Shown here piece by piece: positions 1 to 64,000 of a DNA stretch of 64,000 nt; position 1 is the first letter of the stretch; each line of letters starts with the position of its first letter. Source of the stretch: Propioniferax innocua (GTDB taxonomy: Bacteria > Actinomycetota > Actinomycetes > Propionibacteriales > Propionibacteriaceae). Below the pieces are notes generated by a model, which saw only the letters and a program-made list of their open reading frames with translations, was not told where the DNA came from and did not search any database. The position numbers were made by a program, and so were the translations under genes. Location of the stretch: assembly GCF_006716235.1 (NCBI RefSeq), contig NZ_VFOR01000002.1:620001-684000 (forward strand), in the 5' to 3' direction.

Positions 1-841
1 CTCGACCATAGGTGACCTCACGAAGCTCACCGGTACCGATACGCGCCCCCGCACGGCGCACACCGCCGGCCTCGATCAACGCAGGAGCCCACGATCGTGC
101 GACGTCGATATTCGGCCGCCCCATGATGCGAAGCACCCTGGTGAGTGGGAGTGCATCGGCGGCGGCCACGTTGAAGACCCCGGCGACCGATCCCGTCACG
201 ACGTGCCGACACGCGTCAACGGCGTCGAACGGGTGGAGGAACTGCATCCGCGCATCGAAACCCATGGGTTTGGGCACCACGGGCAGGGAGAGGAAGCGGC
301 CAAGACGGCTGTCGATCTCAGCCCCGAGGACTGCGGCGAACCGCAGCGTGGTAGTGCAGATATCGGGCCGATGCTCGGAGAGCCCTTTCAGATAGGCCTC
401 CATCTCAGCGGCATCACGGCCAAAAGGAGACCTGCCGGACCGAGGAAGATCGGATACCTCACTCACGCGCGTCGGCCCGGAGGCCGAGGCTCCGTAGACC
501 TCACCGGAGCTGATCGCCACGACATGACGCACTGTGGGAAGGGGCTGGCAGACCGCGAACAACCGCATGGAACCCAGAACGTTGAGTTCCTTCCCATGCG
601 CTCCACTCAGATCATCGCTGAGGGCCGCGTGGACGACAGTGTCCGGCTCCAGCTCCGCCAGTGTTCTTCCGAGCAGAGGGCTACGCAGATCAGCGCGCAC
701 GAACCGCGCACGCCCAAGATCATGCGTCGGGGGCACCAGATCGATCCCGACGACCTCGAACCCCTCGATACCGGCCAGGGACCGAGCCATCCGGGCAGCG
801 ATATCCCGCGACACCCCGGTGACCAGGACGACGCGGGACAC
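1..841 (-). CDS. NAD-dependent epimerase/dehydratase, 3' end cut by window edge
   Basis: Reading right to left from a GTG at 841, the frame is open for 280 codons to the window edge. The product begins MSRVVLVTGVSRDIAARM, an N-terminal Rossmann nucleotide-binding segment, and carries AISSGEVYGAS typical of extended SDR epimerases. Where the catalytic YxxxK is expected it reads PFGRDAAEMEAYLKG, so Tyr and Lys are not evident. Mycobacterial GalE2-type proteins are also atypical there. A TAA lies in frame upstream, which fixes the start. The gene follows the bS22 gene by 21 bp in the same direction, matching the mycobacterial Rv0500B-Rv0501 order. The sugar-nucleotide substrate cannot be told. 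Confidence 0.8.
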   Translation of the reverse strand, partial: MSRVVLVTGVSRDIAARMARSLAGIEGFEVVGIDLVPPTHDLGRARFVRADLRSPLLGRTLAELEPDTVVHAALSDDLSGAHGKELNVLGSMRLFAVCQPLPTVRHVVAISSGEVYGASASGPTRVSEVSDLPRSGRSPFGRDAAEMEAYLKGLSEHRPDICTTTLRFAAVLGAEIDSRLGRFLSLPVVPKPMGFDARMQFLHPFDAVDACRHVVTGSVAGVFNVAAADALPLTRVLRIMGRPNIDVARSWAPALIEAGGVRRAGARIGTGELREVTYGR

Positions 842-862
842 GACAGCTGCCCTGACTATGGC

Positions 863-964
863 TTACTTGCCAGCCTTGCGGCGCTGGATGCGCGTACGCT
901 TCAGCAGCTTGCGGTGCTTCTTCTTAGCCATGCGCTTGCGGCGCTTCTTGATGACCGAACCCAC
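863..964 (-). CDS. Small ribosomal subunit protein bS22 (AURKAIP1/COX24-like), 33 aa
   Basis: A 33-codon gene starts at GTG 962-964 and ends at TAA 863-865. The product starts [19 protein letters not shown] and is almost entirely Lys/Arg. This is the actinobacterial small-subunit protein bS22 seen in mycobacterial ribosome structures, where it binds 16S rRNA. An AAAGG ribosome-binding site lies 8-9 bases before the start. It sits between acuC (144 bp upstream) and the epimerase gene. Automatic gene callers often miss it because of its size. The family match is recalled and is very close to the mycobacterial sequence. Confidence 0.93.
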
Positions 965-1108
965 AGATCGTGCCTTTCGCGAGTGAATGTGGCCGACTGC
1001 CGACCAAGACCATCACTTTACCGGGACGATCCCCACCGCCACAAACCCGCGCTTCGGCCCGGTGCTGTCGCACCGACAACAGCACCGCTCCATCACAGGG
1101 GCCGCACC

Positions 1109-2260
1109 TCAGAAACCCGGGTCCATGCCGAGCTCGGGATACACGGCCCGGCGCGTGGCGATGATCGCCTGATCGAGCCGGGAGGCGGGGTTGAAACCGA
1201 AGTCGATCGTGTCGTGTTCGGTACTGCAGCCGTCGCCCATGCCGGTGGGCGCCGTTCCACCGAACTTCGCGACGTACATCTCGCGCCACTCCTGCGGCGT
1301 CGGCGTCGCCGGGTCGATCGGCTGGCCAGCCACGACACCGAGCAGGTGCGCCCAGGCGCGCCCGACCACCTCGCGGGAATACCCGCCGCCGCCGATCGCC
1401 ACCCAGCGTCCGCACGCGTGGGCGTCAGCGAGATCGGCGACCAGGCGATAGCTCTCGGCCAGACCGTCCAGGCTGAGCCGCAGATCGGTGAGAGGGTCGA
1501 GCCGGTGGGCATCACAGCCGTGCTGAGTGATGATGATCTCCGGGGCGAATGCCTCCAGCACATCGGGAACGACCGCGCCGAAGGCTCGCAGCCAGTCTGC
1601 GTCCTCGGTGATCGCCGGGAGCGCGATGTTCACCGCACTGCCACGGGCTCCAGAACCTCCGGTTTCGGTGGCGAACCCGGTACCGGGGAAGAGATGGATG
1701 GGTGATTCGTGGATGCTGACCGTCATCACCGAAGGGTCGTCATAGAACATCTGCTGGACGCCGTCGCCGTGGTGGGCGTCGATGTCGAGATAGGCGATGC
1801 GCTCGGCACCGCGCTCCTTGAGCCAGGCGATGGCGACCGCGGCATCGTTGTAGACGCAGAAGCCGCTCGCCGCACCCGGCATCGCATGATGCAGGCCGCC
1901 GGCGATGTTGACCGCCCGGTCGGTGCGCCCGGACCACACCAGTTCGGCGGCAGTCACCGTGGCTGCGCAGATCCGCGATGACACCTGATGCATTCCCTCG
2001 AAGATCGGGTTGTCCTCGGTCCCGATGCCGTGCTGGACGCTCAGCCGTTCACGTTTGACCGCGTCGATGTATTCAGGCTCGTGAACGAGTTCCAACAGTG
2101 CGTCGTCGGCCTCACCGGGAGGGACGATCTCGAAGGCATCCAGCACGCCCAGACAACGAGCCAGTTCGACCGCGGCACGCACCCGGTGCGGGCCCATGGG
2201 GTGTTCGGCCCCGAAACTGTATTCGGCCAGCCCTTCGCCATGCACCAGGTGGGGCTTCAT
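1109..2260 (-). CDS. acuC: Acetoin utilization protein AcuC / class I histone-deacetylase-like enzyme
   Basis: A 383-residue zinc-dependent deacetylase of the arginase/deacetylase fold. It is predicted to remove acetyl groups from protein lysines such as acetyl-CoA synthetase. The hallmark motifs are visible: GGLHHAMPGAASGFCVYND (His pair and GF-CYND), DIDAHHGDGVQ (zinc ligands and charge-relay His), QHGCDAHRLDPL (third zinc ligand) and the late active-site Tyr in GGGGYSR. Its ATG overlaps the proC stop by one base (TGATG), so it is the last gene of an asd-proC-acuC operon. Length is normal for AcuC. Acetoin specificity is only a family name here; general lysine deacetylation is more likely. 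Confidence 0.9.
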   Translation of the reverse strand: MKPHLVHGEGLAEYSFGAEHPMGPHRVRAAVELARCLGVLDAFEIVPPGEADDALLELVHEPEYIDAVKRERLSVQHGIGTEDNPIFEGMHQVSSRICAATVTAAELVWSGRTDRAVNIAGGLHHAMPGAASGFCVYNDAAVAIAWLKERGAERIAYLDIDAHHGDGVQQMFYDDPSVMTVSIHESPIHLFPGTGFATETGGSGARGSAVNIALPAITEDADWLRAFGAVVPDVLEAFAPEIIITQHGCDAHRLDPLTDLRLSLDGLAESYRLVADLADAHACGRWVAIGGGGYSREVVGRAWAHLLGVVAGQPIDPATPTPQEWREMYVAKFGGTAPTGMGDGCSTEHDTIDFGFNPASRLDQAIIATRRAVYPELGMDPGF

Positions 2261-3042
2261 CAGGATCGTCCCAGTTCTTCACTTCGTTGACGCGCGGCCT
2301 CGACGGCATCGGCGATCGCCGGACGCAGCCCATGCCGATCCAATGCCCGCAGTCCCTGCACCGTGGTGCCGCCCGGAGAGCTGACCTGCTCTCTCAGCTC
2401 CACCGGATGGGTGCCGGCGTCGAGCATGGTCGAAGCGCCCAGGAAGGTCTGCACCGTCAACCGCGTCGCGACCGGACGAGGCAGCCCCTGTTGGACGCCT
2501 GCTTCGATCATCGCGTCAACCATCGCGAAGACATACGCCGGCCCCGAGCCGGAGACTCCGGTGGCCGCGTCCTGCAGCCGTTCGGGAAGGACCTCCACGA
2601 TGCCGACGGCTTCGAGCAATGACCGCACCAGCGCGAGGTGGTCGTCCCCGGTATGCGTTCCCGGCGAGACGATCGAGACGCCCCGCCCAACCCGTGCCGG
2701 GGTGTTGGGCATGACCCGTGCCACCGGGTTGGCCGTTCCCAGAGCGGATTCGAGCGTCGCCACCGAAACGCCCGCCGCGACCGAGATGACGACCGCATCC
2801 GGATCGAGGTGATCGGCGACCTGCCCGAGAAGCCCAGCGATGGCGTCGGGCTTGACCGCAACGAGGACCGCGTCGGCCCCCGGCACCATTTCCTCGATCG
2901 TGCCGTGGCGGACACCCGAACGTGCGGAATCCACGGCCGGGTCGACGGTGGCGAGGTCGGAGGTCGGCCATCCCTTGGCCACGAGGCCGTCGAGAATGGC
3001 TCCTCCCATGTTCCCGACGCCGATGACGGTCACACGCGACAT
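2260..3042 (-). CDS. proC: Pyrroline-5-carboxylate reductase
   Basis: A 260-residue enzyme that reduces 1-pyrroline-5-carboxylate to L-proline with NAD(P)H, the last step of proline synthesis. The N-terminal dinucleotide fold reads VIGVGNMGGAIL. The family signature near the C-terminus reads SPGGTTVQGLRALD and provides the helical dimerisation domain. The ATG at 3042 is preceded by a purine-rich stretch with AAGGAAG. The gap to the asd stop is 26 bp and the stop overlaps the acuC start, so the three genes are probably co-transcribed. The order next to bS22 and a galE-like gene matches mycobacteria. Confidence 0.95.
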   Translation of the reverse strand: MSRVTVIGVGNMGGAILDGLVAKGWPTSDLATVDPAVDSARSGVRHGTIEEMVPGADAVLVAVKPDAIAGLLGQVADHLDPDAVVISVAAGVSVATLESALGTANPVARVMPNTPARVGRGVSIVSPGTHTGDDHLALVRSLLEAVGIVEVLPERLQDAATGVSGSGPAYVFAMVDAMIEAGVQQGLPRPVATRLTVQTFLGASTMLDAGTHPVELREQVSSPGGTTVQGLRALDRHGLRPAIADAVEAARQRSEELGRS

Positions 3043-3068
3043 GCTCTCTCGCTTCCTTCGGTTCGTCC

Positions 3069-5197
<2,129 letters not shown>

Positions 5198-5261
5198 GGA
5201 CGCCACCTCGACGCAGAGCCGCGTCTGACCGGCACAACGTCACATTGGGAGAGGCCGGGCG

Positions 5262-6113
5262 TCACAACCAGTCGACGCGCCCCGCCAGCATCGCGTAACC
5301 GATGAACGCGGCGATGTCGATGAAGGTGTGCGCGGCGACGAACGGCCCGCTGCGTCGCCACCGCAGGAACAGCAGCCCGAACACGATGCCCATGACCACG
5401 TTCCCGGCGAACCCGCCGAACCCCTGATACAGGTGATACGAACCGCGAATCAACGCGCTTGCCACCACGATGGCCCACCATGTCCAGCCGATCTGACGCA
5501 ACCGGAGGAACAGGTAGCCGAGCATGATGACCTCCTCGACGATCCCGTTCATCGCCGCCGCCAGCATGTACACCGGGATCGTCCACCAGTTCTCGGCGAG
5601 ATTGCCCGGCTCCACGGTGGTGTTGACGCCCAGCTCACGGGCCATCAGATAGAAGCCGAGCCCAGGAACTCCGATGGCGAAGGCCAGCAGGAAACCACGC
5701 AGCAGGTCCGAGGCCGGTCGCGCCAGGTCGAACCCCAAGCCATTCCCGAGGCCTCGACTGTTCGCAGAGACCGGACCATCTCCGGCGTTCCCCACGGTCT
5801 CCGGGAGCGCCGGCCGAACCCACAGCAGGTACATCACCAACGCCACGGGCACAAGACTCGTCACGATCCAGGTGAGTTGGAAGGCCAGATCCAGCCAGGG
5901 TCGGTCGGCAGCCACCGATGAGTTCATCTGCGTCGACTGCGAAGCCAAGGGCTCAGCACGCGTCATGCGATCGATGATGCGCAGGATGGAACGCAGCGCA
6001 TCAGCACCCAGGGAGACGCCCAGGACCAGGAGAACCTCGAGGCCGAGACCCCGCGTCGACCCCGGAGCAACCGGCCGGTCGCCGTCGCCTCCCACCATGG
6101 CCCTATCCGGCAT
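5262..6113 (-). CDS. CPBP-family intramembrane protease-like protein
   Basis: A 283-residue membrane protein of the CPBP (CAAX protease/bacteriocin-processing, Abi) family. It has about eight hydrophobic segments. The first motif reads EEVIMLGYLFLR: the two Glu are present, but the usual Arg three residues after them is Gly. A His follows in RGSYHLYQGF, and the last motif is HTFIDI. The ATG at 6113 lies 5 bp after the stop of the upstream TIM-barrel gene, so it is the third gene of a ppx-TIM-CPBP operon. It converges with the CDF gene; a small GACGC/GCGTC hairpin lies in the 64-bp gap. The substrate is unknown. Confidence 0.8.
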   Translation of the reverse strand: MPDRAMVGGDGDRPVAPGSTRGLGLEVLLVLGVSLGADALRSILRIIDRMTRAEPLASQSTQMNSSVAADRPWLDLAFQLTWIVTSLVPVALVMYLLWVRPALPETVGNAGDGPVSANSRGLGNGLGFDLARPASDLLRGFLLAFAIGVPGLGFYLMARELGVNTTVEPGNLAENWWTIPVYMLAAAMNGIVEEVIMLGYLFLRLRQIGWTWWAIVVASALIRGSYHLYQGFGGFAGNVVMGIVFGLLFLRWRRSGPFVAAHTFIDIAAFIGYAMLAGRVDWL

Positions 6114-6118
6114 GGGTC

Positions 6119-6937
6119 TCAGACGGTGAAGTGGCGCCGGGCGAAATCGCGGGCGGCGACGAGCGTCTCCACCCGCGCGTCCCGATCCAGACCACGGGTG
6201 CTGGCCTCGAGCACGATGTGTCCGGCGAAGCCGGCCGCCGCAAGATCGGCGAGGACGCCCGCCGCGTCCTGGTCACCCTCACCGGGCATGAGGTGTTCAT
6301 CGGCAAACGACCCCTTCCCGTCGGTCAGGTGCAGGTGACGCAGCCGGTCACCCCACGCGGCCACGAGTTCACGGGACCGCTGCCCCGCGGTGGAGGCGTG
6401 CGAGAGGTCGAGCGTCAGGTTTTCATAGGGCTGGTCGGTGGGGTCCCAGGTGGGCAGGTAGGCCTTGAATTCGCGTCGGGTCTTCGGCAACCGCCATGGA
6501 TACATGTTCTCGACGCAGAACGTGATGCCGGTCTCGGCGTTGAGCCGATCGATGCCCTCCACGAACGAGGTTCCGTAACGGCCCTGCCAACGGAAGGGTG
6601 GATGGACCACGACGATCTCGGCACCCAACTGACGAGCCGCCTCGGCCGAGCGCTGCAGTTTGCCCCAGGGGTCCTTGCCCCAGACATCCTGCGTCACGAG
6701 CAGGCAGGGTGCGTGTACCGAGACCACCGGAACCCCGAAATGGTCACGCAGTCGCTCCACGGCGTCGACGTCCTCGGCCAGTGGATCGAGCCCGACCATC
6801 ACCTCCACGCCGTCGAAGCCACAGTCACGGGCCAGTTCGAACCCCGCGGTCGTCCCGTCGGGGTAGGCGCAGCTGGTGCTGAGCGCGACGTCCACCGGCG
6901 TGGTGACGTTCATCGACGTTCCCGGGGCTGAGGTCAT
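6119..6937 (-). CDS. Sugar phosphate isomerase/epimerase-like TIM barrel (AP endonuclease 2 superfamily)
   Basis: A 272-residue xylose-isomerase-like TIM barrel. The metal-ligand strands are recognisable: VSVHAPCLL, VVVHPPFRWQ, FCVENMYPW (Glu), LDLSHAST, HLHLTDGKGS and HLMPGEG, followed by a final Glu in IVLEAST. These ligands are typical of divalent-metal-dependent epimerases and isomerases. The gene starts 4 bp after the ppx stop and is followed after 5 bp by the CPBP gene. The substrate cannot be inferred. The same pairing with ppx/gppA is common in actinobacteria. Confidence 0.82.
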   Translation of the reverse strand: MTSAPGTSMNVTTPVDVALSTSCAYPDGTTAGFELARDCGFDGVEVMVGLDPLAEDVDAVERLRDHFGVPVVSVHAPCLLVTQDVWGKDPWGKLQRSAEAARQLGAEIVVVHPPFRWQGRYGTSFVEGIDRLNAETGITFCVENMYPWRLPKTRREFKAYLPTWDPTDQPYENLTLDLSHASTAGQRSRELVAAWGDRLRHLHLTDGKGSFADEHLMPGEGDQDAAGVLADLAAAGFAGHIVLEASTRGLDRDARVETLVAARDFARRHFTV

Positions 6938-6941
6938 GGAA

Positions 6942-7934
6942 TCAGACCGGTGTCTCGGCGAGCACGAGCCCGGGTGAGGGCGTCGGCTTCAGCGCCCGCG
7001 CGCTCGGCGATCCATTGGTGTAGAAGTCGAGGTGGTCGAGGTACGTCACGATGACGCCCTCACGCACGGCCCAGGGGCACAGATCGAGGTGGTCGATGCC
7101 GGCCAGCTCCATGACGGCCTCGGCCACGACGGCACCGGCGAGCACCTGCGGGGCCCGCCCCTCGGAGACACCAGGGAGCGCGGCACGCTGCTCCACCGGT
7201 GTGCGGTCGAGGCGATCGACCATGTCTCGCAGGGCCTCACGGTGCAGGACGCGAGGCACATACGGCCCCTCCGAGGCCGGCGCGGCCCCGGCGATACGGC
7301 CGAGCGTCCGGAAGGTCTTCGACGTCCCAACGGTCCTGTCGAACGGTGCGACACGGAGGACGTCACCGATCACCGAGCCGATCGTGGTGCGGGCGTGCCG
7401 ACGCATGGCCTTGGTGTTCCCAGAGCTCCCGAAATCACGTGTCAGGCGTCCGGCGCCGAGCGGCACCGACAGCGCGACGTGGGGCTCCTCGTCACTGCCT
7501 GCCGCGATCTCCAGCGAGCCACCGCCGATGTCGAACACGCCCAGGGTCCCAGCCGACCAGCCGTACCAACGACGGGCCGAGAGGAAGGTGAGTCGAGACT
7601 CATCGGTCCCGGAGAGAACGCGGAGTTCGACGCCGGTCTCCTTCTTGCACCGCAAGATGACATCATCACAGTTCGTGGCCTCACGCAGCGCGGAGGTGAC
7701 GAACGGCAGCAGGGACGAGCAGCCGGTGTCCTCGGCGAACTCTCGAGAGCTGGCGACCATCTCGATCAGGGCATCCGCGCCCTTCTTGCTCATGGAGCCG
7801 TCATCCTCGATGTGTTCGGCCAGACGCAGCTGCGACTTGTGGCTGGCCGCCGGGATCGGCGGGCCACCCACACGAGCGTCCATCACCAGCAGATGGACGG
7901 TATTGGATCCGATGTCCAGCACTCCCAGTCGCAC
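6942..7934 (-). CDS. ppx: Exopolyphosphatase / guanosine pentaphosphatase (Ppx/GppA)
   Basis: A 330-residue protein with the ASKHA phosphatase fold, predicted to cleave inorganic polyphosphate and/or pppGpp. The N-terminal phosphate-binding loop reads LDIGSNTVHLL and the second loop reads FDIGGGSLEIAAG. Length matches the short actinobacterial Ppx proteins, which lack the C-terminal HD domain of E. coli Ppx. It starts at GTG 7934, with TACGCT 8 bases upstream as a possible leaderless -10, and heads the operon with the TIM-barrel and CPBP genes. Polyphosphatase versus pppGpp hydrolase cannot be separated by sequence. Confidence 0.9.
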   Translation of the reverse strand: MRLGVLDIGSNTVHLLVMDARVGGPPIPAASHKSQLRLAEHIEDDGSMSKKGADALIEMVASSREFAEDTGCSSLLPFVTSALREATNCDDVILRCKKETGVELRVLSGTDESRLTFLSARRWYGWSAGTLGVFDIGGGSLEIAAGSDEEPHVALSVPLGAGRLTRDFGSSGNTKAMRRHARTTIGSVIGDVLRVAPFDRTVGTSKTFRTLGRIAGAAPASEGPYVPRVLHREALRDMVDRLDRTPVEQRAALPGVSEGRAPQVLAGAVVAEAVMELAGIDHLDLCPWAVREGVIVTYLDHLDFYTNGSPSARALKPTPSPGLVLAETPV

Positions 7935-7989
7935 AACATGACAGCGTACCGTCGAGTGCTACGGCAAAGCGAACGCGGAACGGAGCAGC

Positions 7990-8754
7990 ATGGAGATCGA
8001 ACTGGGTTTTCCTCGCACGTGGGTGGAGTTCACCGACCCCGCCGATACCGATCAGGTGATCCGGGCCGATCTGACCTGGCTGACGTCCCGCTGGCACTGC
8101 ACGTTCGGTAACGGATGCCCCGGGATCACCGGCGACCCGGACCATGGATGCTGCTCCTTCGGTGCGCATTTCACCGATGACGATGACGTCGCACGCGTCC
8201 GAACAGCCGTGGAACGGCTGACCCCGCAGACATGGCAGAACCACGGCGTCGAATGGCTGACCGAGGCCGAACCCGACGAGGATTCCGATCCGGATGAGGG
8301 ACCCGAACTGTGCACCACCCTTCACGAGGGGGCATGCGTCTTCCTCAATCGTCCCGGCTTCGAAGCCGGGCACGGCTGCGCGCTGCATGCCTTGGCGCTC
8401 CGCGAGGGACGCAGTTTCGTGGAGACCAAGCCCGACGTGTGCTGGCAGCTGCCCATCAAACGCAGCTATCGCGATGTGGAGCGCGGTGACGGCACCGAGT
8501 ATCTGGAGATCTCCATCAGCGAGTACACCCGCGCCCACTGGGGTCCCGGCGGGCACGATCTCGATTGGTTCTGCACCTCCAACACCGAGGCCCACACCGC
8601 CGACGAACCGGTGTGGCGCAGCAGCCGAGATGAGCTCGTGGAGCTGCTCGGCGCACCCGCCTACGAAGAGCTGGCCCGTCACTGCGCAGCCCATGAAGAG
8701 CGTCACCTCGGCCCGATGCACCCCGCCGATCCCGATGACCGGCAAGCCTCATAG
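7990..8754 (+). CDS. Conserved cysteine-rich protein of unknown function
   Basis: A 254-residue soluble protein with many Cys and Trp. Cys occurs in [39 protein letters not shown] and CWQLP. This spacing resembles Zn/Fe-chelating YkgJ- or DUF3109-like proteins, but I cannot make a firm family call. The middle is acidic ([13 protein letters not shown]). No signal peptide or membrane helix is seen. The ATG at 7990 has ACGGAGC upstream. It is divergent from ppx with a 55-bp gap. Metal binding is inferred from the cysteines only. Confidence 0.75.
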
Positions 8755-8824
8755 CAGATCGATTCCTTCCCCGAAGGAGGCACCGGATTTTCCCCTGGAG
8801 GAAGGTTGAGTCCAGAATAAGCAC

Positions 8825-9457
8825 ATGCACGTCGACCACATCATCTATGCAGCGAACCCCGACGGACTGCAGGCATCGGCTGATCGCCTGAGCAAGTTGC
8901 TCGGTGCGCCATCCCGCGATGGTGGCTTCCACCCGCGCTTCGGCACTCGCAACCGCCTGATCCCCGTCGCTCACGGTCGCTACGTCGAGATCGTCGAGGT
9001 GCTCGATCACCCTGCCGCCGAGAAGGCCCCCTTCGGTCAGGTGGTGCGGGCTCGTTCCGAGGCGGGCGGTGGCTGGCTCGGCTGGGCACTCTCGGTGGAC
9101 GATATGGCTCCGATCGAGGCACGGCTTGACCGTGAGAGCGTCCCCGGTAACCGCACCTTCCCCGACGGTCGGCAGCTGGAATGGCGCCAGATCGGCATCA
9201 AGGGGCTCCAGGCCGATCCGCAGCTCCCGTTCTTCCTGAAATGGGTCAGCGATGACATCGTGCGTCCCAGCGCACTGACGAGTGAGTTGGAGATGATCCG
9301 TATCGAGATCGCCGGCGACAAGAGCCGGCTCGATGACTGGATCAACGGCGACTCCGCCGAGCTCCTCGACATCGACATCGAATGGGTCGCCCCCCACGGC
9401 CAACCCGGTCTCATCGCCGCGCACTTCGATACCCCGCTCGGCAAGATCCGGATCTGA
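8825..9457 (+). CDS. VOC superfamily (glyoxalase-like) protein
   Basis: A 210-residue protein starting MHVDHIIYAANPDGLQASAD, the first beta-alpha-beta unit of a vicinal-oxygen-chelate fold with a metal-type His. A Glu-containing strand (RYVEIVEVLDH) follows. It best fits the Glyoxalase-like (Glyoxalase_3) group often found as a lone gene in actinobacteria. The 3' end lies 17 bp before pat in the same direction, so the two may share a transcript. The 70-bp gap before it holds only a weak CCTT/AAGG hairpin. The substrate is unknown. Confidence 0.75.
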   Translation: MHVDHIIYAANPDGLQASADRLSKLLGAPSRDGGFHPRFGTRNRLIPVAHGRYVEIVEVLDHPAAEKAPFGQVVRARSEAGGGWLGWALSVDDMAPIEARLDRESVPGNRTFPDGRQLEWRQIGIKGLQADPQLPFFLKWVSDDIVRPSALTSELEMIRIEIAGDKSRLDDWINGDSAELLDIDIEWVAPHGQPGLIAAHFDTPLGKIRI

Positions 9458-9474
9458 CGGGAACCGACCAGGGC

Positions 9475-10548
9475 ATGTCTTTTGAAGCGGCCGCTGGCCC
9501 GGTCCCCATCCGTCCGGAAATCGCAGCCCTCGCCGCCTATCGCCCCGGTGGCGCGGCTCCGGGCCCGGACGCGGTCAAGCTCTCCAGCAACGAGAACCCT
9601 TTCCCTCCATTGCCCTCTGTGGCGGAGGCCATCGCCGAATCTGCCGCGCACCTGCCGCTGTACCCGGACAACGCCGCCGCCCAGCTCACCACCGAGGTCG
9701 CGAACTGGCTCGATGTGTCCGCCGAGCATCTCTCGTTCGGTGCCGGCTCGGTCAGCGTCCTGATGCATCTGCTGAATGCGATCAGCGGCCCGGGGGACGA
9801 GATCGTGTTCCCGTGGCGTAGCTTCGAGGCCTATCCCCTCGCGGTGAACGTTCCGGGTGCCACTCCTGTCCAGATACCGCTGCTCACCGACGGCCGCCAC
9901 GATCTGGAGGCGATGTGCGCGGCCGTCACCGAACGTACCCGCGCCGTACTGGTGTGCACGCCGAACAACCCGACAGGCCCCTGCGTCACCCATGAAGAGC
10001 TGACCGATCTGCTTGCGCAGCTTCCGGAACGCACCATGCTCGTGGTGGACGAGGCCTACATCGAGTTCGCCACCGACCCCGAGGCCGCCCGTCCCCTGGA
10101 GCTGCTGGACGACCCCCGCATCGCGGTGCTCCGCACTTTCTCCAAGGCTTGGGGGCTGGCAGGGTTCCGCATCGGCTACGGAATCACCCACCCGACGCTG
10201 GCCGCCGCGATCCGCACCGTGACGCCACCGTTCTCGGTATCGGTCCCTGCACAGGCCGCAGCGTTGGCAACTCTGGCCGCGAGGGAGAAGCTACTCGCCC
10301 AAGTCGAGAAGACCATTGCCGAACGCGACCGCATGGTGGGTCGCATGCGTGGACTCGGCTTCGACGTCCCGGACTCCCAGGGGAACTTCGTGTGGCTCCC
10401 GGCCGCCGATCAGACCGATCGCTGGGCCGCCCATTTCGCCGATCACGGCCTCATCGTGCGCGCCTACGCCCCCGATGGCATCCGTATCACCGTCAGCACC
10501 CCGGAGATCAACGACCGCGTCCTCGACGCCGCCGCCGGTCTTCGTTGA
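9475..10548 (+). CDS. pat: Aromatic amino acid aminotransferase (Pat; HisC-like)
   Basis: A 357-residue fold-type I PLP aminotransferase. The PLP Lys is in FSKAWGLAGFRIGY, with SSNENPFPP, NNPTGP and the Asp of VVDEAYIEF. WRSFEAYPLAV is characteristic of the Pat subgroup, which aminates phenylpyruvate or hydroxyphenylpyruvate, rather than true histidinol-phosphate aminotransferases. No his genes are nearby. The frame is open further upstream, but ATG 9475 begins at the conserved N-terminus, 17 bp after the VOC gene. The stop codon (10546-10548) lies in the first unit of a 25-bp tandem repeat shared with the end of disA. HisC activity remains possible. Confidence 0.85.
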   Translation: MSFEAAAGPVPIRPEIAALAAYRPGGAAPGPDAVKLSSNENPFPPLPSVAEAIAESAAHLPLYPDNAAAQLTTEVANWLDVSAEHLSFGAGSVSVLMHLLNAISGPGDEIVFPWRSFEAYPLAVNVPGATPVQIPLLTDGRHDLEAMCAAVTERTRAVLVCTPNNPTGPCVTHEELTDLLAQLPERTMLVVDEAYIEFATDPEAARPLELLDDPRIAVLRTFSKAWGLAGFRIGYGITHPTLAAAIRTVTPPFSVSVPAQAAALATLAAREKLLAQVEKTIAERDRMVGRMRGLGFDVPDSQGNFVWLPAADQTDRWAAHFADHGLIVRAYAPDGIRITVSTPEINDRVLDAAAGLR

Positions 10549-10636
10549 GGCGGGCCTCACCACCATTCGTTGAGGCGGGCCTCACCGTCATTCATCGAGG
10601 CGGGCCTCACCGTCATTCATTGAGGGAGGCCTCCGC
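10543..10636. repeat. 25-bp tandem repeat spanning the pat and disA stop codons
   Basis: Three near-identical 25-bp units (10543-10567, 10568-10592, 10593-10617) are followed by a diverged partial fourth that is the end of disA. Each holds GAGGCGGGCCTC, a near-palindrome able to form a short stem. The pat stop is in unit 1. The disA stop (10613-10615) is in unit 3. The units probably arose from the disA tail, since the fourth unit encodes its last residues. Confidence 0.9.
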
Positions 10637-11668
10637 AGCGCGCGTCAGAGCGTCGCGGATCGTCCGCGCCCGCCCCGAACCAACGCCCTCGACGGCCAGC
10701 AACTCGGCATGCGTCGCACCCATGAGCCCTTGGAGGTCGCCGAAGGCTTCCACCAGTCGTGCCGCGATCGTCACCGGAAGGCGCGGCACCTGGGCGAGCT
10801 GCCGGTATCCCAACGGCCGTAGCCGCGTCTCGAGTACCTCAGGAAAGCCGAGGGTCCGTGCCACGGTCACCGGGTCGACCAATTCCTCATCGAGCAGTTC
10901 CTCCAACGCCTTCGCCCCGTCGGATTCGTCATCTCCGTAGTCACAGTTCAGTAGCTCGGGCAGCCGCTCGGTATCCACGATGATCTCCAGGAGTTGGAGT
11001 TCCAGCAGCCGACCGTCGGAGCCCAGTTCAGCGACGTATCCGGCGGTCTCCTCCTCGAGCCGACGCACACGTTCCCAACGCTGCGCGACGACCACGAGGT
11101 CACGGACCGTCACCTGGTCCTGGATCTCCAACATCGAGAGGCGGTCCAGAACCTGCTGCAACCGCTCCTGGTATCGCTGCAGTGTCTGCATCGCCTGATT
11201 CGCACGGACGAGAATCGCTGCCGGCGGGTCGACCGGGTAACGCCGGCCCTCCACATAGAGCGAAATGCTGCCCATCGACGCTGACACCGCCACCACCGGC
11301 AGATGTGTCTGCCGCGCCACTCGCTCGGCCGTGCGATGCCGGGTGCCGGTCTCGACCGCGGGCAGCGTCGGATCGGGCATCAGGTGAATCCCCGCACTGT
11401 GGATGCGTTCGACGTCGGCGCTGCACAGAATCGCACCGTCCATCTTCGCGAGCTCACGGAGGTTCGTGGCGGTGAACGGCGCATCCAGTGCAAAACCACC
11501 GGTGCAGATGGAGTCGAGGACGCGATTGCCACCCAGAACGACCAATGCGCCGGTGCCACCGCTGACGATTCGATCCAGCCCTTCGCGCAGCCGTGTTCCC
11601 GTGGCGAGTTGCGCACGGTAACGACGCAACCGTGCCTCGTCGTTCGATCGATCGGTCATGGTCCTCAC
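10613..11668 (-). CDS. disA: DNA integrity scanning protein DisA (diadenylate cyclase)
   Basis: A 351-residue enzyme that makes c-di-AMP from two ATP and scans DNA for branched lesions. The N-terminal DAC domain shows the ATP-site motifs MDGAILCS and TRHRTAER. A helical spine follows in the middle (LQRYQERLQQVLDRLSMLE). The C-terminal helix-hairpin-helix DNA-binding part reads LLAVEGVGSGRARTI. Its GTG start overlaps the radA TGA by four bases (GTGA), which indicates translational coupling. RadA-DisA pairing is well known, and RadA modulates DisA. An in-frame ATG nine bases later is an alternative start. The 3' end lies in a tandem repeat. Confidence 0.95.
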   Translation of the reverse strand: MRTMTDRSNDEARLRRYRAQLATGTRLREGLDRIVSGGTGALVVLGGNRVLDSICTGGFALDAPFTATNLRELAKMDGAILCSADVERIHSAGIHLMPDPTLPAVETGTRHRTAERVARQTHLPVVAVSASMGSISLYVEGRRYPVDPPAAILVRANQAMQTLQRYQERLQQVLDRLSMLEIQDQVTVRDLVVVAQRWERVRRLEEETAGYVAELGSDGRLLELQLLEIIVDTERLPELLNCDYGDDESDGAKALEELLDEELVDPVTVARTLGFPEVLETRLRPLGYRQLAQVPRLPVTIAARLVEAFGDLQGLMGATHAELLAVEGVGSGRARTIRDALTRAAEASLNE

Positions 11669-13119
11669 TGCTCCTTGTGCAATGCCACCACAGTATCCAC
11701 GCCATCGGAAACGCCTCGGCCTTCATCTCGTTGAGACGAACGATCGAGTTTCACCGCCCGAAGGGCGTCGACGAGGGTGTTCGCCTCGAAGACCTTCATC
11801 CCCTGCAACCGAGCCTCCCGAACACCGTCACTGCCCGAGGGCACGATCGCCGCACCGAAACCGAGCCGGTGAGCTTCCAACAGGCGTCGACCGATCCCGG
11901 GGACTCGACGAAGCTCACCGGCCAGACCGACCTCCCCCATCGCCACGAACCGCTGCTGTGATCGAGCGATGCGGTTGCGGGCCGCGGACGCCAACGAGAT
12001 CGCGATGGCGAGATCGGCGCTCGGATCATTCACGCGCGCACCCCCGACCGTGGAGACGTAGAGATCGTGGTTGTGCACCGCGATCCCGGCCCTGCGATAC
12101 ACGACGGCGGCGATCATCGCGACTCGGCTGCCCTCGATCCCGTGGGTGGTGCGACGCGGGCTCTGCTGCCCCGCGGGAACCACGAGCGCCTGCATCTCCG
12201 CAAGCAGGGGACGGCGCCCTTCCATCGTGACCGTCACCGCCGTGCCGGGCACCGGTTCATCATGTCGGGATGTGAACAGACCCGAGGGATCGGGGACCTC
12301 GACGATGCCGTGCTCCACCATTTCGAAACAGCCAACCTCGTCCGCCGGACCGAACCGATTCTTGGTCGCACGCACCATGCGGAACCCGGAGTGGCGTTCA
12401 CCTTCGAAGGTGAGCACGACGTCGACGAGATGCTCCATGGTGCGCGGGCCTGCGATCGTGCCCTCCTTGGTGACATGGCCGACGATGATGACCGCCATGC
12501 CACGCCGCTTCGCCACTCGAACAAGCGCTCCCGTGGTCTCGCGGACCTGGCTCACTCCCCCGGCGGAACCATCGGCTTCGGCGGTGACGATGGTCTGCGC
12601 CGAATCGACCACGAGGAGAGATGGTTCCACCGCCTCGACCTGCCCGAGGATGGCGCCCAGATCATTCTCGGCGGCGAGATAGAGCTCATCCTCCACGGCA
12701 TCGGTCCGGGTGGCACGCAACCGCACCTGAGCTGCGGACTCCTCACCGGTGACGTACAACGTACGCCGCCCGGCGGCCGCCCATCTGGCCGCGACATCGA
12801 GCAGAAGCGTCGATTTTCCGACGCCCGGTTCGCCCGCCAGCAAGACCGCGGCCCCGGGCACGAGCCCACCGCCGAGCACCCGATCCAGCTCCTCGACACC
12901 GGTCAGATGACGATCAGCGGCCTGAGCGTCGACCGATCCGATGGGAACCGCCCGCGTGGTCGGCGCACTGGCACGAACCTCCGCGACCTTGGGCGCACCG
13001 ATCTCCTCGACGCTTCCCCACGTCTGGCATTCCCCGCACCGGCCGACCCACCGAACCGTGGTCCACCCACACTCGGTGCAGCGGTAACCATCGCTGGAAC
13101 GCTTCGAATTCTTGGCCAT
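11665..13119 (-). CDS. radA: DNA repair protein RadA
   Basis: A 484-residue RecA-like ATPase that helps process recombination intermediates. The N-terminal zinc finger has four Cys (YRCTECGWTT and GRCGECQTWGS). Walker A is GEPGVGKSTLLL, and the RadA-specific KNRFG motif is in ATKNRFGPADE. The C-terminal third is the Lon-protease-like domain (VSTVGGARVNDPSADLAIA). The ATG at 13119 has TAGAGT 6 bases upstream and no ribosome-binding site, so the mRNA is probably leaderless. The stop overlaps the disA start. Length is normal. Confidence 0.96.
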   Translation of the reverse strand: MAKNSKRSSDGYRCTECGWTTVRWVGRCGECQTWGSVEEIGAPKVAEVRASAPTTRAVPIGSVDAQAADRHLTGVEELDRVLGGGLVPGAAVLLAGEPGVGKSTLLLDVAARWAAAGRRTLYVTGEESAAQVRLRATRTDAVEDELYLAAENDLGAILGQVEAVEPSLLVVDSAQTIVTAEADGSAGGVSQVRETTGALVRVAKRRGMAVIIVGHVTKEGTIAGPRTMEHLVDVVLTFEGERHSGFRMVRATKNRFGPADEVGCFEMVEHGIVEVPDPSGLFTSRHDEPVPGTAVTVTMEGRRPLLAEMQALVVPAGQQSPRRTTHGIEGSRVAMIAAVVYRRAGIAVHNHDLYVSTVGGARVNDPSADLAIAISLASAARNRIARSQQRFVAMGEVGLAGELRRVPGIGRRLLEAHRLGFGAAIVPSGSDGVREARLQGMKVFEANTLVDALRAVKLDRSSQRDEGRGVSDGVDTVVALHKEQ

Positions 13120-13125
13120 GGCAGC

Positions 13126-13131
13126 ACTCTA
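13126..13131 (-). promoter_or_regulatory. Leaderless -10 box of radA
   Basis: TAGAGT on the minus strand lies 6 bases before the radA ATG. This is the expected distance for a transcript that begins at the start codon, and no Shine-Dalgarno sequence is present. Confidence 0.6.
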
Positions 13132-13200
13132 AGCGGGTGGTCCGACAGTTTCTGGGATTCACCCACAGGCCATCGCGTCGGATTCCCGATCGCGGTCCGA

Positions 13201-14034
13201 TCAGACGAGCGAGAACTCCCGCTGGGCCGGTACCACCTCGGCAAGCTCGGCCACGACGCGGTAGTCACCTGTCGGGATCTCACCGGACGCGGTGGCACAT
13301 CCGGCCGCGCTGCGGCCGATTCCCCACGTCACATCGGAGCTGATCCATGCGCCGGGAGCCAGCAGGGCAGACCGGGCGGGAATCACAGCGGCGCAGTCCT
13401 CGGTGGACCAGATCCGTTCGGTTCCGGTGAAGATCGTGACCTTGAGGTTGTCAGCCGATACCGGAAGGGTGCAGTTCGCGGTTCCGGTGTTGGTCACCAC
13501 AACACCGAACGGCTGTGCACCAGCGGCCTTGGAGACCTCATCGGCCCCGTCGACTGCCACCTCGAGCTGTTCAGGAGTGCATTCGGGTGCCTGGGCACGG
13601 GCCGGAGCCTCGGGTGCGGGCTGTTCCTCGGGCACGGGCGCGGGGGCCTCGTCAGCCTGTTCCTCGGCCTGCTGCTGTTCGTCCTCGAGCAGCGTCCCAT
13701 CGCCGGCGGGCGTCTCGGTTCCATCGGCCTCGGGCGAGGGCGCAGGGGCAGGTTCCTGGCCTCCTTCACCGCCGTTGTCTCCCTGACCGCCCTGTTCGTC
13801 CGGCCCGCCCGGCTCAGGATCAGCCGCGTTCTCCTCCGGAGGCGCGGACTCGTCGACGGCAGGAGCCGACGTCTCTGCAGCCTTCGGGTCACCATCGGTC
13901 GCGCCAGCGCTCAGACGCAGCGTCGCGGCCACGACGGCGGCGATGATGACGATGGCCGCGCCGATCACGACGGCGCGACGTACCCAGTAAGTACGCTCGC
14001 CTTCAGGACCCACGGGGTGCAGCAGTCCAAACAT
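13201..14034 (-). CDS. Membrane-anchored secreted protein with acidic Pro-rich linker (DUF4232-like C-terminus)
   Basis: A 277-residue protein of unknown function. Residues 1-18 are cytosolic and one transmembrane helix covers about 20-42 (VVIGAAIVIIAAVVAATLRL). A long linker rich in Pro, Glu, Asp and Gly runs to about residue 150. The C-terminal 125 residues form a compact domain with three or four Cys (PECTPEQLE, ANCTLPVS, STEDCAAV, AAGCATAS) that resembles DUF4232-type extracellular domains. The domain probably sits outside the membrane on the linker as a stalk. Start ATG 14034 has a TAAGCT box 7 bases upstream. It is divergent from mutY. Confidence 0.75.
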   Translation of the reverse strand: MFGLLHPVGPEGERTYWVRRAVVIGAAIVIIAAVVAATLRLSAGATDGDPKAAETSAPAVDESAPPEENAADPEPGGPDEQGGQGDNGGEGGQEPAPAPSPEADGTETPAGDGTLLEDEQQQAEEQADEAPAPVPEEQPAPEAPARAQAPECTPEQLEVAVDGADEVSKAAGAQPFGVVVTNTGTANCTLPVSADNLKVTIFTGTERIWSTEDCAAVIPARSALLAPGAWISSDVTWGIGRSAAGCATASGEIPTGDYRVVAELAEVVPAQREFSLV

Positions 14035-14041
14035 ATGCCCA

Positions 14042-14047
14042 AGCTTA
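14042..14047 (-). promoter_or_regulatory. Leaderless -10 box of the anchored Pro-rich protein gene
   Basis: TAAGCT on the minus strand is followed by 7 bases and the ATG at 14034. No ribosome-binding site lies between. Confidence 0.6.
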
Positions 14048-14108
14048 TGGAGACCGAACCGTTATCCTCGGTTGCCACGCCGCATCAGACCAGTTCTCGA
14101 GGAGCCCC

Positions 14109-14978
14109 ATGCACCCCCTGATCGCGCCAGTCTGCGAGTGGTACGTGGGGGCGGCACGTGATCTGCCATGGCGACGTGAATCATGCACACCCTGGGGCGT
14201 CATGGTGAGCGAGTTCATGCTTCAGCAGACGCCGGTCGCACGCGTCCTCGAACCGTGGCGGGCCTGGCTGGAACGATGGCCTACTCCGGCCGATCTCGCC
14301 GCCGAACCGGTGGGTGAGGCCATCCGCCAGTGGGGCAGGCTCGGATATCCCCGACGCGCTCAGCGTCTGCACAACGCCGCCGTCTCGATCACCACTGATC
14401 ATGGAGGCCGAGTCCCGGAGACCCGTGACGCACTGCGCGCGCTCCCCGGCGTCGGGGACTACACGGCGGCAGCCATCGCAAGCTTCGCATTCGGCCGTGC
14501 CGAAGTGGTGCTCGACACCAATGTGCGACGCGTCCTGGCCCGCGCGATCAACGGCGACGAGTTCCCACCCAACGCCGTCACCGCGGCCGAGAAGCGCCTG
14601 GGCGCCACGGTCATGCCCGTCGATGGGCCCTTCCCCGCAGCGATGTGGGCAGCGGCGTCCATGGAACTCGGTGCTCTGATCTGCACGGCCCGCAGCCCCG
14701 CCTGTGACCGGTGCCCCATCGCCGACTCCTGCGCCTGGGTCGCCGCCGGACGCCCTGCACACACCGGACCCCCACGTCGTGGCCAAGCCTTCGCAGGCAC
14801 CGACCGTCAGGTCCGCGGACGCATCATGGCCCTGCTCCGCGAGAGCGATATCGCTGTTCCCCGCCACCGCATCGCGACCGTCTGGCACGACGCCACCCAG
14901 CTCGACCGCGCGCTCACGAGCCTGTTGAAGGACGGCTTGGCAGTGGAAACCGATGCGGGTCTGACACTGCCGACCTGA
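14109..14978 (+). CDS. mutY: A/G-specific adenine glycosylase MutY, short form
   Basis: A 289-residue base-excision enzyme that removes adenine opposite 8-oxoguanine. The catalytic Glu is in SEFMLQQTPVARV. The helix-hairpin-helix is LPGVGDYTAAAIASFAFG with the catalytic Asp in VVLDTNVRRVL. The [4Fe-4S] cluster Cys follow the C-X6-C-X2-C-X5-C pattern (CTARSPACDRCPIADSC). It is shorter than E. coli MutY (about 350 aa) because the C-terminal NUDIX-like 8-oxoG-recognition domain is replaced by about 60 residues (QVRGRIMALLRESDIAVP). This short form is common in actinobacteria. GAGGAG precedes the ATG. Confidence 0.93.
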   Translation: MHPLIAPVCEWYVGAARDLPWRRESCTPWGVMVSEFMLQQTPVARVLEPWRAWLERWPTPADLAAEPVGEAIRQWGRLGYPRRAQRLHNAAVSITTDHGGRVPETRDALRALPGVGDYTAAAIASFAFGRAEVVLDTNVRRVLARAINGDEFPPNAVTAAEKRLGATVMPVDGPFPAAMWAAASMELGALICTARSPACDRCPIADSCAWVAAGRPAHTGPPRRGQAFAGTDRQVRGRIMALLRESDIAVPRHRIATVWHDATQLDRALTSLLKDGLAVETDAGLTLPT

Positions 14979-14993
14979 TCGGTTCAGGCCCCC

Positions 14994-15053
14994 TGAGTTC
15001 AGGACCTGTGAGTTCAGGACCTGTGAGTTCAGGACCTGTGAGTTCAGGACCTG
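14994..15053. repeat. 15-bp tandem repeat (4 copies) spanning the eamA-type gene stop codon
   Basis: Four perfect copies of TGAGTTCAGGACCTG fill most of the gap between the convergent mutY and EamA genes. On the minus strand the unit, read in the EamA frame, ends in HRS-stop. The C-terminal codons and the TGA are therefore repeated in frame downstream of the real stop (15044-15046). A diverged copy precedes the array near 14980. Confidence 0.92.
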
Positions 15054-15895
15054 TGAGAGGTACGCACGCTGCCGATGCTCGCAACCATGACGCAGACCAC
15101 CGCGGCCCATTCGACAGGACCGATGAACTCTCCCACCACGAGCATGCCGGCGATCGCGGCCGCCGCGGGCTCCAGCGACATGAGGATCCCGAAAACCGCC
15201 GGAGGGATGCGACGCAGGGCGATCATCTCCAGGCTGTAGGGGACAACGGTCGAGAGCAGTGCGACGAACAACCCGATGAGCCACACCCACGGGTCGTCGA
15301 GCCCCCGCACATCGGTGGGAGCCACCCATCCCGCGGCACCAAGCATGACGGGCGTCGCGATGAGCGTCCCGATCGTCGACCCGACCGCGAGTCCGCTGAT
15401 CCCTGTCCACCGACGCCCGGTGTGGGTACTGAGCACGATGTAGGCGCCCCACGCCGTCGCCGCCAGGAACGCGAAACCGACCCCGACAGGATCGAGGTCG
15501 CTCGGCGCCGCACCGAGCAGGGCCACGCCCGCCCCGGCGAGCAGGATCCAGCACCAGTCGCGCAGACGGCGGGAGCCAAGCGTCGCCACCGTGAGCGGCC
15601 CGAGGAATTCGATGGTCACCGCGGTTCCAAGGGGGATGCGGGCGATCGCCTGGTACAGCGATATGTTCATCACCGCCAGAGCTGCCCCGTAAGCGGTCAC
15701 GGCCGCCCAGTCACGAGGTGAGCGGCCCCGCAACCGTGGCATCGCGACCACCAGCAGCACGCAGGCCGCCAGAGCAAGACGCAGCCACACGAGAGTGGAG
15801 GGCTCGACGCGTCCGAACAGCAGTTTGGCGATGGCCGCACCGATCTGGATCGATGCGACGCTGCACGGCACCAGCCAGACACCCGAACCTCGCAC
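15044..15895 (-). CDS. EamA/RhtA-family metabolite exporter
   Basis: A 283-residue integral membrane protein with about ten hydrophobic helices in two EamA repeats, of the RhtA-like group of the drug/metabolite transporter superfamily. Members export amino acids such as threonine or homoserine. It reads SIQIGAAIAKLLF near the N-terminus, VTIEFLGPLTVA at the end of repeat 1 and FGILMSLEPAAAAIAGM near the end of repeat 2, both typical of RhtA. It starts at GTG 15895 with TAGTCT 6 bases upstream (leaderless). Its last codons and stop lie in the 15-bp tandem array. The substrate is not known. Confidence 0.85.
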   Translation of the reverse strand: MRGSGVWLVPCSVASIQIGAAIAKLLFGRVEPSTLVWLRLALAACVLLVVAMPRLRGRSPRDWAAVTAYGAALAVMNISLYQAIARIPLGTAVTIEFLGPLTVATLGSRRLRDWCWILLAGAGVALLGAAPSDLDPVGVGFAFLAATAWGAYIVLSTHTGRRWTGISGLAVGSTIGTLIATPVMLGAAGWVAPTDVRGLDDPWVWLIGLFVALLSTVVPYSLEMIALRRIPPAVFGILMSLEPAAAAIAGMLVVGEFIGPVEWAAVVCVMVASIGSVRTSHRS

Positions 15896-15901
15896 GCGCG
15901 C

Positions 15902-15907
15902 AGACTA
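15902..15907 (-). promoter_or_regulatory. Leaderless -10 box of the EamA exporter gene
   Basis: TAGTCT on the minus strand lies 6 bases before the GTG start at 15895, with no ribosome-binding site. Confidence 0.5.
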
Positions 15908-15921
15908 GTGCACGCACACCG

Positions 15922-15963
15922 AGGTGCCCGAGGACAGGTGCCCGGGGACAGGTGCCCGATGAA
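15922..15963. repeat. 14-bp tandem repeat (3 copies) downstream of the CgeB-like glycosyltransferase
   Basis: Three 14-bp units start at 15922, 15936 and 15950, all with AGGTGCCCG as core. They lie just after the stop of the minus-strand glycosyltransferase (15971) and before the EamA promoter. The stop is not inside the unit here. Confidence 0.85.
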
Positions 15964-15970
15964 AAGGGGG

Positions 15971-17842
15971 TCAGATGAAGATGTGGTCGTCCATCTGACC
16001 GAAGCCGACGACATTGGAGTTGGCGAGGATCTCGCTGTCGTCGGCGTTCCAGGTGTGGCCGCCCTCGCGTCCCCGTCTGGTGAGGGTGAAGTTGAAACGA
16101 TCCGAGCTGTATATGTGCCCCCCGGCTCGAACCACATCACCGAGGAACCTGGTGTCCTCACCACGTTGACGATCGGCGAATGGGATCTCCCTGAACACCT
16201 CGGCCGACCCCATGATCGTGGGGCCCATCACCAGATCGGTGAAGCGATGCTCACGCTCAACGAAACGCAGGGCGGTGATGTTGCGGTCCACCAGGCGAAC
16301 GAAATGCGCCTGTTTACCGACGATGTCGGCTCCCGAGTAGTCGAGTGCATGGAGCTGGTCACTCAAATAGTTGCTTCCATACTCATCGTCATCGTCCATC
16401 TTGGTGTAGACGTCGCCGGAGGCCATCTCGACCAGCCTGTTGAGGCAACTCCCCAGCAGCACCGTCGAGTCGGCCATCGTGTGCTGCATCTCCAGGCCGA
16501 GATGTCGGGCTCGTTCACGGGCCGCATCGGAGAGCTCGAAGCCGTGCGTCAGCAGACACAGCTCCACCTCGACATCAGCGAAGGCCACCGCGGTGTCGAG
16601 CACATGGTCCACCTGGTGGGGGCGGTTGGTGGAGACCAGCAACGAGACCGTGGGACGCTTCGCCCGATGCGCGTCGAGCCCCACCTGATCGAGGACCTGA
16701 TCGACACGCTGACCGTAGGTGTGCTCGCGCCAGATGCGACGCTGCCCCAGATGCACCATCCGGTCCCGAAGCTCGGGGCTGCGGACCAGAGCACGAAAGG
16801 TGTGACTGGCCTCCTCGGGCGTTGAGACGCGTGCCACCTCACTTTCGGGGAAGAACGATTCGATGGCCGGCGAGGGTGTCGAGACCACAGGTGTGCCGCA
16901 GGCGGTGATCTCGAACACACGACGCGCACACATGGTGCTCGAGCTGACCACCGAGTTCACATTGCAGAAGACCTTGTGGGCCCGGTAAGCACTGAGCATC
17001 TGCCGGTACTCGAGCGATCCGACCACATGCGCGTCCAGCGGTTCGGGAAACTGGTAGCGCTCGTCCTGCCCCAGGTACCGCGAATAGATCTCCAGCCCGT
17101 GTTCCATCTTGGCGGAGACCTCCGACGCCGCCCCCAGCAGCAGATCCATCTGCTCCCGGCGCTCGGGATATTTGTGCACGAAATACATACCCCCGAAGCC
17201 GATGTCCCGGGACGCATGCCCGGTACGGGGACGGATCGGGTTGTGGATGGCCGGTTGCGCTGCGAACGGCAGCAGGCCCGCGGTGCGCCCGAGGTCACGT
17301 TCGTAGCGGGGCAGGCATTCCGCATCAGTGGTCCACACGTGGTCGAAGAGTTTCGCGGTGTCGAGGAAATCCTCGTAGTGCACCGGATCCTCCTTGTTCC
17401 AGAACACCGTCGGGACCCCGAGTTCCCGGCAGCGTTCCACAAGCTCCACGAGGGCGGCGGCAGGCGCCGAGGCACCGGTGAGGTGGTATTGCCACAGATC
17501 GCCGTTGCCGTGCCACGCCGATTCGACGAACAGCAGGTCGATCAGCTGTCGGCCCTCTGCGTCAGCCACCTGCGTCGGCCAGGATTTGGGGGACAGCTCC
17601 ACCTGATCCCATTCGTAGGCGAAAGCGTCCTTCGAGAAGTCATCCATGATGACGCCGACGCGGAGGCCGCGCCGCGGTTCACGTTCGGGGTAAGGCCACG
17701 GTTCGTAGACGGGACGGCCACCGCTGTCGATACGTGCGGTCTCCGGGATGTCGGTCCGTTGCCGGGCCAGGAATGTTCTCGCCTGCCCGATTCCACCGGT
17801 CCGCAGGTGCCACAGCATGCGGCGAAGCGTTCGAGTATCCAC
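15971..17842 (-). CDS. Two-domain glycosyltransferase (CgeB-like GT plus GT2-like domain)
   Basis: A 623-residue protein. Residues 60-390 look like the CgeB/DUF3880-type glycosyltransferase: LRVGVIMDDFS, DLLFVESAWHGNGDLW, VFWNKEDPVHYEDF and a glycosyl_trans_1_2 part reading RRVFEITACGTPVVSTPS. Residues 400-623 resemble a GT2 fold: TVSLLVSTNRPHQVDH then the metal-binding run YTKMDDDDEYG. The GTG start at 17842 has GAAGGA 9 bases upstream. It diverges from a GT4 gene 84 bp away and probably belongs to the same surface-glycan locus. The sugar and acceptor are unknown. Confidence 0.82.
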   Translation of the reverse strand: MDTRTLRRMLWHLRTGGIGQARTFLARQRTDIPETARIDSGGRPVYEPWPYPEREPRRGLRVGVIMDDFSKDAFAYEWDQVELSPKSWPTQVADAEGRQLIDLLFVESAWHGNGDLWQYHLTGASAPAAALVELVERCRELGVPTVFWNKEDPVHYEDFLDTAKLFDHVWTTDAECLPRYERDLGRTAGLLPFAAQPAIHNPIRPRTGHASRDIGFGGMYFVHKYPERREQMDLLLGAASEVSAKMEHGLEIYSRYLGQDERYQFPEPLDAHVVGSLEYRQMLSAYRAHKVFCNVNSVVSSSTMCARRVFEITACGTPVVSTPSPAIESFFPESEVARVSTPEEASHTFRALVRSPELRDRMVHLGQRRIWREHTYGQRVDQVLDQVGLDAHRAKRPTVSLLVSTNRPHQVDHVLDTAVAFADVEVELCLLTHGFELSDAARERARHLGLEMQHTMADSTVLLGSCLNRLVEMASGDVYTKMDDDDEYGSNYLSDQLHALDYSGADIVGKQAHFVRLVDRNITALRFVEREHRFTDLVMGPTIMGSAEVFREIPFADRQRGEDTRFLGDVVRAGGHIYSSDRFNFTLTRRGREGGHTWNADDSEILANSNVVGFGQMDDHIFI

Positions 17843-17926
17843 CCTGTTCCGTCCTTCACAGCTCGTCGCGCAGCAGAGTAACAGCCTCCTCTGTTAGTCT
17901 CCCGTCGAGTGCGACAGGGGGTACCG

Positions 17927-19168
17927 ATGCGGATCATGCTGCTGACGCAGCACTTCCCACCGGAACCGGGGCCACAGTCGCGGCGTTGGGGCATGCTCGT
18001 GGCCCACTTCGCAAAGCGGGGCCACCGGATCGATGTCGTCGTCCCCCGGTGGCAGGAAACGACGGAATGGGTTCCCCCCGAAGGGGTCACCGTGCACACC
18101 GTCCGGAGCTTTGTGAGAGGTATCCGGCTGCAACGCAGGATCATGAACGAGGCTCTCACCACCCTCGGCTCCCTGGCCACGGGATGGCGCATCGCCCACG
18201 AGGGCCCCCGCACCGATGTCGTCATCGGTACCGTTCCGGCGCTGGGTGCACTCCCGATCGCCCTTGCGATCGGCAGGGGGCACAACATCCCCGTGGTCGC
18301 CGACATCCGCGACGCCTGGCCCGACATCATCCGTCACTGGCGTGAATGGGGAGACACCGGAACCTCCGATGAGGGCGGGCAGAAGAGCCTGTCGGTCGGC
18401 ATCATCATGTCGACGCTGGTACCGATCATCGATCGTGTCTACACCTCGATGGAGCGCTCCGCCGATCACGTCGTCACCACCACCGAGAGTCTTGCGCACG
18501 TGTTTCAGAACCGTGGCATCAAGGTCGATGCGATCCGCAACACCTCCTTCGGTCTGGTACCAGCTCCCTTGGATCCACCCGCCGAACGCCGCGACGGCAC
18601 CCTTCGCGTGCTCTACCTGGGCAACATCGGCCGAGCCCAACATCTCGCCACAGCGATCCGTGCCGCAGCCATCGCGCAGCAGCGCGGGGTTCCGGTACGG
18701 CTTCGTCTCGTGGGCGATGGCGCCGAGTCCACCGCCATGCGTCAGTTCAACGAACGTCTCGGCCATCCGGCTGAGGTGATCTCCCGCGTCGAGGCTGCTG
18801 AGGTGGCCGCAAGCTACGAATGGGCCGACACCGTGCTCGTGTGTCTGCGCCGGTGGCCGGGGATGCAGTGGACCGTGCCTTCCAAGCTCTATGAGATCCT
18901 GCAATGCGGACGCCACGTCAGCGCGAGCCTGCGCGGAGAGGCCGCAGCCATCGTTGCCGAGGCCCGTGCCGGTGACGTGGTGCCGCCCGAAGATCCAGAA
19001 GCACTCGCGGAACTGTGGGCCGAACTCCACGCCGACCGCCGTCGGCTCCAGAAACGTGGCCGGGGCCCCGAATGGGTTGCCGAACATGCCTCCCCCCACG
19101 AACTCGCCGAGAACTACCTGAGCCTGCTGACTCGCGTCGTGCAGCGCCGTCGGGAGTCCCGTGACTGA
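17927..19168 (+). CDS. Family 4-type glycosyltransferase
   Basis: A 413-residue GT-B enzyme of the WbuB/GT4 kind. The N-terminal domain begins MRIMLLTQHFPPEPGPQSRR. It has VVIGTVPALGALPIAL and VADIRDAWPDI, typical of this subgroup, and the C-terminal nucleotide-sugar domain has LRVLYLGNIGRAQ and PSKLYEILQCGRHV. ATG 17927 has AGGGGG 7 bases upstream; the frame extends six codons further without a ribosome-binding site. The 3' end overlaps the next glycosyltransferase by 8 bp. It heads a five-gene operon with a second GT, an ABC exporter and a DUF6270 protein. Confidence 0.86.
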   Translation: MRIMLLTQHFPPEPGPQSRRWGMLVAHFAKRGHRIDVVVPRWQETTEWVPPEGVTVHTVRSFVRGIRLQRRIMNEALTTLGSLATGWRIAHEGPRTDVVIGTVPALGALPIALAIGRGHNIPVVADIRDAWPDIIRHWREWGDTGTSDEGGQKSLSVGIIMSTLVPIIDRVYTSMERSADHVVTTTESLAHVFQNRGIKVDAIRNTSFGLVPAPLDPPAERRDGTLRVLYLGNIGRAQHLATAIRAAAIAQQRGVPVRLRLVGDGAESTAMRQFNERLGHPAEVISRVEAAEVAASYEWADTVLVCLRRWPGMQWTVPSKLYEILQCGRHVSASLRGEAAAIVAEARAGDVVPPEDPEALAELWAELHADRRRLQKRGRGPEWVAEHASPHELAENYLSLLTRVVQRRRESRD

Positions 19169-20888
19169 TCGATCCTGGTTCAAGGACGCATCACTGATCA
19201 CCCACACCGGAGCGCGGCTGCTGGCCGAGGACCCCATGCACGCTCTCGTTCAGGTGAGCAGACGCCTCCCCGCGGGCCTTCGCAGGCATCTGGAGCCCAA
19301 ACCCGGCCCCGCATCGCTGACCCGAGCGTTCCGCGCCTGGTTGTCGGATCACCCGGCTGATGCTGCCCGCATGCTCGCCGCGCTCTCCACCGGCCCACAG
19401 CGACCTCACTCACCGCTCTCGGATTCGAGCCCGGCCGGACGCCTACGGGAATTGTTGGCGGTGGCTCTGGGAGAGCTGGACGCCGAGGCGTCCAGCCCTG
19501 CGGGGCGGGCTCGGGCGCTGTGGCAGCTCGGCGCTCTCACCGAAGCCATCGAAGAGCTCGCCGACAGCGACTCGGTGCTCGCACAACGCATCGAATCCGA
19601 ACGCCGCATGCTGACACCCGGCATGGAGGTTCGGCTCACCCGCCGCACTCCCCTCCGGGATGGCACTGGCGTCCTGATGCCGCTGACCAACTGCCTGCCG
19701 TGGACGCGGAGTGGTTACACCGCACGTTCCCGGGCGATCTGTTCGGCGTTGAAACAGGCTGGCGTCGATGTTTCGGTGGTGACACGGATCGGTTACCCCG
19801 TCACCGTGGGGCTCCCCGCCCGTCCTGTGCTCCACCACGTGGACGGTGTTCCCCACCATCGGCTGCCGGTGGCCGCGCTGGAGCCCACCCTTGATGGCAG
19901 GGCGGGGCAACAGGCGGCACTCGTGCGCGAGCTCGCCGAGAAACTGCGTCCAAGCGTGCTGCACACCACCACCGACTACACCAACGCCGTGGCGACGCGA
20001 GCAGTCGCCGAGGCCACCGGCCTGCCGTGGGTGTACGAGATGCGCGGCATGCTCGAGCTGACCTGGATCGCTTCACGCCCGCTGCGTCATCAACCCACGG
20101 CGGCAGCATCCGAACGGGTGCGGCTGCTGCGTGCCCGCGAGGCCGAACTGGCCGGCGACGCCGACGCCGTCATCTGCCTCTCCCGGGTGCAGAAGGACGA
20201 TCTGGTCGGGCGGGGCGTCGAGGCCGACAAGATCGTGGTGGCCCCCAACGCCGTTGCCGACAAGGTCCTGGAGCGTCCCCGCACCGATCCACTGACGGCT
20301 CGTGAACGGCTCGGGTTGCCCCGGGATGGGTTCTGGGTCGGCACGGTCACCTCGATGGTCGACTATGAAGGGCTCGACACCCTCGTGGAGGCCGTGGCTC
20401 TGGCCCGAGAGGCCGGCCACGATCTGCGGGCTGCCCTCGTGGGTGACGGGGTCGCACGGCCCGGGCTCATCCACAGGGTTCACGAACTCGGGCTGAATGA
20501 CGCGATCGTGTTCCCCGGCCGCGTGCCAGCAGACGAAGCCCTGCACTGGCATGAGGCCCTCGACGTATTCACCGTTCCCCGGCGCGACACCCCCGTATGC
20601 CGTTACGTCACCCCTCTGAAACCTCTGGAGGCCATGGCCCTGGGGCGCCCCGTGCTGGCCAGCGACCTGCCCGCGCTGGCAGAGGTGACAGCCGACGGCG
20701 CGGTCGGCGCACTGGCGCCGCCGGACGACCCTCAGGCCTGGGCGAGCGCCCTGATCGCGGCGCAATCAGACCGGCAATGGCGCAGAACCGCCGCAGAACG
20801 AGGGCGGGCCCACGCCGCGCGTCACACTTGGGCCCATGTTGCTGCGGACTACTGTGACCTCTACCGAAGATTGAGTGAGGAGCCATGA
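19161..20888 (+). CDS. Family 4-type glycosyltransferase, long N-terminus
   Basis: A 575-residue GT-B glycosyltransferase. About 150 N-terminal residues are helical and of no known family. The acceptor domain then reads LPWTRSGYTARSRAIC, and VYEMRGMLELTWIASRP is typical of GT4 proteins. The donor domain has VGTVTSMVDYEGLDTLVEA and TPLKPLEAMALGRPVLAS with the conserved Glu. It starts at GTG 19161, overlapping the previous gene by 8 bp, and ends with an ATGA overlap with the ABC permease gene. Tight coupling suggests one surface polymer is made and exported by this set. Confidence 0.86.
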   Translation: MTDRSWFKDASLITHTGARLLAEDPMHALVQVSRRLPAGLRRHLEPKPGPASLTRAFRAWLSDHPADAARMLAALSTGPQRPHSPLSDSSPAGRLRELLAVALGELDAEASSPAGRARALWQLGALTEAIEELADSDSVLAQRIESERRMLTPGMEVRLTRRTPLRDGTGVLMPLTNCLPWTRSGYTARSRAICSALKQAGVDVSVVTRIGYPVTVGLPARPVLHHVDGVPHHRLPVAALEPTLDGRAGQQAALVRELAEKLRPSVLHTTTDYTNAVATRAVAEATGLPWVYEMRGMLELTWIASRPLRHQPTAAASERVRLLRAREAELAGDADAVICLSRVQKDDLVGRGVEADKIVVAPNAVADKVLERPRTDPLTARERLGLPRDGFWVGTVTSMVDYEGLDTLVEAVALAREAGHDLRAALVGDGVARPGLIHRVHELGLNDAIVFPGRVPADEALHWHEALDVFTVPRRDTPVCRYVTPLKPLEAMALGRPVLASDLPALAEVTADGAVGALAPPDDPQAWASALIAAQSDRQWRRTAAERGRAHAARHTWAHVAADYCDLYRRLSEEP

Positions 20889-21883
20889 CCCCTGCCGATG
20901 AGCTGCATCCACGTCGTGCGGTCGATGTCGCCGACGCGGGCAGCGTCCCCGCCGCCGATGAATCCGCTGACCGCGGCCCGGCCGAGGGGGATCCGGCCCA
21001 GGGGCGACGGGGCAACGGCTCGCGCAGGGGCGGCGAAGCACGCCGAGAGCCGGCCGGTCCCATGCTCCACGAAGTCGGTGGACGCCCCCCGCTCGGCGTC
21101 TACATCACCCGGTTGCTGGCCCGACGCCATTTCGCGTGGACGCACGCGTCGGCACAGGCTCTGTCGAAGAACTCAAGCAACGTCTTGGGCAACATCTGGC
21201 TGGTGCTCGGGCCGATGCTCGATGCATTCGCGTACTACGTGATCTTCGCGCTGATCCTCAAGACCGACCGCGGGATGCCGAACTTCTTCGCCTTCATCGT
21301 TCTGGGTGTCTTCCTGTTCCGTTACTCGATGAAGTCCCTCAACGCCGGAAGCGGGTTGATCCGCAGCAGCAAGGGCCTCATCCGGGGGTTCGCGTTCCCA
21401 CGTGCAGCCCTTCCCCTGGCGGCGCTGATCCGTGAGGCCATCTCGATGGTCCCGGTGATCATCACTGCGCTCGTGCTCGTGGTTGCGGTGCCTCCGCACG
21501 AGCCACCGAACAGGCTGTGGATACTTCTTCCAGCGCTGCTGGCACTGCAGACGGTGTTCAACTTCGGGCTGATCCTCACCACGGCACGGTTGACCTACCA
21601 TCTCCCCGACCTCTCGAGCCTGATCAGCGTCCTCAGCCGGTTCTGGATGTACGGCTCGGGCGTGCTGTTCTCCGTCGAACGGTTCGTGGACAGTCCGGGC
21701 TTCATGACGTTCATGAAGATCAACCCGTTGTTCCACATCCTGGCGATCGCCCGCAGCATCGTCATCGACGAAACGGTCCCCCCGGCCGAACCGTGGCTGA
21801 TCCTGACCGCGTGGTCGGTGGGCATGCTCCTGTTCGGTTTCATCTATTTCTGGCGGGGAGAGGTGAACTATGGACGCGAATGA
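20885..21883 (+). CDS. ABC-2 type polysaccharide/teichoic acid export permease
   Basis: A 332-residue permease of the TagG/Wzm/RfbA type. The first 65 residues are polar, rich in Ala, Gly and Arg, and cytosolic. About six membrane helices follow (for example AFAYYVIFALIL, FFAFIVLGVFLF, VPVIITALVLVVAV, WLILTAWSVGMLLFGFI). FRYSMKSLNAGSGLI and RFWMYGSGVLFSVERF are typical of the family. The ATG overlaps the preceding stop, and the gene overlaps the ATP-binding subunit gene by 14 bp. It would carry a lipid-linked glycan across the cytoplasmic membrane. Confidence 0.88.
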   Translation: MTPADELHPRRAVDVADAGSVPAADESADRGPAEGDPAQGRRGNGSRRGGEARREPAGPMLHEVGGRPPLGVYITRLLARRHFAWTHASAQALSKNSSNVLGNIWLVLGPMLDAFAYYVIFALILKTDRGMPNFFAFIVLGVFLFRYSMKSLNAGSGLIRSSKGLIRGFAFPRAALPLAALIREAISMVPVIITALVLVVAVPPHEPPNRLWILLPALLALQTVFNFGLILTTARLTYHLPDLSSLISVLSRFWMYGSGVLFSVERFVDSPGFMTFMKINPLFHILAIARSIVIDETVPPAEPWLILTAWSVGMLLFGFIYFWRGEVNYGRE

Positions 21884-22748
21884 CCGCCCCGGCCCGGCAA
21901 CCGTGGTCGTGGATCACGTCGGGATGGATTACCGCACCCCCACCACCGCCCCGCCCTCGGGCCGACGTCGCCGCTTCACGCACAATCTTCGCCGCATGGT
22001 GGGTATGAGCAACCACACCTACGTCCACGCGCTGAAGGACGTCTCGTTCGTCGCACACGAGGGCGAGCAGATCGGCCTCGTGGGCCAGAACGGTTCGGGC
22101 AAATCCACCCTGCTGCGCATCATCGCGGGTGTCGAACCACCTACACGCGGCACCGTCCGCTCGACGTCGACCCCGATCCTGCTCGGCATCAACGCTGCAC
22201 TCATTCCGACGCTGAGCGGGGAACGCAATATCGAGCTCGGCCTGCTCGCCATGGGGCTCCACCCCGACAAGGTGCACAGGATGATCCCGCAGGTCGCGAA
22301 GCTGGCGGGTATCGGGGCCGCGATCAAGCGTCCGATGAGTACTTACTCCTCCGGAATGGGCGCCCGTCTGCGGTTCGCCATCGCCGCCGCCTACCAACCA
22401 CACATCATGCTGATCGATGAGGCGCTGGGGGCCGGTGACGCCGCGTTCTCCAGCCGCAGCGAGAAGGTCGTCAAACGATTGCGGGCCAATGCCGGCACGA
22501 TCTTCCTGGTCTCGCACGCCGCACAGACCGTCGAGGAGACCTGCTCGCGGGCCATCTGGCTCCACAACGGCGAGTTGCTCGCCGACGGACCTGCGGAGGA
22601 AACCGCCCGCAAGTACCGCTGGTGGGCCTGGAACGTGGCCCAGGACGAGCCCCACGTGGCCGAGAAACTCCTGCACCAGGCCCGCGAGGAGTTCACGGAG
22701 AAACGTGCCGCGAACCTCGCCGAAGTGGAAGCATGCCGGGCAGTCTGA
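21870..22748 (+). CDS. ABC polysaccharide/teichoic acid export ATP-binding protein (TagH/Wzt type)
   Basis: A 292-residue ATPase. Walker A is GLVGQNGSGKSTLLR, the signature is YSSGMGARLRFAIA and Walker B is HIMLIDEALGAGDA with the DEALGAGD form typical of TagH/Wzt. The switch His is in FLVSHAAQTVEE. The N-terminal insert (RRRRFTHNLRRMVGMSNHTYVHALKD) is the usual gate-helix region of O-antigen/teichoic-acid exporters. No C-terminal carbohydrate-binding domain is present, so substrate tagging as in Wzt is unlikely. It overlaps both neighbours (TGATG with the next gene). Confidence 0.9.
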   Translation: MDANDRPGPATVVVDHVGMDYRTPTTAPPSGRRRRFTHNLRRMVGMSNHTYVHALKDVSFVAHEGEQIGLVGQNGSGKSTLLRIIAGVEPPTRGTVRSTSTPILLGINAALIPTLSGERNIELGLLAMGLHPDKVHRMIPQVAKLAGIGAAIKRPMSTYSSGMGARLRFAIAAAYQPHIMLIDEALGAGDAAFSSRSEKVVKRLRANAGTIFLVSHAAQTVEETCSRAIWLHNGELLADGPAEETARKYRWWAWNVAQDEPHVAEKLLHQAREEFTEKRAANLAEVEACRAV

Positions 22749-23482
22749 TGCGTGTCACGATCCACGGCAGTTGCGTCTCCCGCGATGCCTTCGAGCTCAT
22801 CGATCCAGCCCAGGCCACCCTGACCCGGTATATAGCCCGTCAGTCGCTGATCAGCGCCGGTACCGCATGCCCGCCACTGTTCGACCCCGCTGACCTGCTG
22901 GACAGCCCGTTCCAGATCCGCATGCTCTCCGGTGACCTGCGCGGTGACGCGCTCGAACACATCACAGGGGTGGCCGCTGAGACAGACCTGTTGGTGTGTG
23001 ATCTCACCGATGAACGGCTCGGCGTGTTCGCCCTCCCCGATGGTTCCTACCTGACGCGCACCGTCGAAGGACTGGCCCAGCACGTATACCCCGCTGGGCT
23101 GCGATTGATCGAGCTGGGCGACGACGAGCATTTCCGGCTCTTCGAGCATGCCCTCGACCGCTGGGCCACCACCGTTGCCGACGCCGGGTTGCTCGACCGC
23201 GTGGTCGTGCTGCACGTGCCCTGGGCCTCACAGACGGTCGATGGCGAGGCGACCCCCGCGAGTTTCAAGCTATCGGCAGACCTGGCGAACGTGGTGTACT
23301 CGCGCTACCTGTATGCGATGTTCGACCGTGTGGATCCTTGGGTCATCCGCCCCCGGGTTCGCGTCGCCGCGCAGGGCGATCACCAGTGGGGACCGGCCCC
23401 GTTTCACTACGTACCGGAGGTTCAGCGAGATCTCGCCGACCAGATCGTCGAACTCGGACGCCGGATCGGTCCACGCGACTGA
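22748..23482 (+). CDS. DUF6270-type protein at the end of the glycan operon
   Basis: A 244-residue soluble protein starting MRVTIHGSCVSRDAFEL. The GSCVSRD motif is the hallmark of DUF6270 proteins, often found in capsule and glycan loci and resembling the Ser block of SGNH hydrolases. LLVCDLTDERLGVF, VVVLHVPWASQT and a C-terminal FHYVPEVQRDLADQI fit the same family. ATG 22748 shares a base with the ABC ATPase stop. The frame continues 42 codons upstream only as a shadow of that gene. A glycan-modifying esterase or transferase role is an inference from context. Confidence 0.78.
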   Translation: MRVTIHGSCVSRDAFELIDPAQATLTRYIARQSLISAGTACPPLFDPADLLDSPFQIRMLSGDLRGDALEHITGVAAETDLLVCDLTDERLGVFALPDGSYLTRTVEGLAQHVYPAGLRLIELGDDEHFRLFEHALDRWATTVADAGLLDRVVVLHVPWASQTVDGEATPASFKLSADLANVVYSRYLYAMFDRVDPWVIRPRVRVAAQGDHQWGPAPFHYVPEVQRDLADQIVELGRRIGPRD

Positions 23483-23521
23483 GCGCGGTCGTCTGCGCTC
23501 GTACTCAGGCCACCGGGCCTG

Positions 23522-24451
23522 TCAGGCCATGTACAGGGGCGCCTGAACCCGATACCGGGGGCTGTCTCCCCGCGACGAAGCGTGATCTGGCGGTCCGGTC
23601 TCCGAACCTTCCAGGTACCGGTGTCCATCAGCCACAGACTGTTCGGGGGCGGGGTTCCCGGAAGCGCTCTCGCCGGGGATCGGCTGCGCCGGCTGGCTCA
23701 CCACAGGGCCCGACCGCTCAGGCTGCGGCTGTTCCGGCTGTGGCTGCCCGGGCTGCGGCTGCTCAGGCTGCGGCTGCTCAGGCTGTGGCTGCTCCGGCTG
23801 TGGCTGCTCAGGCTGCGGCTGCTCGGGCTGCGGCTGTTCCGGCTGCGGCTGCTCGGGCGCAGGCTGTTCCGGCTGCGGCTGCTCGGGCGCAGGCTGTTCC
23901 GGCTGTGGCTGCCCGGGCGCAGGCTGCTCGGGGTCCGGTTCTCCTTCGCCCGGGTCCTGCGGGGCCTCCGGCTGCGGGGCATCGGCGGGGGGCTCCCCCA
24001 TCGGTGGCTCTTCGGAGGGAGGCGGGCTCGCGGGTGTCACCGGCGCCGGGGCCTCCGACGTCGCGCCGGGAACGAGCGGTGGCGGGTCGGGCTCGGGCGT
24101 CGCGTAGGTCGGCAGGGTCCCGGGACGGAGCGCCAGAACCACTCCGACCACGACGAGGATGGCACCGATGATGGCCATCGGCGCAGTGAAGCGTCGTGGC
24201 ACTTCCGACAGGTACGAGGAACGGCGGAACCACAGAATCGTTCCGATGAGGAACACCGGGAGACCGACGAGGATCAGCGTCAGCCACAAGCCCGCCAGCC
24301 ACCCGCACAGCAATGTGTAGAGCAGTGCAACCGCGCCGCCGACCCACATCTTGTTGCGCCGTTCGCGCTCCTCGGCGCGGGCATGCTCGCCCAGAAGGTC
24401 GAGGAACTCATCGGTGTCTTCGAGAGACTCCGTTCGGTCCGGCCCGCCCAT
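23522..24451 (-). CDS. Membrane protein with PEQPQ repeat tail
   Basis: A 309-residue protein of unknown function. An acidic N-terminus with a short coiled coil ([16 protein letters not shown]) precedes two membrane helices ([34 protein letters not shown]) and, after a short loop, a third ([15 protein letters not shown]). The tail, residues about 100-309, is Pro/Glu/Gln-rich with a pentapeptide repeat PEQPQ/PAPEQ. It probably spans the cell wall like a stalk. I chose the ATG at 24451 because the downstream sequence is acidic and family-like; an open frame extends 23 codons further. It converges with the glycan operon. Confidence 0.7.
23706..23935 (-). repeat. 15-bp coding repeat encoding PEQPQ
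   Basis: About 14 imperfect 15-bp units encode PEQPQ or [10 protein letters not shown] within the tail of the membrane protein. Units vary at third positions and at Gly/Glu codons, so this is an older coding minisatellite rather than a fresh expansion. Confidence 0.85.
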
Positions 24452-24566
24452 GTCCGCGGTGTCCTCCACACATCTCCCCACGTTGGTCCTTGGTGCCCCG
24501 CTCGATCTGTCCGAGCACAACAGATCGCGGCACCGTCAGCCCGCACACACGCGGGCTCGGGTCATG

Positions 24567-25040
24567 TTAACCCGAGTGCGGAGGACCGGAAAGTTCCTGT
24601 CGGCGTCGGATGAGTTCCTCGGCCGCAATCCCCAGCACGAGCGCCCACGCGCCACAGAAGATCGCCTCGCGGTACATGACGAGATATTCACGGATCCGTG
24701 CCTGCCCCGGATCGGCCACCGCGTAGAGGACCGGAACATCCTCACCAACAGCCGGCGGGTCGCTCAGCGGTCGCGGATCGGTGAATTCATGGGTGTTCCC
24801 AGCACCATCGGTGAAGCGGACCAGAACGGTGTACTGCACCGGGACCCGAACCTGCCCCGCCTCGTCTTTCAGCGTTTCCAGCTCGACCACCGAACCGGTT
24901 GCTGCTTCGGCGCGTAACTGGAACAGGAGATTACCGGCGCCGAAGAACGCTGCGGCGAGCGTCAGAAGCACGGCAACCGCACCCACCACCTTGCCGACGG
25001 TGCGGCGGTGGCGGAGTGCGGTTGCCAGGGCAGTACTCAC
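24567..25040 (-). CDS. Small membrane protein, DUF3592-like
   Basis: A 157-residue protein with a membrane helix at about residues 17-40 (VVGAVAVLLTLAAAFFGAG) and a second at about 122-142 (AIFCGAWALVLGIAAEEL). The beta-rich domain between them (ATGSVVELETLKDEAG, YTVLVRFTDGAGNTHEF, VGEDVPVLYAVADPGQARI) has the pattern of DUF3592 proteins, including the VPVLYDPxxP-like strand. The GTG start lies 21 bp after the clpC stop, so it may be read with clpC. Its role is unknown. Confidence 0.7.
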   Translation of the reverse strand: MSTALATALRHRRTVGKVVGAVAVLLTLAAAFFGAGNLLFQLRAEAATGSVVELETLKDEAGQVRVPVQYTVLVRFTDGAGNTHEFTDPRPLSDPPAVGEDVPVLYAVADPGQARIREYLVMYREAIFCGAWALVLGIAAEELIRRRQELSGPPHSG

Positions 25041-25061
25041 AGATCCGACGCTCGGATCGGG

Positions 25062-27587
<2,526 letters not shown>

Positions 27588-27710
27588 GTTTCACACTCCC
27601 CTACCGGCGTTGTGCCGGATTCTTTGCCTCGGTTCGCCCAACTCTAGTCATGCTTCGGTTGAGCGTCATGCACTCAACAATGCGTCGGCCGGCACTTTCA
27701 TTCCCGCATG

Positions 27711-27742
27711 TTCACCGTGAGCGTAAGAATTCACCGTGGGCG
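27711..27742. repeat. Direct repeat in the clpC upstream region
   Basis: TTCACCGTG occurs at 27711 and again at 27730, one 19-bp period apart, each followed by (A/G)GCG. It lies between the CPBP gene stop (27770) and the clpC promoter region, about 130 bp before the clpC ATG. It could be an operator or another 3'-end duplication. No match to a known regulator box was recognised. Confidence 0.5.
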
Positions 27743-27769
27743 AACCCGGCCGACCCACGCCGGGTGCTG

Positions 27770-28393
27770 TCAGCCGACCAACATCGGCGCAAGAACGCAG
27801 AGCATGGCCACTGCCGTCCCATGGGTCAGCAGCGGCGGCAGGATGCTCCCGGTCACCCACCGCTGACGCGCGCAGGCCAACCCCAGGACGACTGCCCCAA
27901 GCGCCATCACCTCATTGCCGATGACCACCCACATGATCGCCGAGAGCGCCATGGTCCCCAGAATCCGTGCTGGTTTGGGCAGCAATGTGAACAGCCCATG
28001 ACGCAACGCGAGCTCCTCACCGGTGGCCAGTGCGATCACCGCCGCGCAGGACCAGACGATGTCCAGCCGACCCCACGGCGCCATGATCGCCGCAACGGAC
28101 TCAGCCATACCCACCGACGAGAGGATCCACAGACCGACCGCCAGCAGAAGGCCGAGAAGAACACCCAGAACCAACGGTGCCGTGACAGCCTGGGCCGACC
28201 ACCCACGGCGCGGACGCCACGGCAGCGGCCCCGCAGTCGCTGCTGCACCCACCCAGACGAGCACCGCGGCACCGAACCAGGTGAGGGCCAGCGTCGACTC
28301 CGTGGCGAATCCCACTGCCGCGAACGCGGTACCGACCGCAGTCGCCCCCACCGCCGCGAGAAGCCGGATGATGTCGTTCCTGCTCTCGATCAT
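27770..28393 (-). CDS. CPBP-family intramembrane metalloprotease-like protein
   Basis: A 207-residue membrane protein with about six hydrophobic helices. The CPBP motif 1 is complete (ATGEELALRHGLF: Glu-Glu and Arg). Motif 3 is reduced (VIGNEVMALGAVVLG) and motif 4 keeps a His (LLTHGTAVAM). It starts at ATG 28393, which has a TAGGTT box exactly 7 bases upstream; a TTG three codons earlier falls inside that box and is unlikely. It is divergent from a small membrane-protein gene. Substrates of actinobacterial CPBP proteins are not known. Confidence 0.78.
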   Translation of the reverse strand: MIESRNDIIRLLAAVGATAVGTAFAAVGFATESTLALTWFGAAVLVWVGAAATAGPLPWRPRRGWSAQAVTAPLVLGVLLGLLLAVGLWILSSVGMAESVAAIMAPWGRLDIVWSCAAVIALATGEELALRHGLFTLLPKPARILGTMALSAIMWVVIGNEVMALGAVVLGLACARQRWVTGSILPPLLTHGTAVAMLCVLAPMLVG

Positions 28394-28400
28394 GCCTGCC

Positions 28401-28406
28401 AACCTA
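28401..28406 (-). promoter_or_regulatory. Leaderless -10 box of the CPBP gene
   Basis: TAGGTT on the minus strand lies 7 bases before the ATG at 28393. The box is 11 bp from the divergent -10 box at 28418-28423, so the two promoters face away from a shared core. Confidence 0.55.
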
Positions 28407-28417
28407 TGCCATTCGCC

Positions 28418-28423
28418 TAGGCT
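28418..28423 (+). promoter_or_regulatory. Leaderless -10 box of the small membrane protein gene
   Basis: TAGGCT lies 6 bases before the GTG start at 28430. No ribosome-binding site is present. Confidence 0.55.
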
Positions 28424-28429
28424 GGGAAC

Positions 28430-28831
28430 GTGACCACTTCAACCAATTCCTCATCCCTGCTCATCCTGCGTATCACCGCCTGCCTCCTCGCAGCGCTCTC
28501 GATCGTTCAAGCGGTCCTCGGCTTCGTACTGCTCGGTGGCGGCGCCCCCCAGCTGCACAAGATCATCGGCATGGCCAGCTTCGCGATCAGCGTCATCGCC
28601 TCGATCGCTGCCGTGCTCTGGGCGCGGCCGAGCGGAAACAAGGGACTCATGTTCCACGCGATCGGCGTCATGATCCTTGCCGTCGCGCAGGTCGGTATCG
28701 GAGAGGCCGGTCTGGCCGCCGGTGGCCTGCAGACCGTGCACGCCTCCCTCGGAGTGCTCTACCTCGTCGCCGCCGTCGCCCTCGCGACGCTCTCGATCCG
28801 CAAGCCGCTGGGGTCGAACCCAGCCTCCTGA
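28430..28831 (+). CDS. Small four-helix membrane protein of unknown function
   Basis: A 133-residue protein with four clear hydrophobic helices (ITACLLAALSIVQAVLGF, GMASFAISVIASIAAVLW, GVMILAVAQVGIGEAG, SLGVLYLVAAVALATLSI). A His follows the first and fourth loops (LHKIIG, VHASLG), a pattern seen in DUF6220-like or cytochrome-b561-like small proteins, but I cannot assign a family with confidence. GTG 28430 is directly after a -10 box. It converges with lepB after only 8 bp. Confidence 0.65.
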   Translation: MTTSTNSSSLLILRITACLLAALSIVQAVLGFVLLGGGAPQLHKIIGMASFAISVIASIAAVLWARPSGNKGLMFHAIGVMILAVAQVGIGEAGLAAGGLQTVHASLGVLYLVAAVALATLSIRKPLGSNPAS

Positions 28832-28839
28832 CCGATGCG

Positions 28840-29595
28840 TCAGCAGGTTCCCTGAACAAGAACTTCAGGGGCCTTTGGGGCTTCGCCCCTCGGGGGCGGG
28901 ACCCCCGCGAAGGCCTCCGGCGTGGAAAACGTCCGGAACCGCTCGAAGGGCGCAATCACCATCACCACCGAACCAGTGACATTCTCGATGGGAACGAAAC
29001 CGGTGATGCCGCGAGGTTTTCCTGGCACCAGATCATTGAGGTGACATCGTGAATCGGCTGATGCGTTGCGATGGTCACCCATGACGAAAACCCGCCCCCG
29101 GGGCACGGTGACATCGAACTCGATCTCCGAGGGATCGACGGTCTGGCCCCCTTCGGCATAGAGGTATTCCGATTCGTCCAGAGCGGCCCCATTGATCGAC
29201 ACACGCCCCTGAGCGTCACAACAACTCACCGTGTCCCCGGGCATTCCGATGACACGCTTGGTGAGGTAGTTGCGGCTGGTGTCGGGAAGAACACCCATGA
29301 GTTCCAGCACACGCTTGGGCCCGGTGCTCTTCTGGACCGGCTGATCGAGCCAGCTTCCCGGATCTGCGAAGACGATGATGTCGCCGCGCTGAAAGTCAGT
29401 GACCTTCTGCGCCATGACCTTGTCGTCTATCTGAAAGGTCTGCTCCATCGACCCGGATGGGATCGTGAACGGTTCGAACACGAACGCGCGAAGCCCGGCC
29501 GAGACGATCACCGCGCCAACGACGATGATGAGCAGCTCCCGCACGCGCAGCCAGAGGGCACGTCCCCATGAACCTCGGTCAGAATCGTGGTCCAT
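28840..29595 (-). CDS. lepB: Signal peptidase I
   Basis: A 251-residue type I signal peptidase that cleaves Sec and Tat signal peptides outside the membrane. One N-terminal helix (ELLIIVVGAVIVSAGLRAFV) precedes the catalytic Ser in IPSGSMEQTF. The Lys is in YLTKRVIGMPGD, and the box-E motif is MGDHRNASADSR. The C-terminus is extended by a Pro/Gly/Ala-rich tail ending VLVQGTC. ATG 29595 has GAGGGAG upstream; an open frame reaches 19 codons further without support. It lies downstream of lsr2 in the same direction. Confidence 0.93.
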   Translation of the reverse strand: MDHDSDRGSWGRALWLRVRELLIIVVGAVIVSAGLRAFVFEPFTIPSGSMEQTFQIDDKVMAQKVTDFQRGDIIVFADPGSWLDQPVQKSTGPKRVLELMGVLPDTSRNYLTKRVIGMPGDTVSCCDAQGRVSINGAALDESEYLYAEGGQTVDPSEIEFDVTVPRGRVFVMGDHRNASADSRCHLNDLVPGKPRGITGFVPIENVTGSVVMVIAPFERFRTFSTPEAFAGVPPPRGEAPKAPEVLVQGTC

Positions 29596-29623
29596 GGTGT
29601 CGCTCCCTCGATGGTCGGTCGCC

Positions 29624-29639
29624 CTGCATGCTAATGCAG
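29624..29639. promoter_or_regulatory. Dyad overlapping a candidate lepB -10 box
   Basis: CTGCAT-GCTA-ATGCAG is a 6-bp perfect inverted repeat 29 bp before the lepB ATG. The minus strand across it reads TAGCAT, a good -10 box. The dyad could be an operator over the lepB promoter or a coincidence of the palindromic box. Confidence 0.4.
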
Positions 29640-29711
29640 AACACCAACCCACCCCGCACAGACTTCACTTCTCACAGGCAGAACCACCGCATGTCTCACG
29701 AACAGATGTTG

Positions 29712-29774
29712 CCAGTGCGCCTCGCGGCAGGGCCAGTGCGCCTCGCGGCAGGGTCAGTGCGCCTCGCGGTAGGC
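29712..29774. repeat. 21-bp tandem repeat (3 copies) spanning the lsr2 stop codon
   Basis: Three 21-bp units (29712, 29733, 29754) follow one another. The last is the real end of lsr2, encoding the final YREAH and TGA. The two downstream copies keep the reading frame and encode CREAH, but with TGG in place of TGA. Read-through of the stop would add a repeated tail. Confidence 0.9.
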
Positions 29775-30089
29775 CTCCAACACGCTCGCCGGGACACGTC
29801 CGCGATCGTTGACCTGCATACCCTGAGCACGCGCCCAAGCACGCACCTCGGCCGGATTGAGACCGGAGGCGGAGGAAGACTTCGCAGCGCGGCGCTTTCC
29901 TCGCGTTCCGGAGGCCGAGGAACGACGGGCATTCTTCAGCCAGGGCTCCATCGCCTCGGTGAATTCCTCGACATGGGCAGCAGAAAGGTCAATCTCGTAC
30001 TCGACGCCCTTCCAGCCGAAATGTACTGTCTGGTCTGCGGAGGAACCGTCGATGTCATCTTCCAGAACAACATGGACTCGCTGAACCAT
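29754..30089 (-). CDS. lsr2: Nucleoid-associated xenogeneic silencer Lsr2
   Basis: A 111-residue H-NS-like protein that bridges AT-rich DNA and silences foreign genes. The N-terminal oligomerisation domain reads RVHVVLEDDIDGSSADQTV and VEYEIDLSAAHVEEF. A basic linker (RGKRRAAKSSSASG) leads to the DNA-binding domain, where the AT-hook-like RGR is in VNDRGRVPASVLEAY and the helix is NPAEVRAWARAQGM. ATG 30089 has AAGGAGC 6 bases upstream. A promoter is visible at 30119-30147. It is divergent from the MidA-type gene. Confidence 0.95.
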   Translation of the reverse strand: MVQRVHVVLEDDIDGSSADQTVHFGWKGVEYEIDLSAAHVEEFTEAMEPWLKNARRSSASGTRGKRRAAKSSSASGLNPAEVRAWARAQGMQVNDRGRVPASVLEAYREAH

Positions 30090-30118
30090 TGCGAGCTCCT
30101 TTCTTGTGGTCGTGCTGC

Positions 30119-30147
30119 ATCTTATGGCGAAAGCAGAGATCCGGCAA
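30119..30147 (-). promoter_or_regulatory. lsr2 promoter
   Basis: On the minus strand, TTGCCG (30142-30147) and TAAGAT (30119-30124) are 17 bp apart, close to SigA-type boxes. The transcript would have a leader of about 25 bases with the AAGGAG site. The stretch is AT-rich compared with its surroundings. Confidence 0.6.
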
Positions 30148-30178
30148 AGAAATAAGCAAATTTCAGAGAGGCCCCGCA

Positions 30179-31144
30179 TTGTCGGAAAATCAGTGGCACA
30201 GGAGGAAGTCGTCCGAAACGTGGCTGGACGCGTGGAGGTCGAGCGACTTCTGGAAGCGGAACCAGCCAGAATCACATTTTCACGGATTGGCCACGGTCGG
30301 CACACTGTTCGCCACCGCAGTCCTGCAACTGGCCCGAGAACGAGGACTGCGCCGGATCATCGACATCGGCGCAGGCCACGGCGCCCTGCTGAACCGACTG
30401 CACACGCTCGATCCCACACTGGATCTGGTCGGCATCGATCAACGCCCTCAGCCCCCCGGATGTCCGGGCACATGGTGGATGAGCCAGTGGTCCACCGATT
30501 CGTGGTCCCCGGGGTTGGAGCCCCTCGCCACCGAGCCCGCCCTGATCGTGGCGCTGGAACTGCTGGACGACATTCCGGCACCGGTGGTGCAACGCGTGGA
30601 CGGCGTGTGGCGACACCAGTGCCCAGACGGCTCGCTCGGCCCGGCCATCCATGATGCGGAGGTGTCCTGGCTCGAACACTGGTGGGACGAGGGCGTCCCA
30701 CATGCCGAGGTCGGGCACGGCAGGGACTCGGCCTGGACCGCCATCGCCCGAGCCGCGTCTCCGGGGAGCACCCTGCTCATGGTCGACTACGGACACATCC
30801 AAGGAGAACGGCGTCCGACATTCACAGCACATCGCGCCGGTCACATGATCGACCCCGCAAGGCTCGAGCCCTCCGACGTGGGATCGGTGAACCTCACCGC
30901 CCATGTGGCGGTCGACGCCGTCGACGCCGCGATGCGCAACGCGGGAGCCGAGCTTCACGCCATGGACCGCGTCCGCAATGTGATCGCACAGGTGGACTCA
31001 CTCGCACCGCACGCTCCATCTGCTCCTGATGCGCTGACAGACTTGGCTCGTCGCGGTGAGCGCCACTTCTACAACGGACCCGCGGGCGACTTCTGGTGGC
31101 TGTGCCACACAATGGGTCCATGCGCAAGACGCACCACCTCCTGA
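30179..31144 (+). CDS. SAM-dependent methyltransferase, MidA/NDUFAF7-like (PF02636 type)
   Basis: A 321-residue class I methyltransferase. The SAM loop is IIDIGAGHGALLNRL with the acidic residue at the end of strand 2 in VGIDQRP. LIVALELLDDIPAPVVQ matches the EFLDALP-like motif of the MidA group. The C-terminus has RRGERHFYNGPAGDFWWL. NDUFAF7/MidA proteins dimethylate an Arg of the complex I 49-kDa subunit. Here the next gene, overlapping by 25 bp, encodes a homologue of that subunit. The best start is TTG 30179 with AGAGAGG upstream, because SENQWHRRKSSETW begins there; the frame is open to 30089. Confidence 0.75.
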   Translation: MSENQWHRRKSSETWLDAWRSSDFWKRNQPESHFHGLATVGTLFATAVLQLARERGLRRIIDIGAGHGALLNRLHTLDPTLDLVGIDQRPQPPGCPGTWWMSQWSTDSWSPGLEPLATEPALIVALELLDDIPAPVVQRVDGVWRHQCPDGSLGPAIHDAEVSWLEHWWDEGVPHAEVGHGRDSAWTAIARAASPGSTLLMVDYGHIQGERRPTFTAHRAGHMIDPARLEPSDVGSVNLTAHVAVDAVDAAMRNAGAELHAMDRVRNVIAQVDSLAPHAPSAPDALTDLARRGERHFYNGPAGDFWWLCHTMGPCARRTTS

Positions 31145-32214
31145 TCGGCTCCCTGGGCGCCGCCGTTCCCGGCGCGCAACGCCTGGACCTGGGTCTCGAC
31201 CATCCGTCACACGCCGGGCTGCTGGAACTGCACCTGACAACCGAGGACGGCGTCGTACGCACTGCGGAGCCACGGATCGGCGCCATGCACCGTGGGGTCG
31301 AAAAACTCTTCGAGGTGCGCGACTACCGACAAATCCTCATGCTCGCCAACCGACACGACTGGCAGGCCCCCTTCTTCGGCGAACTCGCCGCCGCTCGATT
31401 GTTCGAAGAGATGATGGGGCTTCCCGTCCCTCCGCGAGCCGCCGCTCTGCGTGTGCTCCTGGCCGAACATGCGCGCGTCACCAGCCACCTGGGGCAGCTC
31501 TCGTGGCTGGCCCATCGCTGTGGCCACTCACTGCACGAGCACCGCGAGCAGTTGCGCGAGGTGCTTGTGATGTGGACCGGAAATCGCATCCACCCGATGG
31601 TGACACGGCTGGGTGGTCTGGCAGCAGAACCGGACGCTCGGGCGATCCCGGCTCTGGTCGAGGCGCTGGAAGCAGCCGCAGAGGCCACGTCCCGGCTCGC
31701 CATCGGTGCTGAATGCGAAGGGGTGGCGCCCGTGCCCGAGGGCGCGGTCGACGCGTGGGGCCTGTCCGGCCCGCTGGCTCGTTCCGCAGGTGTGGCGAGC
31801 GATCTCCGACGTGACGACCCCGACTACGCCGACGTGCTGGACCTCCTCGAAATCCACGCCAGCACCGGGGACGCCGCAGCCCGCTTCGCGCAGATGATCG
31901 GCGAGGTGTCCGACAGTGCCCGGATCGTGGCGCGACTGGCTCCTCGCCTCCCCGACGGCCCGGTCAATTCGAAGCTTCCAAAAATCGTGAAGCTTCCCGA
32001 AGGCAGTGGACACCTCATGCTCGAGGGTGCGTTGGGGCGGATGGGGTTCCGTGTCGTCTCACGTGGCCAGAAGACGCCATGGCGGATGAAGCTGCGCACA
32101 CCATCGTTCCAGCACGTCGCCGCACTGGAAGTGCTATTGCCTGGGACCCGAGCCGAGGATGTCGAGACAGCACTGGCCTCGGTGGGCTGGGTCGTCGGCG
32201 ACTTGGATAAATGA
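31120..32214 (+). CDS. Stand-alone NuoD-like protein (complex I 49-kDa subunit paralogue)
   Basis: A 364-residue homologue of NuoD/Nqo4/NDUFS2 without any other complex I gene nearby. The N-terminal hairpin reads LDHPSHAGLLELHL, followed by AMHRGVEKLFEVRDY and LANRHDWQAPF. The C-terminus has RMKLRTPSFQHVAALEVLL and GWVVGDLDK, like the NuoD ending. Aligned without gaps, the quinone-binding His (HPSTHG) is Ala32 and the quinone-binding Tyr (RxDY) is Trp81, whereas the Arg of LHRG, methylated in mammals, is kept as Arg58. It is therefore unlikely to reduce quinone. ATG 31120 lies inside the end of the methyltransferase gene. Its function is not established. Confidence 0.8.
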   Translation: MRKTHHLLIGSLGAAVPGAQRLDLGLDHPSHAGLLELHLTTEDGVVRTAEPRIGAMHRGVEKLFEVRDYRQILMLANRHDWQAPFFGELAAARLFEEMMGLPVPPRAAALRVLLAEHARVTSHLGQLSWLAHRCGHSLHEHREQLREVLVMWTGNRIHPMVTRLGGLAAEPDARAIPALVEALEAAAEATSRLAIGAECEGVAPVPEGAVDAWGLSGPLARSAGVASDLRRDDPDYADVLDLLEIHASTGDAAARFAQMIGEVSDSARIVARLAPRLPDGPVNSKLPKIVKLPEGSGHLMLEGALGRMGFRVVSRGQKTPWRMKLRTPSFQHVAALEVLLPGTRAEDVETALASVGWVVGDLDK

Positions 32215-32253
32215 GCGCACCGGGACAGATGAGCGTCCGTGCCAGATGAGCAC
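32205..32253. repeat. Degenerate 17-18-bp repeat spanning the NuoD-like stop codon
   Basis: Three imperfect units share ATGAGC (at 32211, 32229 and 32246). The TGA stop of the NuoD-like gene is in the first. Confidence 0.6.
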
Positions 32254-32309
32254 CAGCCCGCGTCCCAGCAAACGACCTTCACCGACAACGACCTGACAAA
32301 AGCGATCAA

Positions 32310-32330
32310 CCCGGACGGTCACCGTCCGGG
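32310..32330. terminator. Perfect 21-bp palindrome, terminator between convergent genes
   Basis: CCCGGACGGT-C-ACCGTCCGGG is a perfect inverted repeat with 10-bp arms around one central base. It lies 96 bp after the NuoD-like stop and 75 bp after the end of the minus-strand coiled-coil gene, so it can end transcription from both sides. There is no clear U-tract, as is usual in high-GC actinobacteria. The rest of the 190-bp gap shows nothing else. Confidence 0.7.
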
Positions 32331-32404
32331 CTGATGCACAACGTGAGCTGCTGAAAGAGGTGCGCCGATCACGTCCCCTCTGGCAGACGTGACGGCCAGA
32401 ACGC

Positions 32405-33106
32405 TCAGGCCTGCTTGCGCTCCTCGAGGAACTCTTCGGTGGGGAAGGCGAGACGCTGAAGATCGACGACGGTGGGGTGATTGCCCTCGACCCAGAGTTC
32501 CTCGGCGCTGGGGAGCTGCTCCCACAGTCGCGCAGCACGCCGCGGCAGGGCCACGACCTCGTCGTCATCGAGTTCAGCACGGAGCTCGGCCAGCTCGGCC
32601 TGAGCCTCCTCGAGACGGGCCTTGACCTCCTCGATCTCCTGCCGAAGAGCAAGGTTGTTGCCACGCAGCGACGACAGCTCGGCATTGAGCCGCCCGACGG
32701 TGCCGGTCAACTCGACGATCCGAACCTGCCCCTCATGGGCCTCAGCCTTCGCGGCGCGCAGACGCTGGCTGGCGTCCACGTTGGAGCGACGCAGGGCCTC
32801 CACGACCTCACCATTGCGGATGCGTTCCTCGCTGAGAGCACGGCCGTGGTCACGGGTCTGACGGATGAGGCGACGCTCGGACTCGAGCTTCTCGAAGTGA
32901 AGCTCGCGGAACGAAGTCACCAGCGCCCACAGACCGGCAAGGATGGCGACCCCCACGCCGGCACGCACGAACCATGCCGGGCCGAATGCGAGCCCCAGCG
33001 CGATGAGCGCCCCGACGCCCAACACGATCAGCGCACGGCGCTGCAGTGGAGTCACTCGGGCTTCAGAACGACGGAAGGTATTGGTATCAGCAGTCTCGTT
33101 TCCCAC
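32405..33106 (-). CDS. Membrane protein with long coiled coil, unknown function
   Basis: A 233-residue protein. Two membrane helices lie at about residues 24-62 (ALIVLGVGALIALGLAFG and AGVGVAILAGLWALV). A coiled coil follows from about 70 to 185, rich in Glu, Arg, Ala and Leu (for example LRQEIEEVKARLEEAQ). The C-terminal 45 residues are not coiled (WEQLPSAEELWVEGNHPTV). The GTG start has TATGAT 6 bases upstream and no ribosome-binding site. It lies upstream of no other gene in its direction. Function is unknown; a scaffold at the membrane is a guess from the architecture. Confidence 0.72.
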   Translation of the reverse strand: MGNETADTNTFRRSEARVTPLQRRALIVLGVGALIALGLAFGPAWFVRAGVGVAILAGLWALVTSFRELHFEKLESERRLIRQTRDHGRALSEERIRNGEVVEALRRSNVDASQRLRAAKAEAHEGQVRIVELTGTVGRLNAELSSLRGNNLALRQEIEEVKARLEEAQAELAELRAELDDDEVVALPRRAARLWEQLPSAEELWVEGNHPTVVDLQRLAFPTEEFLEERKQA

Positions 33107-33112
33107 GAATCA

Positions 33113-33118
33113 ATCATA
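33113..33118 (-). promoter_or_regulatory. Leaderless -10 box of the coiled-coil membrane protein gene
   Basis: TATGAT on the minus strand, 6 bases before the GTG at 33106. It is one of the clearest -10 boxes in the window. Confidence 0.65.
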
Positions 33119-33184
33119 GGTACCTTCGTCACGGAAGGCCATCCCACCCAAGTCCGGGACGGCCCGTGCGACATGGGCGGGCGC

Positions 33185-33733
33185 TCAGGTCCCAGACGCC
33201 TCATCGGAGAAACCGGACGCCTCATCGGAGAAACCCGAATCATCATCGGTGCCGGACCCGTCGGGTACCCGACACTGCCGCTCGAGCCACAGCCCGGAGA
33301 GCATCGTCACCAACCCGGCAACAGCCGCGACAGCACCACGGATCACCCGGTCACGGGGCCCGGCCGCATGGAGATGCTCCACGAACATCAACGCGAACAC
33401 CGCATACCCAGCGCCGACGATCGCCCCGGCCAAAGCCCCGGTCTTGCCGAGCACCAGGAACGTCACGGCCTGTTCGGGCTCCACCTCAGTGCGGGCGGTG
33501 CGGAAGCGTCGACGAGCCACGATCGCGGTCACCAGCAACACCAACGCGATGAACCACAGAACTCCCGGACCGACCCACGGCAACAACGGATCGGCCTTGG
33601 TGATCAGACGGACCGTGGCCACGATCAGCCACCCCAGCAGCCCACCGGCGAGCCCGGCAACGGCAAGATCCCGACGAGAGGTCAACTGCAGCGGCGTCGC
33701 CTGCCGAGAACCGGGATCCTCCGATCCCTCCAC
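33185..33733 (-). CDS. DUF3180 membrane protein
   Basis: A 182-residue membrane protein of the DUF3180 family, which regularly follows folK in actinobacteria. Four helices are visible (LAVAGLAGGLLGWLIVATVRL, LLPWVGPGVLWFIALVLLVTA, VLGKTGALAGAIVGAGYAVFAL, VIRGAVAAVAGLVTMLSGLWL). The tail is acidic and holds a duplicated heptapeptide (GFSDEAS). GTG 33733 comes one base after the folK stop, so I chose it over upstream starts. Function is unknown, but it is the last gene of the folate operon. Confidence 0.85.
   Translation of the reverse strand: MEGSEDPGSRQATPLQLTSRRDLAVAGLAGGLLGWLIVATVRLITKADPLLPWVGPGVLWFIALVLLVTAIVARRRFRTARTEVEPEQAVTFLVLGKTGALAGAIVGAGYAVFALMFVEHLHAAGPRDRVIRGAVAAVAGLVTMLSGLWLERQCRVPDGSGTDDDSGFSDEASGFSDEASGT
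33195..33236. repeat. 21-bp tandem duplication in the DUF3180 C-terminus
   Basis: Two 21-bp units (33195-33215 and 33216-33236) differ by one base. They encode GFSDEAS twice, ending 3 codons before the stop. Confidence 0.9.
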
Positions 33734-33734
33734 C

Positions 33735-34283
33735 TCACTCGACCTCGAGCGTGAGATCGGTCTTGCGGACGCCACTGGCATCCATGTCCTCCAAGAGCTC
33801 GACGATCCTGCCGTGCCCCGGGATCTCCCCCAACGGGTCGACGGCGGCCCAAGGGACGAGCACGAAGGCACGCTGATGTGCACGCGGGTGCGGCAGCGTC
33901 GGGTCAGTCTCCTGGCGTACGTTGCCAACGACGATGACGTCGACATCCAAGGTCCGCGGGCCGTTGGGCTCCTCACGATTGCGCCCGTACGCTGATTCGA
34001 TCGCATGAGCGCGTTCGATCAGGGTCCGCGGTGGCTGGGTGGTCTCGGCCACCACGACGGCATTGAGGAAGTCCGGATTGTCTTCCGGACCACCGATGGC
34101 TTCGGTCTCGTACACCGGAGAGACATCGACGACGATCACATCGGGGGTGTTGGACAACTCGTCGAGGGCACTTTGGAGATTGTCGAGCCGATCCCCCAGG
34201 TTCGCACCAAGAGCGAACACGACCTTGCGCAGCGGCTTCATGCCGCTCAAGGTGTCGGCGTCGATGGCATAAGGATGCGTCAT
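33735..34283 (-). CDS. folK: 6-hydroxymethyl-7,8-dihydropterin pyrophosphokinase
   Basis: A 182-residue enzyme that transfers pyrophosphate from ATP to hydroxymethyl-dihydropterin. The signature motifs are ALGANLGDRLDNLQSAL and NREEPNGPRTLDVDVIVV, and the substrate loop is PHPRAHQRAFVLVP. ATG 34283 has CAGGAG about 10 bases upstream; an upstream in-frame start seven codons earlier has no site. An N-terminal extension of about 20 residues (THPYAIDADTLSGMKP) precedes the fold. It lies 34 bp after folB and is followed directly by the DUF3180 gene. Confidence 0.95.
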   Translation of the reverse strand: MTHPYAIDADTLSGMKPLRKVVFALGANLGDRLDNLQSALDELSNTPDVIVVDVSPVYETEAIGGPEDNPDFLNAVVVAETTQPPRTLIERAHAIESAYGRNREEPNGPRTLDVDVIVVGNVRQETDPTLPHPRAHQRAFVLVPWAAVDPLGEIPGHGRIVELLEDMDASGVRKTDLTLEVE

Positions 34284-34294
34284 GACTCGGAACT

Positions 34295-34328
34295 CCTGGA
34301 TCACCGAACGGCCTGGATCACCGAACGA
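34295..34328. repeat. 17-bp tandem duplication spanning the folB stop codon
   Basis: Two 17-bp units (34295 and 34312) share CCTGGATCACCGAAC. The folB stop (34318-34320) lies in the second. The other copy sits just before the folK ribosome-binding site. Confidence 0.85.
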
Positions 34329-34731
34329 ACTGGCTGGACACCGCTGACCCTAGGCCACCGGAGGACCGGGAACGAAACACGGTGGCCGATACATCTGCCA
34401 CCGGGACCGAAACGGGCGCCTCGGGTTTGTGCACCACGACCTCAACCGCTGCCACAGCAGGCTCCCGCAACACCGTCTGCGCAATACGTTCGGCCAAGGA
34501 TTCGATGAGATTCAACGGCTCTGCGGCAATATCGGCCACGATCACCTTCGCCAACTCGTCGTAGTCGACGGTGTCGGTGATCGAATCACTCCGCGCCGCC
34601 TCCTCGTGGTTCATATGCAGATCCACGTCGACAACGAACTCCTGCCCGTTCTCGCGTTCATCCCTCAACACTCCGTGACGTCCCCGCGCCCGAATCCCCC
34701 GGAGGGTGATGCGGTCATGGCTCATGGTCAT
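34318..34731 (-). CDS. folB: Dihydroneopterin aldolase
   Basis: A 137-residue enzyme that splits dihydroneopterin into hydroxymethyl-dihydropterin and glycolaldehyde. It begins MTMSHDRITLRGIRARGRHG (the RGIxxxxxHGV motif). The substrate-binding Glu is in GQEFVVDVDL, and DTVDYDELA is present. The C-terminal strand is VEVVVHKPEAPV. The ATG overlaps the folP stop by four bases (ATGA). The C-terminus carries a 15-residue Ser/Gly tail beyond the usual end. Its stop lies in a 17-bp duplication. Confidence 0.95.
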   Translation of the reverse strand: MTMSHDRITLRGIRARGRHGVLRDERENGQEFVVDVDLHMNHEEAARSDSITDTVDYDELAKVIVADIAAEPLNLIESLAERIAQTVLREPAVAAVEVVVHKPEAPVSVPVADVSATVFRSRSSGGLGSAVSSQFVR

Positions 34732-35576
34732 CGCCCCTCATCGTTTCGTGGACGCCGCATCTGCTCGGCGACCCTGATCGCATCGGCATTCAGCGTGACG
34801 TCATGCGTCCGCACCGCCCAGACGCCACGGCCAGCCACCAAGGCCGTCACCGCAGCGGTGGCGGCGTCACGTTCCTTGGCCGGTCGCGGCCCGTCATCAT
34901 CGGCCAACAGCTCACCGAGAAAGCGTTTGCGCGACACCCCCAACAGCAGGGGATGCCCCAGCCCCACGAATTCTTCGAGACTCCGCAGGATCTCCCAGTT
35001 GTGTTCGGTGCGTTTGGCGAAGCCGAAACCGGGGTCGAGGATGAGGCGATCGGCCTCGATCCCCGCCGCCAACGCCGCGTCCCGCCGAACGGCAAGCTCA
35101 CCGCGCACCTCCGAGACCACATCGCCGTAGGACGCGGCCGCATCCATCTCATGGGAGTGAGCGCGCCAGTGCTGCGCAATGAACGCTGCACCCGAGGCCG
35201 CGACCACCCCCAACATGTCAGGGTCGGCCATGCCACCGGAGACGTCGTTTATCACGTGGGCACCCCGCTCCAGACAGGCCTCGGCGATCTCAGCCCGCAT
35301 GGTGTCCACTGAGATCAGGACTCCGGCCTCGCTGAGAGCCTCCACCACCGGCAGCACGCGTCGCGCCTCCTCCTCCACAGAGGTCCGCTCGATCCCGGGA
35401 CGGGTCGATTCCCCGCCGACATCGATGATGTGGGCGCCCAAACGCGTCAGCTCCAACGCATGCTCGATCGCGCGCTGATGCTGGAACCAATCACCCCCAT
35501 CGGAGAACGAGTCAGGGGTCACGTTCACCACGCCCATCACACGGGTGGGTCCGTGCAGGTCAAGGCGTTCGCACAT
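34728..35576 (-). CDS. folP: Dihydropteroate synthase
   Basis: A 282-residue TIM-barrel enzyme that joins p-aminobenzoate to hydroxymethyl-dihydropterin pyrophosphate; it is the sulfonamide target. Motif 1 is GVVNVTPDSFSDGG, motif 2 is DVGGESTRPG, VINDVSGG follows, and the pterin-binding loop is DPGFGFAKRTEHN. ATG 35576 has GGAGGAGG upstream and starts the known fold; the frame is open much further as a shadow of folE. It starts 20 bp after folE and couples to folB by ATGA. Confidence 0.95.
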   Translation of the reverse strand: MCERLDLHGPTRVMGVVNVTPDSFSDGGDWFQHQRAIEHALELTRLGAHIIDVGGESTRPGIERTSVEEEARRVLPVVEALSEAGVLISVDTMRAEIAEACLERGAHVINDVSGGMADPDMLGVVAASGAAFIAQHWRAHSHEMDAAASYGDVVSEVRGELAVRRDAALAAGIEADRLILDPGFGFAKRTEHNWEILRSLEEFVGLGHPLLLGVSRKRFLGELLADDDGPRPAKERDAATAAVTALVAGRGVWAVRTHDVTLNADAIRVAEQMRRPRNDEGR

Positions 35577-35588
35577 GCGCGTCCTCCT

Positions 35589-35616
35589 CCCCACGATCAG
35601 CGCCCCACGATCAGCG
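35589..35616. repeat. 14-bp tandem duplication spanning the folE stop codon
   Basis: Two perfect 14-bp units (35589-35602, 35603-35616) read CCCCACGATCAGCG. Because 14 is not a multiple of three, the copy nearer folP is read in another frame and supplies the folE TGA (35597-35599). It also supplies the G-rich start of the folP ribosome-binding site. Confidence 0.9.
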
Positions 35617-36178
35617 ACATCGCCTCGGCGCGCGTCGCCGCATTGAGCAGCTGCCCACGGACTGCGCTGGTGATGGTGCGCGACCCGGGCTTGTGCACCC
35701 CGCGCATCGTCATGCATTGGTGCTCGGCCTCGATGACCACGATGACGCCGCGTGCCTCCAAGTGGTCGACGAGAGCATCGGCGACCTGCCCGGTCAGACG
35801 TTCCTGGACCTGCGGGCGCCGGGCGTACACGTCTACGAGCCGCCCCAGTTTGGACAGGCCCGTGACGCGCCCATTCAACGCCGGGATGTAGCCCACATGC
35901 GCAACGCCGGTGAACGGCAGGAGATGATGCTCACAACAGCTCACCATCTCGATGTCCTTGACGAGCACCATCTCGTCGTGATCCACCGCGAAGGTGGTGG
36001 CCAGAGGCTCAGCCGCATCCTGCCGCAACCCGGCGAACAGTTCGGCATAGGCGCGTGCGACCCGATCAGGGGTCTCGATGAGTCCCTCCCGGTCGGGGTC
36101 CTCGCCGATGCCGATGAGGATCTCCCGCACCGCGGCGGCCACCCGATCATGGTCGTAGTCGCGTCGTGCGTCAGTCAT
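35597..36178 (-). CDS. folE: GTP cyclohydrolase I
   Basis: A 193-residue enzyme that converts GTP to dihydroneopterin triphosphate, the first folate step. The zinc ligands are in [11 protein letters not shown] and [11 protein letters not shown], and the catalytic loop is [32 protein letters not shown] is the usual signature. ATG 36178 has TACCAT 7 bases upstream, so the operon mRNA is probably leaderless. It heads folE-folP-folB-folK-DUF3180. In many actinobacteria ftsH lies just before it; here about 25 kb intervenes. Confidence 0.96.
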
Positions 36179-36185
36179 GCGCCAG

Positions 36186-36191
36186 ATGGTA
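36186..36191 (-). promoter_or_regulatory. Leaderless -10 box of the folate operon
   Basis: TACCAT on the minus strand, 7 bases before the folE ATG at 36178. The divergent cobF promoter lies 33 bp away. Confidence 0.55.
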
Positions 36192-36224
36192 GTACCGACG
36201 CCCACGCCCGCAGCGACCGCGCCG

Positions 36225-36230
36225 TAGGCT
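36225..36230 (+). promoter_or_regulatory. Leaderless -10 box of cobF
   Basis: TAGGCT lies 7 bases before the cobF ATG at 36238. There is no room for a riboswitch in the 59-bp folE/cobF gap. Confidence 0.6.
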
Positions 36231-36237
36231 TGACCCC

Positions 36238-37080
36238 ATGGTGGCCTCCTACGAAGTGATCGGCATCGGCTGTGGCGGCGAGGACCAGCTGACGCTGGCC
36301 GCCATCGAAGCCATGAACCGCGTCGACGTGTTCCTCGTCCCCGACAAGGGTGATGCCACCAGCGACCTCCGCCTGCTGCGTCGACGCCTGTGCGAGCGGC
36401 ACATGCGTCATCCGCACCGGATGATCGAGATCCCCGATGCCGACCGCGGCCCGGACGCCCAACGCACCGCGCAGGAGTATCGGGCAGGAGTCGAGGCATG
36501 GCACGACCGCCGGGTCGCGGCCCACCTGGTGGCCATCGACGACCTCCTGCGCGCCGGAGCTTCGGACCTGCACATCGGGTTCCTCGTATGGGGGGACCCG
36601 GCGTTCTACGACTCCACCCTGCGCCTCGTGACACACCTGCAGCAGGTGCACCCCGCACCTGTACACGTGGAACCGGGGATCTCTGCGGTCCAGCAACTGG
36701 CCGCGTCACACGGCATCGTGCTGAACCGCATCGGAAAACCCGTCGTCATCACCACCGGGAGACGACTCCTCCAGGACTGGCCGATCGGCACCAGGAACCC
36801 CGAAGCCGACGCCGTGGTGATGCTCAACGGCAGATTCCCCGCCGAGGAACTCAAGGGACACGGCATCGAGATCCACTGGGGCGCCTACCTCGGCTCACCC
36901 CACGAAATGCTCGTGCACGGCCTCGTCGACGATGTGGCCGACGAGATCATCGACCTCCGGGAACGTGGCCGCGCCGAACACGGCTGGATGATGGACATCT
37001 ACCTCCTGCGGGCCCCCGAGACCCCAGCGGGCGAGACCCAACCGGGCGAGCCCCAACCGGGCGAGCCCCCGAGATCCTGA
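36238..37080 (+). CDS. cobF: Precorrin-6A synthase (deacetylating)
   Basis: A 280-residue SAM-dependent enzyme that methylates precorrin-5 at C1 and releases the extruded acetyl unit, giving precorrin-6A. It begins [20 protein letters not shown], and [24 protein letters not shown] and [16 protein letters not shown] follow, as in CobF. CobF belongs only to the aerobic route. The leaderless ATG start is fixed by the TAGGCT box. The C-terminus ends in a Pro/Gly/Glu repeat ([13 protein letters not shown]). It converges with cobN after 10 bp. Confidence 0.93.
37028..37072 (+). repeat. 15-bp tandem repeat (3 copies) at the cobF 3' end
   Basis: Three 15-bp units start at 37028, 37043 and 37058 with CGGGCGAG(A/C)CCCAAC as the consensus. 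They encode [10 protein letters not shown] and GEPPR just before the stop. Reading frame is kept. Confidence 0.9.
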
Positions 37081-37090
37081 CCCTGGCCAG

Positions 37091-40000
37091 TCACTCCTCG
37101 AGGTCGCCTTCGACGTCGAGATACACCTGCTGCATCTGCTGCAACACCTCGGCGTCGGGCTCGGCCCACATCTCACGATCCACGGCCTCGTGAAGCTTCT
37201 CGATCATGCCGCGCAACGCCCACGGGTTGGCGTCCTTCAAGAACTGCTGGGTATCAGCGTCGAGCACGTAGCTTTCGGCCAGTTTGGCGTACATCCAGTC
37301 GGGCACCACATGCGCGGTGGCGTCGAAGCCGAACAGGTAGTCCACGGTGGCCGCGAGCTCGAAAGCGCCCTTGTAACCGTGACGCTTCATCGCCGCGATC
37401 CAGCGGGGATTCACCACGCGGGCGCGGAAGACGCGGGCGGTCTCCTCGCTGAGGGTGCGGGTGCGGACCGACTCGGGAACTGTCGAATCACCGACGAAGG
37501 CCTTCGGCTCGGCCCCCGAGAGATGCCGAACCGTGGCGACCATGCCGCCGTGGTACTGGAAGTAGTCATCGGAATCGGCGATGTCGTGCTCACGGGTGTC
37601 GATGTTCTTCGCCGCCACCTGGATACGCCTGTAATTGGCCTCCATGGTCTCCCGTGCCGGCACACCGTCCAGCCCACGCCCATAGGCAAAACCGCCCCAT
37701 GTGGCGTAGACCTCGGCCAGATCGGCGTCGGAACGCCAGTTGCCCGCCTCCATCAGCGGCAGGATTCCCGCCCCATACGATCCCGGTTTCGATCCGAAGA
37801 TACGTGTGGTCGCCCGGCGTTCATCACCATGCTCAGCCACGTCGGCCCGGGTGTGTGCCCGCACATAATTCTGGTCATCCGGCTCATCGAGCTCAGCGAC
37901 CATGCGCACGGCGTCATCCAGAAGCGTCAGCACATGGGGAAAGGCATCGCGGAAGAACCCCGAGATACGCACCGTCACATCAATGCGTGGACGCCCCAAC
38001 TCCTCCAAGGGGATCGGCTCCAGGCCGACCACGCGACGCGACGCATCATCCCACTGCGGCACGACGCCCATGAGGGCGAGGACCTCGGCGATGTCATCAC
38101 CGGAGTTCCGCATGGCCGAAGTACCCCACACCGACAGGCCCACCGACCGCGGATATTCACCGGTCTCATCGAGGTGCCGCTGGATGAGCGAATCAGCCAA
38201 ACCCTGGCCAGTCCCCCACGCCAACCGAGACGGGATCGCCTTCGGATCGACCGAATAGAAGTTCCGTCCCGTGGGCAACACATTGATCAGCCCACGCAGC
38301 GGCGAGCCCGACGGACCGGCCGGAATGTATCCGCCATCGAGCGCGTGGAGCACCATGTCGATCTCGCGCTCGGTCTCAGCCAGCCGCGGACGCACCTCCG
38401 TCGCGCCGAACTCGAGAGAGTCGCGCACCGCCTCGGCGTCCGCCCCTTCGGGAAGGTCGGTGAGATCGACACCGGCGGCGTCCCAGCCGACATCGGCAAG
38501 GCGTCGCACAAGATCGTGGGCGATCTCCTCGACACGATCCACCTCGGCTGTCGAAGCCTGATCCTCAAGGCCCAGCGCCGTACGCAGACCCGGGAGAGCG
38601 TCGCCACCGCCGAACATCTGGCGGGCCCGCAGGATCGCCAGCACCATGCTGACCAGCTCCTCGCCGGTCGGAGCCTGCCCCAACACATGCAGACCATCGC
38701 GGATCAGCACATCCTTGATCTCGCAGAGCCAGCCATCGACGTGCATGACGAAGTCGTCGAACTCATCCTCTTCGGGAGCCTCGTCAAGGCCGAGATCACG
38801 GTGCATCTCTGCAGCCTTGATGAGCGTCCAGATCTCACCACGCAGGGCCGGAGCCTTGGCCGGGTCCATCACCGAGACATTGCCGTATTCATCGAGGAGC
38901 TGCTCGAGGCGGGCGACATCGCCATAGGTCTCAGCCCGGGCCATCGGTGGCACGAGGTGATCGACGATCGTGGCATGCGCACGACGTTTGGCCTCCGAAC
39001 CCTCGCCGGGATCGTTGACGAGGAACGGGTAGATGAACGGCATGGAACCGAGAGTCGCGTCAGGCCCGCAGCCAGGAGACAGCGCAAGGCTCTTGCCGGG
39101 TAGCCACTCGAGGTTGCCATGCTTGCCGACATGCACCACGGCATCGGCGCCGAACTCCTCCTCGATCCAGCGATAGGTCGCCACATAGTGATGCGTGGGC
39201 GGAATATCGGGATCATGGTAGATCGCGATCGGATTCTCGCCGAAACCACGCGGCGGCTGGATGAGGATCACCACATTGCCGGCTTGCAGGGTGGCCGCGA
39301 CGATCTCGCGTTCACCGCTCTCCGACTGGCCCTCCGCAGTGACGAAGACCTCCCCGGGTGCTTCGCCCCAGGCCTCGGACATGGCCTCTCGGAGTTCCTC
39401 GGGAAGATCGGCGAACCACTCTGCATAGCGTGATGCGGGGATCCGGACCGGCTGGCCGGTGAGCTGTTCCTCGGTGAGCCACTCGGGATCCTGGCCGCCC
39501 GCTGCGATGAGGCCATGCATGAGGGCATTGCCGCGTGTGGTGTCCTCGGCCTCCCCCTCGACCGGCTCGATCGGACCGGTCCCCGGGATCTCACCGGGCT
39601 CACCGATGTCGTAACCGGCCACACGCATGGCACGCAGCAGACGGATCGTGGAGACCGGTGTGTCGAGCCCCACGGCGTTACCGATGCGGGCGTGCTTGGT
39701 CGGATAAGCACCCAAGACCACCGCGATACGGCGCTCCCGGGGTGGAATCGACCGCAGCCGGGCGTGCTTGACGGCCATACGCCCCATGCGTCGGCATCGC
39801 TCATGGTCGGGCACGTAGGCGGGGAGGCCGTCATCGTCGACCTCCTTGAACGAGATCGGAACGCCGATGATGCGCCCGTCGAATTCGGGCACCGCCACCT
39901 GGGTGGCCACATCGAGCGGACGTGCCCCATCATCACTGGCCGCCCATTCAGCACGACTCCAGGTGAGACACAGGGCCTGCAGGATCGGAACATCGAGGGC

Positions 40001-40729
40001 AGCGAGCGCCGCCACATCCCATGCTTCGTCATCGCCGCCGGCCGAGGCCTGCGCCGGGTTCGTGCCACCGGCCGCCAACACCGTCGTGACCAGGGCGTCA
40101 TAGTCCTTGAGATGCTCGAGGAGCTCATCGGACGGTGTACGCAAAGACGTGACGAACACCGGGACGCCGACACCCCCAGCGTCGTCAACGGCATCCGCCA
40201 GGGCATGCACATAATCGGTGTTCCCTGCCGCCCACTGCGCACGGTAGAACAGGATTCCGACACGAGGGCGGGCCCCGTCCGACGGATCGGCGGGCTGCTC
40301 GGGGCGCTCCAGCGTCCCCCACTCGGGCTGCTCGGTCACCGGCTCGAACTCGACACCATCCATGAGCACCGTCGAAGCGAGAAAGGCATGCACCTGCCGC
40401 AGATTCTCCGCTCCGCCCTGAGCCAGGTAGAGATGCGCCTGCGCCGCCACGTTCACCGGAACCGATGACAGCTCCATCAACGATGCCTCGGGAACCTGCT
40501 CGCCGCCGAGCACCACAAGGGGTTTGCCGCAGTCGCGGATCGTGGGCCACATCTCGGGCAGGTTCGCCGCCGAACCGAGCCAGCGGAACACCACCAGGTC
40601 GGCTTTGGCACAGACCGCCGCCCAATCGATCTCGGGGGTGCGGAAGGGGTTCTCCCAAGTCCAATCTGCGCCACTGGCGCGAGCAGCGAGAAGGTCGGTG
40701 TCGGAGGTCGAAAGCAGGGCGATACGCAT
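37091..40729 (-). CDS. cobN: Cobaltochelatase large subunit CobN
   Basis: A 1212-residue subunit that binds hydrogenobyrinic acid a,c-diamide and inserts cobalt with an AAA+ motor. It starts MRIALLSTSDTDLLAARAS. Typical CobN/BchH segments are FYRAQWAAGNTDYVHALAD, HVGKHGNLEWLPGKS, YGAGILPLMEAGNWRSDADL and FGFDATAHVVPDWMY. The length is normal. ATG 40729 has TACGAT 6 bases upstream (leaderless) and no riboswitch. It is divergent from cobG and shares a 155-bp gap with an 8-bp dyad. CobS/CobT are absent here; the chlI/chlD fusion at 50484 is the likely partner. Confidence 0.94.
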   Translation of the reverse strand: MRIALLSTSDTDLLAARASGADWTWENPFRTPEIDWAAVCAKADLVVFRWLGSAANLPEMWPTIRDCGKPLVVLGGEQVPEASLMELSSVPVNVAAQAHLYLAQGGAENLRQVHAFLASTVLMDGVEFEPVTEQPEWGTLERPEQPADPSDGARPRVGILFYRAQWAAGNTDYVHALADAVDDAGGVGVPVFVTSLRTPSDELLEHLKDYDALVTTVLAAGGTNPAQASAGGDDEAWDVAALAALDVPILQALCLTWSRAEWAASDDGARPLDVATQVAVPEFDGRIIGVPISFKEVDDDGLPAYVPDHERCRRMGRMAVKHARLRSIPPRERRIAVVLGAYPTKHARIGNAVGLDTPVSTIRLLRAMRVAGYDIGEPGEIPGTGPIEPVEGEAEDTTRGNALMHGLIAAGGQDPEWLTEEQLTGQPVRIPASRYAEWFADLPEELREAMSEAWGEAPGEVFVTAEGQSESGEREIVAATLQAGNVVILIQPPRGFGENPIAIYHDPDIPPTHHYVATYRWIEEEFGADAVVHVGKHGNLEWLPGKSLALSPGCGPDATLGSMPFIYPFLVNDPGEGSEAKRRAHATIVDHLVPPMARAETYGDVARLEQLLDEYGNVSVMDPAKAPALRGEIWTLIKAAEMHRDLGLDEAPEEDEFDDFVMHVDGWLCEIKDVLIRDGLHVLGQAPTGEELVSMVLAILRARQMFGGGDALPGLRTALGLEDQASTAEVDRVEEIAHDLVRRLADVGWDAAGVDLTDLPEGADAEAVRDSLEFGATEVRPRLAETEREIDMVLHALDGGYIPAGPSGSPLRGLINVLPTGRNFYSVDPKAIPSRLAWGTGQGLADSLIQRHLDETGEYPRSVGLSVWGTSAMRNSGDDIAEVLALMGVVPQWDDASRRVVGLEPIPLEELGRPRIDVTVRISGFFRDAFPHVLTLLDDAVRMVAELDEPDDQNYVRAHTRADVAEHGDERRATTRIFGSKPGSYGAGILPLMEAGNWRSDADLAEVYATWGGFAYGRGLDGVPARETMEANYRRIQVAAKNIDTREHDIADSDDYFQYHGGMVATVRHLSGAEPKAFVGDSTVPESVRTRTLSEETARVFRARVVNPRWIAAMKRHGYKGAFELAATVDYLFGFDATAHVVPDWMYAKLAESYVLDADTQQFLKDANPWALRGMIEKLHEAVDREMWAEPDAEVLQQMQQVYLDVEGDLEE

Positions 40730-40735
40730 GCCGGA

Positions 40736-40741
40736 ATCGTA
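40736..40741 (-). promoter_or_regulatory. Leaderless -10 box of cobN
   Basis: TACGAT on the minus strand, 6 bases before the ATG at 40729. Confidence 0.55.
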
Positions 40742-40849
40742 ACCACGCTCACGTCCCTCGCAACACACACCCGGTGAAACCGGCGACATCAGGATCACAC
40801 CCATGCGATACCTCACCCGTGGAACACGAGCACCGCCCCGGGGCCCCGC

Positions 40850-40869
40850 CCTGTGGCCGATGCCACAGG
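40850..40869. promoter_or_regulatory. 8-bp inverted repeat next to the cobG promoter, operator candidate
   Basis: CCTGTGGC-CGAT-GCCACAGG is a perfect dyad ending 2 bp before the cobG -10 box, where a -35 box would be. It sits in the cobN/cobG divergent gap. Since the cobG mRNA would be leaderless, the dyad is upstream of the transcript and more likely a protein-binding site than a terminator. Confidence 0.5.
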
Positions 40870-40871
40870 AC

Positions 40872-40877
40872 TACCGT
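40872..40877 (+). promoter_or_regulatory. Leaderless -10 box of cobG
   Basis: TACCGT lies 7 bases before the cobG ATG at 40885. Confidence 0.5.
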
Positions 40878-40884
40878 TTCGCGC

Positions 40885-41940
40885 ATGTCGCTTCCGGTGA
40901 ATCACCAGGTCCCCGATCGTTGCCCCGGCGCCCTTCGCCCTTTCGTCTCCGGTGACGGCTCGATGGTTCGTGTCCGCCGCCCCGGAGGCCGGGTGCGGGT
41001 GCACGAGCTCGTTGAGCTGCTGGAGGTGACTCGCCGCCACTCCGGCGCGGAACTGATCCAGCTCACCTCTCGCGGCAATCTGCAGCTGCGGGCGCTTCCC
41101 GATCCACTCCCGGAAGACCTCGTCAATGACCTGCACGATTGGCTTCCCTTTCCCGACCACGAGCTCGTGCGCAATCTCCTCGCCAGCCCCCTCGACGATG
41201 CCGCCCAGACGATGATCGCCGATGTCGACACCCGTCTGTGTGCTGATCCCGACCTGGCGGGACTCCCCGGACGTTTCCTCGCCGTCATCGACACCTGTGG
41301 TGATGTGATCGGCGAACCCTTCGATCTGGCCTGGGCCGCAGATCGCACCGACCCGACGGTCGGATGGCTCCATCTGGGTGGCCACGGCCTGGCACGCCGG
41401 GTCCGGGCCGAGGACGCCGCAGAAACTCTCGTCCACGTGGCTCGCGTCTTCCAGGGCTTCCGCACACAGGCGGCCGAGCGAGGCCATGCTGCACCGTGGC
41501 ATGTGCGCGAGGTGGATCCTGCGGTCTTCGGCGTGGACTGGGAGGCACGCCCGACTCCTTCGGGAACCCCGCTGCCATGTGGCCCCCTCGATGGTGGGCA
41601 GGTCGTGGCCGGGGTACCCCTCGGGTTCCTGACCGCGAGCCTGATCCAGGTCCTACACGGCCTCGGCGGGAACACCGAGGTGACAGTCACACCGTGGCGA
41701 CAACTCGTCATGCCCGAGCATCCTGGACTCGGCGAAGCGGGATTCATCATCGATGCGGCTGATCCATGGGCTTCGATCAGCGCCTGCGTCGGCGCCCCGT
41801 CATGCCGTCGCACCGATGCCGACACCATCGGCCACGCACAGCGGCTGGCTGAGACAGGAGTCGATGAACCGGTTCATGTGGCCGGATGCGACCGCCGCTG
41901 CGGAGCTCCGCGCGATGCCCGCGTCGAGGTGCTCGCCTGA
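40885..41940 (+). CDS. cobG: Precorrin-3B synthase CobG (sulfite/nitrite reductase family)
   Basis: A 351-residue oxygen-dependent enzyme that hydroxylates precorrin-3A, the step that makes this pathway aerobic. The N-terminal ferredoxin-like half-domain has RPFVSGDGSMVRVRRPGG and ELIQLTSRGNLQLRALP. The [4Fe-4S]/siroheme-type Cys are in SACVGAPSCRRTD and VAGCDRRCGAP. It is shorter than Pseudomonas-type CobG (more than 400 aa) because it stops just after the last Cys pair. ATG 40885 is fixed by the TACCGT box. cobH and cobI-cobJ follow in the same direction after an unusual hairpin region. Confidence 0.88.
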   Translation: MSLPVNHQVPDRCPGALRPFVSGDGSMVRVRRPGGRVRVHELVELLEVTRRHSGAELIQLTSRGNLQLRALPDPLPEDLVNDLHDWLPFPDHELVRNLLASPLDDAAQTMIADVDTRLCADPDLAGLPGRFLAVIDTCGDVIGEPFDLAWAADRTDPTVGWLHLGGHGLARRVRAEDAAETLVHVARVFQGFRTQAAERGHAAPWHVREVDPAVFGVDWEARPTPSGTPLPCGPLDGGQVVAGVPLGFLTASLIQVLHGLGGNTEVTVTPWRQLVMPEHPGLGEAGFIIDAADPWASISACVGAPSCRRTDADTIGHAQRLAETGVDEPVHVAGCDRRCGAPRDARVEVLA

Positions 41941-41963
41941 ATCGGCTTCATCCATCCGCACGA

Positions 41964-42055
41964 GGTGTCCACAACCGACCACTCGATTCTCGTCACCCAC
42001 GGAGTGAGGGCTCCAGCGACGAATGCCGGACAACGACTGGTCGGTTGTGGACACC
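41964..42055. repeat. 18-bp perfect inverted repeat between cobG and cobH
   Basis: GGTGTCCACAACCGACCA (41964-41981) is repeated inverted at 42038-42055, 56 bp apart. Each arm holds a 9-mer one base away from the DnaA-box consensus. It starts 24 bp after the cobG stop and ends 80 bp before the cobH start. It may be a terminator/attenuator, a regulator site pair, or the ends of a tiny lost element; no target duplication is evident. Confidence 0.85.
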
Positions 42056-42134
42056 CCATGCTCGGCAGCCCCCGTGCCCCGACACGAGCACCGGCGCATC
42101 CTCAGGCACAGGGGCATGGGAAAGTTGTCTGGTG

Positions 42135-42779
42135 ATGCAACCACCGCCCCGCCTGTATGACTACGAGACCGATGGCACTGAGATCTACCGCCGGTCGTTC
42201 GCGATGATCCGTGAGGAATCCGACCTGACCGGCTTCGACACCGAGCAGGAGATCGTTGCCGTACGGATCATCCACGCTGCCGGAGACACCAGCGTGGCTT
42301 CGGATATCGCATTCCACCCAGACCTCGTGCCAGCAGCCCGCGAAGCACTTGAGGCCGGGGCTCCGATCCTCACCGATGCCACGATGATCAGCACCGGCAT
42401 CACGCGCCGACGCCTTCCTGCCGCCAACGAGATCCATTGTTTGCTGCACGATGAACGCGTAGCCGATCTCGCCATGCAGTGGGGAACGACACGTTCAGCG
42501 GCTGCCGTATCGCTGTGGGACGAACTTCTCGAGGGTGCCGTCGTGGCAATCGGAAACGCTCCCACCGCCCTGTTCCATCTCTTGGACCTGGTGGCCGACG
42601 GGGGGCCACGTCCAGCGGCGGTCGTGGGCGTACCGGTCGGTTTCGTGGGCTCGGCCGAGTCGAAGGCGGCCCTGGAAGAGTCCGACATTCCCTGGTTGAC
42701 CGTGCGCGGACGGCGCGGTGGATCTGCCATGGCCGTCGCCGCGATCAACGCTCTGGCCCAGAAACGCGAGCTGCCATGA
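42135..42779 (+). CDS. cobH: Precorrin-8X methylmutase
   Basis: A 214-residue enzyme that moves a methyl group from C11 to C12 to form hydrogenobyrinic acid. The catalytic His is in VRIIHAAGDTSVASDIAF. ILTDATMISTGI, VVAIGNAPTALFHLLDL and VGVPVGFVGSAESKAAL are family hallmarks. ATG 42135 is preceded by GGGAAAG at 10 bases; an in-frame GTG lies immediately before it. The stop overlaps the cobI-cobJ start by ATGA, so both are co-translated. Confidence 0.94.
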   Translation: MQPPPRLYDYETDGTEIYRRSFAMIREESDLTGFDTEQEIVAVRIIHAAGDTSVASDIAFHPDLVPAAREALEAGAPILTDATMISTGITRRRLPAANEIHCLLHDERVADLAMQWGTTRSAAAVSLWDELLEGAVVAIGNAPTALFHLLDLVADGGPRPAAVVGVPVGFVGSAESKAALEESDIPWLTVRGRRGGSAMAVAAINALAQKRELP

Positions 42780-44290
42780 CCGCGGTTCTTACAGCCGTCG
42801 GAGTGGGCCCCGGCGACCCTGATCTGATCACGCTGAAAGCCGCACGGCGCATCGAGGATGCCGACGTCATCGCTTACTTCTCCGGCACCCACGGCACCTC
42901 CATCGCTCGGCGGATCGCCGCCCCACTCTTCGGCGACGATGTCATCGAGGAGCTCCTTCCCTACCCCGTGACGACCGGCGCGGTCACGGATTACTACAGC
43001 GTGATCGAGAATTTCTACGATGATGCTGCCGAGCGGATACTCAGACATCTGGAGGCCGGCCGCAGCGTCGTAGTGCTGGCCGCCGGGGACCCACTGTTCT
43101 TCGGTTCTTGGATGTATCTCCATGAACGTCTCGAGGGTCGCTTCCCCATCGAGGTCGTGCCCGGAGTCACGTCGATCAGCGGATCCACCGCAGCACTGGC
43201 CGACATGCCGGGTTTCCACGGCCTGACCTTCCACGAAGACGTGCTGACAGTCCTGCCCGGCACACTCCCCGTGCCGGAACTGGCATGGCGTCTGGCCCAC
43301 ACCGACGCCGCAGCGATCATGAAACTCGGCCGCACATGGCCATCGGTGAAGGAGGCCCTGCGGCAGGCAGGGTTGTTGGATCGCACACACGTCATCGAGC
43401 GGGCCACCTGGAATGAGCAATCGGTGCACCGTGCGGCCGAGGTGGACGAAGTGCCCTACTTCTCCATCGCGATCGTGACCGGGCGGGATCGACGCGCCGA
43501 TGATGCCGGACGAGCCGCTGCTGCTGGCAGCGTTGCACCCTCGAGGACTGATTCGGCCATCGGAACGGTGCATGTGGTGGGGCTCGGCCCGGCCGGTGAC
43601 ACCTGGCTGACCCCCGATGCCGCTTCGGTGTTGGCGTCGGTGAGCGCGGTCTATGGGTATGCGCCGTACGTGGCGAAGGTACCTCCGCGTCCGGGATTGG
43701 CGCTCAACCCGTCAGGCAACACCGTGGAGGTCGATCGCGCCCGAGACGCCCTCGAGGCGGCTCTGGGTGGCGTTGATGTCGCGGTGGTCTCCGGCGGTGA
43801 TGCCGGTGTGTTCGGCATGGCGGCGGCGGTGTTCGAGGCCGCTGAGGACGAACGTTTCGTCGACGTGGAGGTACAGGTGCATCCCGGCGTCACTGCGGCA
43901 CAGGCCGTGGCGGCTCGCGCCGGGGCCCCGCTCGGCGCCGACTTCGCGGTCATGTCCTTGTCGGACCGACTCAAGCCGTGGGACGTGATCGTCAACCGTC
44001 TCGTGCACATCTCCCGGGCCGATCTGGTGCTCGCGATCTACAACCCGCGCTCGCGGAGCCGGCCACACCAACTCGGTGAAGCGCTGGAGGTACTGCGCAC
44101 CGAGCGTTCACCGGAGACGGTCGTCGTGGTTGGCCGACACATCGGCCGGGCGGAGGAATCTTTGGAGGTGACCACGCTCGGCGAACTGGACCCCGAGAGC
44201 ATCGACATGGGCTGTTGCCTCATCATCGGAGCATCTTCGACACGGATCGGGCCGCATGGGGTGTGGACGCCCAGGTTCGTACGTCCCTGA
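42776..44290 (+). CDS. cobIJ: CobI-CobJ fusion: precorrin-2 C20- and precorrin-3B C17-methyltransferase
   Basis: A 504-residue fusion of two SAM-dependent tetrapyrrole methylases. Residues 1-245 are CobI (LTAVGVGPGDPDLITLKAAR, VVVLAAGDPLFFGSW, VPGVTSISGSTAAL). A linker of about 20 Ala/Asp-rich residues joins residues 262-504, which are CobJ (GTVHVVGLGPAGDTWLTPDA, VAVVSGGDAGVFGMAAAVFE, LAIYNPRSRSRPHQL). The two acts flank CobG: CobI makes precorrin-3A and CobJ contracts the ring of precorrin-3B. Such fusions are known in mycobacteria. The start overlaps cobH by four bases. Confidence 0.94.
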   Translation: MTAVLTAVGVGPGDPDLITLKAARRIEDADVIAYFSGTHGTSIARRIAAPLFGDDVIEELLPYPVTTGAVTDYYSVIENFYDDAAERILRHLEAGRSVVVLAAGDPLFFGSWMYLHERLEGRFPIEVVPGVTSISGSTAALADMPGFHGLTFHEDVLTVLPGTLPVPELAWRLAHTDAAAIMKLGRTWPSVKEALRQAGLLDRTHVIERATWNEQSVHRAAEVDEVPYFSIAIVTGRDRRADDAGRAAAAGSVAPSRTDSAIGTVHVVGLGPAGDTWLTPDAASVLASVSAVYGYAPYVAKVPPRPGLALNPSGNTVEVDRARDALEAALGGVDVAVVSGGDAGVFGMAAAVFEAAEDERFVDVEVQVHPGVTAAQAVAARAGAPLGADFAVMSLSDRLKPWDVIVNRLVHISRADLVLAIYNPRSRSRPHQLGEALEVLRTERSPETVVVVGRHIGRAEESLEVTTLGELDPESIDMGCCLIIGASSTRIGPHGVWTPRFVRP

Positions 44291-44379
44291 TCGGCACGTG
44301 GCCTGGACGTCACATCGAGCCTGGCCGCTGCGGCGTCACTGCGGCGAAACCGGATATCGCAGACCCCGACCGCACCTCC

Positions 44380-44540
44380 GAGCGCTGTGCGATACTCGAG
44401 GCAAGATCGCCCCGTTGCGGAGGAAGCCGGTGCAAATCCGGCACGGTCGCGCCACTGTGCACCGGGCTCAGCCCCGGGAGTCAGGAACTGCGCGTCGGGG
44501 CAGCCCTACGATCCGGGACGCGCAATCCCGGGTGAGGAGT
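44380..44540 (+). ncRNA. Cobalamin riboswitch before cbiMNQO
   Basis: The conserved core reads GGAAGCCGGTGCAAATCCGG followed by CGGTCGCGCCACTGTG, which holds the B12-box-type GCCACTG. AGTCAGGAACTG follows at 44479-44490. A downstream stem pairs GCGCGTC (44490-44496) with GACGCGC (44517-44523) just before the GAGGAG ribosome-binding site of cbiM. Cobalamin binding is therefore expected to block cbiM translation or elongation. The edges are approximate. Confidence 0.93.
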
Positions 44541-44547
44541 CGACAAC

Positions 44548-45237
44548 ATGCATATCGCCGAGGGATTCCTCCCTCCTGTTCAAGCCGGCCTGTGGTTCGC
44601 CGTGTCAGCCCCCTTCGTCGTGCACGGCGCCCGCGAAGTGGTCCGCATCTCCCGTGAAAAACCCGAGGCTCGCCTGCTGTTGGGCGCTGTCGGAGCCTTC
44701 ACGTTCGTCCTGTCGGCCATCAAACTCCCGTCCGTGACCGGATCCTCATCTCATCCCACCGGAACCGGTGCCGGCGCGGTGTTGTTCAAACCACCGGTCA
44801 TGGCCTTCCTGGGGCTGGTGGTGCTGTTGTTCCAGTCATTGCTGCTGGCCCACGGTGGGTTGACGACGCTGGGGGCCAATGTCTTCTCGATGGCCATCGT
44901 CGGTCCGTGGGCCGGGTACGCGGTGTACCGGCTGTGTCAGAGCGTGCGGCTTCCGCAGATGGTCGGAGTGTTCTTCGCCATGGCGGTGGCGAACCTCACC
45001 ACCTATGTGGTGACCTCGCTGCAACTCGCGATCGCCCACCCCGACCCGGTCGGCGGTTTCGGCGCGGCCGCGGCGAAGTTCCTGGGCATCTTCGCACTGA
45101 CCCAGATCCCGCTGGCACTCGCCGAGGGTGTCCTCGGGGTGCTGCTGTTCCGTGGCCTGGTGGCCATCGCCGATCCGGAGCTGCGTCTGTTGGGTTTCCT
45201 GCGCGCTCCCGTCTCCCAGGAGCCGGCCAATGTCTGA
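44548..45237 (+). CDS. cbiM: Cobalt ECF transporter S component CbiM
   Basis: A 229-residue membrane protein that binds Co(II) for uptake. The N-terminal [10 protein letters not shown] supplies the metal-binding Met-His amino end, which must be unprocessed, so the ATG at 44548 is certain. [21 protein letters not shown] is the second metal loop. About seven helices are visible. It lies directly behind a cobalamin riboswitch and overlaps cbiN by 8 bp. Cobalt rather than nickel is inferred from the riboswitch and the corrin genes. Confidence 0.95.
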
Positions 45238-45586
45238 ATCCACCGTGCAGAAGAAGAACTCCCTGGGTGTGACCCTCGCCCTGTTGGCGGCCCTGGTGCT
45301 GTTGTTCGCGATCCCGATGCTCATCGCGCCCGAAGCCCCCGAGGGCGAGGAGGCGTTCGGCGGAACCGACGCCGCCGCCACCGAGCAGTTGGAGGAGGAC
45401 GGCTACGAGCCGTGGTTCTCGCCGGTCTTCGAACCCGGCAGCGGAGAGATCGAATCGGGTCTGTTCGCGCTGCAGGCGGCGTTGGGCGCCGGCGTCCTCG
45501 GCTACGCCATCGGTCATTACAGCGCGCGTCGTCGTAATGTCACCGAACCAGCCCCCGATCCGGCGGAGCCCCGCGCGGACGGCTGA
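45230..45586 (+). CDS. cbiN: Cobalt ECF transporter accessory protein CbiN
   Basis: A 118-residue protein with two membrane helices ([20 protein letters not shown] and [20 protein letters not shown]) and an acidic extracytoplasmic loop. The loop contains [21 protein letters not shown], the CbiN hallmark. It helps CbiM load cobalt. ATG 45230 overlaps the cbiM end; an open frame further upstream is a shadow. The stop is joined to cbiQ by TGATG. Confidence 0.93.
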
Positions 45587-46353
45587 TGCACCAACCCGCC
45601 CTCGACCGTGCCGCGTGGGCCAGCCGGTGGCGGACCCGCAATGTCGGCGACAAGGCCCTGCTGTCGTTGGGCCTGTTGATCGTCGCGGTGTCCGCGCCGG
45701 TGTGGCCGGGTGGCGTGGCCGCCGGCGCGATGGCCGTGGCGTGTGCCCTCGTGTGGGCCCGGGTACCGGTCGGTATCTGGGCCCGCGCTGTGGCTGCACC
45801 CACGGTCTTCATCGCCGTGGGGGTACTGGCTGTCGCCATCAGCCTCGACACGTCCCGGAGTGTGGACGCCGTGTGGCGGACCGGGCCGATCGCGATCACC
45901 ACGCCGGGTCTGGTGCGGGCCGCCGAACTGGTCGGGCGAGGTTTCGCCGGGATGACCGCAGTGGTGCTGCTGGCCGCGACCACACCCATGGTCGATCTCC
46001 TCACCGGGCTGCGTCGGCTGCGGATCCCTGACGAACTCATCGAGGTCGCCGCGTTGACCTATCGCATGCTGTTCCTGTTCGCCGCGACCGCCGGTAGCCT
46101 GCATCGGGCGCAGGCCGCCCGGCTGGGCACGACGACCCTGTCGGGCCGGTTCCAGACCGCAGGACGGGTCGCGAGCCGCGTGTTCGTGCTCGCCTGGGAT
46201 CGGGCTCGTCGCCTCGAGGCCGGACTGGCCGGGCGCGGCTACACCGGGGCGTTGCGCACCGTGACCCCACCCCGCCCCCACTCGATGCCGTTCCTCATCG
46301 CGGCGACGTTGCTGGTGACCGCCACGGCCGTGCTCGGGTGGTTCCCGTGGTGA
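45586..46353 (+). CDS. cbiQ: Cobalt ECF transporter transmembrane component CbiQ
   Basis: A 255-residue T component that couples CbiM to the ATPase. The N-terminal helices are very hydrophobic (LLSLGLLIVAVSAPVW). The coupling helices carry the AxxRG-type motifs in LAWDRARRLEAGLAGRGYTG, as expected for CbiQ. Preceding it is EVAALTYRMLFLFAATA. Start and stop overlap cbiN and cbiO. Confidence 0.94.
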   Translation: MHQPALDRAAWASRWRTRNVGDKALLSLGLLIVAVSAPVWPGGVAAGAMAVACALVWARVPVGIWARAVAAPTVFIAVGVLAVAISLDTSRSVDAVWRTGPIAITTPGLVRAAELVGRGFAGMTAVVLLAATTPMVDLLTGLRRLRIPDELIEVAALTYRMLFLFAATAGSLHRAQAARLGTTTLSGRFQTAGRVASRVFVLAWDRARRLEAGLAGRGYTGALRTVTPPRPHSMPFLIAATLLVTATAVLGWFPW

Positions 46354-47171
46354 CGCTGGGGGCCCGCGGGCTCCGCGTCGGCTATGACCGGGGCACCGTG
46401 TTGGACGACCTGACCGTGGACCTGACCGGGGGAACACGCTGGGTCGTACTCGGAGCGAACGGCTCGGGCAAGACGACGCTGCTCTCAGTGCTCAGCGGTG
46501 CTCTGCGACCGACGGCCGGGCAGGTGCTACGGAACGGTCAACCGCTGTCGTACCGGCCACGGGCTCTGGCCGAGCATCGGCGTGTGGTGCAGATGGTGCT
46601 GCAGGACCCCGACGACCAACTGTTCAGCGCCGACGTCGCAGCCGACATCTCCTTCGGCCCCCTGAACCTCGGGCTCTCCCCCGACGACGCCCTCGCCCGC
46701 GTCGACGAGGCCTGCGCCCTGCTGACGCTGGATCACCTGCGTGACAGGCCGGTGCACCAGCTCTCCGGTGGAGAACGCAAACGGGTCGCGATCGCCGGCG
46801 CGGTGGCCATGCGCCCCCAGGTGCTGCTGCTCGACGAACCGACCGCGGGTCTGGATCCGGAGGGCATCGACGACATGCTGGGTGTCCTGGACCGACTCGA
46901 GGAGCAGGGCACCACCGTGGTCATGGCCACCCATGACGTCGATCTCGCCCTGGCCTGGTCCACCCGTGCGTTGGTGGTGGGCGGCGGGACGGCCCGCGTC
47001 GGCGACACCACCGAGATCCTCTCCGACACCTCGGTGATCTCCGCAGCACGGTTGCGTCGCCCGTGGCCGCTGGAACTCACCGCTCGGCTGATCGATGCCG
47101 GTCTCCTGCCTGCCGACGGGCAGGCACCACGCACCATGGCCGATGTGGTCGCCCTCCTCGACGACCGGTGA
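46350..47171 (+). CDS. cbiO: Cobalt ECF transporter ATPase CbiO
   Basis: A 273-residue ABC ATPase. Walker A is GANGSGKTTLLSVL, the Q-loop is VQMVLQDPDDQLF (typical of ECF A components), the signature is QLSGGERKRVAIAGAVAM and Walker B is VLLLDEPTAGLDPEG. The switch His is in MATHDVDLAL. I chose GTG 46350 because it gives a GTGA overlap with cbiQ; GTG 46338 and 46347 are also in frame. It converges with cobM after 17 bp. Confidence 0.93.
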   Translation: MTLGARGLRVGYDRGTVLDDLTVDLTGGTRWVVLGANGSGKTTLLSVLSGALRPTAGQVLRNGQPLSYRPRALAEHRRVVQMVLQDPDDQLFSADVAADISFGPLNLGLSPDDALARVDEACALLTLDHLRDRPVHQLSGGERKRVAIAGAVAMRPQVLLLDEPTAGLDPEGIDDMLGVLDRLEEQGTTVVMATHDVDLALAWSTRALVVGGGTARVGDTTEILSDTSVISAARLRRPWPLELTARLIDAGLLPADGQAPRTMADVVALLDDR

Positions 47172-47188
47172 CATCGCGTCAGGGTGCT

Positions 47189-47926
47189 TCAGTCGCGTCG
47201 GGACCGGTACAGGTGCGACTCGATGAAGTCGTCGGACCCCAGCGCCGTGCCGACAAGGACGACCGCGGCCTGCGTCAGACCGGATTCATCCACCTGATCG
47301 GCGATGTCGGCGAGGGTGCCACGCAGGATCTGCTGCTCGGGTTGTGACGCGCGGGCCACGACGACGGCGGGCGTCTCCGCCCCGTGGGCGGCGGCGAGGG
47401 CCTCGGCGAGGCGTCGGACATGCCGGATCGCCAGATGGAGCACCACCGTGCCGCCGACCTGGGCGACGTTCTCGATGGTCTCGGTCTCGGGCATGCGGGT
47501 GGAGCGGGCTTGAGCCCGGGTGAGCGTGACCGTCTGCGCCACCTCGGGAACGGTGAGCTCACGGCCCAGCAGCGCGGCCGCGGCGGCGTAGGCGGGAACC
47601 CCCGGGCACACATCCCACGGCACCCCGGCGCGGTCGAGACGGCGGGTCTGCTCGGCCAGGGCTGAGTAGACCGACGGATCCCCCGAGCACAGTCGAGCAA
47701 CATCCTTACCATCGGCGTGGGCGCGTTGGCAGACCTCGATGATGTCGTCCAGATTGAGGCGCTGGGAATCAACCAGATCAGCGCCTGGTGAGGCGTGGGA
47801 GAGGACCTCGGCGTCGAGATAGGTCCCTGCGTAGATGACCACACCGCTGGCGGCGATGAGCCGGGTGGCACGCACGGTGAGCAGATCTGCCGCGCCGGGC
47901 CCTGCCCCGATGAAATGAATGGTCAC
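47189..47926 (-). CDS. cobM: Precorrin-4 C11-methyltransferase
   Basis: A 245-residue SAM-dependent methylase making precorrin-5. The N-terminus is IHFIGAGPGAADLLTVRATR, then VVIYAGTYLDAEVL, VARLCSGDPSVYSALAEQ and VCPGVPAYAAAAALLGREL, all typical of CobM/CbiF. GTG 47926 overlaps the cobL stop by four bases (GTGA); the frame is open 11 codons further. It forms a two-gene operon with cobL. Confidence 0.94.
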   Translation of the reverse strand: MTIHFIGAGPGAADLLTVRATRLIAASGVVIYAGTYLDAEVLSHASPGADLVDSQRLNLDDIIEVCQRAHADGKDVARLCSGDPSVYSALAEQTRRLDRAGVPWDVCPGVPAYAAAAALLGRELTVPEVAQTVTLTRAQARSTRMPETETIENVAQVGGTVVLHLAIRHVRRLAEALAAAHGAETPAVVVARASQPEQQILRGTLADIADQVDESGLTQAAVVLVGTALGSDDFIESHLYRSRRD

Positions 47927-49134
47927 TGGTCCTCCTGGGATGTCTTCGTCACACACCACTGCACAACCGGGCGGCTGGGCTGCCAGGCCCGAAAACGTCC
48001 AAGGCGCTCAAGGGTCTGGGCGTGAAGCTGTGCAAGGTCACCGCCCCGACGGTCTTGGAGGTCGATGAGCAGTGATTCGGTCTCGAGTGTCACGGCGTGC
48101 ACCACGAGGCGTCCACCGATGGTGAGCCGCTGCCAGCAGGCCTCCACGAGGTCGGCGTCGAGACCGCCGCCGATGAAGATCGCATCAGGTTCCGACAGCG
48201 GGGCGAGGGCTTCCCTGGAAGAGCCGATGTGAACCTCGACTTGGCCGGGGACCCCCAAAGCTGCCGCATTCAAGGCGATGCGTTCGGCGCGTTCGGGATT
48301 CTGCTCCACCGCGATGGTGCGCAGGGACCGGTGGCATCGCGCCCACTCGATTCCGATCGAACCCGAGCCAGCCCCGAGATCCCACAGAAGTTCTCCGGGT
48401 TTCGGCGCAAGGGCTGCCAGCGCACTGGCGCGGATGTGCCGTTTGGTGATCTGCCCGTCATGGTGAAAAGCGTCATCATCGAGCCCGGGCGCAAGAACCC
48501 CTGCGGCATCGGCACCGGAGACCTGCACGCACACCACGTTGAGGCGCGGACATTCCATGGTGGATTCGAGAAGTTCTCGAGCCGTTGCCGTGGCGCGAGA
48601 CTCGTGCTCGGTGCCGAGATCTCCGAGAACGGTCAGGGTCGTATCGCCAGCACCGGCCGCGATGAGGGTCATGGCGATGGCCACCGGTGAGGTCTCATCA
48701 ACAGACAGAACGATGATGCGGGCATTCGGGGCAACGAATCGGCGGATCTGATCGGGCGTACCGAGCCGGACGATCTCCACCGACTCGGCGGCCCACCCCA
48801 TGCGAGCCCTCGCCAATGCCACCGATGAAACCGCAGGGTGGATTCGTACTCTGTCCGAGCCGAAGAGGTCGATGAGCGTCGTCCCGACTCCTGCTACGAG
48901 GGGGTCGCCCGAGGCCAGCACCGCCACTCGCCGTTCCGTCTCCGGGTCTTGCCCGATGAGTTCGCAGAGCCCGGCGCGCAGAGGCGATGGAAGCTCGTGG
49001 GTCTCACCGCGCAGAGGGCCGACCAGATCGAGGTGCCGCGGCGCCCCGATGACCACATCCGCCTGCTCGATCAGAGCCCTGGCCGCTGCGTCGGGCCCTG
49101 CAGCTCCGATTCCCACCACGTCGATCACGCGCAC
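47923..49134 (-). CDS. cobL: Precorrin-6Y C5,15-methyltransferase (decarboxylating)
   Basis: A 403-residue two-domain enzyme. The N-terminal half is a CbiE-type methylase (VIDVVGIGAAGPDAAARAL, RVAVLASGDPLVAGVG). The C-terminal half, from about residue 220, is a CbiT-type Rossmann methylase (KRHIRASALAALAPKPGE, LLWDLGAGSGSIGIEWAR, DAIFIGGGLDADLVEACW). It adds methyls at C5 and C15 and decarboxylates the acetate side chain. The start lies 247 bp from the divergent AbiEi-type gene. It is coupled to cobM. No riboswitch is visible upstream. Confidence 0.94.
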   Translation of the reverse strand: MRVIDVVGIGAAGPDAAARALIEQADVVIGAPRHLDLVGPLRGETHELPSPLRAGLCELIGQDPETERRVAVLASGDPLVAGVGTTLIDLFGSDRVRIHPAVSSVALARARMGWAAESVEIVRLGTPDQIRRFVAPNARIIVLSVDETSPVAIAMTLIAAGAGDTTLTVLGDLGTEHESRATATARELLESTMECPRLNVVCVQVSGADAAGVLAPGLDDDAFHHDGQITKRHIRASALAALAPKPGELLWDLGAGSGSIGIEWARCHRSLRTIAVEQNPERAERIALNAAALGVPGQVEVHIGSSREALAPLSEPDAIFIGGGLDADLVEACWQRLTIGGRLVVHAVTLETESLLIDLQDRRGGDLAQLHAQTLERLGRFRAWQPSRPVVQWCVTKTSQEDQ

Positions 49135-49170
49135 AGCCTAATGAGCCGTGCATGGCTTCGCCCATCGCCC

Positions 49171-49212
49171 CGGGCAATCACGCTCGACCGGGCAATCACG
49201 CTCGACCGGGCA
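49171..49212. repeat. 18-bp tandem duplication in the cobL/AbiEi gap
   Basis: CGGGCAATCACGCTCGAC occurs twice (49171, 49189) plus a six-base third start. It lies 37 bp before the cobL start, in a divergent gap, unlike the other duplications. The rest of the 247-bp gap holds TGTGGACAG at 49304 and no clear promoter. Confidence 0.85.
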
Positions 49213-49381
49213 TGACCACAACCTCCCAGCAGATTCCTGCCGAGCCGCGCCAACCCCACAACAGCGGGCTTCCCCATCTGCCTGCCTCATCCCCTGGAGG
49301 GTTGTGGACAGTCTGTGCGCCCATCCACAGCTGCAGCACCGGCGGTTCGGCGACGGCTCTTCCCCTTCCATAACGAAGAGC

Positions 49382-50254
49382 ATGGATCTCGAAGCTCTTC
49401 TGCTACTGAACGACGGTGTGATCTTGGCCCGTGACCATCGGCCCCTGCGCCGCCGGCTGTCCCGATGGGCCGATCGCGGCCTGCTGGTGCGGGTGCTACG
49501 GGGCATCTATGTGGCCGCCGGAACCCAGCACGATCACCGCACGCTCGTTCGGGTGGTGGCTCGCGCTTATCCGGATGCGATCTTCACCGGTCGAACCGCG
49601 GCATGGCTCAACGGCTGGTCGGATGTGGTCCCTCGAAAGATCACCGCCATGCACCGTGGTCGCAGCATCCGCAGCGGACGCATCCGCCTCAGCCACGGAA
49701 CGCTCTCCGACGAGGTGTGGCATGAACGGCATGGGCTTCGTTTCCTCACCCCGGCCATGGCCGCACTCGATCTTGTACCGGAGTTGGGCGGCAAATTGGT
49801 GGATGACCTGTTGCGCACCGACCGCACCGGCGGAGTCCTGACACAGCTCCACCGAGCGCTGGCCAGCTCCCCAGGGCGAGCCGGCAACGTGGTTCGGCGC
49901 ATCCTGCTCGAACGCAGCCGAAGCAATCCGTGGTCCGAAGCCGAGCGTCATCTGCACGACCTCCTCGATGCCGCCGGGATCACCGGCTGGTCAGCCAACG
50001 ATCCCGTCGTCGAGGACGGGCAACGCTTCCACCCCGACGTGGTCTTCCGCGCTGCTCGGCTCATCCTGGAAGTCGATGGATTCGCGTTCCACAGTGGCCG
50101 GGAAGTCTTCGAACGCGATCGCCGACGGCAGAACACCTTGGTCATCAACGGATGGCAGGTGCTCCGCCTCACCTGGCGAATGCTCACCGAGGACCCCGAT
50201 GGGGTCATCGCTCTGATCCGCCGAGCCCTCGTATCACGCGCACCGTCACTGTGA
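49382..50254 (+). CDS. AbiEi-type antitoxin-like protein fused to a DUF559 (Vsr-like) nuclease domain
   Basis: A 290-residue protein. The N-terminal part has the winged-helix AbiEi_4-like pattern (ILARDHRPLRRRLSRWADRG, VLRGIYVAAGTQHDH) and the middle has AFTGRTAAWLNGWSD-like sequence. The C-terminal 100 residues are a DUF559/very-short-patch-repair-like domain (FHPDVVFRAARLILEVDGFAFH, RDRRRQNTLVINGWQVLRLT) with Asp, Glu and His that could bind metal. Such fusions are frequent single genes in actinobacteria. No toxin partner (AbiEii) is next to it. It sits alone between cobL and the second cobalamin riboswitch. Confidence 0.8.
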   Translation: MDLEALLLLNDGVILARDHRPLRRRLSRWADRGLLVRVLRGIYVAAGTQHDHRTLVRVVARAYPDAIFTGRTAAWLNGWSDVVPRKITAMHRGRSIRSGRIRLSHGTLSDEVWHERHGLRFLTPAMAALDLVPELGGKLVDDLLRTDRTGGVLTQLHRALASSPGRAGNVVRRILLERSRSNPWSEAERHLHDLLDAAGITGWSANDPVVEDGQRFHPDVVFRAARLILEVDGFAFHSGREVFERDRRRQNTLVINGWQVLRLTWRMLTEDPDGVIALIRRALVSRAPSL

Positions 50255-50329
50255 CAGCAGAGCAGCCACTCCTCGGCGAGGCCCGTTCGCTCGATCGCAG
50301 ATCATCCATGCGGTGGTGCGCACCGGGGC

Positions 50330-50445
50330 CGCAGCAGATGTGGAAGGATGCTCGGTGGAGTCGAACGGAATCCGGTGCAAACCCGGAGCGGTCCCGCCAC
50401 TGTGAGCGACACGTCGCGAGCCAGGTCGAGTTCACTCCTTCCGGT
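50330..50445 (+). ncRNA. Cobalamin riboswitch before chlID-cobB-cobA
   Basis: The core reads GGAATCCGGTGCAAACCCGG then AGCGGTCCCGCCACTGTGAG, and GCGAGCCAGG follows at 50415-50424. The B12 box GCCACTG is intact. A GGAGG ribosome-binding site lies after it at 50470-50474. A pairing of ACGGGC with the region near GAGGACCCGTGAGG could mask that site when cobalamin is bound. The edges are approximate. Confidence 0.92.
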
Positions 50446-50483
50446 CACGACCACGGGCGAGGACCCGTGAGGAGGTACACCAC

Positions 50484-52529
50484 ATGAAACCTTTCCCGTT
50501 CACCGCCATCGTGGGCTCGGACGACATGGGGCTGGCCCTCACCTTGACCGCCGTCTCCCCGGCCATCGGCGGAGTTCTCGTCCGTGGCGAGAAGGGCACC
50601 GCGAAATCCACGATGGTGCGAGCCCTGGCCGATGTTCTGCCGACGCAGCAGGTCATGGCCGGCTGTCGATTCGGTTGTGAGCCAGCACAGCCTGACCCCA
50701 CGTGCCCCGACACCGACCAGCACACCGAGAACATCCTGCACCGCCCCTCCAGGCTCGTGGAGCTGCCCGTCGGTGCAACTGAGGATCGGGTGATCGGTTC
50801 GCTCGACCTCGAGAAGGCTCTCGGTGCCGGCGAGGCAGCATTCGAGCCCGGCCTGCTGGCCGAGGCGAATCGCGGCATCCTGTACGTCGATGAGGTGAAC
50901 CTCCTCCACGACCATCTGGTCGACCTGCTGCTGGATGCCGCCGCGATGGGCCGCAACACCGTCGAGCGCGACGGGGTGTCGGTCAGCCACGCCGCTCGGA
51001 TCGTGCTGGTCGGCACCATGAATCCCGAGGAGGGTGAGCTCCGGCCCCAGCTTCTGGACCGGTTCGGGTTGACGGTCGAGGTTGCCGCTCCTCGCGAGCC
51101 AGGCATGCGCACCGAGGTCGTGCGCCGACGGTTGGCCTATGAAGCCGATCCGGACGCATTCGCTTCTCGCTACGGTTCGACCCAAGAGAACTTGGCGCGC
51201 CGTATCGCCGAGGCTCGCACGCGTCTGGCCGAAGTCGTGCTCACCGATTGGTCCCTCGCTGCGATCGCCCGTGTGTGTGCTGGTTTCGATGTGGACGGCA
51301 TGCGTGCCGATATCGTCACCGCCCGTACCGCCATGGCCCACGCCGCTTGGCAGGGTCGTGACCACGTGGTGCGCGCCGATGTGCGCGCCGCCGCCCGACT
51401 GACACTGCCCCACCGCCGACGCCGGAATCCGTTCGATGCTCCGGGGCTCGACGAGGAACTCCTCGATCGTCTCCTGGACGACGATCCGGAGCCGCCGGAC
51501 CCCGACCAGCCCGACGGTCCGGACGACCCTGCCCCGAACACACCGGAGGGGGAGCCCGCAGAGGACCAGTCTTCGCCCGGCTCGGAGCATGAATCCTCGG
51601 AGCCGGATTCCGGGCCGGCCCCTGAGCAGCCCCAGACCAACGAACCGACCAACACGGCGGATGATGGCCCCGACTCGGACGTCACGCCCCTCCCCGTCGG
51701 GGTCGCCGAAGTCGGTGAGGCATACCGCACCCGGACATTCACCGCCGAGGGCGTTGGCCGGGGCGCTGCCGGACGACGCAGCCGCGCCATAACAAGCCGC
51801 GGACGTCGGGTCGGTGTCACCACATCCAACGCAGGCCCGGTGCATGTCCCTGCCACGGTGCGGGCTGCAGCACCACACCAGGCCGCCCGTGGCCGTGAAG
51901 GGCGTCTCCTGCTCCGTCGCCACGATCTGCGTCGTGCCGTCACCGAGGGACGCGAGTCCAATCTCGTGCTGTTCTGCGTCGATGCCTCCGGTTCCATGGC
52001 TGCTCGCCGCCGGATGGCCTCGGTCAAGACCGCGGTGCTATCGCTTCTCCTGGACGCCTATCAGCGCCGCGACAAGGTGGGGCTCATCTCGTTCCGTGGT
52101 GCAGATTCGGAACTGCTCCTGCCGCCCACCTCCTCAGTGGACGCCGCCGCCCGACGTCTCACCGATCTGGCCCACGGCGGGCGAACCCCCTTGGCCGAGG
52201 GGCTCCTGCAGGCAGGCGAGGTTCTCCGGCTCGAGAAGCTTCGAGACCCCGACCGGCGTGCTCTGCTGGTCATCATCAGTGATGGCCGCGCCACCCACGG
52301 GACCGATGCCGTCGGTCGCGCCGAGATGGCCGCGGCCCACCTGCGGTCCGAGGGAATCGATTCGATCATGGTCGACTGCGAGACGGGCCGTTTCCGCATG
52401 GGCTTGGCCCGACGCCTCGCCACCGCGCTCGGCGCCAGGCTCTGTCCGCTCGATGATCTGGCGGACGGCGGCTCCACGATCGATCCGACGCGTCTGGCCG
52501 ACACCGTGCGCGCTCATCGGGCCGCATGA
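50484..52529 (+). CDS. Fused ChlI/ChlD-type AAA+ and VWA chelatase subunit (cobaltochelatase partner)
   Basis: A 681-residue fusion. Residues 1-320 are a ChlI-like AAA+ motor (Walker A RGEKGTAKSTMVRAL, Walker B GILYVDEVNLL, VLVGTMNPEEGELRPQLLDR). A Cys-containing insert (CRFGCEPAQPDPTCPD) follows Walker A. An acidic Pro-rich linker spans about 325-410. Residues 490-681 are a VWA domain with the MIDAS motif VDASGSM. The protein would drive CobN in place of CobS/CobT. It starts an operon with cobB and cobA behind a cobalamin riboswitch. A magnesium chelatase role is unlikely because no chlorophyll genes are present. Confidence 0.88.
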   Translation: MKPFPFTAIVGSDDMGLALTLTAVSPAIGGVLVRGEKGTAKSTMVRALADVLPTQQVMAGCRFGCEPAQPDPTCPDTDQHTENILHRPSRLVELPVGATEDRVIGSLDLEKALGAGEAAFEPGLLAEANRGILYVDEVNLLHDHLVDLLLDAAAMGRNTVERDGVSVSHAARIVLVGTMNPEEGELRPQLLDRFGLTVEVAAPREPGMRTEVVRRRLAYEADPDAFASRYGSTQENLARRIAEARTRLAEVVLTDWSLAAIARVCAGFDVDGMRADIVTARTAMAHAAWQGRDHVVRADVRAAARLTLPHRRRRNPFDAPGLDEELLDRLLDDDPEPPDPDQPDGPDDPAPNTPEGEPAEDQSSPGSEHESSEPDSGPAPEQPQTNEPTNTADDGPDSDVTPLPVGVAEVGEAYRTRTFTAEGVGRGAAGRRSRAITSRGRRVGVTTSNAGPVHVPATVRAAAPHQAARGREGRLLLRRHDLRRAVTEGRESNLVLFCVDASGSMAARRRMASVKTAVLSLLLDAYQRRDKVGLISFRGADSELLLPPTSSVDAAARRLTDLAHGGRTPLAEGLLQAGEVLRLEKLRDPDRRALLVIISDGRATHGTDAVGRAEMAAAHLRSEGIDSIMVDCETGRFRMGLARRLATALGARLCPLDDLADGGSTIDPTRLADTVRAHRAA

Positions 52530-53908
52530 CCGGCCCACTGGACCTGCCTCGGGTCCTCATCGCCGCTCCGGCGTCGGGGCACGGCAAGACCACCATCGCG
52601 TCGGGCCTCATGGCGGCGATGCATGCGTCGGGCCATGATGTGGCCCCGTTCAAAGTCGGGCCGGACTACATCGACCCCGGCTACCATCGGCTCGCCACCG
52701 GGCGTCCCGGGCGTAACCTCGATCCGGTGATGTGTGGTGAAGACCGCATCGCCCCGTTGCTCGCTCACGGTGCGGAGGGCACCAGGGTGAGTGTGATTGA
52801 GGGCGTCATGGGCTTGTTCGACGGTCGTCTCAACACCGAGGGATTCGGTTCGTCCGCGCACGTGGCACATTTGACCCGCTCCCCCATCGTGTTGACCGTC
52901 GATGTCTCGCACACGTCACGCACGGTGGCGGCTTGGGTCCACGGACTCGCAACCTTCGATCCGGATCTCCACGTGGCAGGTGTGGTCCTCAACAAGGCCG
53001 CGACGGTCCGTCATGCCGACGAGGCGGTCCGAGCGGTGGAGTCCACCGGCATACCGGTGTTCGGTGTTCTTCCTCGGGATGAAGCGATCCATGTCCCCTC
53101 CCGCCACTTGGGTCTGGTCCCGGTGGGCGAACGTGCTGAGGCCGATGTCGCAATGTCTCGATTGGCGGAGCAGATTCGTGCCGAGGTCGATGTCGCCGCC
53201 ATCGCCGCGGTTGCCGCTGCGGCCGAACCGCTGGATACGACACCGTGGGATCCCCATGCCGAGATGGTTCCGGTGCGCGGGCGGCCACGTGTGGCAGTCG
53301 CCGGTGGGCGTGCCTTCACGTTCCGCTATGCCGAGCTCTCAGAGTTGCTGGAGGCAGCAGGCTGCCAAGTCGTGGAATTCGACCCGCTGACCGACCCGGC
53401 GCTTCCCGATGACATCGCCGGGCTGTATATGGGTGGAGGTTTTCCCGAGGTCCACGCCATCGACCTCGCCGCGAATACGACGATGGTCGATGACCTGAGT
53501 CGTCGAATCGGCGAGGGGCTTCCCACGGTCGCCGAGTGCGCGGGCATGCTGTATCTGGCCGAGTCGCTCGATGGTCACGCCATGGTTGGCGCTGTCCCCG
53601 CCTCCGCGCAGATGGGGCCACATCTGACGCTGGGGTATCGAGATGTGGTGAGCCCGGTCGACACACTGTTGACCAGCGCTGGAGATCATGTGACCGGGCA
53701 CGAGTTCCATCGCACGGTCATGACGCCCGGGTACGCCGGCACCGGCGCTTGGCGGCACGGCGGGGCCGGGCATGGGTTCTCTCTTGCTCCGACGGGACCA
53801 CCGAGCGTCCACGCGTCCTACATGCACACGCATTGGGCGGGGCACCCGATGATGGCACAGAATTTCGCTGCCGCCTGTGCACGGTGGCTCGAGGAAGGTG
53901 GGATGTGA
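52526..53908 (+). CDS. cobB: Hydrogenobyrinic acid a,c-diamide synthase
   Basis: A 460-residue glutamine-dependent amidase that amidates side chains a and c. The ATP-binding P-loop is IAAPASGHGKTTIASGL, followed by FKVGPDYIDPGYH. The C-terminal class I glutaminase has GLYMGGGFPEVHA and the nucleophile Cys in VAECAGMLYLAE. HTHWAGHPMMAQNFA near the end provides the His. The ATG overlaps the chlID stop (ATGA), and the stop shares a base with the cobA start. Its product is the substrate for CobN. Confidence 0.94.
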   Translation: MTGPLDLPRVLIAAPASGHGKTTIASGLMAAMHASGHDVAPFKVGPDYIDPGYHRLATGRPGRNLDPVMCGEDRIAPLLAHGAEGTRVSVIEGVMGLFDGRLNTEGFGSSAHVAHLTRSPIVLTVDVSHTSRTVAAWVHGLATFDPDLHVAGVVLNKAATVRHADEAVRAVESTGIPVFGVLPRDEAIHVPSRHLGLVPVGERAEADVAMSRLAEQIRAEVDVAAIAAVAAAAEPLDTTPWDPHAEMVPVRGRPRVAVAGGRAFTFRYAELSELLEAAGCQVVEFDPLTDPALPDDIAGLYMGGGFPEVHAIDLAANTTMVDDLSRRIGEGLPTVAECAGMLYLAESLDGHAMVGAVPASAQMGPHLTLGYRDVVSPVDTLLTSAGDHVTGHEFHRTVMTPGYAGTGAWRHGGAGHGFSLAPTGPPSVHASYMHTHWAGHPMMAQNFAAACARWLEEGGM

Positions 53909-54642
53909 TGGCTGGACGCGTGGTGTTGGTGGGTGGCGGCCCAGGAGATCAGGATCTGATCACGGTTCGGGGAGCTGCTGAAGTGGCGAAGGCCGATGTG
54001 GTGCTGTATGACCGGTTGGCTCCCAATCCGATCGAGTTGGCCCGCCCGGACTGTGAGTTGATCGATGTGGGCAAGATCCCGCGTGGCGAGTTCACGCCCC
54101 AGGAGCAGATAAATGCCCTGCTCATCCAACGTGCACTCACCGGCAAGCACGTTGTGCGGCTGAAGGGTGGCGACCCCTACGTGTTCGGTCGCGGTGGTGA
54201 AGAGGCTCTCGCCTGCATGGAAGCTGGCATTCCTTTCGATGTGGTCCCGGGCATCACGTCAGCGCTCGCGTCGGCTGCAACCGGCGGGGTTCCTGTCACT
54301 CACCGGGGCCTGACACAGGGTTTCACCGTGGTGTCCGGGCATGTTCCGCCGGGAGATCCACGTTCAGATCTCGACTGGGCGGCTCTGGCACGTACTGGAA
54401 CAACCTTGGTGATTCTCATGGGTGTACTGAATCTGCCGCACATATGTCACGCCTTGCTCGAAGCTGGCATGGATGCGGACACTCCGGCGCTGACCGTGGA
54501 GCGCGCCTCTCATCCCGATCAGCGCGTGCTCCGGGGCACGGTCTCCACCATCGCTGAGGCGTGCGCCGACGCCAACGTTCAGCCACCGGCCACAACCGTG
54601 ATCGGACGCGTGGGTGAACTCGATCTCAGTGGACAGAGCTGA
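53908..54642 (+). CDS. cobA: Uroporphyrinogen-III C-methyltransferase
   Basis: A 244-residue SAM-dependent enzyme that methylates C2 and C7 of uroporphyrinogen III to precorrin-2, the entry to corrins and siroheme. Motifs are VVLVGGGPGDQDLITVRGA, VVLYDRLAP, VVRLKGGDPYVFGRGGEEA, VVPGITSALASAATGGVPVT and TTLVILMGVLNL. It is the single-domain form without the CysG dehydrogenase part. The ATG at 53908 shares one base with the cobB stop, so all three genes respond to the same riboswitch. Confidence 0.95.
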   Translation: MAGRVVLVGGGPGDQDLITVRGAAEVAKADVVLYDRLAPNPIELARPDCELIDVGKIPRGEFTPQEQINALLIQRALTGKHVVRLKGGDPYVFGRGGEEALACMEAGIPFDVVPGITSALASAATGGVPVTHRGLTQGFTVVSGHVPPGDPRSDLDWAALARTGTTLVILMGVLNLPHICHALLEAGMDADTPALTVERASHPDQRVLRGTVSTIAEACADANVQPPATTVIGRVGELDLSGQS

Positions 54643-54679
54643 GAGGGGAACCACTCGCTCAAGGTGACATGCTCGCCCG

Positions 54680-54742
54680 AATGCAGCGTTTGATCCATGA
54701 TCATTTCTGCTACAGGCTCGGCCCCCTGTGAAACGCTGCATT
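54680..54742. terminator. 12-bp inverted repeat between convergent cobA and cobK
   Basis: AATGCAGCGTTT (54680-54691) is inverted at 54731-54742, 39 bp apart. An inner ACAGG/CCTGT stem lies in the loop. It lies midway in the 140-bp gap and could stop transcription from both sides, though the long loop is unusual for a terminator. Confidence 0.55.
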
Positions 54743-54782
54743 GTGTTGACCGTTTCATTCCTCGACCAGCACCCGGTCCCGG

Positions 54783-55520
54783 TTACGCGCGCTCGAGGAC
54801 CCATCGGGTGGCCGCATCGACGGTGTTGACCACGTCCACCTCCGGTGGAGTGGGCCGACGCACGATGATGACCGGCACCCCGAGGTCATGGGCAGCCCGC
54901 AGCTTCGGTTCGGTGAGCGAGCCCCCGGAGTCCTTGGTGGTCAGGACGTCGATGTCATGTTCACGCATCAGTCGACGTTCGGTGTCGAGATCGAAGGGGC
55001 CGCGGCGGCACAGGATCTCCCACGCTGCGGGTGGGTTCTCCGGCGGATCCACGACCCGCACGAGTGCCCAACGCTCCCGCCAGTGCCCATAGTGATCCAG
55101 ACCTTGGCGGCCGGTCGTGATCAACGGCCGCGTGCCCAGCGACTCCATGGCCTGACACACCTGCTCCATGTCGTCGACCCAACGCCACGTGTCGGCGAGG
55201 GTGTGCTCCGACCAGCCGGGCCGTTCCAGTCGCAGCAGCGGCACCCGTGTCCGGGCGCAAGCGGCGACGGCATTGGCCGAGATGTTCGCGGCGAACGGAT
55301 GGGTGGCATCCACAACGGCAGCAGGGCGATTCTTCACCAGCCAGCGAGCCAGGCCATCCACGCCGCCAAAACCACCAACACGCACCTCCCCCGCCGGGAG
55401 CACGGGATTCTGCACCCGGCCGGCGAGTGAGGATAGAACCCGTGTTCCGCAGTCGGTCAGCGCGTCGGCAAGACTGCGGGCCTCTGCGGTACCGCCGAGG
55501 ATGAGGATCGATGAGGTCAT
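54783..55520 (-). CDS. cobK: Precorrin-6A reductase
   Basis: A 245-residue NADPH-dependent enzyme that reduces precorrin-6A to precorrin-6B. The N-terminus is ILILGGTAEARSLADALTDC. AVVDATHPFAANISANAV, the Trp-rich WRWVDDMEQV, RPLITTGRQGLDHY and VLTTKDSGGSLTEPKLRAA are CobK hallmarks. ATG 55520 begins the fold; the frame extends 12 codons upstream across a hairpin. A 9-bp hairpin at 55547-55570 lies 26 bp before the start and may regulate it. Confidence 0.94.
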   Translation of the reverse strand: MTSSILILGGTAEARSLADALTDCGTRVLSSLAGRVQNPVLPAGEVRVGGFGGVDGLARWLVKNRPAAVVDATHPFAANISANAVAACARTRVPLLRLERPGWSEHTLADTWRWVDDMEQVCQAMESLGTRPLITTGRQGLDHYGHWRERWALVRVVDPPENPPAAWEILCRRGPFDLDTERRLMREHDIDVLTTKDSGGSLTEPKLRAAHDLGVPVIIVRRPTPPEVDVVNTVDAATRWVLERA

Positions 55521-55546
55521 CGGTCCATTCTCTTCCATGCAGAACA

Positions 55547-55570
55547 GTCGTCCCATCCAGGTGGGACGAC
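55547..55570. promoter_or_regulatory. Hairpin upstream of cobK (first of five)
   Basis: GTCGTCCCA-TCCAGG-TGGGACGAC is a perfect 9-bp stem with a six-base loop. It lies 26 bp before the cobK start, in the leader or promoter. Confidence 0.75.
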
Positions 55571-55698
55571 GGGCTCGGCGATGTATTCACATCGCACAAC
55601 GTCAGGGCTGTGGGTTGGGTCTCTCTGGAGATTTTGTCGATGACATCGCCATGAGCAAGGGTCCACGCATCGACGCTGGGCGTTGACAAGTCATCAGA

Positions 55699-55727
55699 GG
55701 CTCGGCGTTGCAGGACAAAGCCGAGCC
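55699..55727. terminator. Hairpin 2 of five between cobK and the adhesin
   Basis: GGCTCGGC and GCCGAGCC form an 8-bp perfect stem around a 13-base loop. Confidence 0.65.
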
Positions 55728-55741
55728 GATCGGGCCTGCTA

Positions 55742-55771
55742 CTTCACATCCGTAAAAGATCTGATGTGAAG
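55742..55771. terminator. Hairpin 3 of five between cobK and the adhesin
   Basis: CTTCACATC and GATGTGAAG form a 9-bp perfect stem around a 12-base loop, more AT-rich than its neighbours. Confidence 0.65.
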
Positions 55772-55773
55772 CT

Positions 55774-55810
55774 GCGAGGGGGCCCGACGCTGTGCGTCGA
55801 GCCCCCTCGC
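55774..55810. terminator. Strong hairpin 4, adhesin terminator
   Basis: GCGAGGGGGC pairs with GCCCCCTCGC. An inner CGACGC-TGT-GCGTCG continues the stem with one mismatch, giving 16 bp in all. It lies about 50 bp after the adhesin stop and is the most stable hairpin in the window. Confidence 0.8.
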
Positions 55811-55813
55811 GTG

Positions 55814-55852
55814 ACTGTCATGGCCCGGTGGTGTTCACCGGCCCGTGACAGT
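55814..55852. terminator. Hairpin 5, directly after the adhesin stop
   Basis: ACTGTCA pairs with TGACAGT and an inner CCGGTG pairs with CACCGG around a five-base loop. It starts 9 bp after the adhesin stop and abuts hairpin 4. Confidence 0.75.
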
Positions 55853-55861
55853 TTCAGTTAT

Positions 55862-58800
55862 TCACCGACGACGGCGGATCACCGCCATTCCGGCACCTGT
55901 CAGCGCCAACCCTCCAAGGAGGATGGCCAGAGCAGGACCACCGGTGTTGGGCAGCGGACCGCCCGGCTTCGGCTGCCCGGGCTCAGCCGGAGGCTGAGTC
56001 GGTTCCGGAGTCGGCTCCGGGGCCGGACCCTCCGGAGGCGTGTGAGCATTACCCGGATCCTCAGGCGACTCAACCGGCGGAACATCCCCACCATCACCAG
56101 GCGGAACATCACCCACAGCCTTAGCCACATTCGTGTGCTGCTCCCCAACACCAACAGGCGCAGGAATCGTCACCGAACACGTCATCGACTCACCAGCAGC
56201 CAACTCAGTCGCCGGGCACTCAATACCCTCAACAACCTTGTCGCCCTCAGTGGTAATCCGGTCATCAACCCGAACATCAGTCAGATCAACCAAACCAGAG
56301 TTCACCACCTCATAGGTGATCTCCATATCCGAACCCGGCTCAACAGCAACACCAGGAGCCTCATTGGCATCCTCACCATTGATGAACTTAGTGATCTCCA
56401 ACCCAGGAACATCAGCATGCCCCTCATCCGGAGGAGTCGTCACCGACGGAGGAACATCCCCACCATCACCAGGCGGAGGAGTCCCCTCAGCAGTAGCCAC
56501 ATTCACATGATGCTCACCAGCAGCCGGCGCCGGAACAGTCGCAGTAAACACCACAACCTCACCCGGCTCCAACGAACCATCAAACGGCACCATCTCACCA
56601 TCAACAGTCCGCTTCTGCTCCGGAACCTGAATCTGATCAGCAGCCACCACATCATCAGACACAGACACATCACTCAACGAAGTCTCACCAGTATTGGTGA
56701 CCTCAAACGACACATCCATATCCGAACCAGGCTCAACAACCACCGGCGCATCAGCCTCAGCATCCGCACCATTGATCATCTTCACCAACGACAAACCAGG
56801 CTCACCCGGAGGCGTGTGAGCATTACCCGGATCCTCAGGCGACTCAACCGGCGGAACATCCCCACCATCACCAGGCGGAACATCACCCACAGCCTTAGCC
56901 ACATTCGTGTGCTGCTCCCCAACACCAACAGGCGCAGGAATCGTCACCGAACACGTCATCGACTCACCAGCAGCCAACTCAGTCGCCGGGCACTCAATAC
57001 CCTCAACAACCTTGTCGCCCTCAGTGGTAATCCGGTCATCAACCCGAACATCAGTCAGATCAACCAAACCAGAGTTCACCACCTCATAGGTGATCTCCAT
57101 ATCCGAACCCGGCTCAACAGCAACACCAGGAGCCTCATTGGCATCCTCACCATTGATGAACTTAGTGATCTCCAACGCAGGAACATCAGCATGCCCCTCA
57201 TCCGGAGGAGTCGTCACCGACGGAGGAACATCCCCACCATCACCAGGCGGAGGAGTCCCCTCAGCAGTAGCCACATTCACATGATGCTCACCAGCAGCCG
57301 GCGCCGGAACAGTCGCAGTAAACACCACAACCTCACCCGGCTCCAACGAACCATCAAACGGCACCATCTCACCATCAACAGTCCGCTTCTGCTCCGGAAC
57401 CTGAATCTGATCAGCAGCCACCACATCATCAGACACAGACACATCACTCAACGAAGTCTCACCAGTATTGGTGACCTCAAACGACACATCCATATCCGAA
57501 CCAGGCTCAACAACCACCGGCGCATCAGCCTCAGCATCCGCACCATTGATCATCTTCACCAACGACAAACCAGGCTCACCCGGAGGCGTGTGAGCATTAC
57601 CCGGATCCTCAGGCGACTCAACCGGCGGAACATCCCCACCATCACCAGGCGGAACATCACCCACAGCCTTAGCCACATTCGTGTGCTGCTCCCCAACACC
57701 AACAGGCGCAGGAATCGTCACCGAACACGTCATCGACTCACCAGCAGCCAACTCAGTCGCCGGGCACTCAATACCCTCAACAACCTTGTCGCCCTCAGTG
57801 GTAATCCGGTCATCAACCCGAACATCAGTCAGATCAACCAAACCAGAGTTCACCACCTCATAGGTGATCTCCATATCCGAACCCGGCTCAACAGCAACAC
57901 CAGGAGCCTCATTGGCATCCTCACCATTGATGAACTTAGTGATCTCCAACCCAGGAACATCAGCATGCCCCTCATCCGGAGGAGTCGTCACCGACGGAGG
58001 AACATCCCCACCATCACCAGGCGGAGGAGTCCCCTCAGCAGTAGCCACATTCACATGATGCTCACCAGCAGCCGGCGCCGGAACAGTCGCAGTAAACACC
58101 ACAACCTCACCCGGCTCCAACGAACCATCAAACGGCACCATCTCACCATCAACAGTCCGCTTCTGCTCCGGAACCTGAATCTGATCAGCAGCCACCACAT
58201 CATCAGACACAGACACATCACTCAACGAAGTCTCACCAGTATTGGTGACCTCAAACGACACATCCATATCCGAACCAGGCTCAACAACCACCGGCGCATC
58301 AGCCTCAGCATCCGCACCATTGATCATCTTCACCAACGACAAACCAGGCTCACCCGGAGGCGTGTGAGCATTACCCGGATCCTCAGGCGACTCAACCGGC
58401 GGAACATCCCCACCATCACCAGGCGGAACATCACCCACAGCCTTAGCCACATTCGTGTGCTGCTCCCCAACACCAACAGGCGCAGGAATCGTCACCGAAC
58501 ACGTCATCGACTCACCAGCAGCCAACTCAGTCGCCGGGCACTCAATACCCTCAACAACCTTGTCGCCCTCAGTGGTAATCCGGTCATCAACCCGAACATC
58601 AGTCAGATCAACCAAACCAGAGTTCACCACCTCATAGGTGATCTCCATATCCGAACCCGGCTCAACAGCAACACCAGGAGCCTCATTGGCATCCTCACCA
58701 TTGATGAACTTAGTGATCTCCAACGCAGGAACATCAGCATGCCCCTCATCCGGAGGAGTCGTCACCGACGGAGGAACATCCCCACCATCACCAGGCGGAG

Positions 58801-61159
58801 GAGTCCCCTCAGCAGTAGCCACATTCACATGATGCTCACCAGCAGCCGGCGCCGGAACAGTCGCAGTAAACACCACAACCTCACCCGGCTCCAACGAACC
58901 ATCAAACGGCACCATCTCACCATCAACAGTCCGCTTCTGCTCCGGAACCTGAATCTGATCAGCAGCCACCACATCATCAGACACAGACACATCACTCAAC
59001 GAAGTCTCACCAGTATTGGTGACCTCAAACGACACATCCATATCCGAACCAGGCTCAACAACCACCGGCGCATCAGCCTCAGCATCCGCACCATTGATCA
59101 TCTTCACCAACGACAAACCAGGCTCACCCGGAGGCGTGTACGAAGGCGGCACGCACGCATCGTTGTTGTCAGGGCCATCGGAGTCACCCTCCATGGCGAC
59201 GCGGTTGAACAAGCCAGCGCCAGGGGTCCCAGCACCTGCGGTGTCACATTCACCCACGGTAGTCCAGTCGACACCCTCCACATCAGCAGTGCCTGACACC
59301 ACCACGGTGAAAGATTTGGTCTCACCCGGCGCCAACTCCACACCCGGCGACACCGGGTACAGGCCATCAGCGCCAGCGGTGACCACATTGCCGTCGACAG
59401 TGACTTCATCCACGGTCATGCCCTCCGGCACGATCGGCTCATCGGTCACCGCAGCACTCGTACCAGAGGTTTCACCGGTGTTCGACACCGTCACCTCGTA
59501 CGAGACCGTGAATGCACCATCAGCGCCGACCACAACCGGATCGGCCTGACCCTCGCTCACGGTCTTCGACACCGCGAAGCCGGGTTCGGGCGCAGGGCCG
59601 AACCGGTTGACGTAACGACAGGTGATGCCGAGCGTGTCGAGAGAGTCCGCCATATCAATATTGGAAAGGTTGACCGTCCCTGTCGCGGGATCGACCGAGA
59701 CCTCGGATCCGTCTCCATTGAGCACCAGCGGATACCGGGTCCGGTCGGCCCAATCCTCCACCGGTTCAACCTCATAGGTTCCGTCGGCCAACTGCGTTCC
59801 TGGTGCCTGCACGCACTGCACATCGGTGAGTTCCCATCCCTCTGGGAGGCGCTGGTCCTCGGTCACGGTGAGTCCGTCATGGGGCACCAGCAATGTCTGC
59901 GGTGAGCGGTCAACTCCGTCCTGAGTGTTGGTCGGAGCACCGGTGGCAGGCTGGAACGCCGTCGGGGTCAGCCCGGTGAAGTTCTCCCATCCGGGCATTC
60001 CAGCGGGATCCTGCGTATAGGTGAAGCTGGGGATCTCCGCGGGGGCCTCCGTGGCAGCAGCCTTCTGCGCCTCCTTCTCGATGCTCACGGGACGCTCCTG
60101 CTCCCACGACGCATAGAGGCAGCCGTAGCTGACCTTGTCCTCCTCGGTCTCAAACGTCTGGGTGACGCTTTTTCCCTCGGGCGTGGTGGAGCAGGTCTCA
60201 CCCTCAGCCGGTTCGGTGAAGCCTCGGATCACGAGGCGGTAGGGCATACCGCCCTCATTCGTCACGATCTTCGTCGAACGAACATTCTCGAACTGAGTGA
60301 TGTCATCGACCGCAGTGCTCTGATCAGGTACGACGTAAAGCCAGTCCCACCAGTTGGTCTGAGTGCGCGTCAAAGGGTCGGGCGTTGTGTACGTCCGACG
60401 CGTGTTGGGGTACATGTAGCCGTCCGTGGCTTGGTAGTAGTGATAGAAGAGCATGTTGCCCTCCTTATCCCGGGCCACACGCGTTGCCGGAGCCTGCCCC
60501 TGCCACGCCTGCGTGTCGCTGAGGATCAGCTCACCATCCACACGGTTCCAGTACTGCCGGTTGCCGTCCTCGTCCAGTTCATACAGATCCTCATCCTTCG
60601 GCTCCCTCGCGTTGAGGGTCTCCTCGAGGTTCCACGCGAACGAGTCGGAGGTGTCCCCACCAGTGGCCTTTTCAATGTTGAGGTTCAGATCGCCGTAGAG
60701 GTACTTGTTACCCGGATCCTTCAGCTGGATCACCCAGTTCTGGTGGGACATCTGCCCCAGCAGAAAGGTCTCACCAGCCACAGCATTGTCCGGCGCCATC
60801 GGCTCGAAACCGATCGAGCTCTGGACGTTCAGCTCCGAAGTGGACGTCTCAGGGCAACGCCCCTGCTGGCTGCCATGGCTCACATAGCTCACGTTACCCT
60901 TGCCGACCATTTGGTCACCTGCGGTGACCGCCCCCGTTTCAGTGTTTTCGGATGCAGTCGTCAAACAGGTGTCGGAGGCGAGCTGCCCCGGATTGCGACT
61001 GTGGGTCATCGACGCTGTGACGTCGCCCATCTGCACAGTCTGCGGAGCAGCTTCCGCTTCCAGCGGGGACGACACGGTCGTCATCACCCCGCCTGCACAT
61101 ATCAGGGCAGCGGCCGACAGTATGCGAAGGCCCCTTCCCGCGGTCGTTCTTAAATTCAC
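55862..61159 (-). CDS. LPXTG-anchored repetitive surface adhesin
   Basis: A 1765-residue secreted wall protein. A signal peptide covers residues 1-38 (ILSAAALICAGGVMTTVSS, cleavage near AEAAPQ). Residues about 40-520 form a unique head. One DUF11/Ig-like domain follows at about 540-670 (EVTVSNTGETSGTSAAVTD). Four 258-residue repeats at about 674-1708 each hold two related Ig-like domains (VSFEVTNTGETSLSDVSV and ITYEVVNSGLVDLTDVRV). A Pro-rich wall segment ends in LPNTG at about 1736, a hydrophobic helix and RRRR. GGAAGGA precedes the ATG. The repeats use T-ending codons far more than neighbouring genes, a sign of transfer or separate origin. Confidence 0.92.
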   Translation of the reverse strand: MNLRTTAGRGLRILSAAALICAGGVMTTVSSPLEAEAAPQTVQMGDVTASMTHSRNPGQLASDTCLTTASENTETGAVTAGDQMVGKGNVSYVSHGSQQGRCPETSTSELNVQSSIGFEPMAPDNAVAGETFLLGQMSHQNWVIQLKDPGNKYLYGDLNLNIEKATGGDTSDSFAWNLEETLNAREPKDEDLYELDEDGNRQYWNRVDGELILSDTQAWQGQAPATRVARDKEGNMLFYHYYQATDGYMYPNTRRTYTTPDPLTRTQTNWWDWLYVVPDQSTAVDDITQFENVRSTKIVTNEGGMPYRLVIRGFTEPAEGETCSTTPEGKSVTQTFETEEDKVSYGCLYASWEQERPVSIEKEAQKAAATEAPAEIPSFTYTQDPAGMPGWENFTGLTPTAFQPATGAPTNTQDGVDRSPQTLLVPHDGLTVTEDQRLPEGWELTDVQCVQAPGTQLADGTYEVEPVEDWADRTRYPLVLNGDGSEVSVDPATGTVNLSNIDMADSLDTLGITCRYVNRFGPAPEPGFAVSKTVSEGQADPVVVGADGAFTVSYEVTVSNTGETSGTSAAVTDEPIVPEGMTVDEVTVDGNVVTAGADGLYPVSPGVELAPGETKSFTVVVSGTADVEGVDWTTVGECDTAGAGTPGAGLFNRVAMEGDSDGPDNNDACVPPSYTPPGEPGLSLVKMINGADAEADAPVVVEPGSDMDVSFEVTNTGETSLSDVSVSDDVVAADQIQVPEQKRTVDGEMVPFDGSLEPGEVVVFTATVPAPAAGEHHVNVATAEGTPPPGDGGDVPPSVTTPPDEGHADVPALEITKFINGEDANEAPGVAVEPGSDMEITYEVVNSGLVDLTDVRVDDRITTEGDKVVEGIECPATELAAGESMTCSVTIPAPVGVGEQHTNVAKAVGDVPPGDGGDVPPVESPEDPGNAHTPPGEPGLSLVKMINGADAEADAPVVVEPGSDMDVSFEVTNTGETSLSDVSVSDDVVAADQIQVPEQKRTVDGEMVPFDGSLEPGEVVVFTATVPAPAAGEHHVNVATAEGTPPPGDGGDVPPSVTTPPDEGHADVPGLEITKFINGEDANEAPGVAVEPGSDMEITYEVVNSGLVDLTDVRVDDRITTEGDKVVEGIECPATELAAGESMTCSVTIPAPVGVGEQHTNVAKAVGDVPPGDGGDVPPVESPEDPGNAHTPPGEPGLSLVKMINGADAEADAPVVVEPGSDMDVSFEVTNTGETSLSDVSVSDDVVAADQIQVPEQKRTVDGEMVPFDGSLEPGEVVVFTATVPAPAAGEHHVNVATAEGTPPPGDGGDVPPSVTTPPDEGHADVPALEITKFINGEDANEAPGVAVEPGSDMEITYEVVNSGLVDLTDVRVDDRITTEGDKVVEGIECPATELAAGESMTCSVTIPAPVGVGEQHTNVAKAVGDVPPGDGGDVPPVESPEDPGNAHTPPGEPGLSLVKMINGADAEADAPVVVEPGSDMDVSFEVTNTGETSLSDVSVSDDVVAADQIQVPEQKRTVDGEMVPFDGSLEPGEVVVFTATVPAPAAGEHHVNVATAEGTPPPGDGGDVPPSVTTPPDEGHADVPGLEITKFINGEDANEAPGVAVEPGSDMEITYEVVNSGLVDLTDVRVDDRITTEGDKVVEGIECPATELAAGESMTCSVTIPAPVGVGEQHTNVAKAVGDVPPGDGGDVPPVESPEDPGNAHTPPEGPAPEPTPEPTQPPAEPGQPKPGGPLPNTGGPALAILLGGLALTGAGMAVIRRRR
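56034..59129 (-). repeat. Four 774-bp direct repeats in the adhesin
   Basis: Units start at 56034, 56808, 57582 and 58356, and a 10-bp start of the next unit is at 59130. By eye and by translation they are identical except one base: C at 56403 and 57951, G at 57177 and 58725. This changes Gly to Ala before LEITKF. The alternation implies a two-unit block was duplicated. Confidence 0.95.
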
Positions 61160-61420
61160 GAACGGTCCTTCCCGTCAGGCATTACTTCTCGTACCCTCCC
61201 TCACCTCCACTCGCGTTGAGCGGCGGCATGATGAGCAGGGCGCACGGCAATGAGCCGGGCCCCAGCATCTGGACGGCTGAGAAAGCTCCAATACGAAGCC
61301 ACCCACAACCATATGCTCAAGCGGCAATATTAGTAAAAACAGACCGGCCCACATCTAACGCCTCAAGACCGGGAGCAGCAGAACCCGCCGATGAAGGCCC
61401 TCTCACCCACAACGAAGCTC
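61160..61420. other. Adhesin upstream region, no gene
   Basis: This 261-bp stretch between the adhesin start and the ftsH terminator holds no convincing gene. The part at 61315-61345 is AT-rich compared with its surroundings (CAATATTAGTAAAAACAG) and would suit a promoter or Lsr2 binding for the adhesin. I could not fix a -10/-35 pair. Confidence 0.4.
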
Positions 61421-61456
61421 CGTCCCATTCACCCACGCGTGGATCAATGGGACGGC
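61421..61456. terminator. ftsH terminator hairpin with nested palindrome
   Basis: CCGTCCCATT pairs with AATGGGACGG (10 bp), and the centre is a second perfect palindrome CCACGCGTGG. It begins 13 bp after the ftsH stop. Confidence 0.75.
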
Positions 61457-61468
61457 TTCAGTCGCACA

Positions 61469-63490
<2,022 letters not shown>

Positions 63491-63525
63491 GTCCTGCCTA
63501 GGAAGCGACGCGGGTTAGCGCCCCG

Positions 63526-63554
63526 ATGCTACCCGAGGGGCCAAGCCATGTCAG
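63526..63554 (-). promoter_or_regulatory. ftsH promoter
   Basis: On the minus strand CTGACA (63549-63554) and TAGCAT (63526-63531) are 17 bp apart, a good SigA-type pair. It gives a leader of about 30 bases with a ribosome-binding site. Confidence 0.6.
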
Positions 63555-63618
63555 GGACCGTGTCGCAGACGACCCCGAGGCCTCAGAAATCCCTGTGATC
63601 CCGAGAATGCACGCGGCT

Positions 63619-64000
63619 TCAGGAGTACACGTGCGGGGCGAGCGTCCCCACATCACGCAGATTCCGGTACTTCCCGGCGAAATCCAGGCCGTAGCCGACG
63701 ACGAACTCGTTGGGGATGTCGAACCCCACGTACTTGACCTCGACGTCGTTGTTCGCAGCGTCGGGCTTGCGGAACATCGTCATCACCTCGAGGCTCGCCG
63801 GCTCACGCGAGAGCAGGTTGGAGATGAGGTAGCTCAGCGTCAGACCGGTGTCGATGATGTCCTCGACCACGAGCACGTGACGATCGTGGATATCGGTGTT
63901 GAGGTCCTTCAGGATGCGCACCACACCCGAGGACTGCGTCCCCGATCCGTAGGAGGAGATCGCCATCCAGTCATTCTCCACGTGAGACGTCATGTGACGG
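63619..64000 (-). CDS. hpt: Hypoxanthine phosphoribosyltransferase, N-terminus cut by window edge
   Basis: The C-terminal 127 codons of a purine-salvage enzyme that converts hypoxanthine or guanine to IMP or GMP. The PRPP-binding motif is [37 protein letters not shown] and [24 protein letters not shown] are typical of Hpt, ending GTLAPHVYS. The start lies beyond 64000. Its position before ftsH is the common actinobacterial order. Confidence 0.95.

Follow-up and report, generated by a model that had tools for sequence, protein, structure and literature searches.

The window analysed here, 64,000 nucleotides of Propioniferax innocua DNA, corresponds to C2:620001-684000 of a 2.79-Mb genome and contains two overlapping genes on the forward strand. 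The first encodes a methyltransferase of the MidA/NDUFAF7 family (PF02636; positions 30179-31144, with the TTG start that the first-pass annotation had proposed, an upstream TTG at 30089 being open too), and the second, with an ATG start, a 364-residue paralogue of the complex I subunit NuoD, here called NuoD2 (31120-32214). The ends of the reading frames confirm the 25 bp overlap (31120-31144) described in that annotation, and its two family assignments are upheld by Pfam, with 41.6 bits for PF02636 on the methyltransferase against a curated cut-off of 23.3, and 125.4 bits for PF00346 on NuoD2 against a cut-off of 24. A 20-row profile of the methyltransferase also matches solved structures of an NDUFAF7 homologue and of COG1565/DUF185, namely 5ztz_A (E=5.4e-15) and 4f3n_A (E=4.2e-27). 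MidA is present as a single copy in the genome, and the closest relatives of NuoD2 among named contigs come mostly from Propionibacteriaceae. The reverse strand around the pair carries a divergent Lsr2-type ORF (29754-30305; PF11774, PF23359), whose true start is probably inside the ORF, and folK (33735-34304; PF01288), which belongs to a folate gene cluster by which the locus can be recognised. A DUF3180 membrane protein (window positions 33185-34006) adjoins folK and is kept at the same locus in relatives.

Residues 21-123 of NuoD2 align without gaps with Nqo4 of Thermus (2fug_4, phmmer), and in this alignment Ala32, Arg58 and Trp81 correspond to Nqo4 residues 38, 64 and 87. His38 and Tyr87 are the quinone-binding residues of Nqo4. 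Ala32 (forward-strand codon 31213-31215) occupies the site of the His, Trp81 (31360-31362, forward) that of the Tyr, and Arg58 (31291-31293, forward) the site of NDUFS2 Arg85 and Nqo4 Thr64. The ungapped spacing, the retained Arg and the two replacements had been noted at first pass, and all of them agree with the alignment to 2fug_4; both quinone-site residues are absent from this NuoD2. The neighbouring His31 is unlikely to replace the lost His and makes a poor stand-in, since close relatives have HPTRAG or HPSGAG.

The AlphaFold2 model of NuoD2 has a mean pLDDT of 85.7 and a pTM of 0.89. It superimposes on mycobacterial NuoD (8e9g_D) with a Z score of 37.7 and an rmsd of 2.3 over 338 aligned positions, and the structural matches listed for it belong to D subunits of complex I or to the NDH equivalents of these. 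The loops carrying Arg58 (57-61) and Trp81 (77-81) fall below a pLDDT of 50, which would fit loops that become ordered on contact with a partner. The first-pass annotation had placed the pair outside respiration, as a regulatory or hydrogenase-like scaffold. NuoD2 does show weak similarity to hydrogenase large subunits; yet the protein (P0001) contains two single cysteines and no CxxC pair, and so lacks what marks the large subunit of a [NiFe] hydrogenase.

The pair had also been described as an orphan with no other complex I gene present. For the window this agrees with searches for NuoB, NuoD and NuoH, whose other matches all fall outside it, but it is not correct for the genome. The canonical NuoD lies at C2:789132-789998, close to matches for NuoB and NuoH, the remainder of the canonical operon being judged from ORF order alone. 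On contig C1, genes for NuoB2 (PF01058), NuoC2 (PF00329) and NuoI2 stand side by side (C1:1225046-1225444, 1225455-1226051, 1226048-1226371), and after them on the same strand come a KorA-like (C1:1226523-1228373) and a KorB-like gene (C1:1228377-1229483). The NuoI2 of this genome contains two CxxCxxCxxxCP motifs. A profile search recovered one NuoH and no NuoH2 in the genome, which thus holds a second B, C, I and D and falls short of the full set of an 11-subunit complex I without NuoEFG. The terms orphan and split off from respiration are not supported by this result: the pair is part of a second enzyme of the complex I type, whose other genes lie elsewhere. NuoD2 has subunits of complex I and Fe-S proteins as its partners, and an independent regulator or hydrogenase-like scaffold, dropped once NuoB2, NuoC2 and NuoI2 had been found in the same genome, is in our judgement very improbable.

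The distribution of these genes was surveyed in 296 genomes of the class, with NuoD2 called at 138 bits or more (canonical NuoD scores up to about 100), MidA at 42 bits or more, and NuoI2 at 96 bits or more, cleanly separated from canonical NuoI, which does not exceed 69. NuoD2 occurs in 116 genomes, MidA in 112 and both in 104; NuoI2 occurs in 119, of which 114 have NuoD2 too. The association of the pair therefore extends well beyond the window: in 97 of the 104 genomes both genes lie on one contig, never more than 10.9 kb apart and 43 times within 500 bp, with 76 pairs on the same strand, 16 convergent and 5 divergent. One genus of family f20 (L022, L025, L029, L030, L038) has midA upstream of nuoD2 and codirectional, or convergent to it, so that linkage is kept while orientation flips. 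The genes found between MidA and NuoD2 in other sampled families (ABC-2 transporter, PH-domain proteins, EamA, histidine kinase) vary by locus and gave no lead. Fisher values for the co-occurrence of NuoD2 with MidA and with NuoI2 ignore kinship and are not taken as proof. Presence of NuoD2 and NuoI2 varies jointly inside families f2 (1 genome with, 23 without), f18 (11 with, 16 without), f21, f34, f39 and f40.

MidA alone was called in eight genomes (G004, G014, G023, G069, G076, G078, G108, G166), its matches being partial in G004, G014, G078 and G166, and NuoD2 without MidA in 12; Pfam's own PF02636 model found no match in any of ten genomes, six of them NuoD2-only and four without NuoD2. 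NuoI2 without NuoD2 (G004, G014, G023, G042, G108) and NuoD2 without NuoI2 (G070, G190) are confined to fragmented assemblies, 72-94% complete; G190 is the only genome of f19 with NuoD2 and MidA, and its NuoI2 was not found. NuoH2 occurs in 71 genomes, all with NuoI2 and MidA and 69 with NuoD2. The other 48 NuoI2 genomes, here called reduced, have no NuoH2 match and come from many families, some of them possibly reflecting assembly gaps (G016 begins near a contig end); 45 have NuoD2 and 35 have MidA.

At the target site, Arg (in the motif HR) is present in 31/31 NuoD2 sequences of the class, against Thr (HTG) in 21/21 canonical NuoD sequences, namely that of P. innocua and 20 others, of which ten come from NuoD2 genomes and the other ten from genomes without detected NuoD2. 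Of the two D subunits, therefore, only NuoD2 offers an Arg, and its conservation bears out what had been noted at first pass. In mitochondria, according to the available sections of PMC3829151, NDUFAF7 dimethylates NDUFS2 Arg85, a step needed for assembly; the Arg modification is reported to be shared by Paracoccus and missing from E. coli, Thermus having Thr (PMC3750175, likewise in part). MidA tracks the Arg-bearing NuoD2, not the Thr-bearing canonical NuoD, and is present in every NuoH2 genome. Together with the NDUFAF7 precedent, this suggests that MidA matures NuoD2, which we regard as likely. The earlier proposal of NuoD2 as the partner of MidA and of Arg58 as its target thus gains support from the co-occurrence and from the Arg/Thr contrast, from which we infer the methylation itself.

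Another reading is that MidA acts on a different protein and merely travels with nuoD2. A MidA match was not found in 13/48 reduced genomes, and the NuoD2 of five of them (G263, G137, G203, G116, G083) retains HR. This implies, as do six outgroup genomes described below, that Arg58 has a role apart from MidA or that another enzyme acts on it, and it counts against a strict coupling of Arg58 to MidA. A different role for MidA has also been proposed in Wolbachia, in the sections available of PMC12455994. Against a separate target, the linkage of the 97 pairs has outlasted rearrangement, and the NDUFAF7 family supplies a precedent; we consider it unlikely, and maturation of NuoD2 by MidA remains our preferred reading.

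The claim of a lost quinone site has fared less evenly. The residues are indeed replaced in P. innocua, but the change from Tyr to Trp runs through the whole family (31/31 NuoD2 sequences of the class and 16/20 outgroup sequences), and 14 of the 16 Trp-bearing outgroup genes sit inside operons with membrane subunits. As Trp is present in these operons too, it is no sign of a split from respiration. Loss of the His is only partial: it is kept in 17/31 NuoD2 sequences of the class.

These outgroups, sister lineages of the class, come from a search of 119 phylum genomes, part of which belong to the class, for NuoD2-like matches above the canonical level; such matches occur outside the class too. 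All 20 outgroup loci of NuoD2 type have HR, and 16 have DW at the Tyr site. At 14 of the DW loci a second operon with matches from A2 to N2 carries D2 between its C2 and H2 genes; at the other two (L124, L133) D2 is near MidA, with no other nuo2 match in the stretch. The remaining four loci (L126-L129) have DY and are the most distant. At L120, L121, L122 and L130 midA stands directly behind nuoN2. PF02636 is present in 11/20 outgroup genomes; at E 0.001 it gave no match in six DW/HR genomes with NuoD2 in operons (G304, G374, G318, G321, G303, G384), and it is absent from three DY-type genomes as well. Other nuoL/M/N-like genes, probably of the canonical operon, are often found next to the second complex I operon at loci outside the class (L114-L121).

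Within the class, 25 NuoD2 genomes were searched for NuoB, NuoH and NuoD. More than one NuoB-family match was found in 23 and a second NuoH type (about 330-350 bits) in 12. Full-type loci have the content A2-B2-C2-H2-I2-J2-L2-M2-N2 and no D, E, F or G. In a survey of these nine subunits, all nine were recovered in L096, L097, L098, L099 and L103, and also in L101, where A2 stands away from the rest; fewer were recovered in L100 and L102. B2, C2 and I2 alone stand side by side at eight loci (L088-L095, that of P. innocua included) and at five more (L137-L141), other nuo-like matches in some of these stretches scoring like the canonical operon. An extra NuoB/NuoH/NuoD-like set on G203:C94 (NuoH match 137 bits, NuoD match 48 bits) is perhaps a membrane-bound hydrogenase. 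Genomes lacking nuoA-N had been suggested as a place to look for the pair; in one genome rated 100% complete (G128; L099, L058) the canonical NuoD was indeed not found, but a second operon with membrane subunits is present there beside NuoD2 and MidA, and Nuo2 may be the sole complex I of this organism.

Two further genomes bear on how the membrane subunits were lost. The family of G161 has full-type members, yet on the single contig of this genome (L134) KorAB, NuoB2 and NuoC2 are followed by NuoI2 4.2 kb on, with no A2, H2 or J2-N2 match in 19 kb, which appears to be a recent loss. In G030 (L104/L136) only two short fragments of NuoH2, in different frames, are left, and J2-N2 matches are missing behind NuoI2, possibly an independent loss of the membrane arm. 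These two genomes speak for more than one loss of the arm.

On the NuoD tree, the NuoD2 sequences of the class form one group (support 100/100). Nested within it is a 23-row clade (99/99) without any full-type genome, comprising 12 of the 13 reduced genomes sampled, G190 and ten named contigs, the whole genomes of which lay outside the membrane-subunit search; the reduced G030 falls outside this clade. On the B2-C2-I2 tree, 8/8 reduced loci share one clade (93/95). Long branches and skewed composition could pull the reduced types together on such trees. The grouping on two trees and the spread over 48 genomes of many families suggest that the reduced state is old. Taken together, these comparisons suggest that D2 and midA were displaced together once, that the clade of P. 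innocua lost the membrane arm once, long ago, and that at least two further losses occurred.

The reduced set of P. innocua might instead be a decaying, non-functional remnant of Nuo2. Both quinone-site residues are replaced, NuoH2 was not found in this genome, MidA is missing among the matches of those 13 reduced genomes, and the broken NuoH2 of G030 suggests that loss is ongoing in places. Decay is, however, hard to square with the cluster ligands of NuoB2 (CC, C and C), kept in 8/8 reduced loci read, with both NuoI2 motifs, kept in 10/10 aligned sequences of which 7 are reduced, or with the age of a state shared by so many families. We consider a mere remnant quite improbable and favour a retained enzyme.

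The electron donor of this enzyme is suggested by its neighbours. KorA, counted at E up to 1e-100, is present in 105/119 genomes with NuoI2 and missing in 14, against 123/177 without NuoI2. Among the 82 NuoI2 genomes with a KorA position among the matches listed, KorA lies within 13 kb of NuoI2 in 68 (67 on the opposite strand, P. innocua on the same strand), further away in 2 and on another contig in 12. The link of KorAB with NuoI2 is frequent and not obligatory. In Streptomyces coelicolor, SCO4594-4595 are annotated as an alpha-ketoglutarate ferredoxin oxidoreductase/dehydrogenase and sco4606-4607 are named NuoL2/NuoM2 (PMC8981147 and PMC3765725), which fits KorAB beside nuo2. On balance we lean towards ferredoxin, reduced via KorAB, as the donor of Nuo2.

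We propose, with good confidence, that NuoD2 serves as the D (49-kDa) subunit in Nuo2, a second complex I-type enzyme without the NADH module, that MidA is its dedicated arginine methyltransferase, and that in the clade of P. innocua the enzyme has been reduced to a soluble core. MidA would modify Arg58 beside the iron-sulphur cluster of NuoB2 and so allow D2 and B2 to assemble. The ancestral state would be a single operon, A2-B2-C2-D2-H2-I2-J2-L2-M2-N2, with midA behind it in some lineages. In the forerunner of the class D2 and midA would have moved apart from this operon, in P. innocua to a clpC-lsr2-folate locus; the clade of P. innocua would then have lost the membrane subunits, leaving a B2-C2-D2-I2 core, and at least two other lineages would have lost theirs later. 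The computed basis of this explanation is homology, co-occurrence, gene order, conserved Fe-S ligands, the target residue and tree grouping; to it we add, by inference, Arg58 methylation, the assembly role and KorAB-reduced ferredoxin as donor.

Our guess for the acceptor is a soluble partner, or else the canonical membrane arm, on which the core would dock. In the docking version, the B2-C2-D2-I2 core would replace the hydrophilic arm of canonical complex I and drive it with ferredoxin. Further NuoD matches, probably canonical, are present in 46/48 reduced genomes, the other two being 78% and 70% complete, but nearly all members of the class have canonical complex I, so that this would be expected anyway. 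In addition, 5/7 of the reduced NuoI2 sequences in the alignment lack the N-terminal stretch of the three full-type ones (start codons being the analyst's choice), and the quinone-site residues are replaced. We therefore rate docking as rather unlikely. More tentatively than for the enzyme itself, and at somewhat less than an even chance, we suggest that in many actinobacteria a soluble NuoB2-C2-D2-I2 complex, matured by MidA methylation, would draw electrons from ferredoxin, itself reduced through the oxidation of 2-oxoacids, and hand them to a non-quinone acceptor in the pocket where Tyr has become Trp.

Two results are new: MidA follows NuoD2 rather than the canonical NuoD, and B2-C2-D2-I2 has been kept without NuoH2 in an old clade including P. 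innocua and in at least two other lineages. In the open-licence literature, covered mostly by titles and the starts of abstracts, we found no publication on MidA with actinobacterial NuoD2, on the Arg/Thr contrast or on the membrane-free form. A Tn5 screen for coaggregation in Actinomyces oris lists a 'Ni/Fe-hydrogenase III large subunit' (ana_2659) alongside nuo genes (PMC5478893, Table 1); ana_2659 could be NuoD2. The system offers a bacterial test bed for Arg methylation in complex I, since an Arg-bearing and a Thr-bearing D subunit occur in one cell and MidA follows the former. A relative of complex I that has seemingly long kept its Fe-S core without a membrane arm also raises the question of that core's own role. 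As a caution, a residue change beside a gene pair does not amount to loss of function until the rest of the complex has been sought in the genome.

The nuo2 genes of Streptomyces (nuoA2, B2, D2, H2-N2) are probably the same orthologues as Nuo2 here, and the position of nuoD2 apart from the nuo2 operon is already published for that genus (PMC3765725, PMC8388888); in the available sections of these reports, nuoC2, MidA, the Arg/Thr contrast and a membrane-free form are unnamed. The pairing of a MidA-family enzyme with the HRG Arg near cluster N2 parallels mitochondrial NDUFAF7-NDUFS2 and Paracoccus Nqo4, where symmetric dimethylation has been shown (PMC3750175, as far as available); here the target of the modification would be a paralogue, not the D subunit of the main complex I. 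A likeness in architecture is seen with the Desulfitobacterium complex I (available sections of PMC11238625), which, like Nuo2, has no NuoEFG and for which ferredoxin is proposed as donor. D is part of the operon there, whereas here it is displaced together with MidA, and Nuo2 differs further in the Trp at the site of the quinone Tyr, in its frequent korAB-like neighbour and in the loss of NuoH2 in some lineages.
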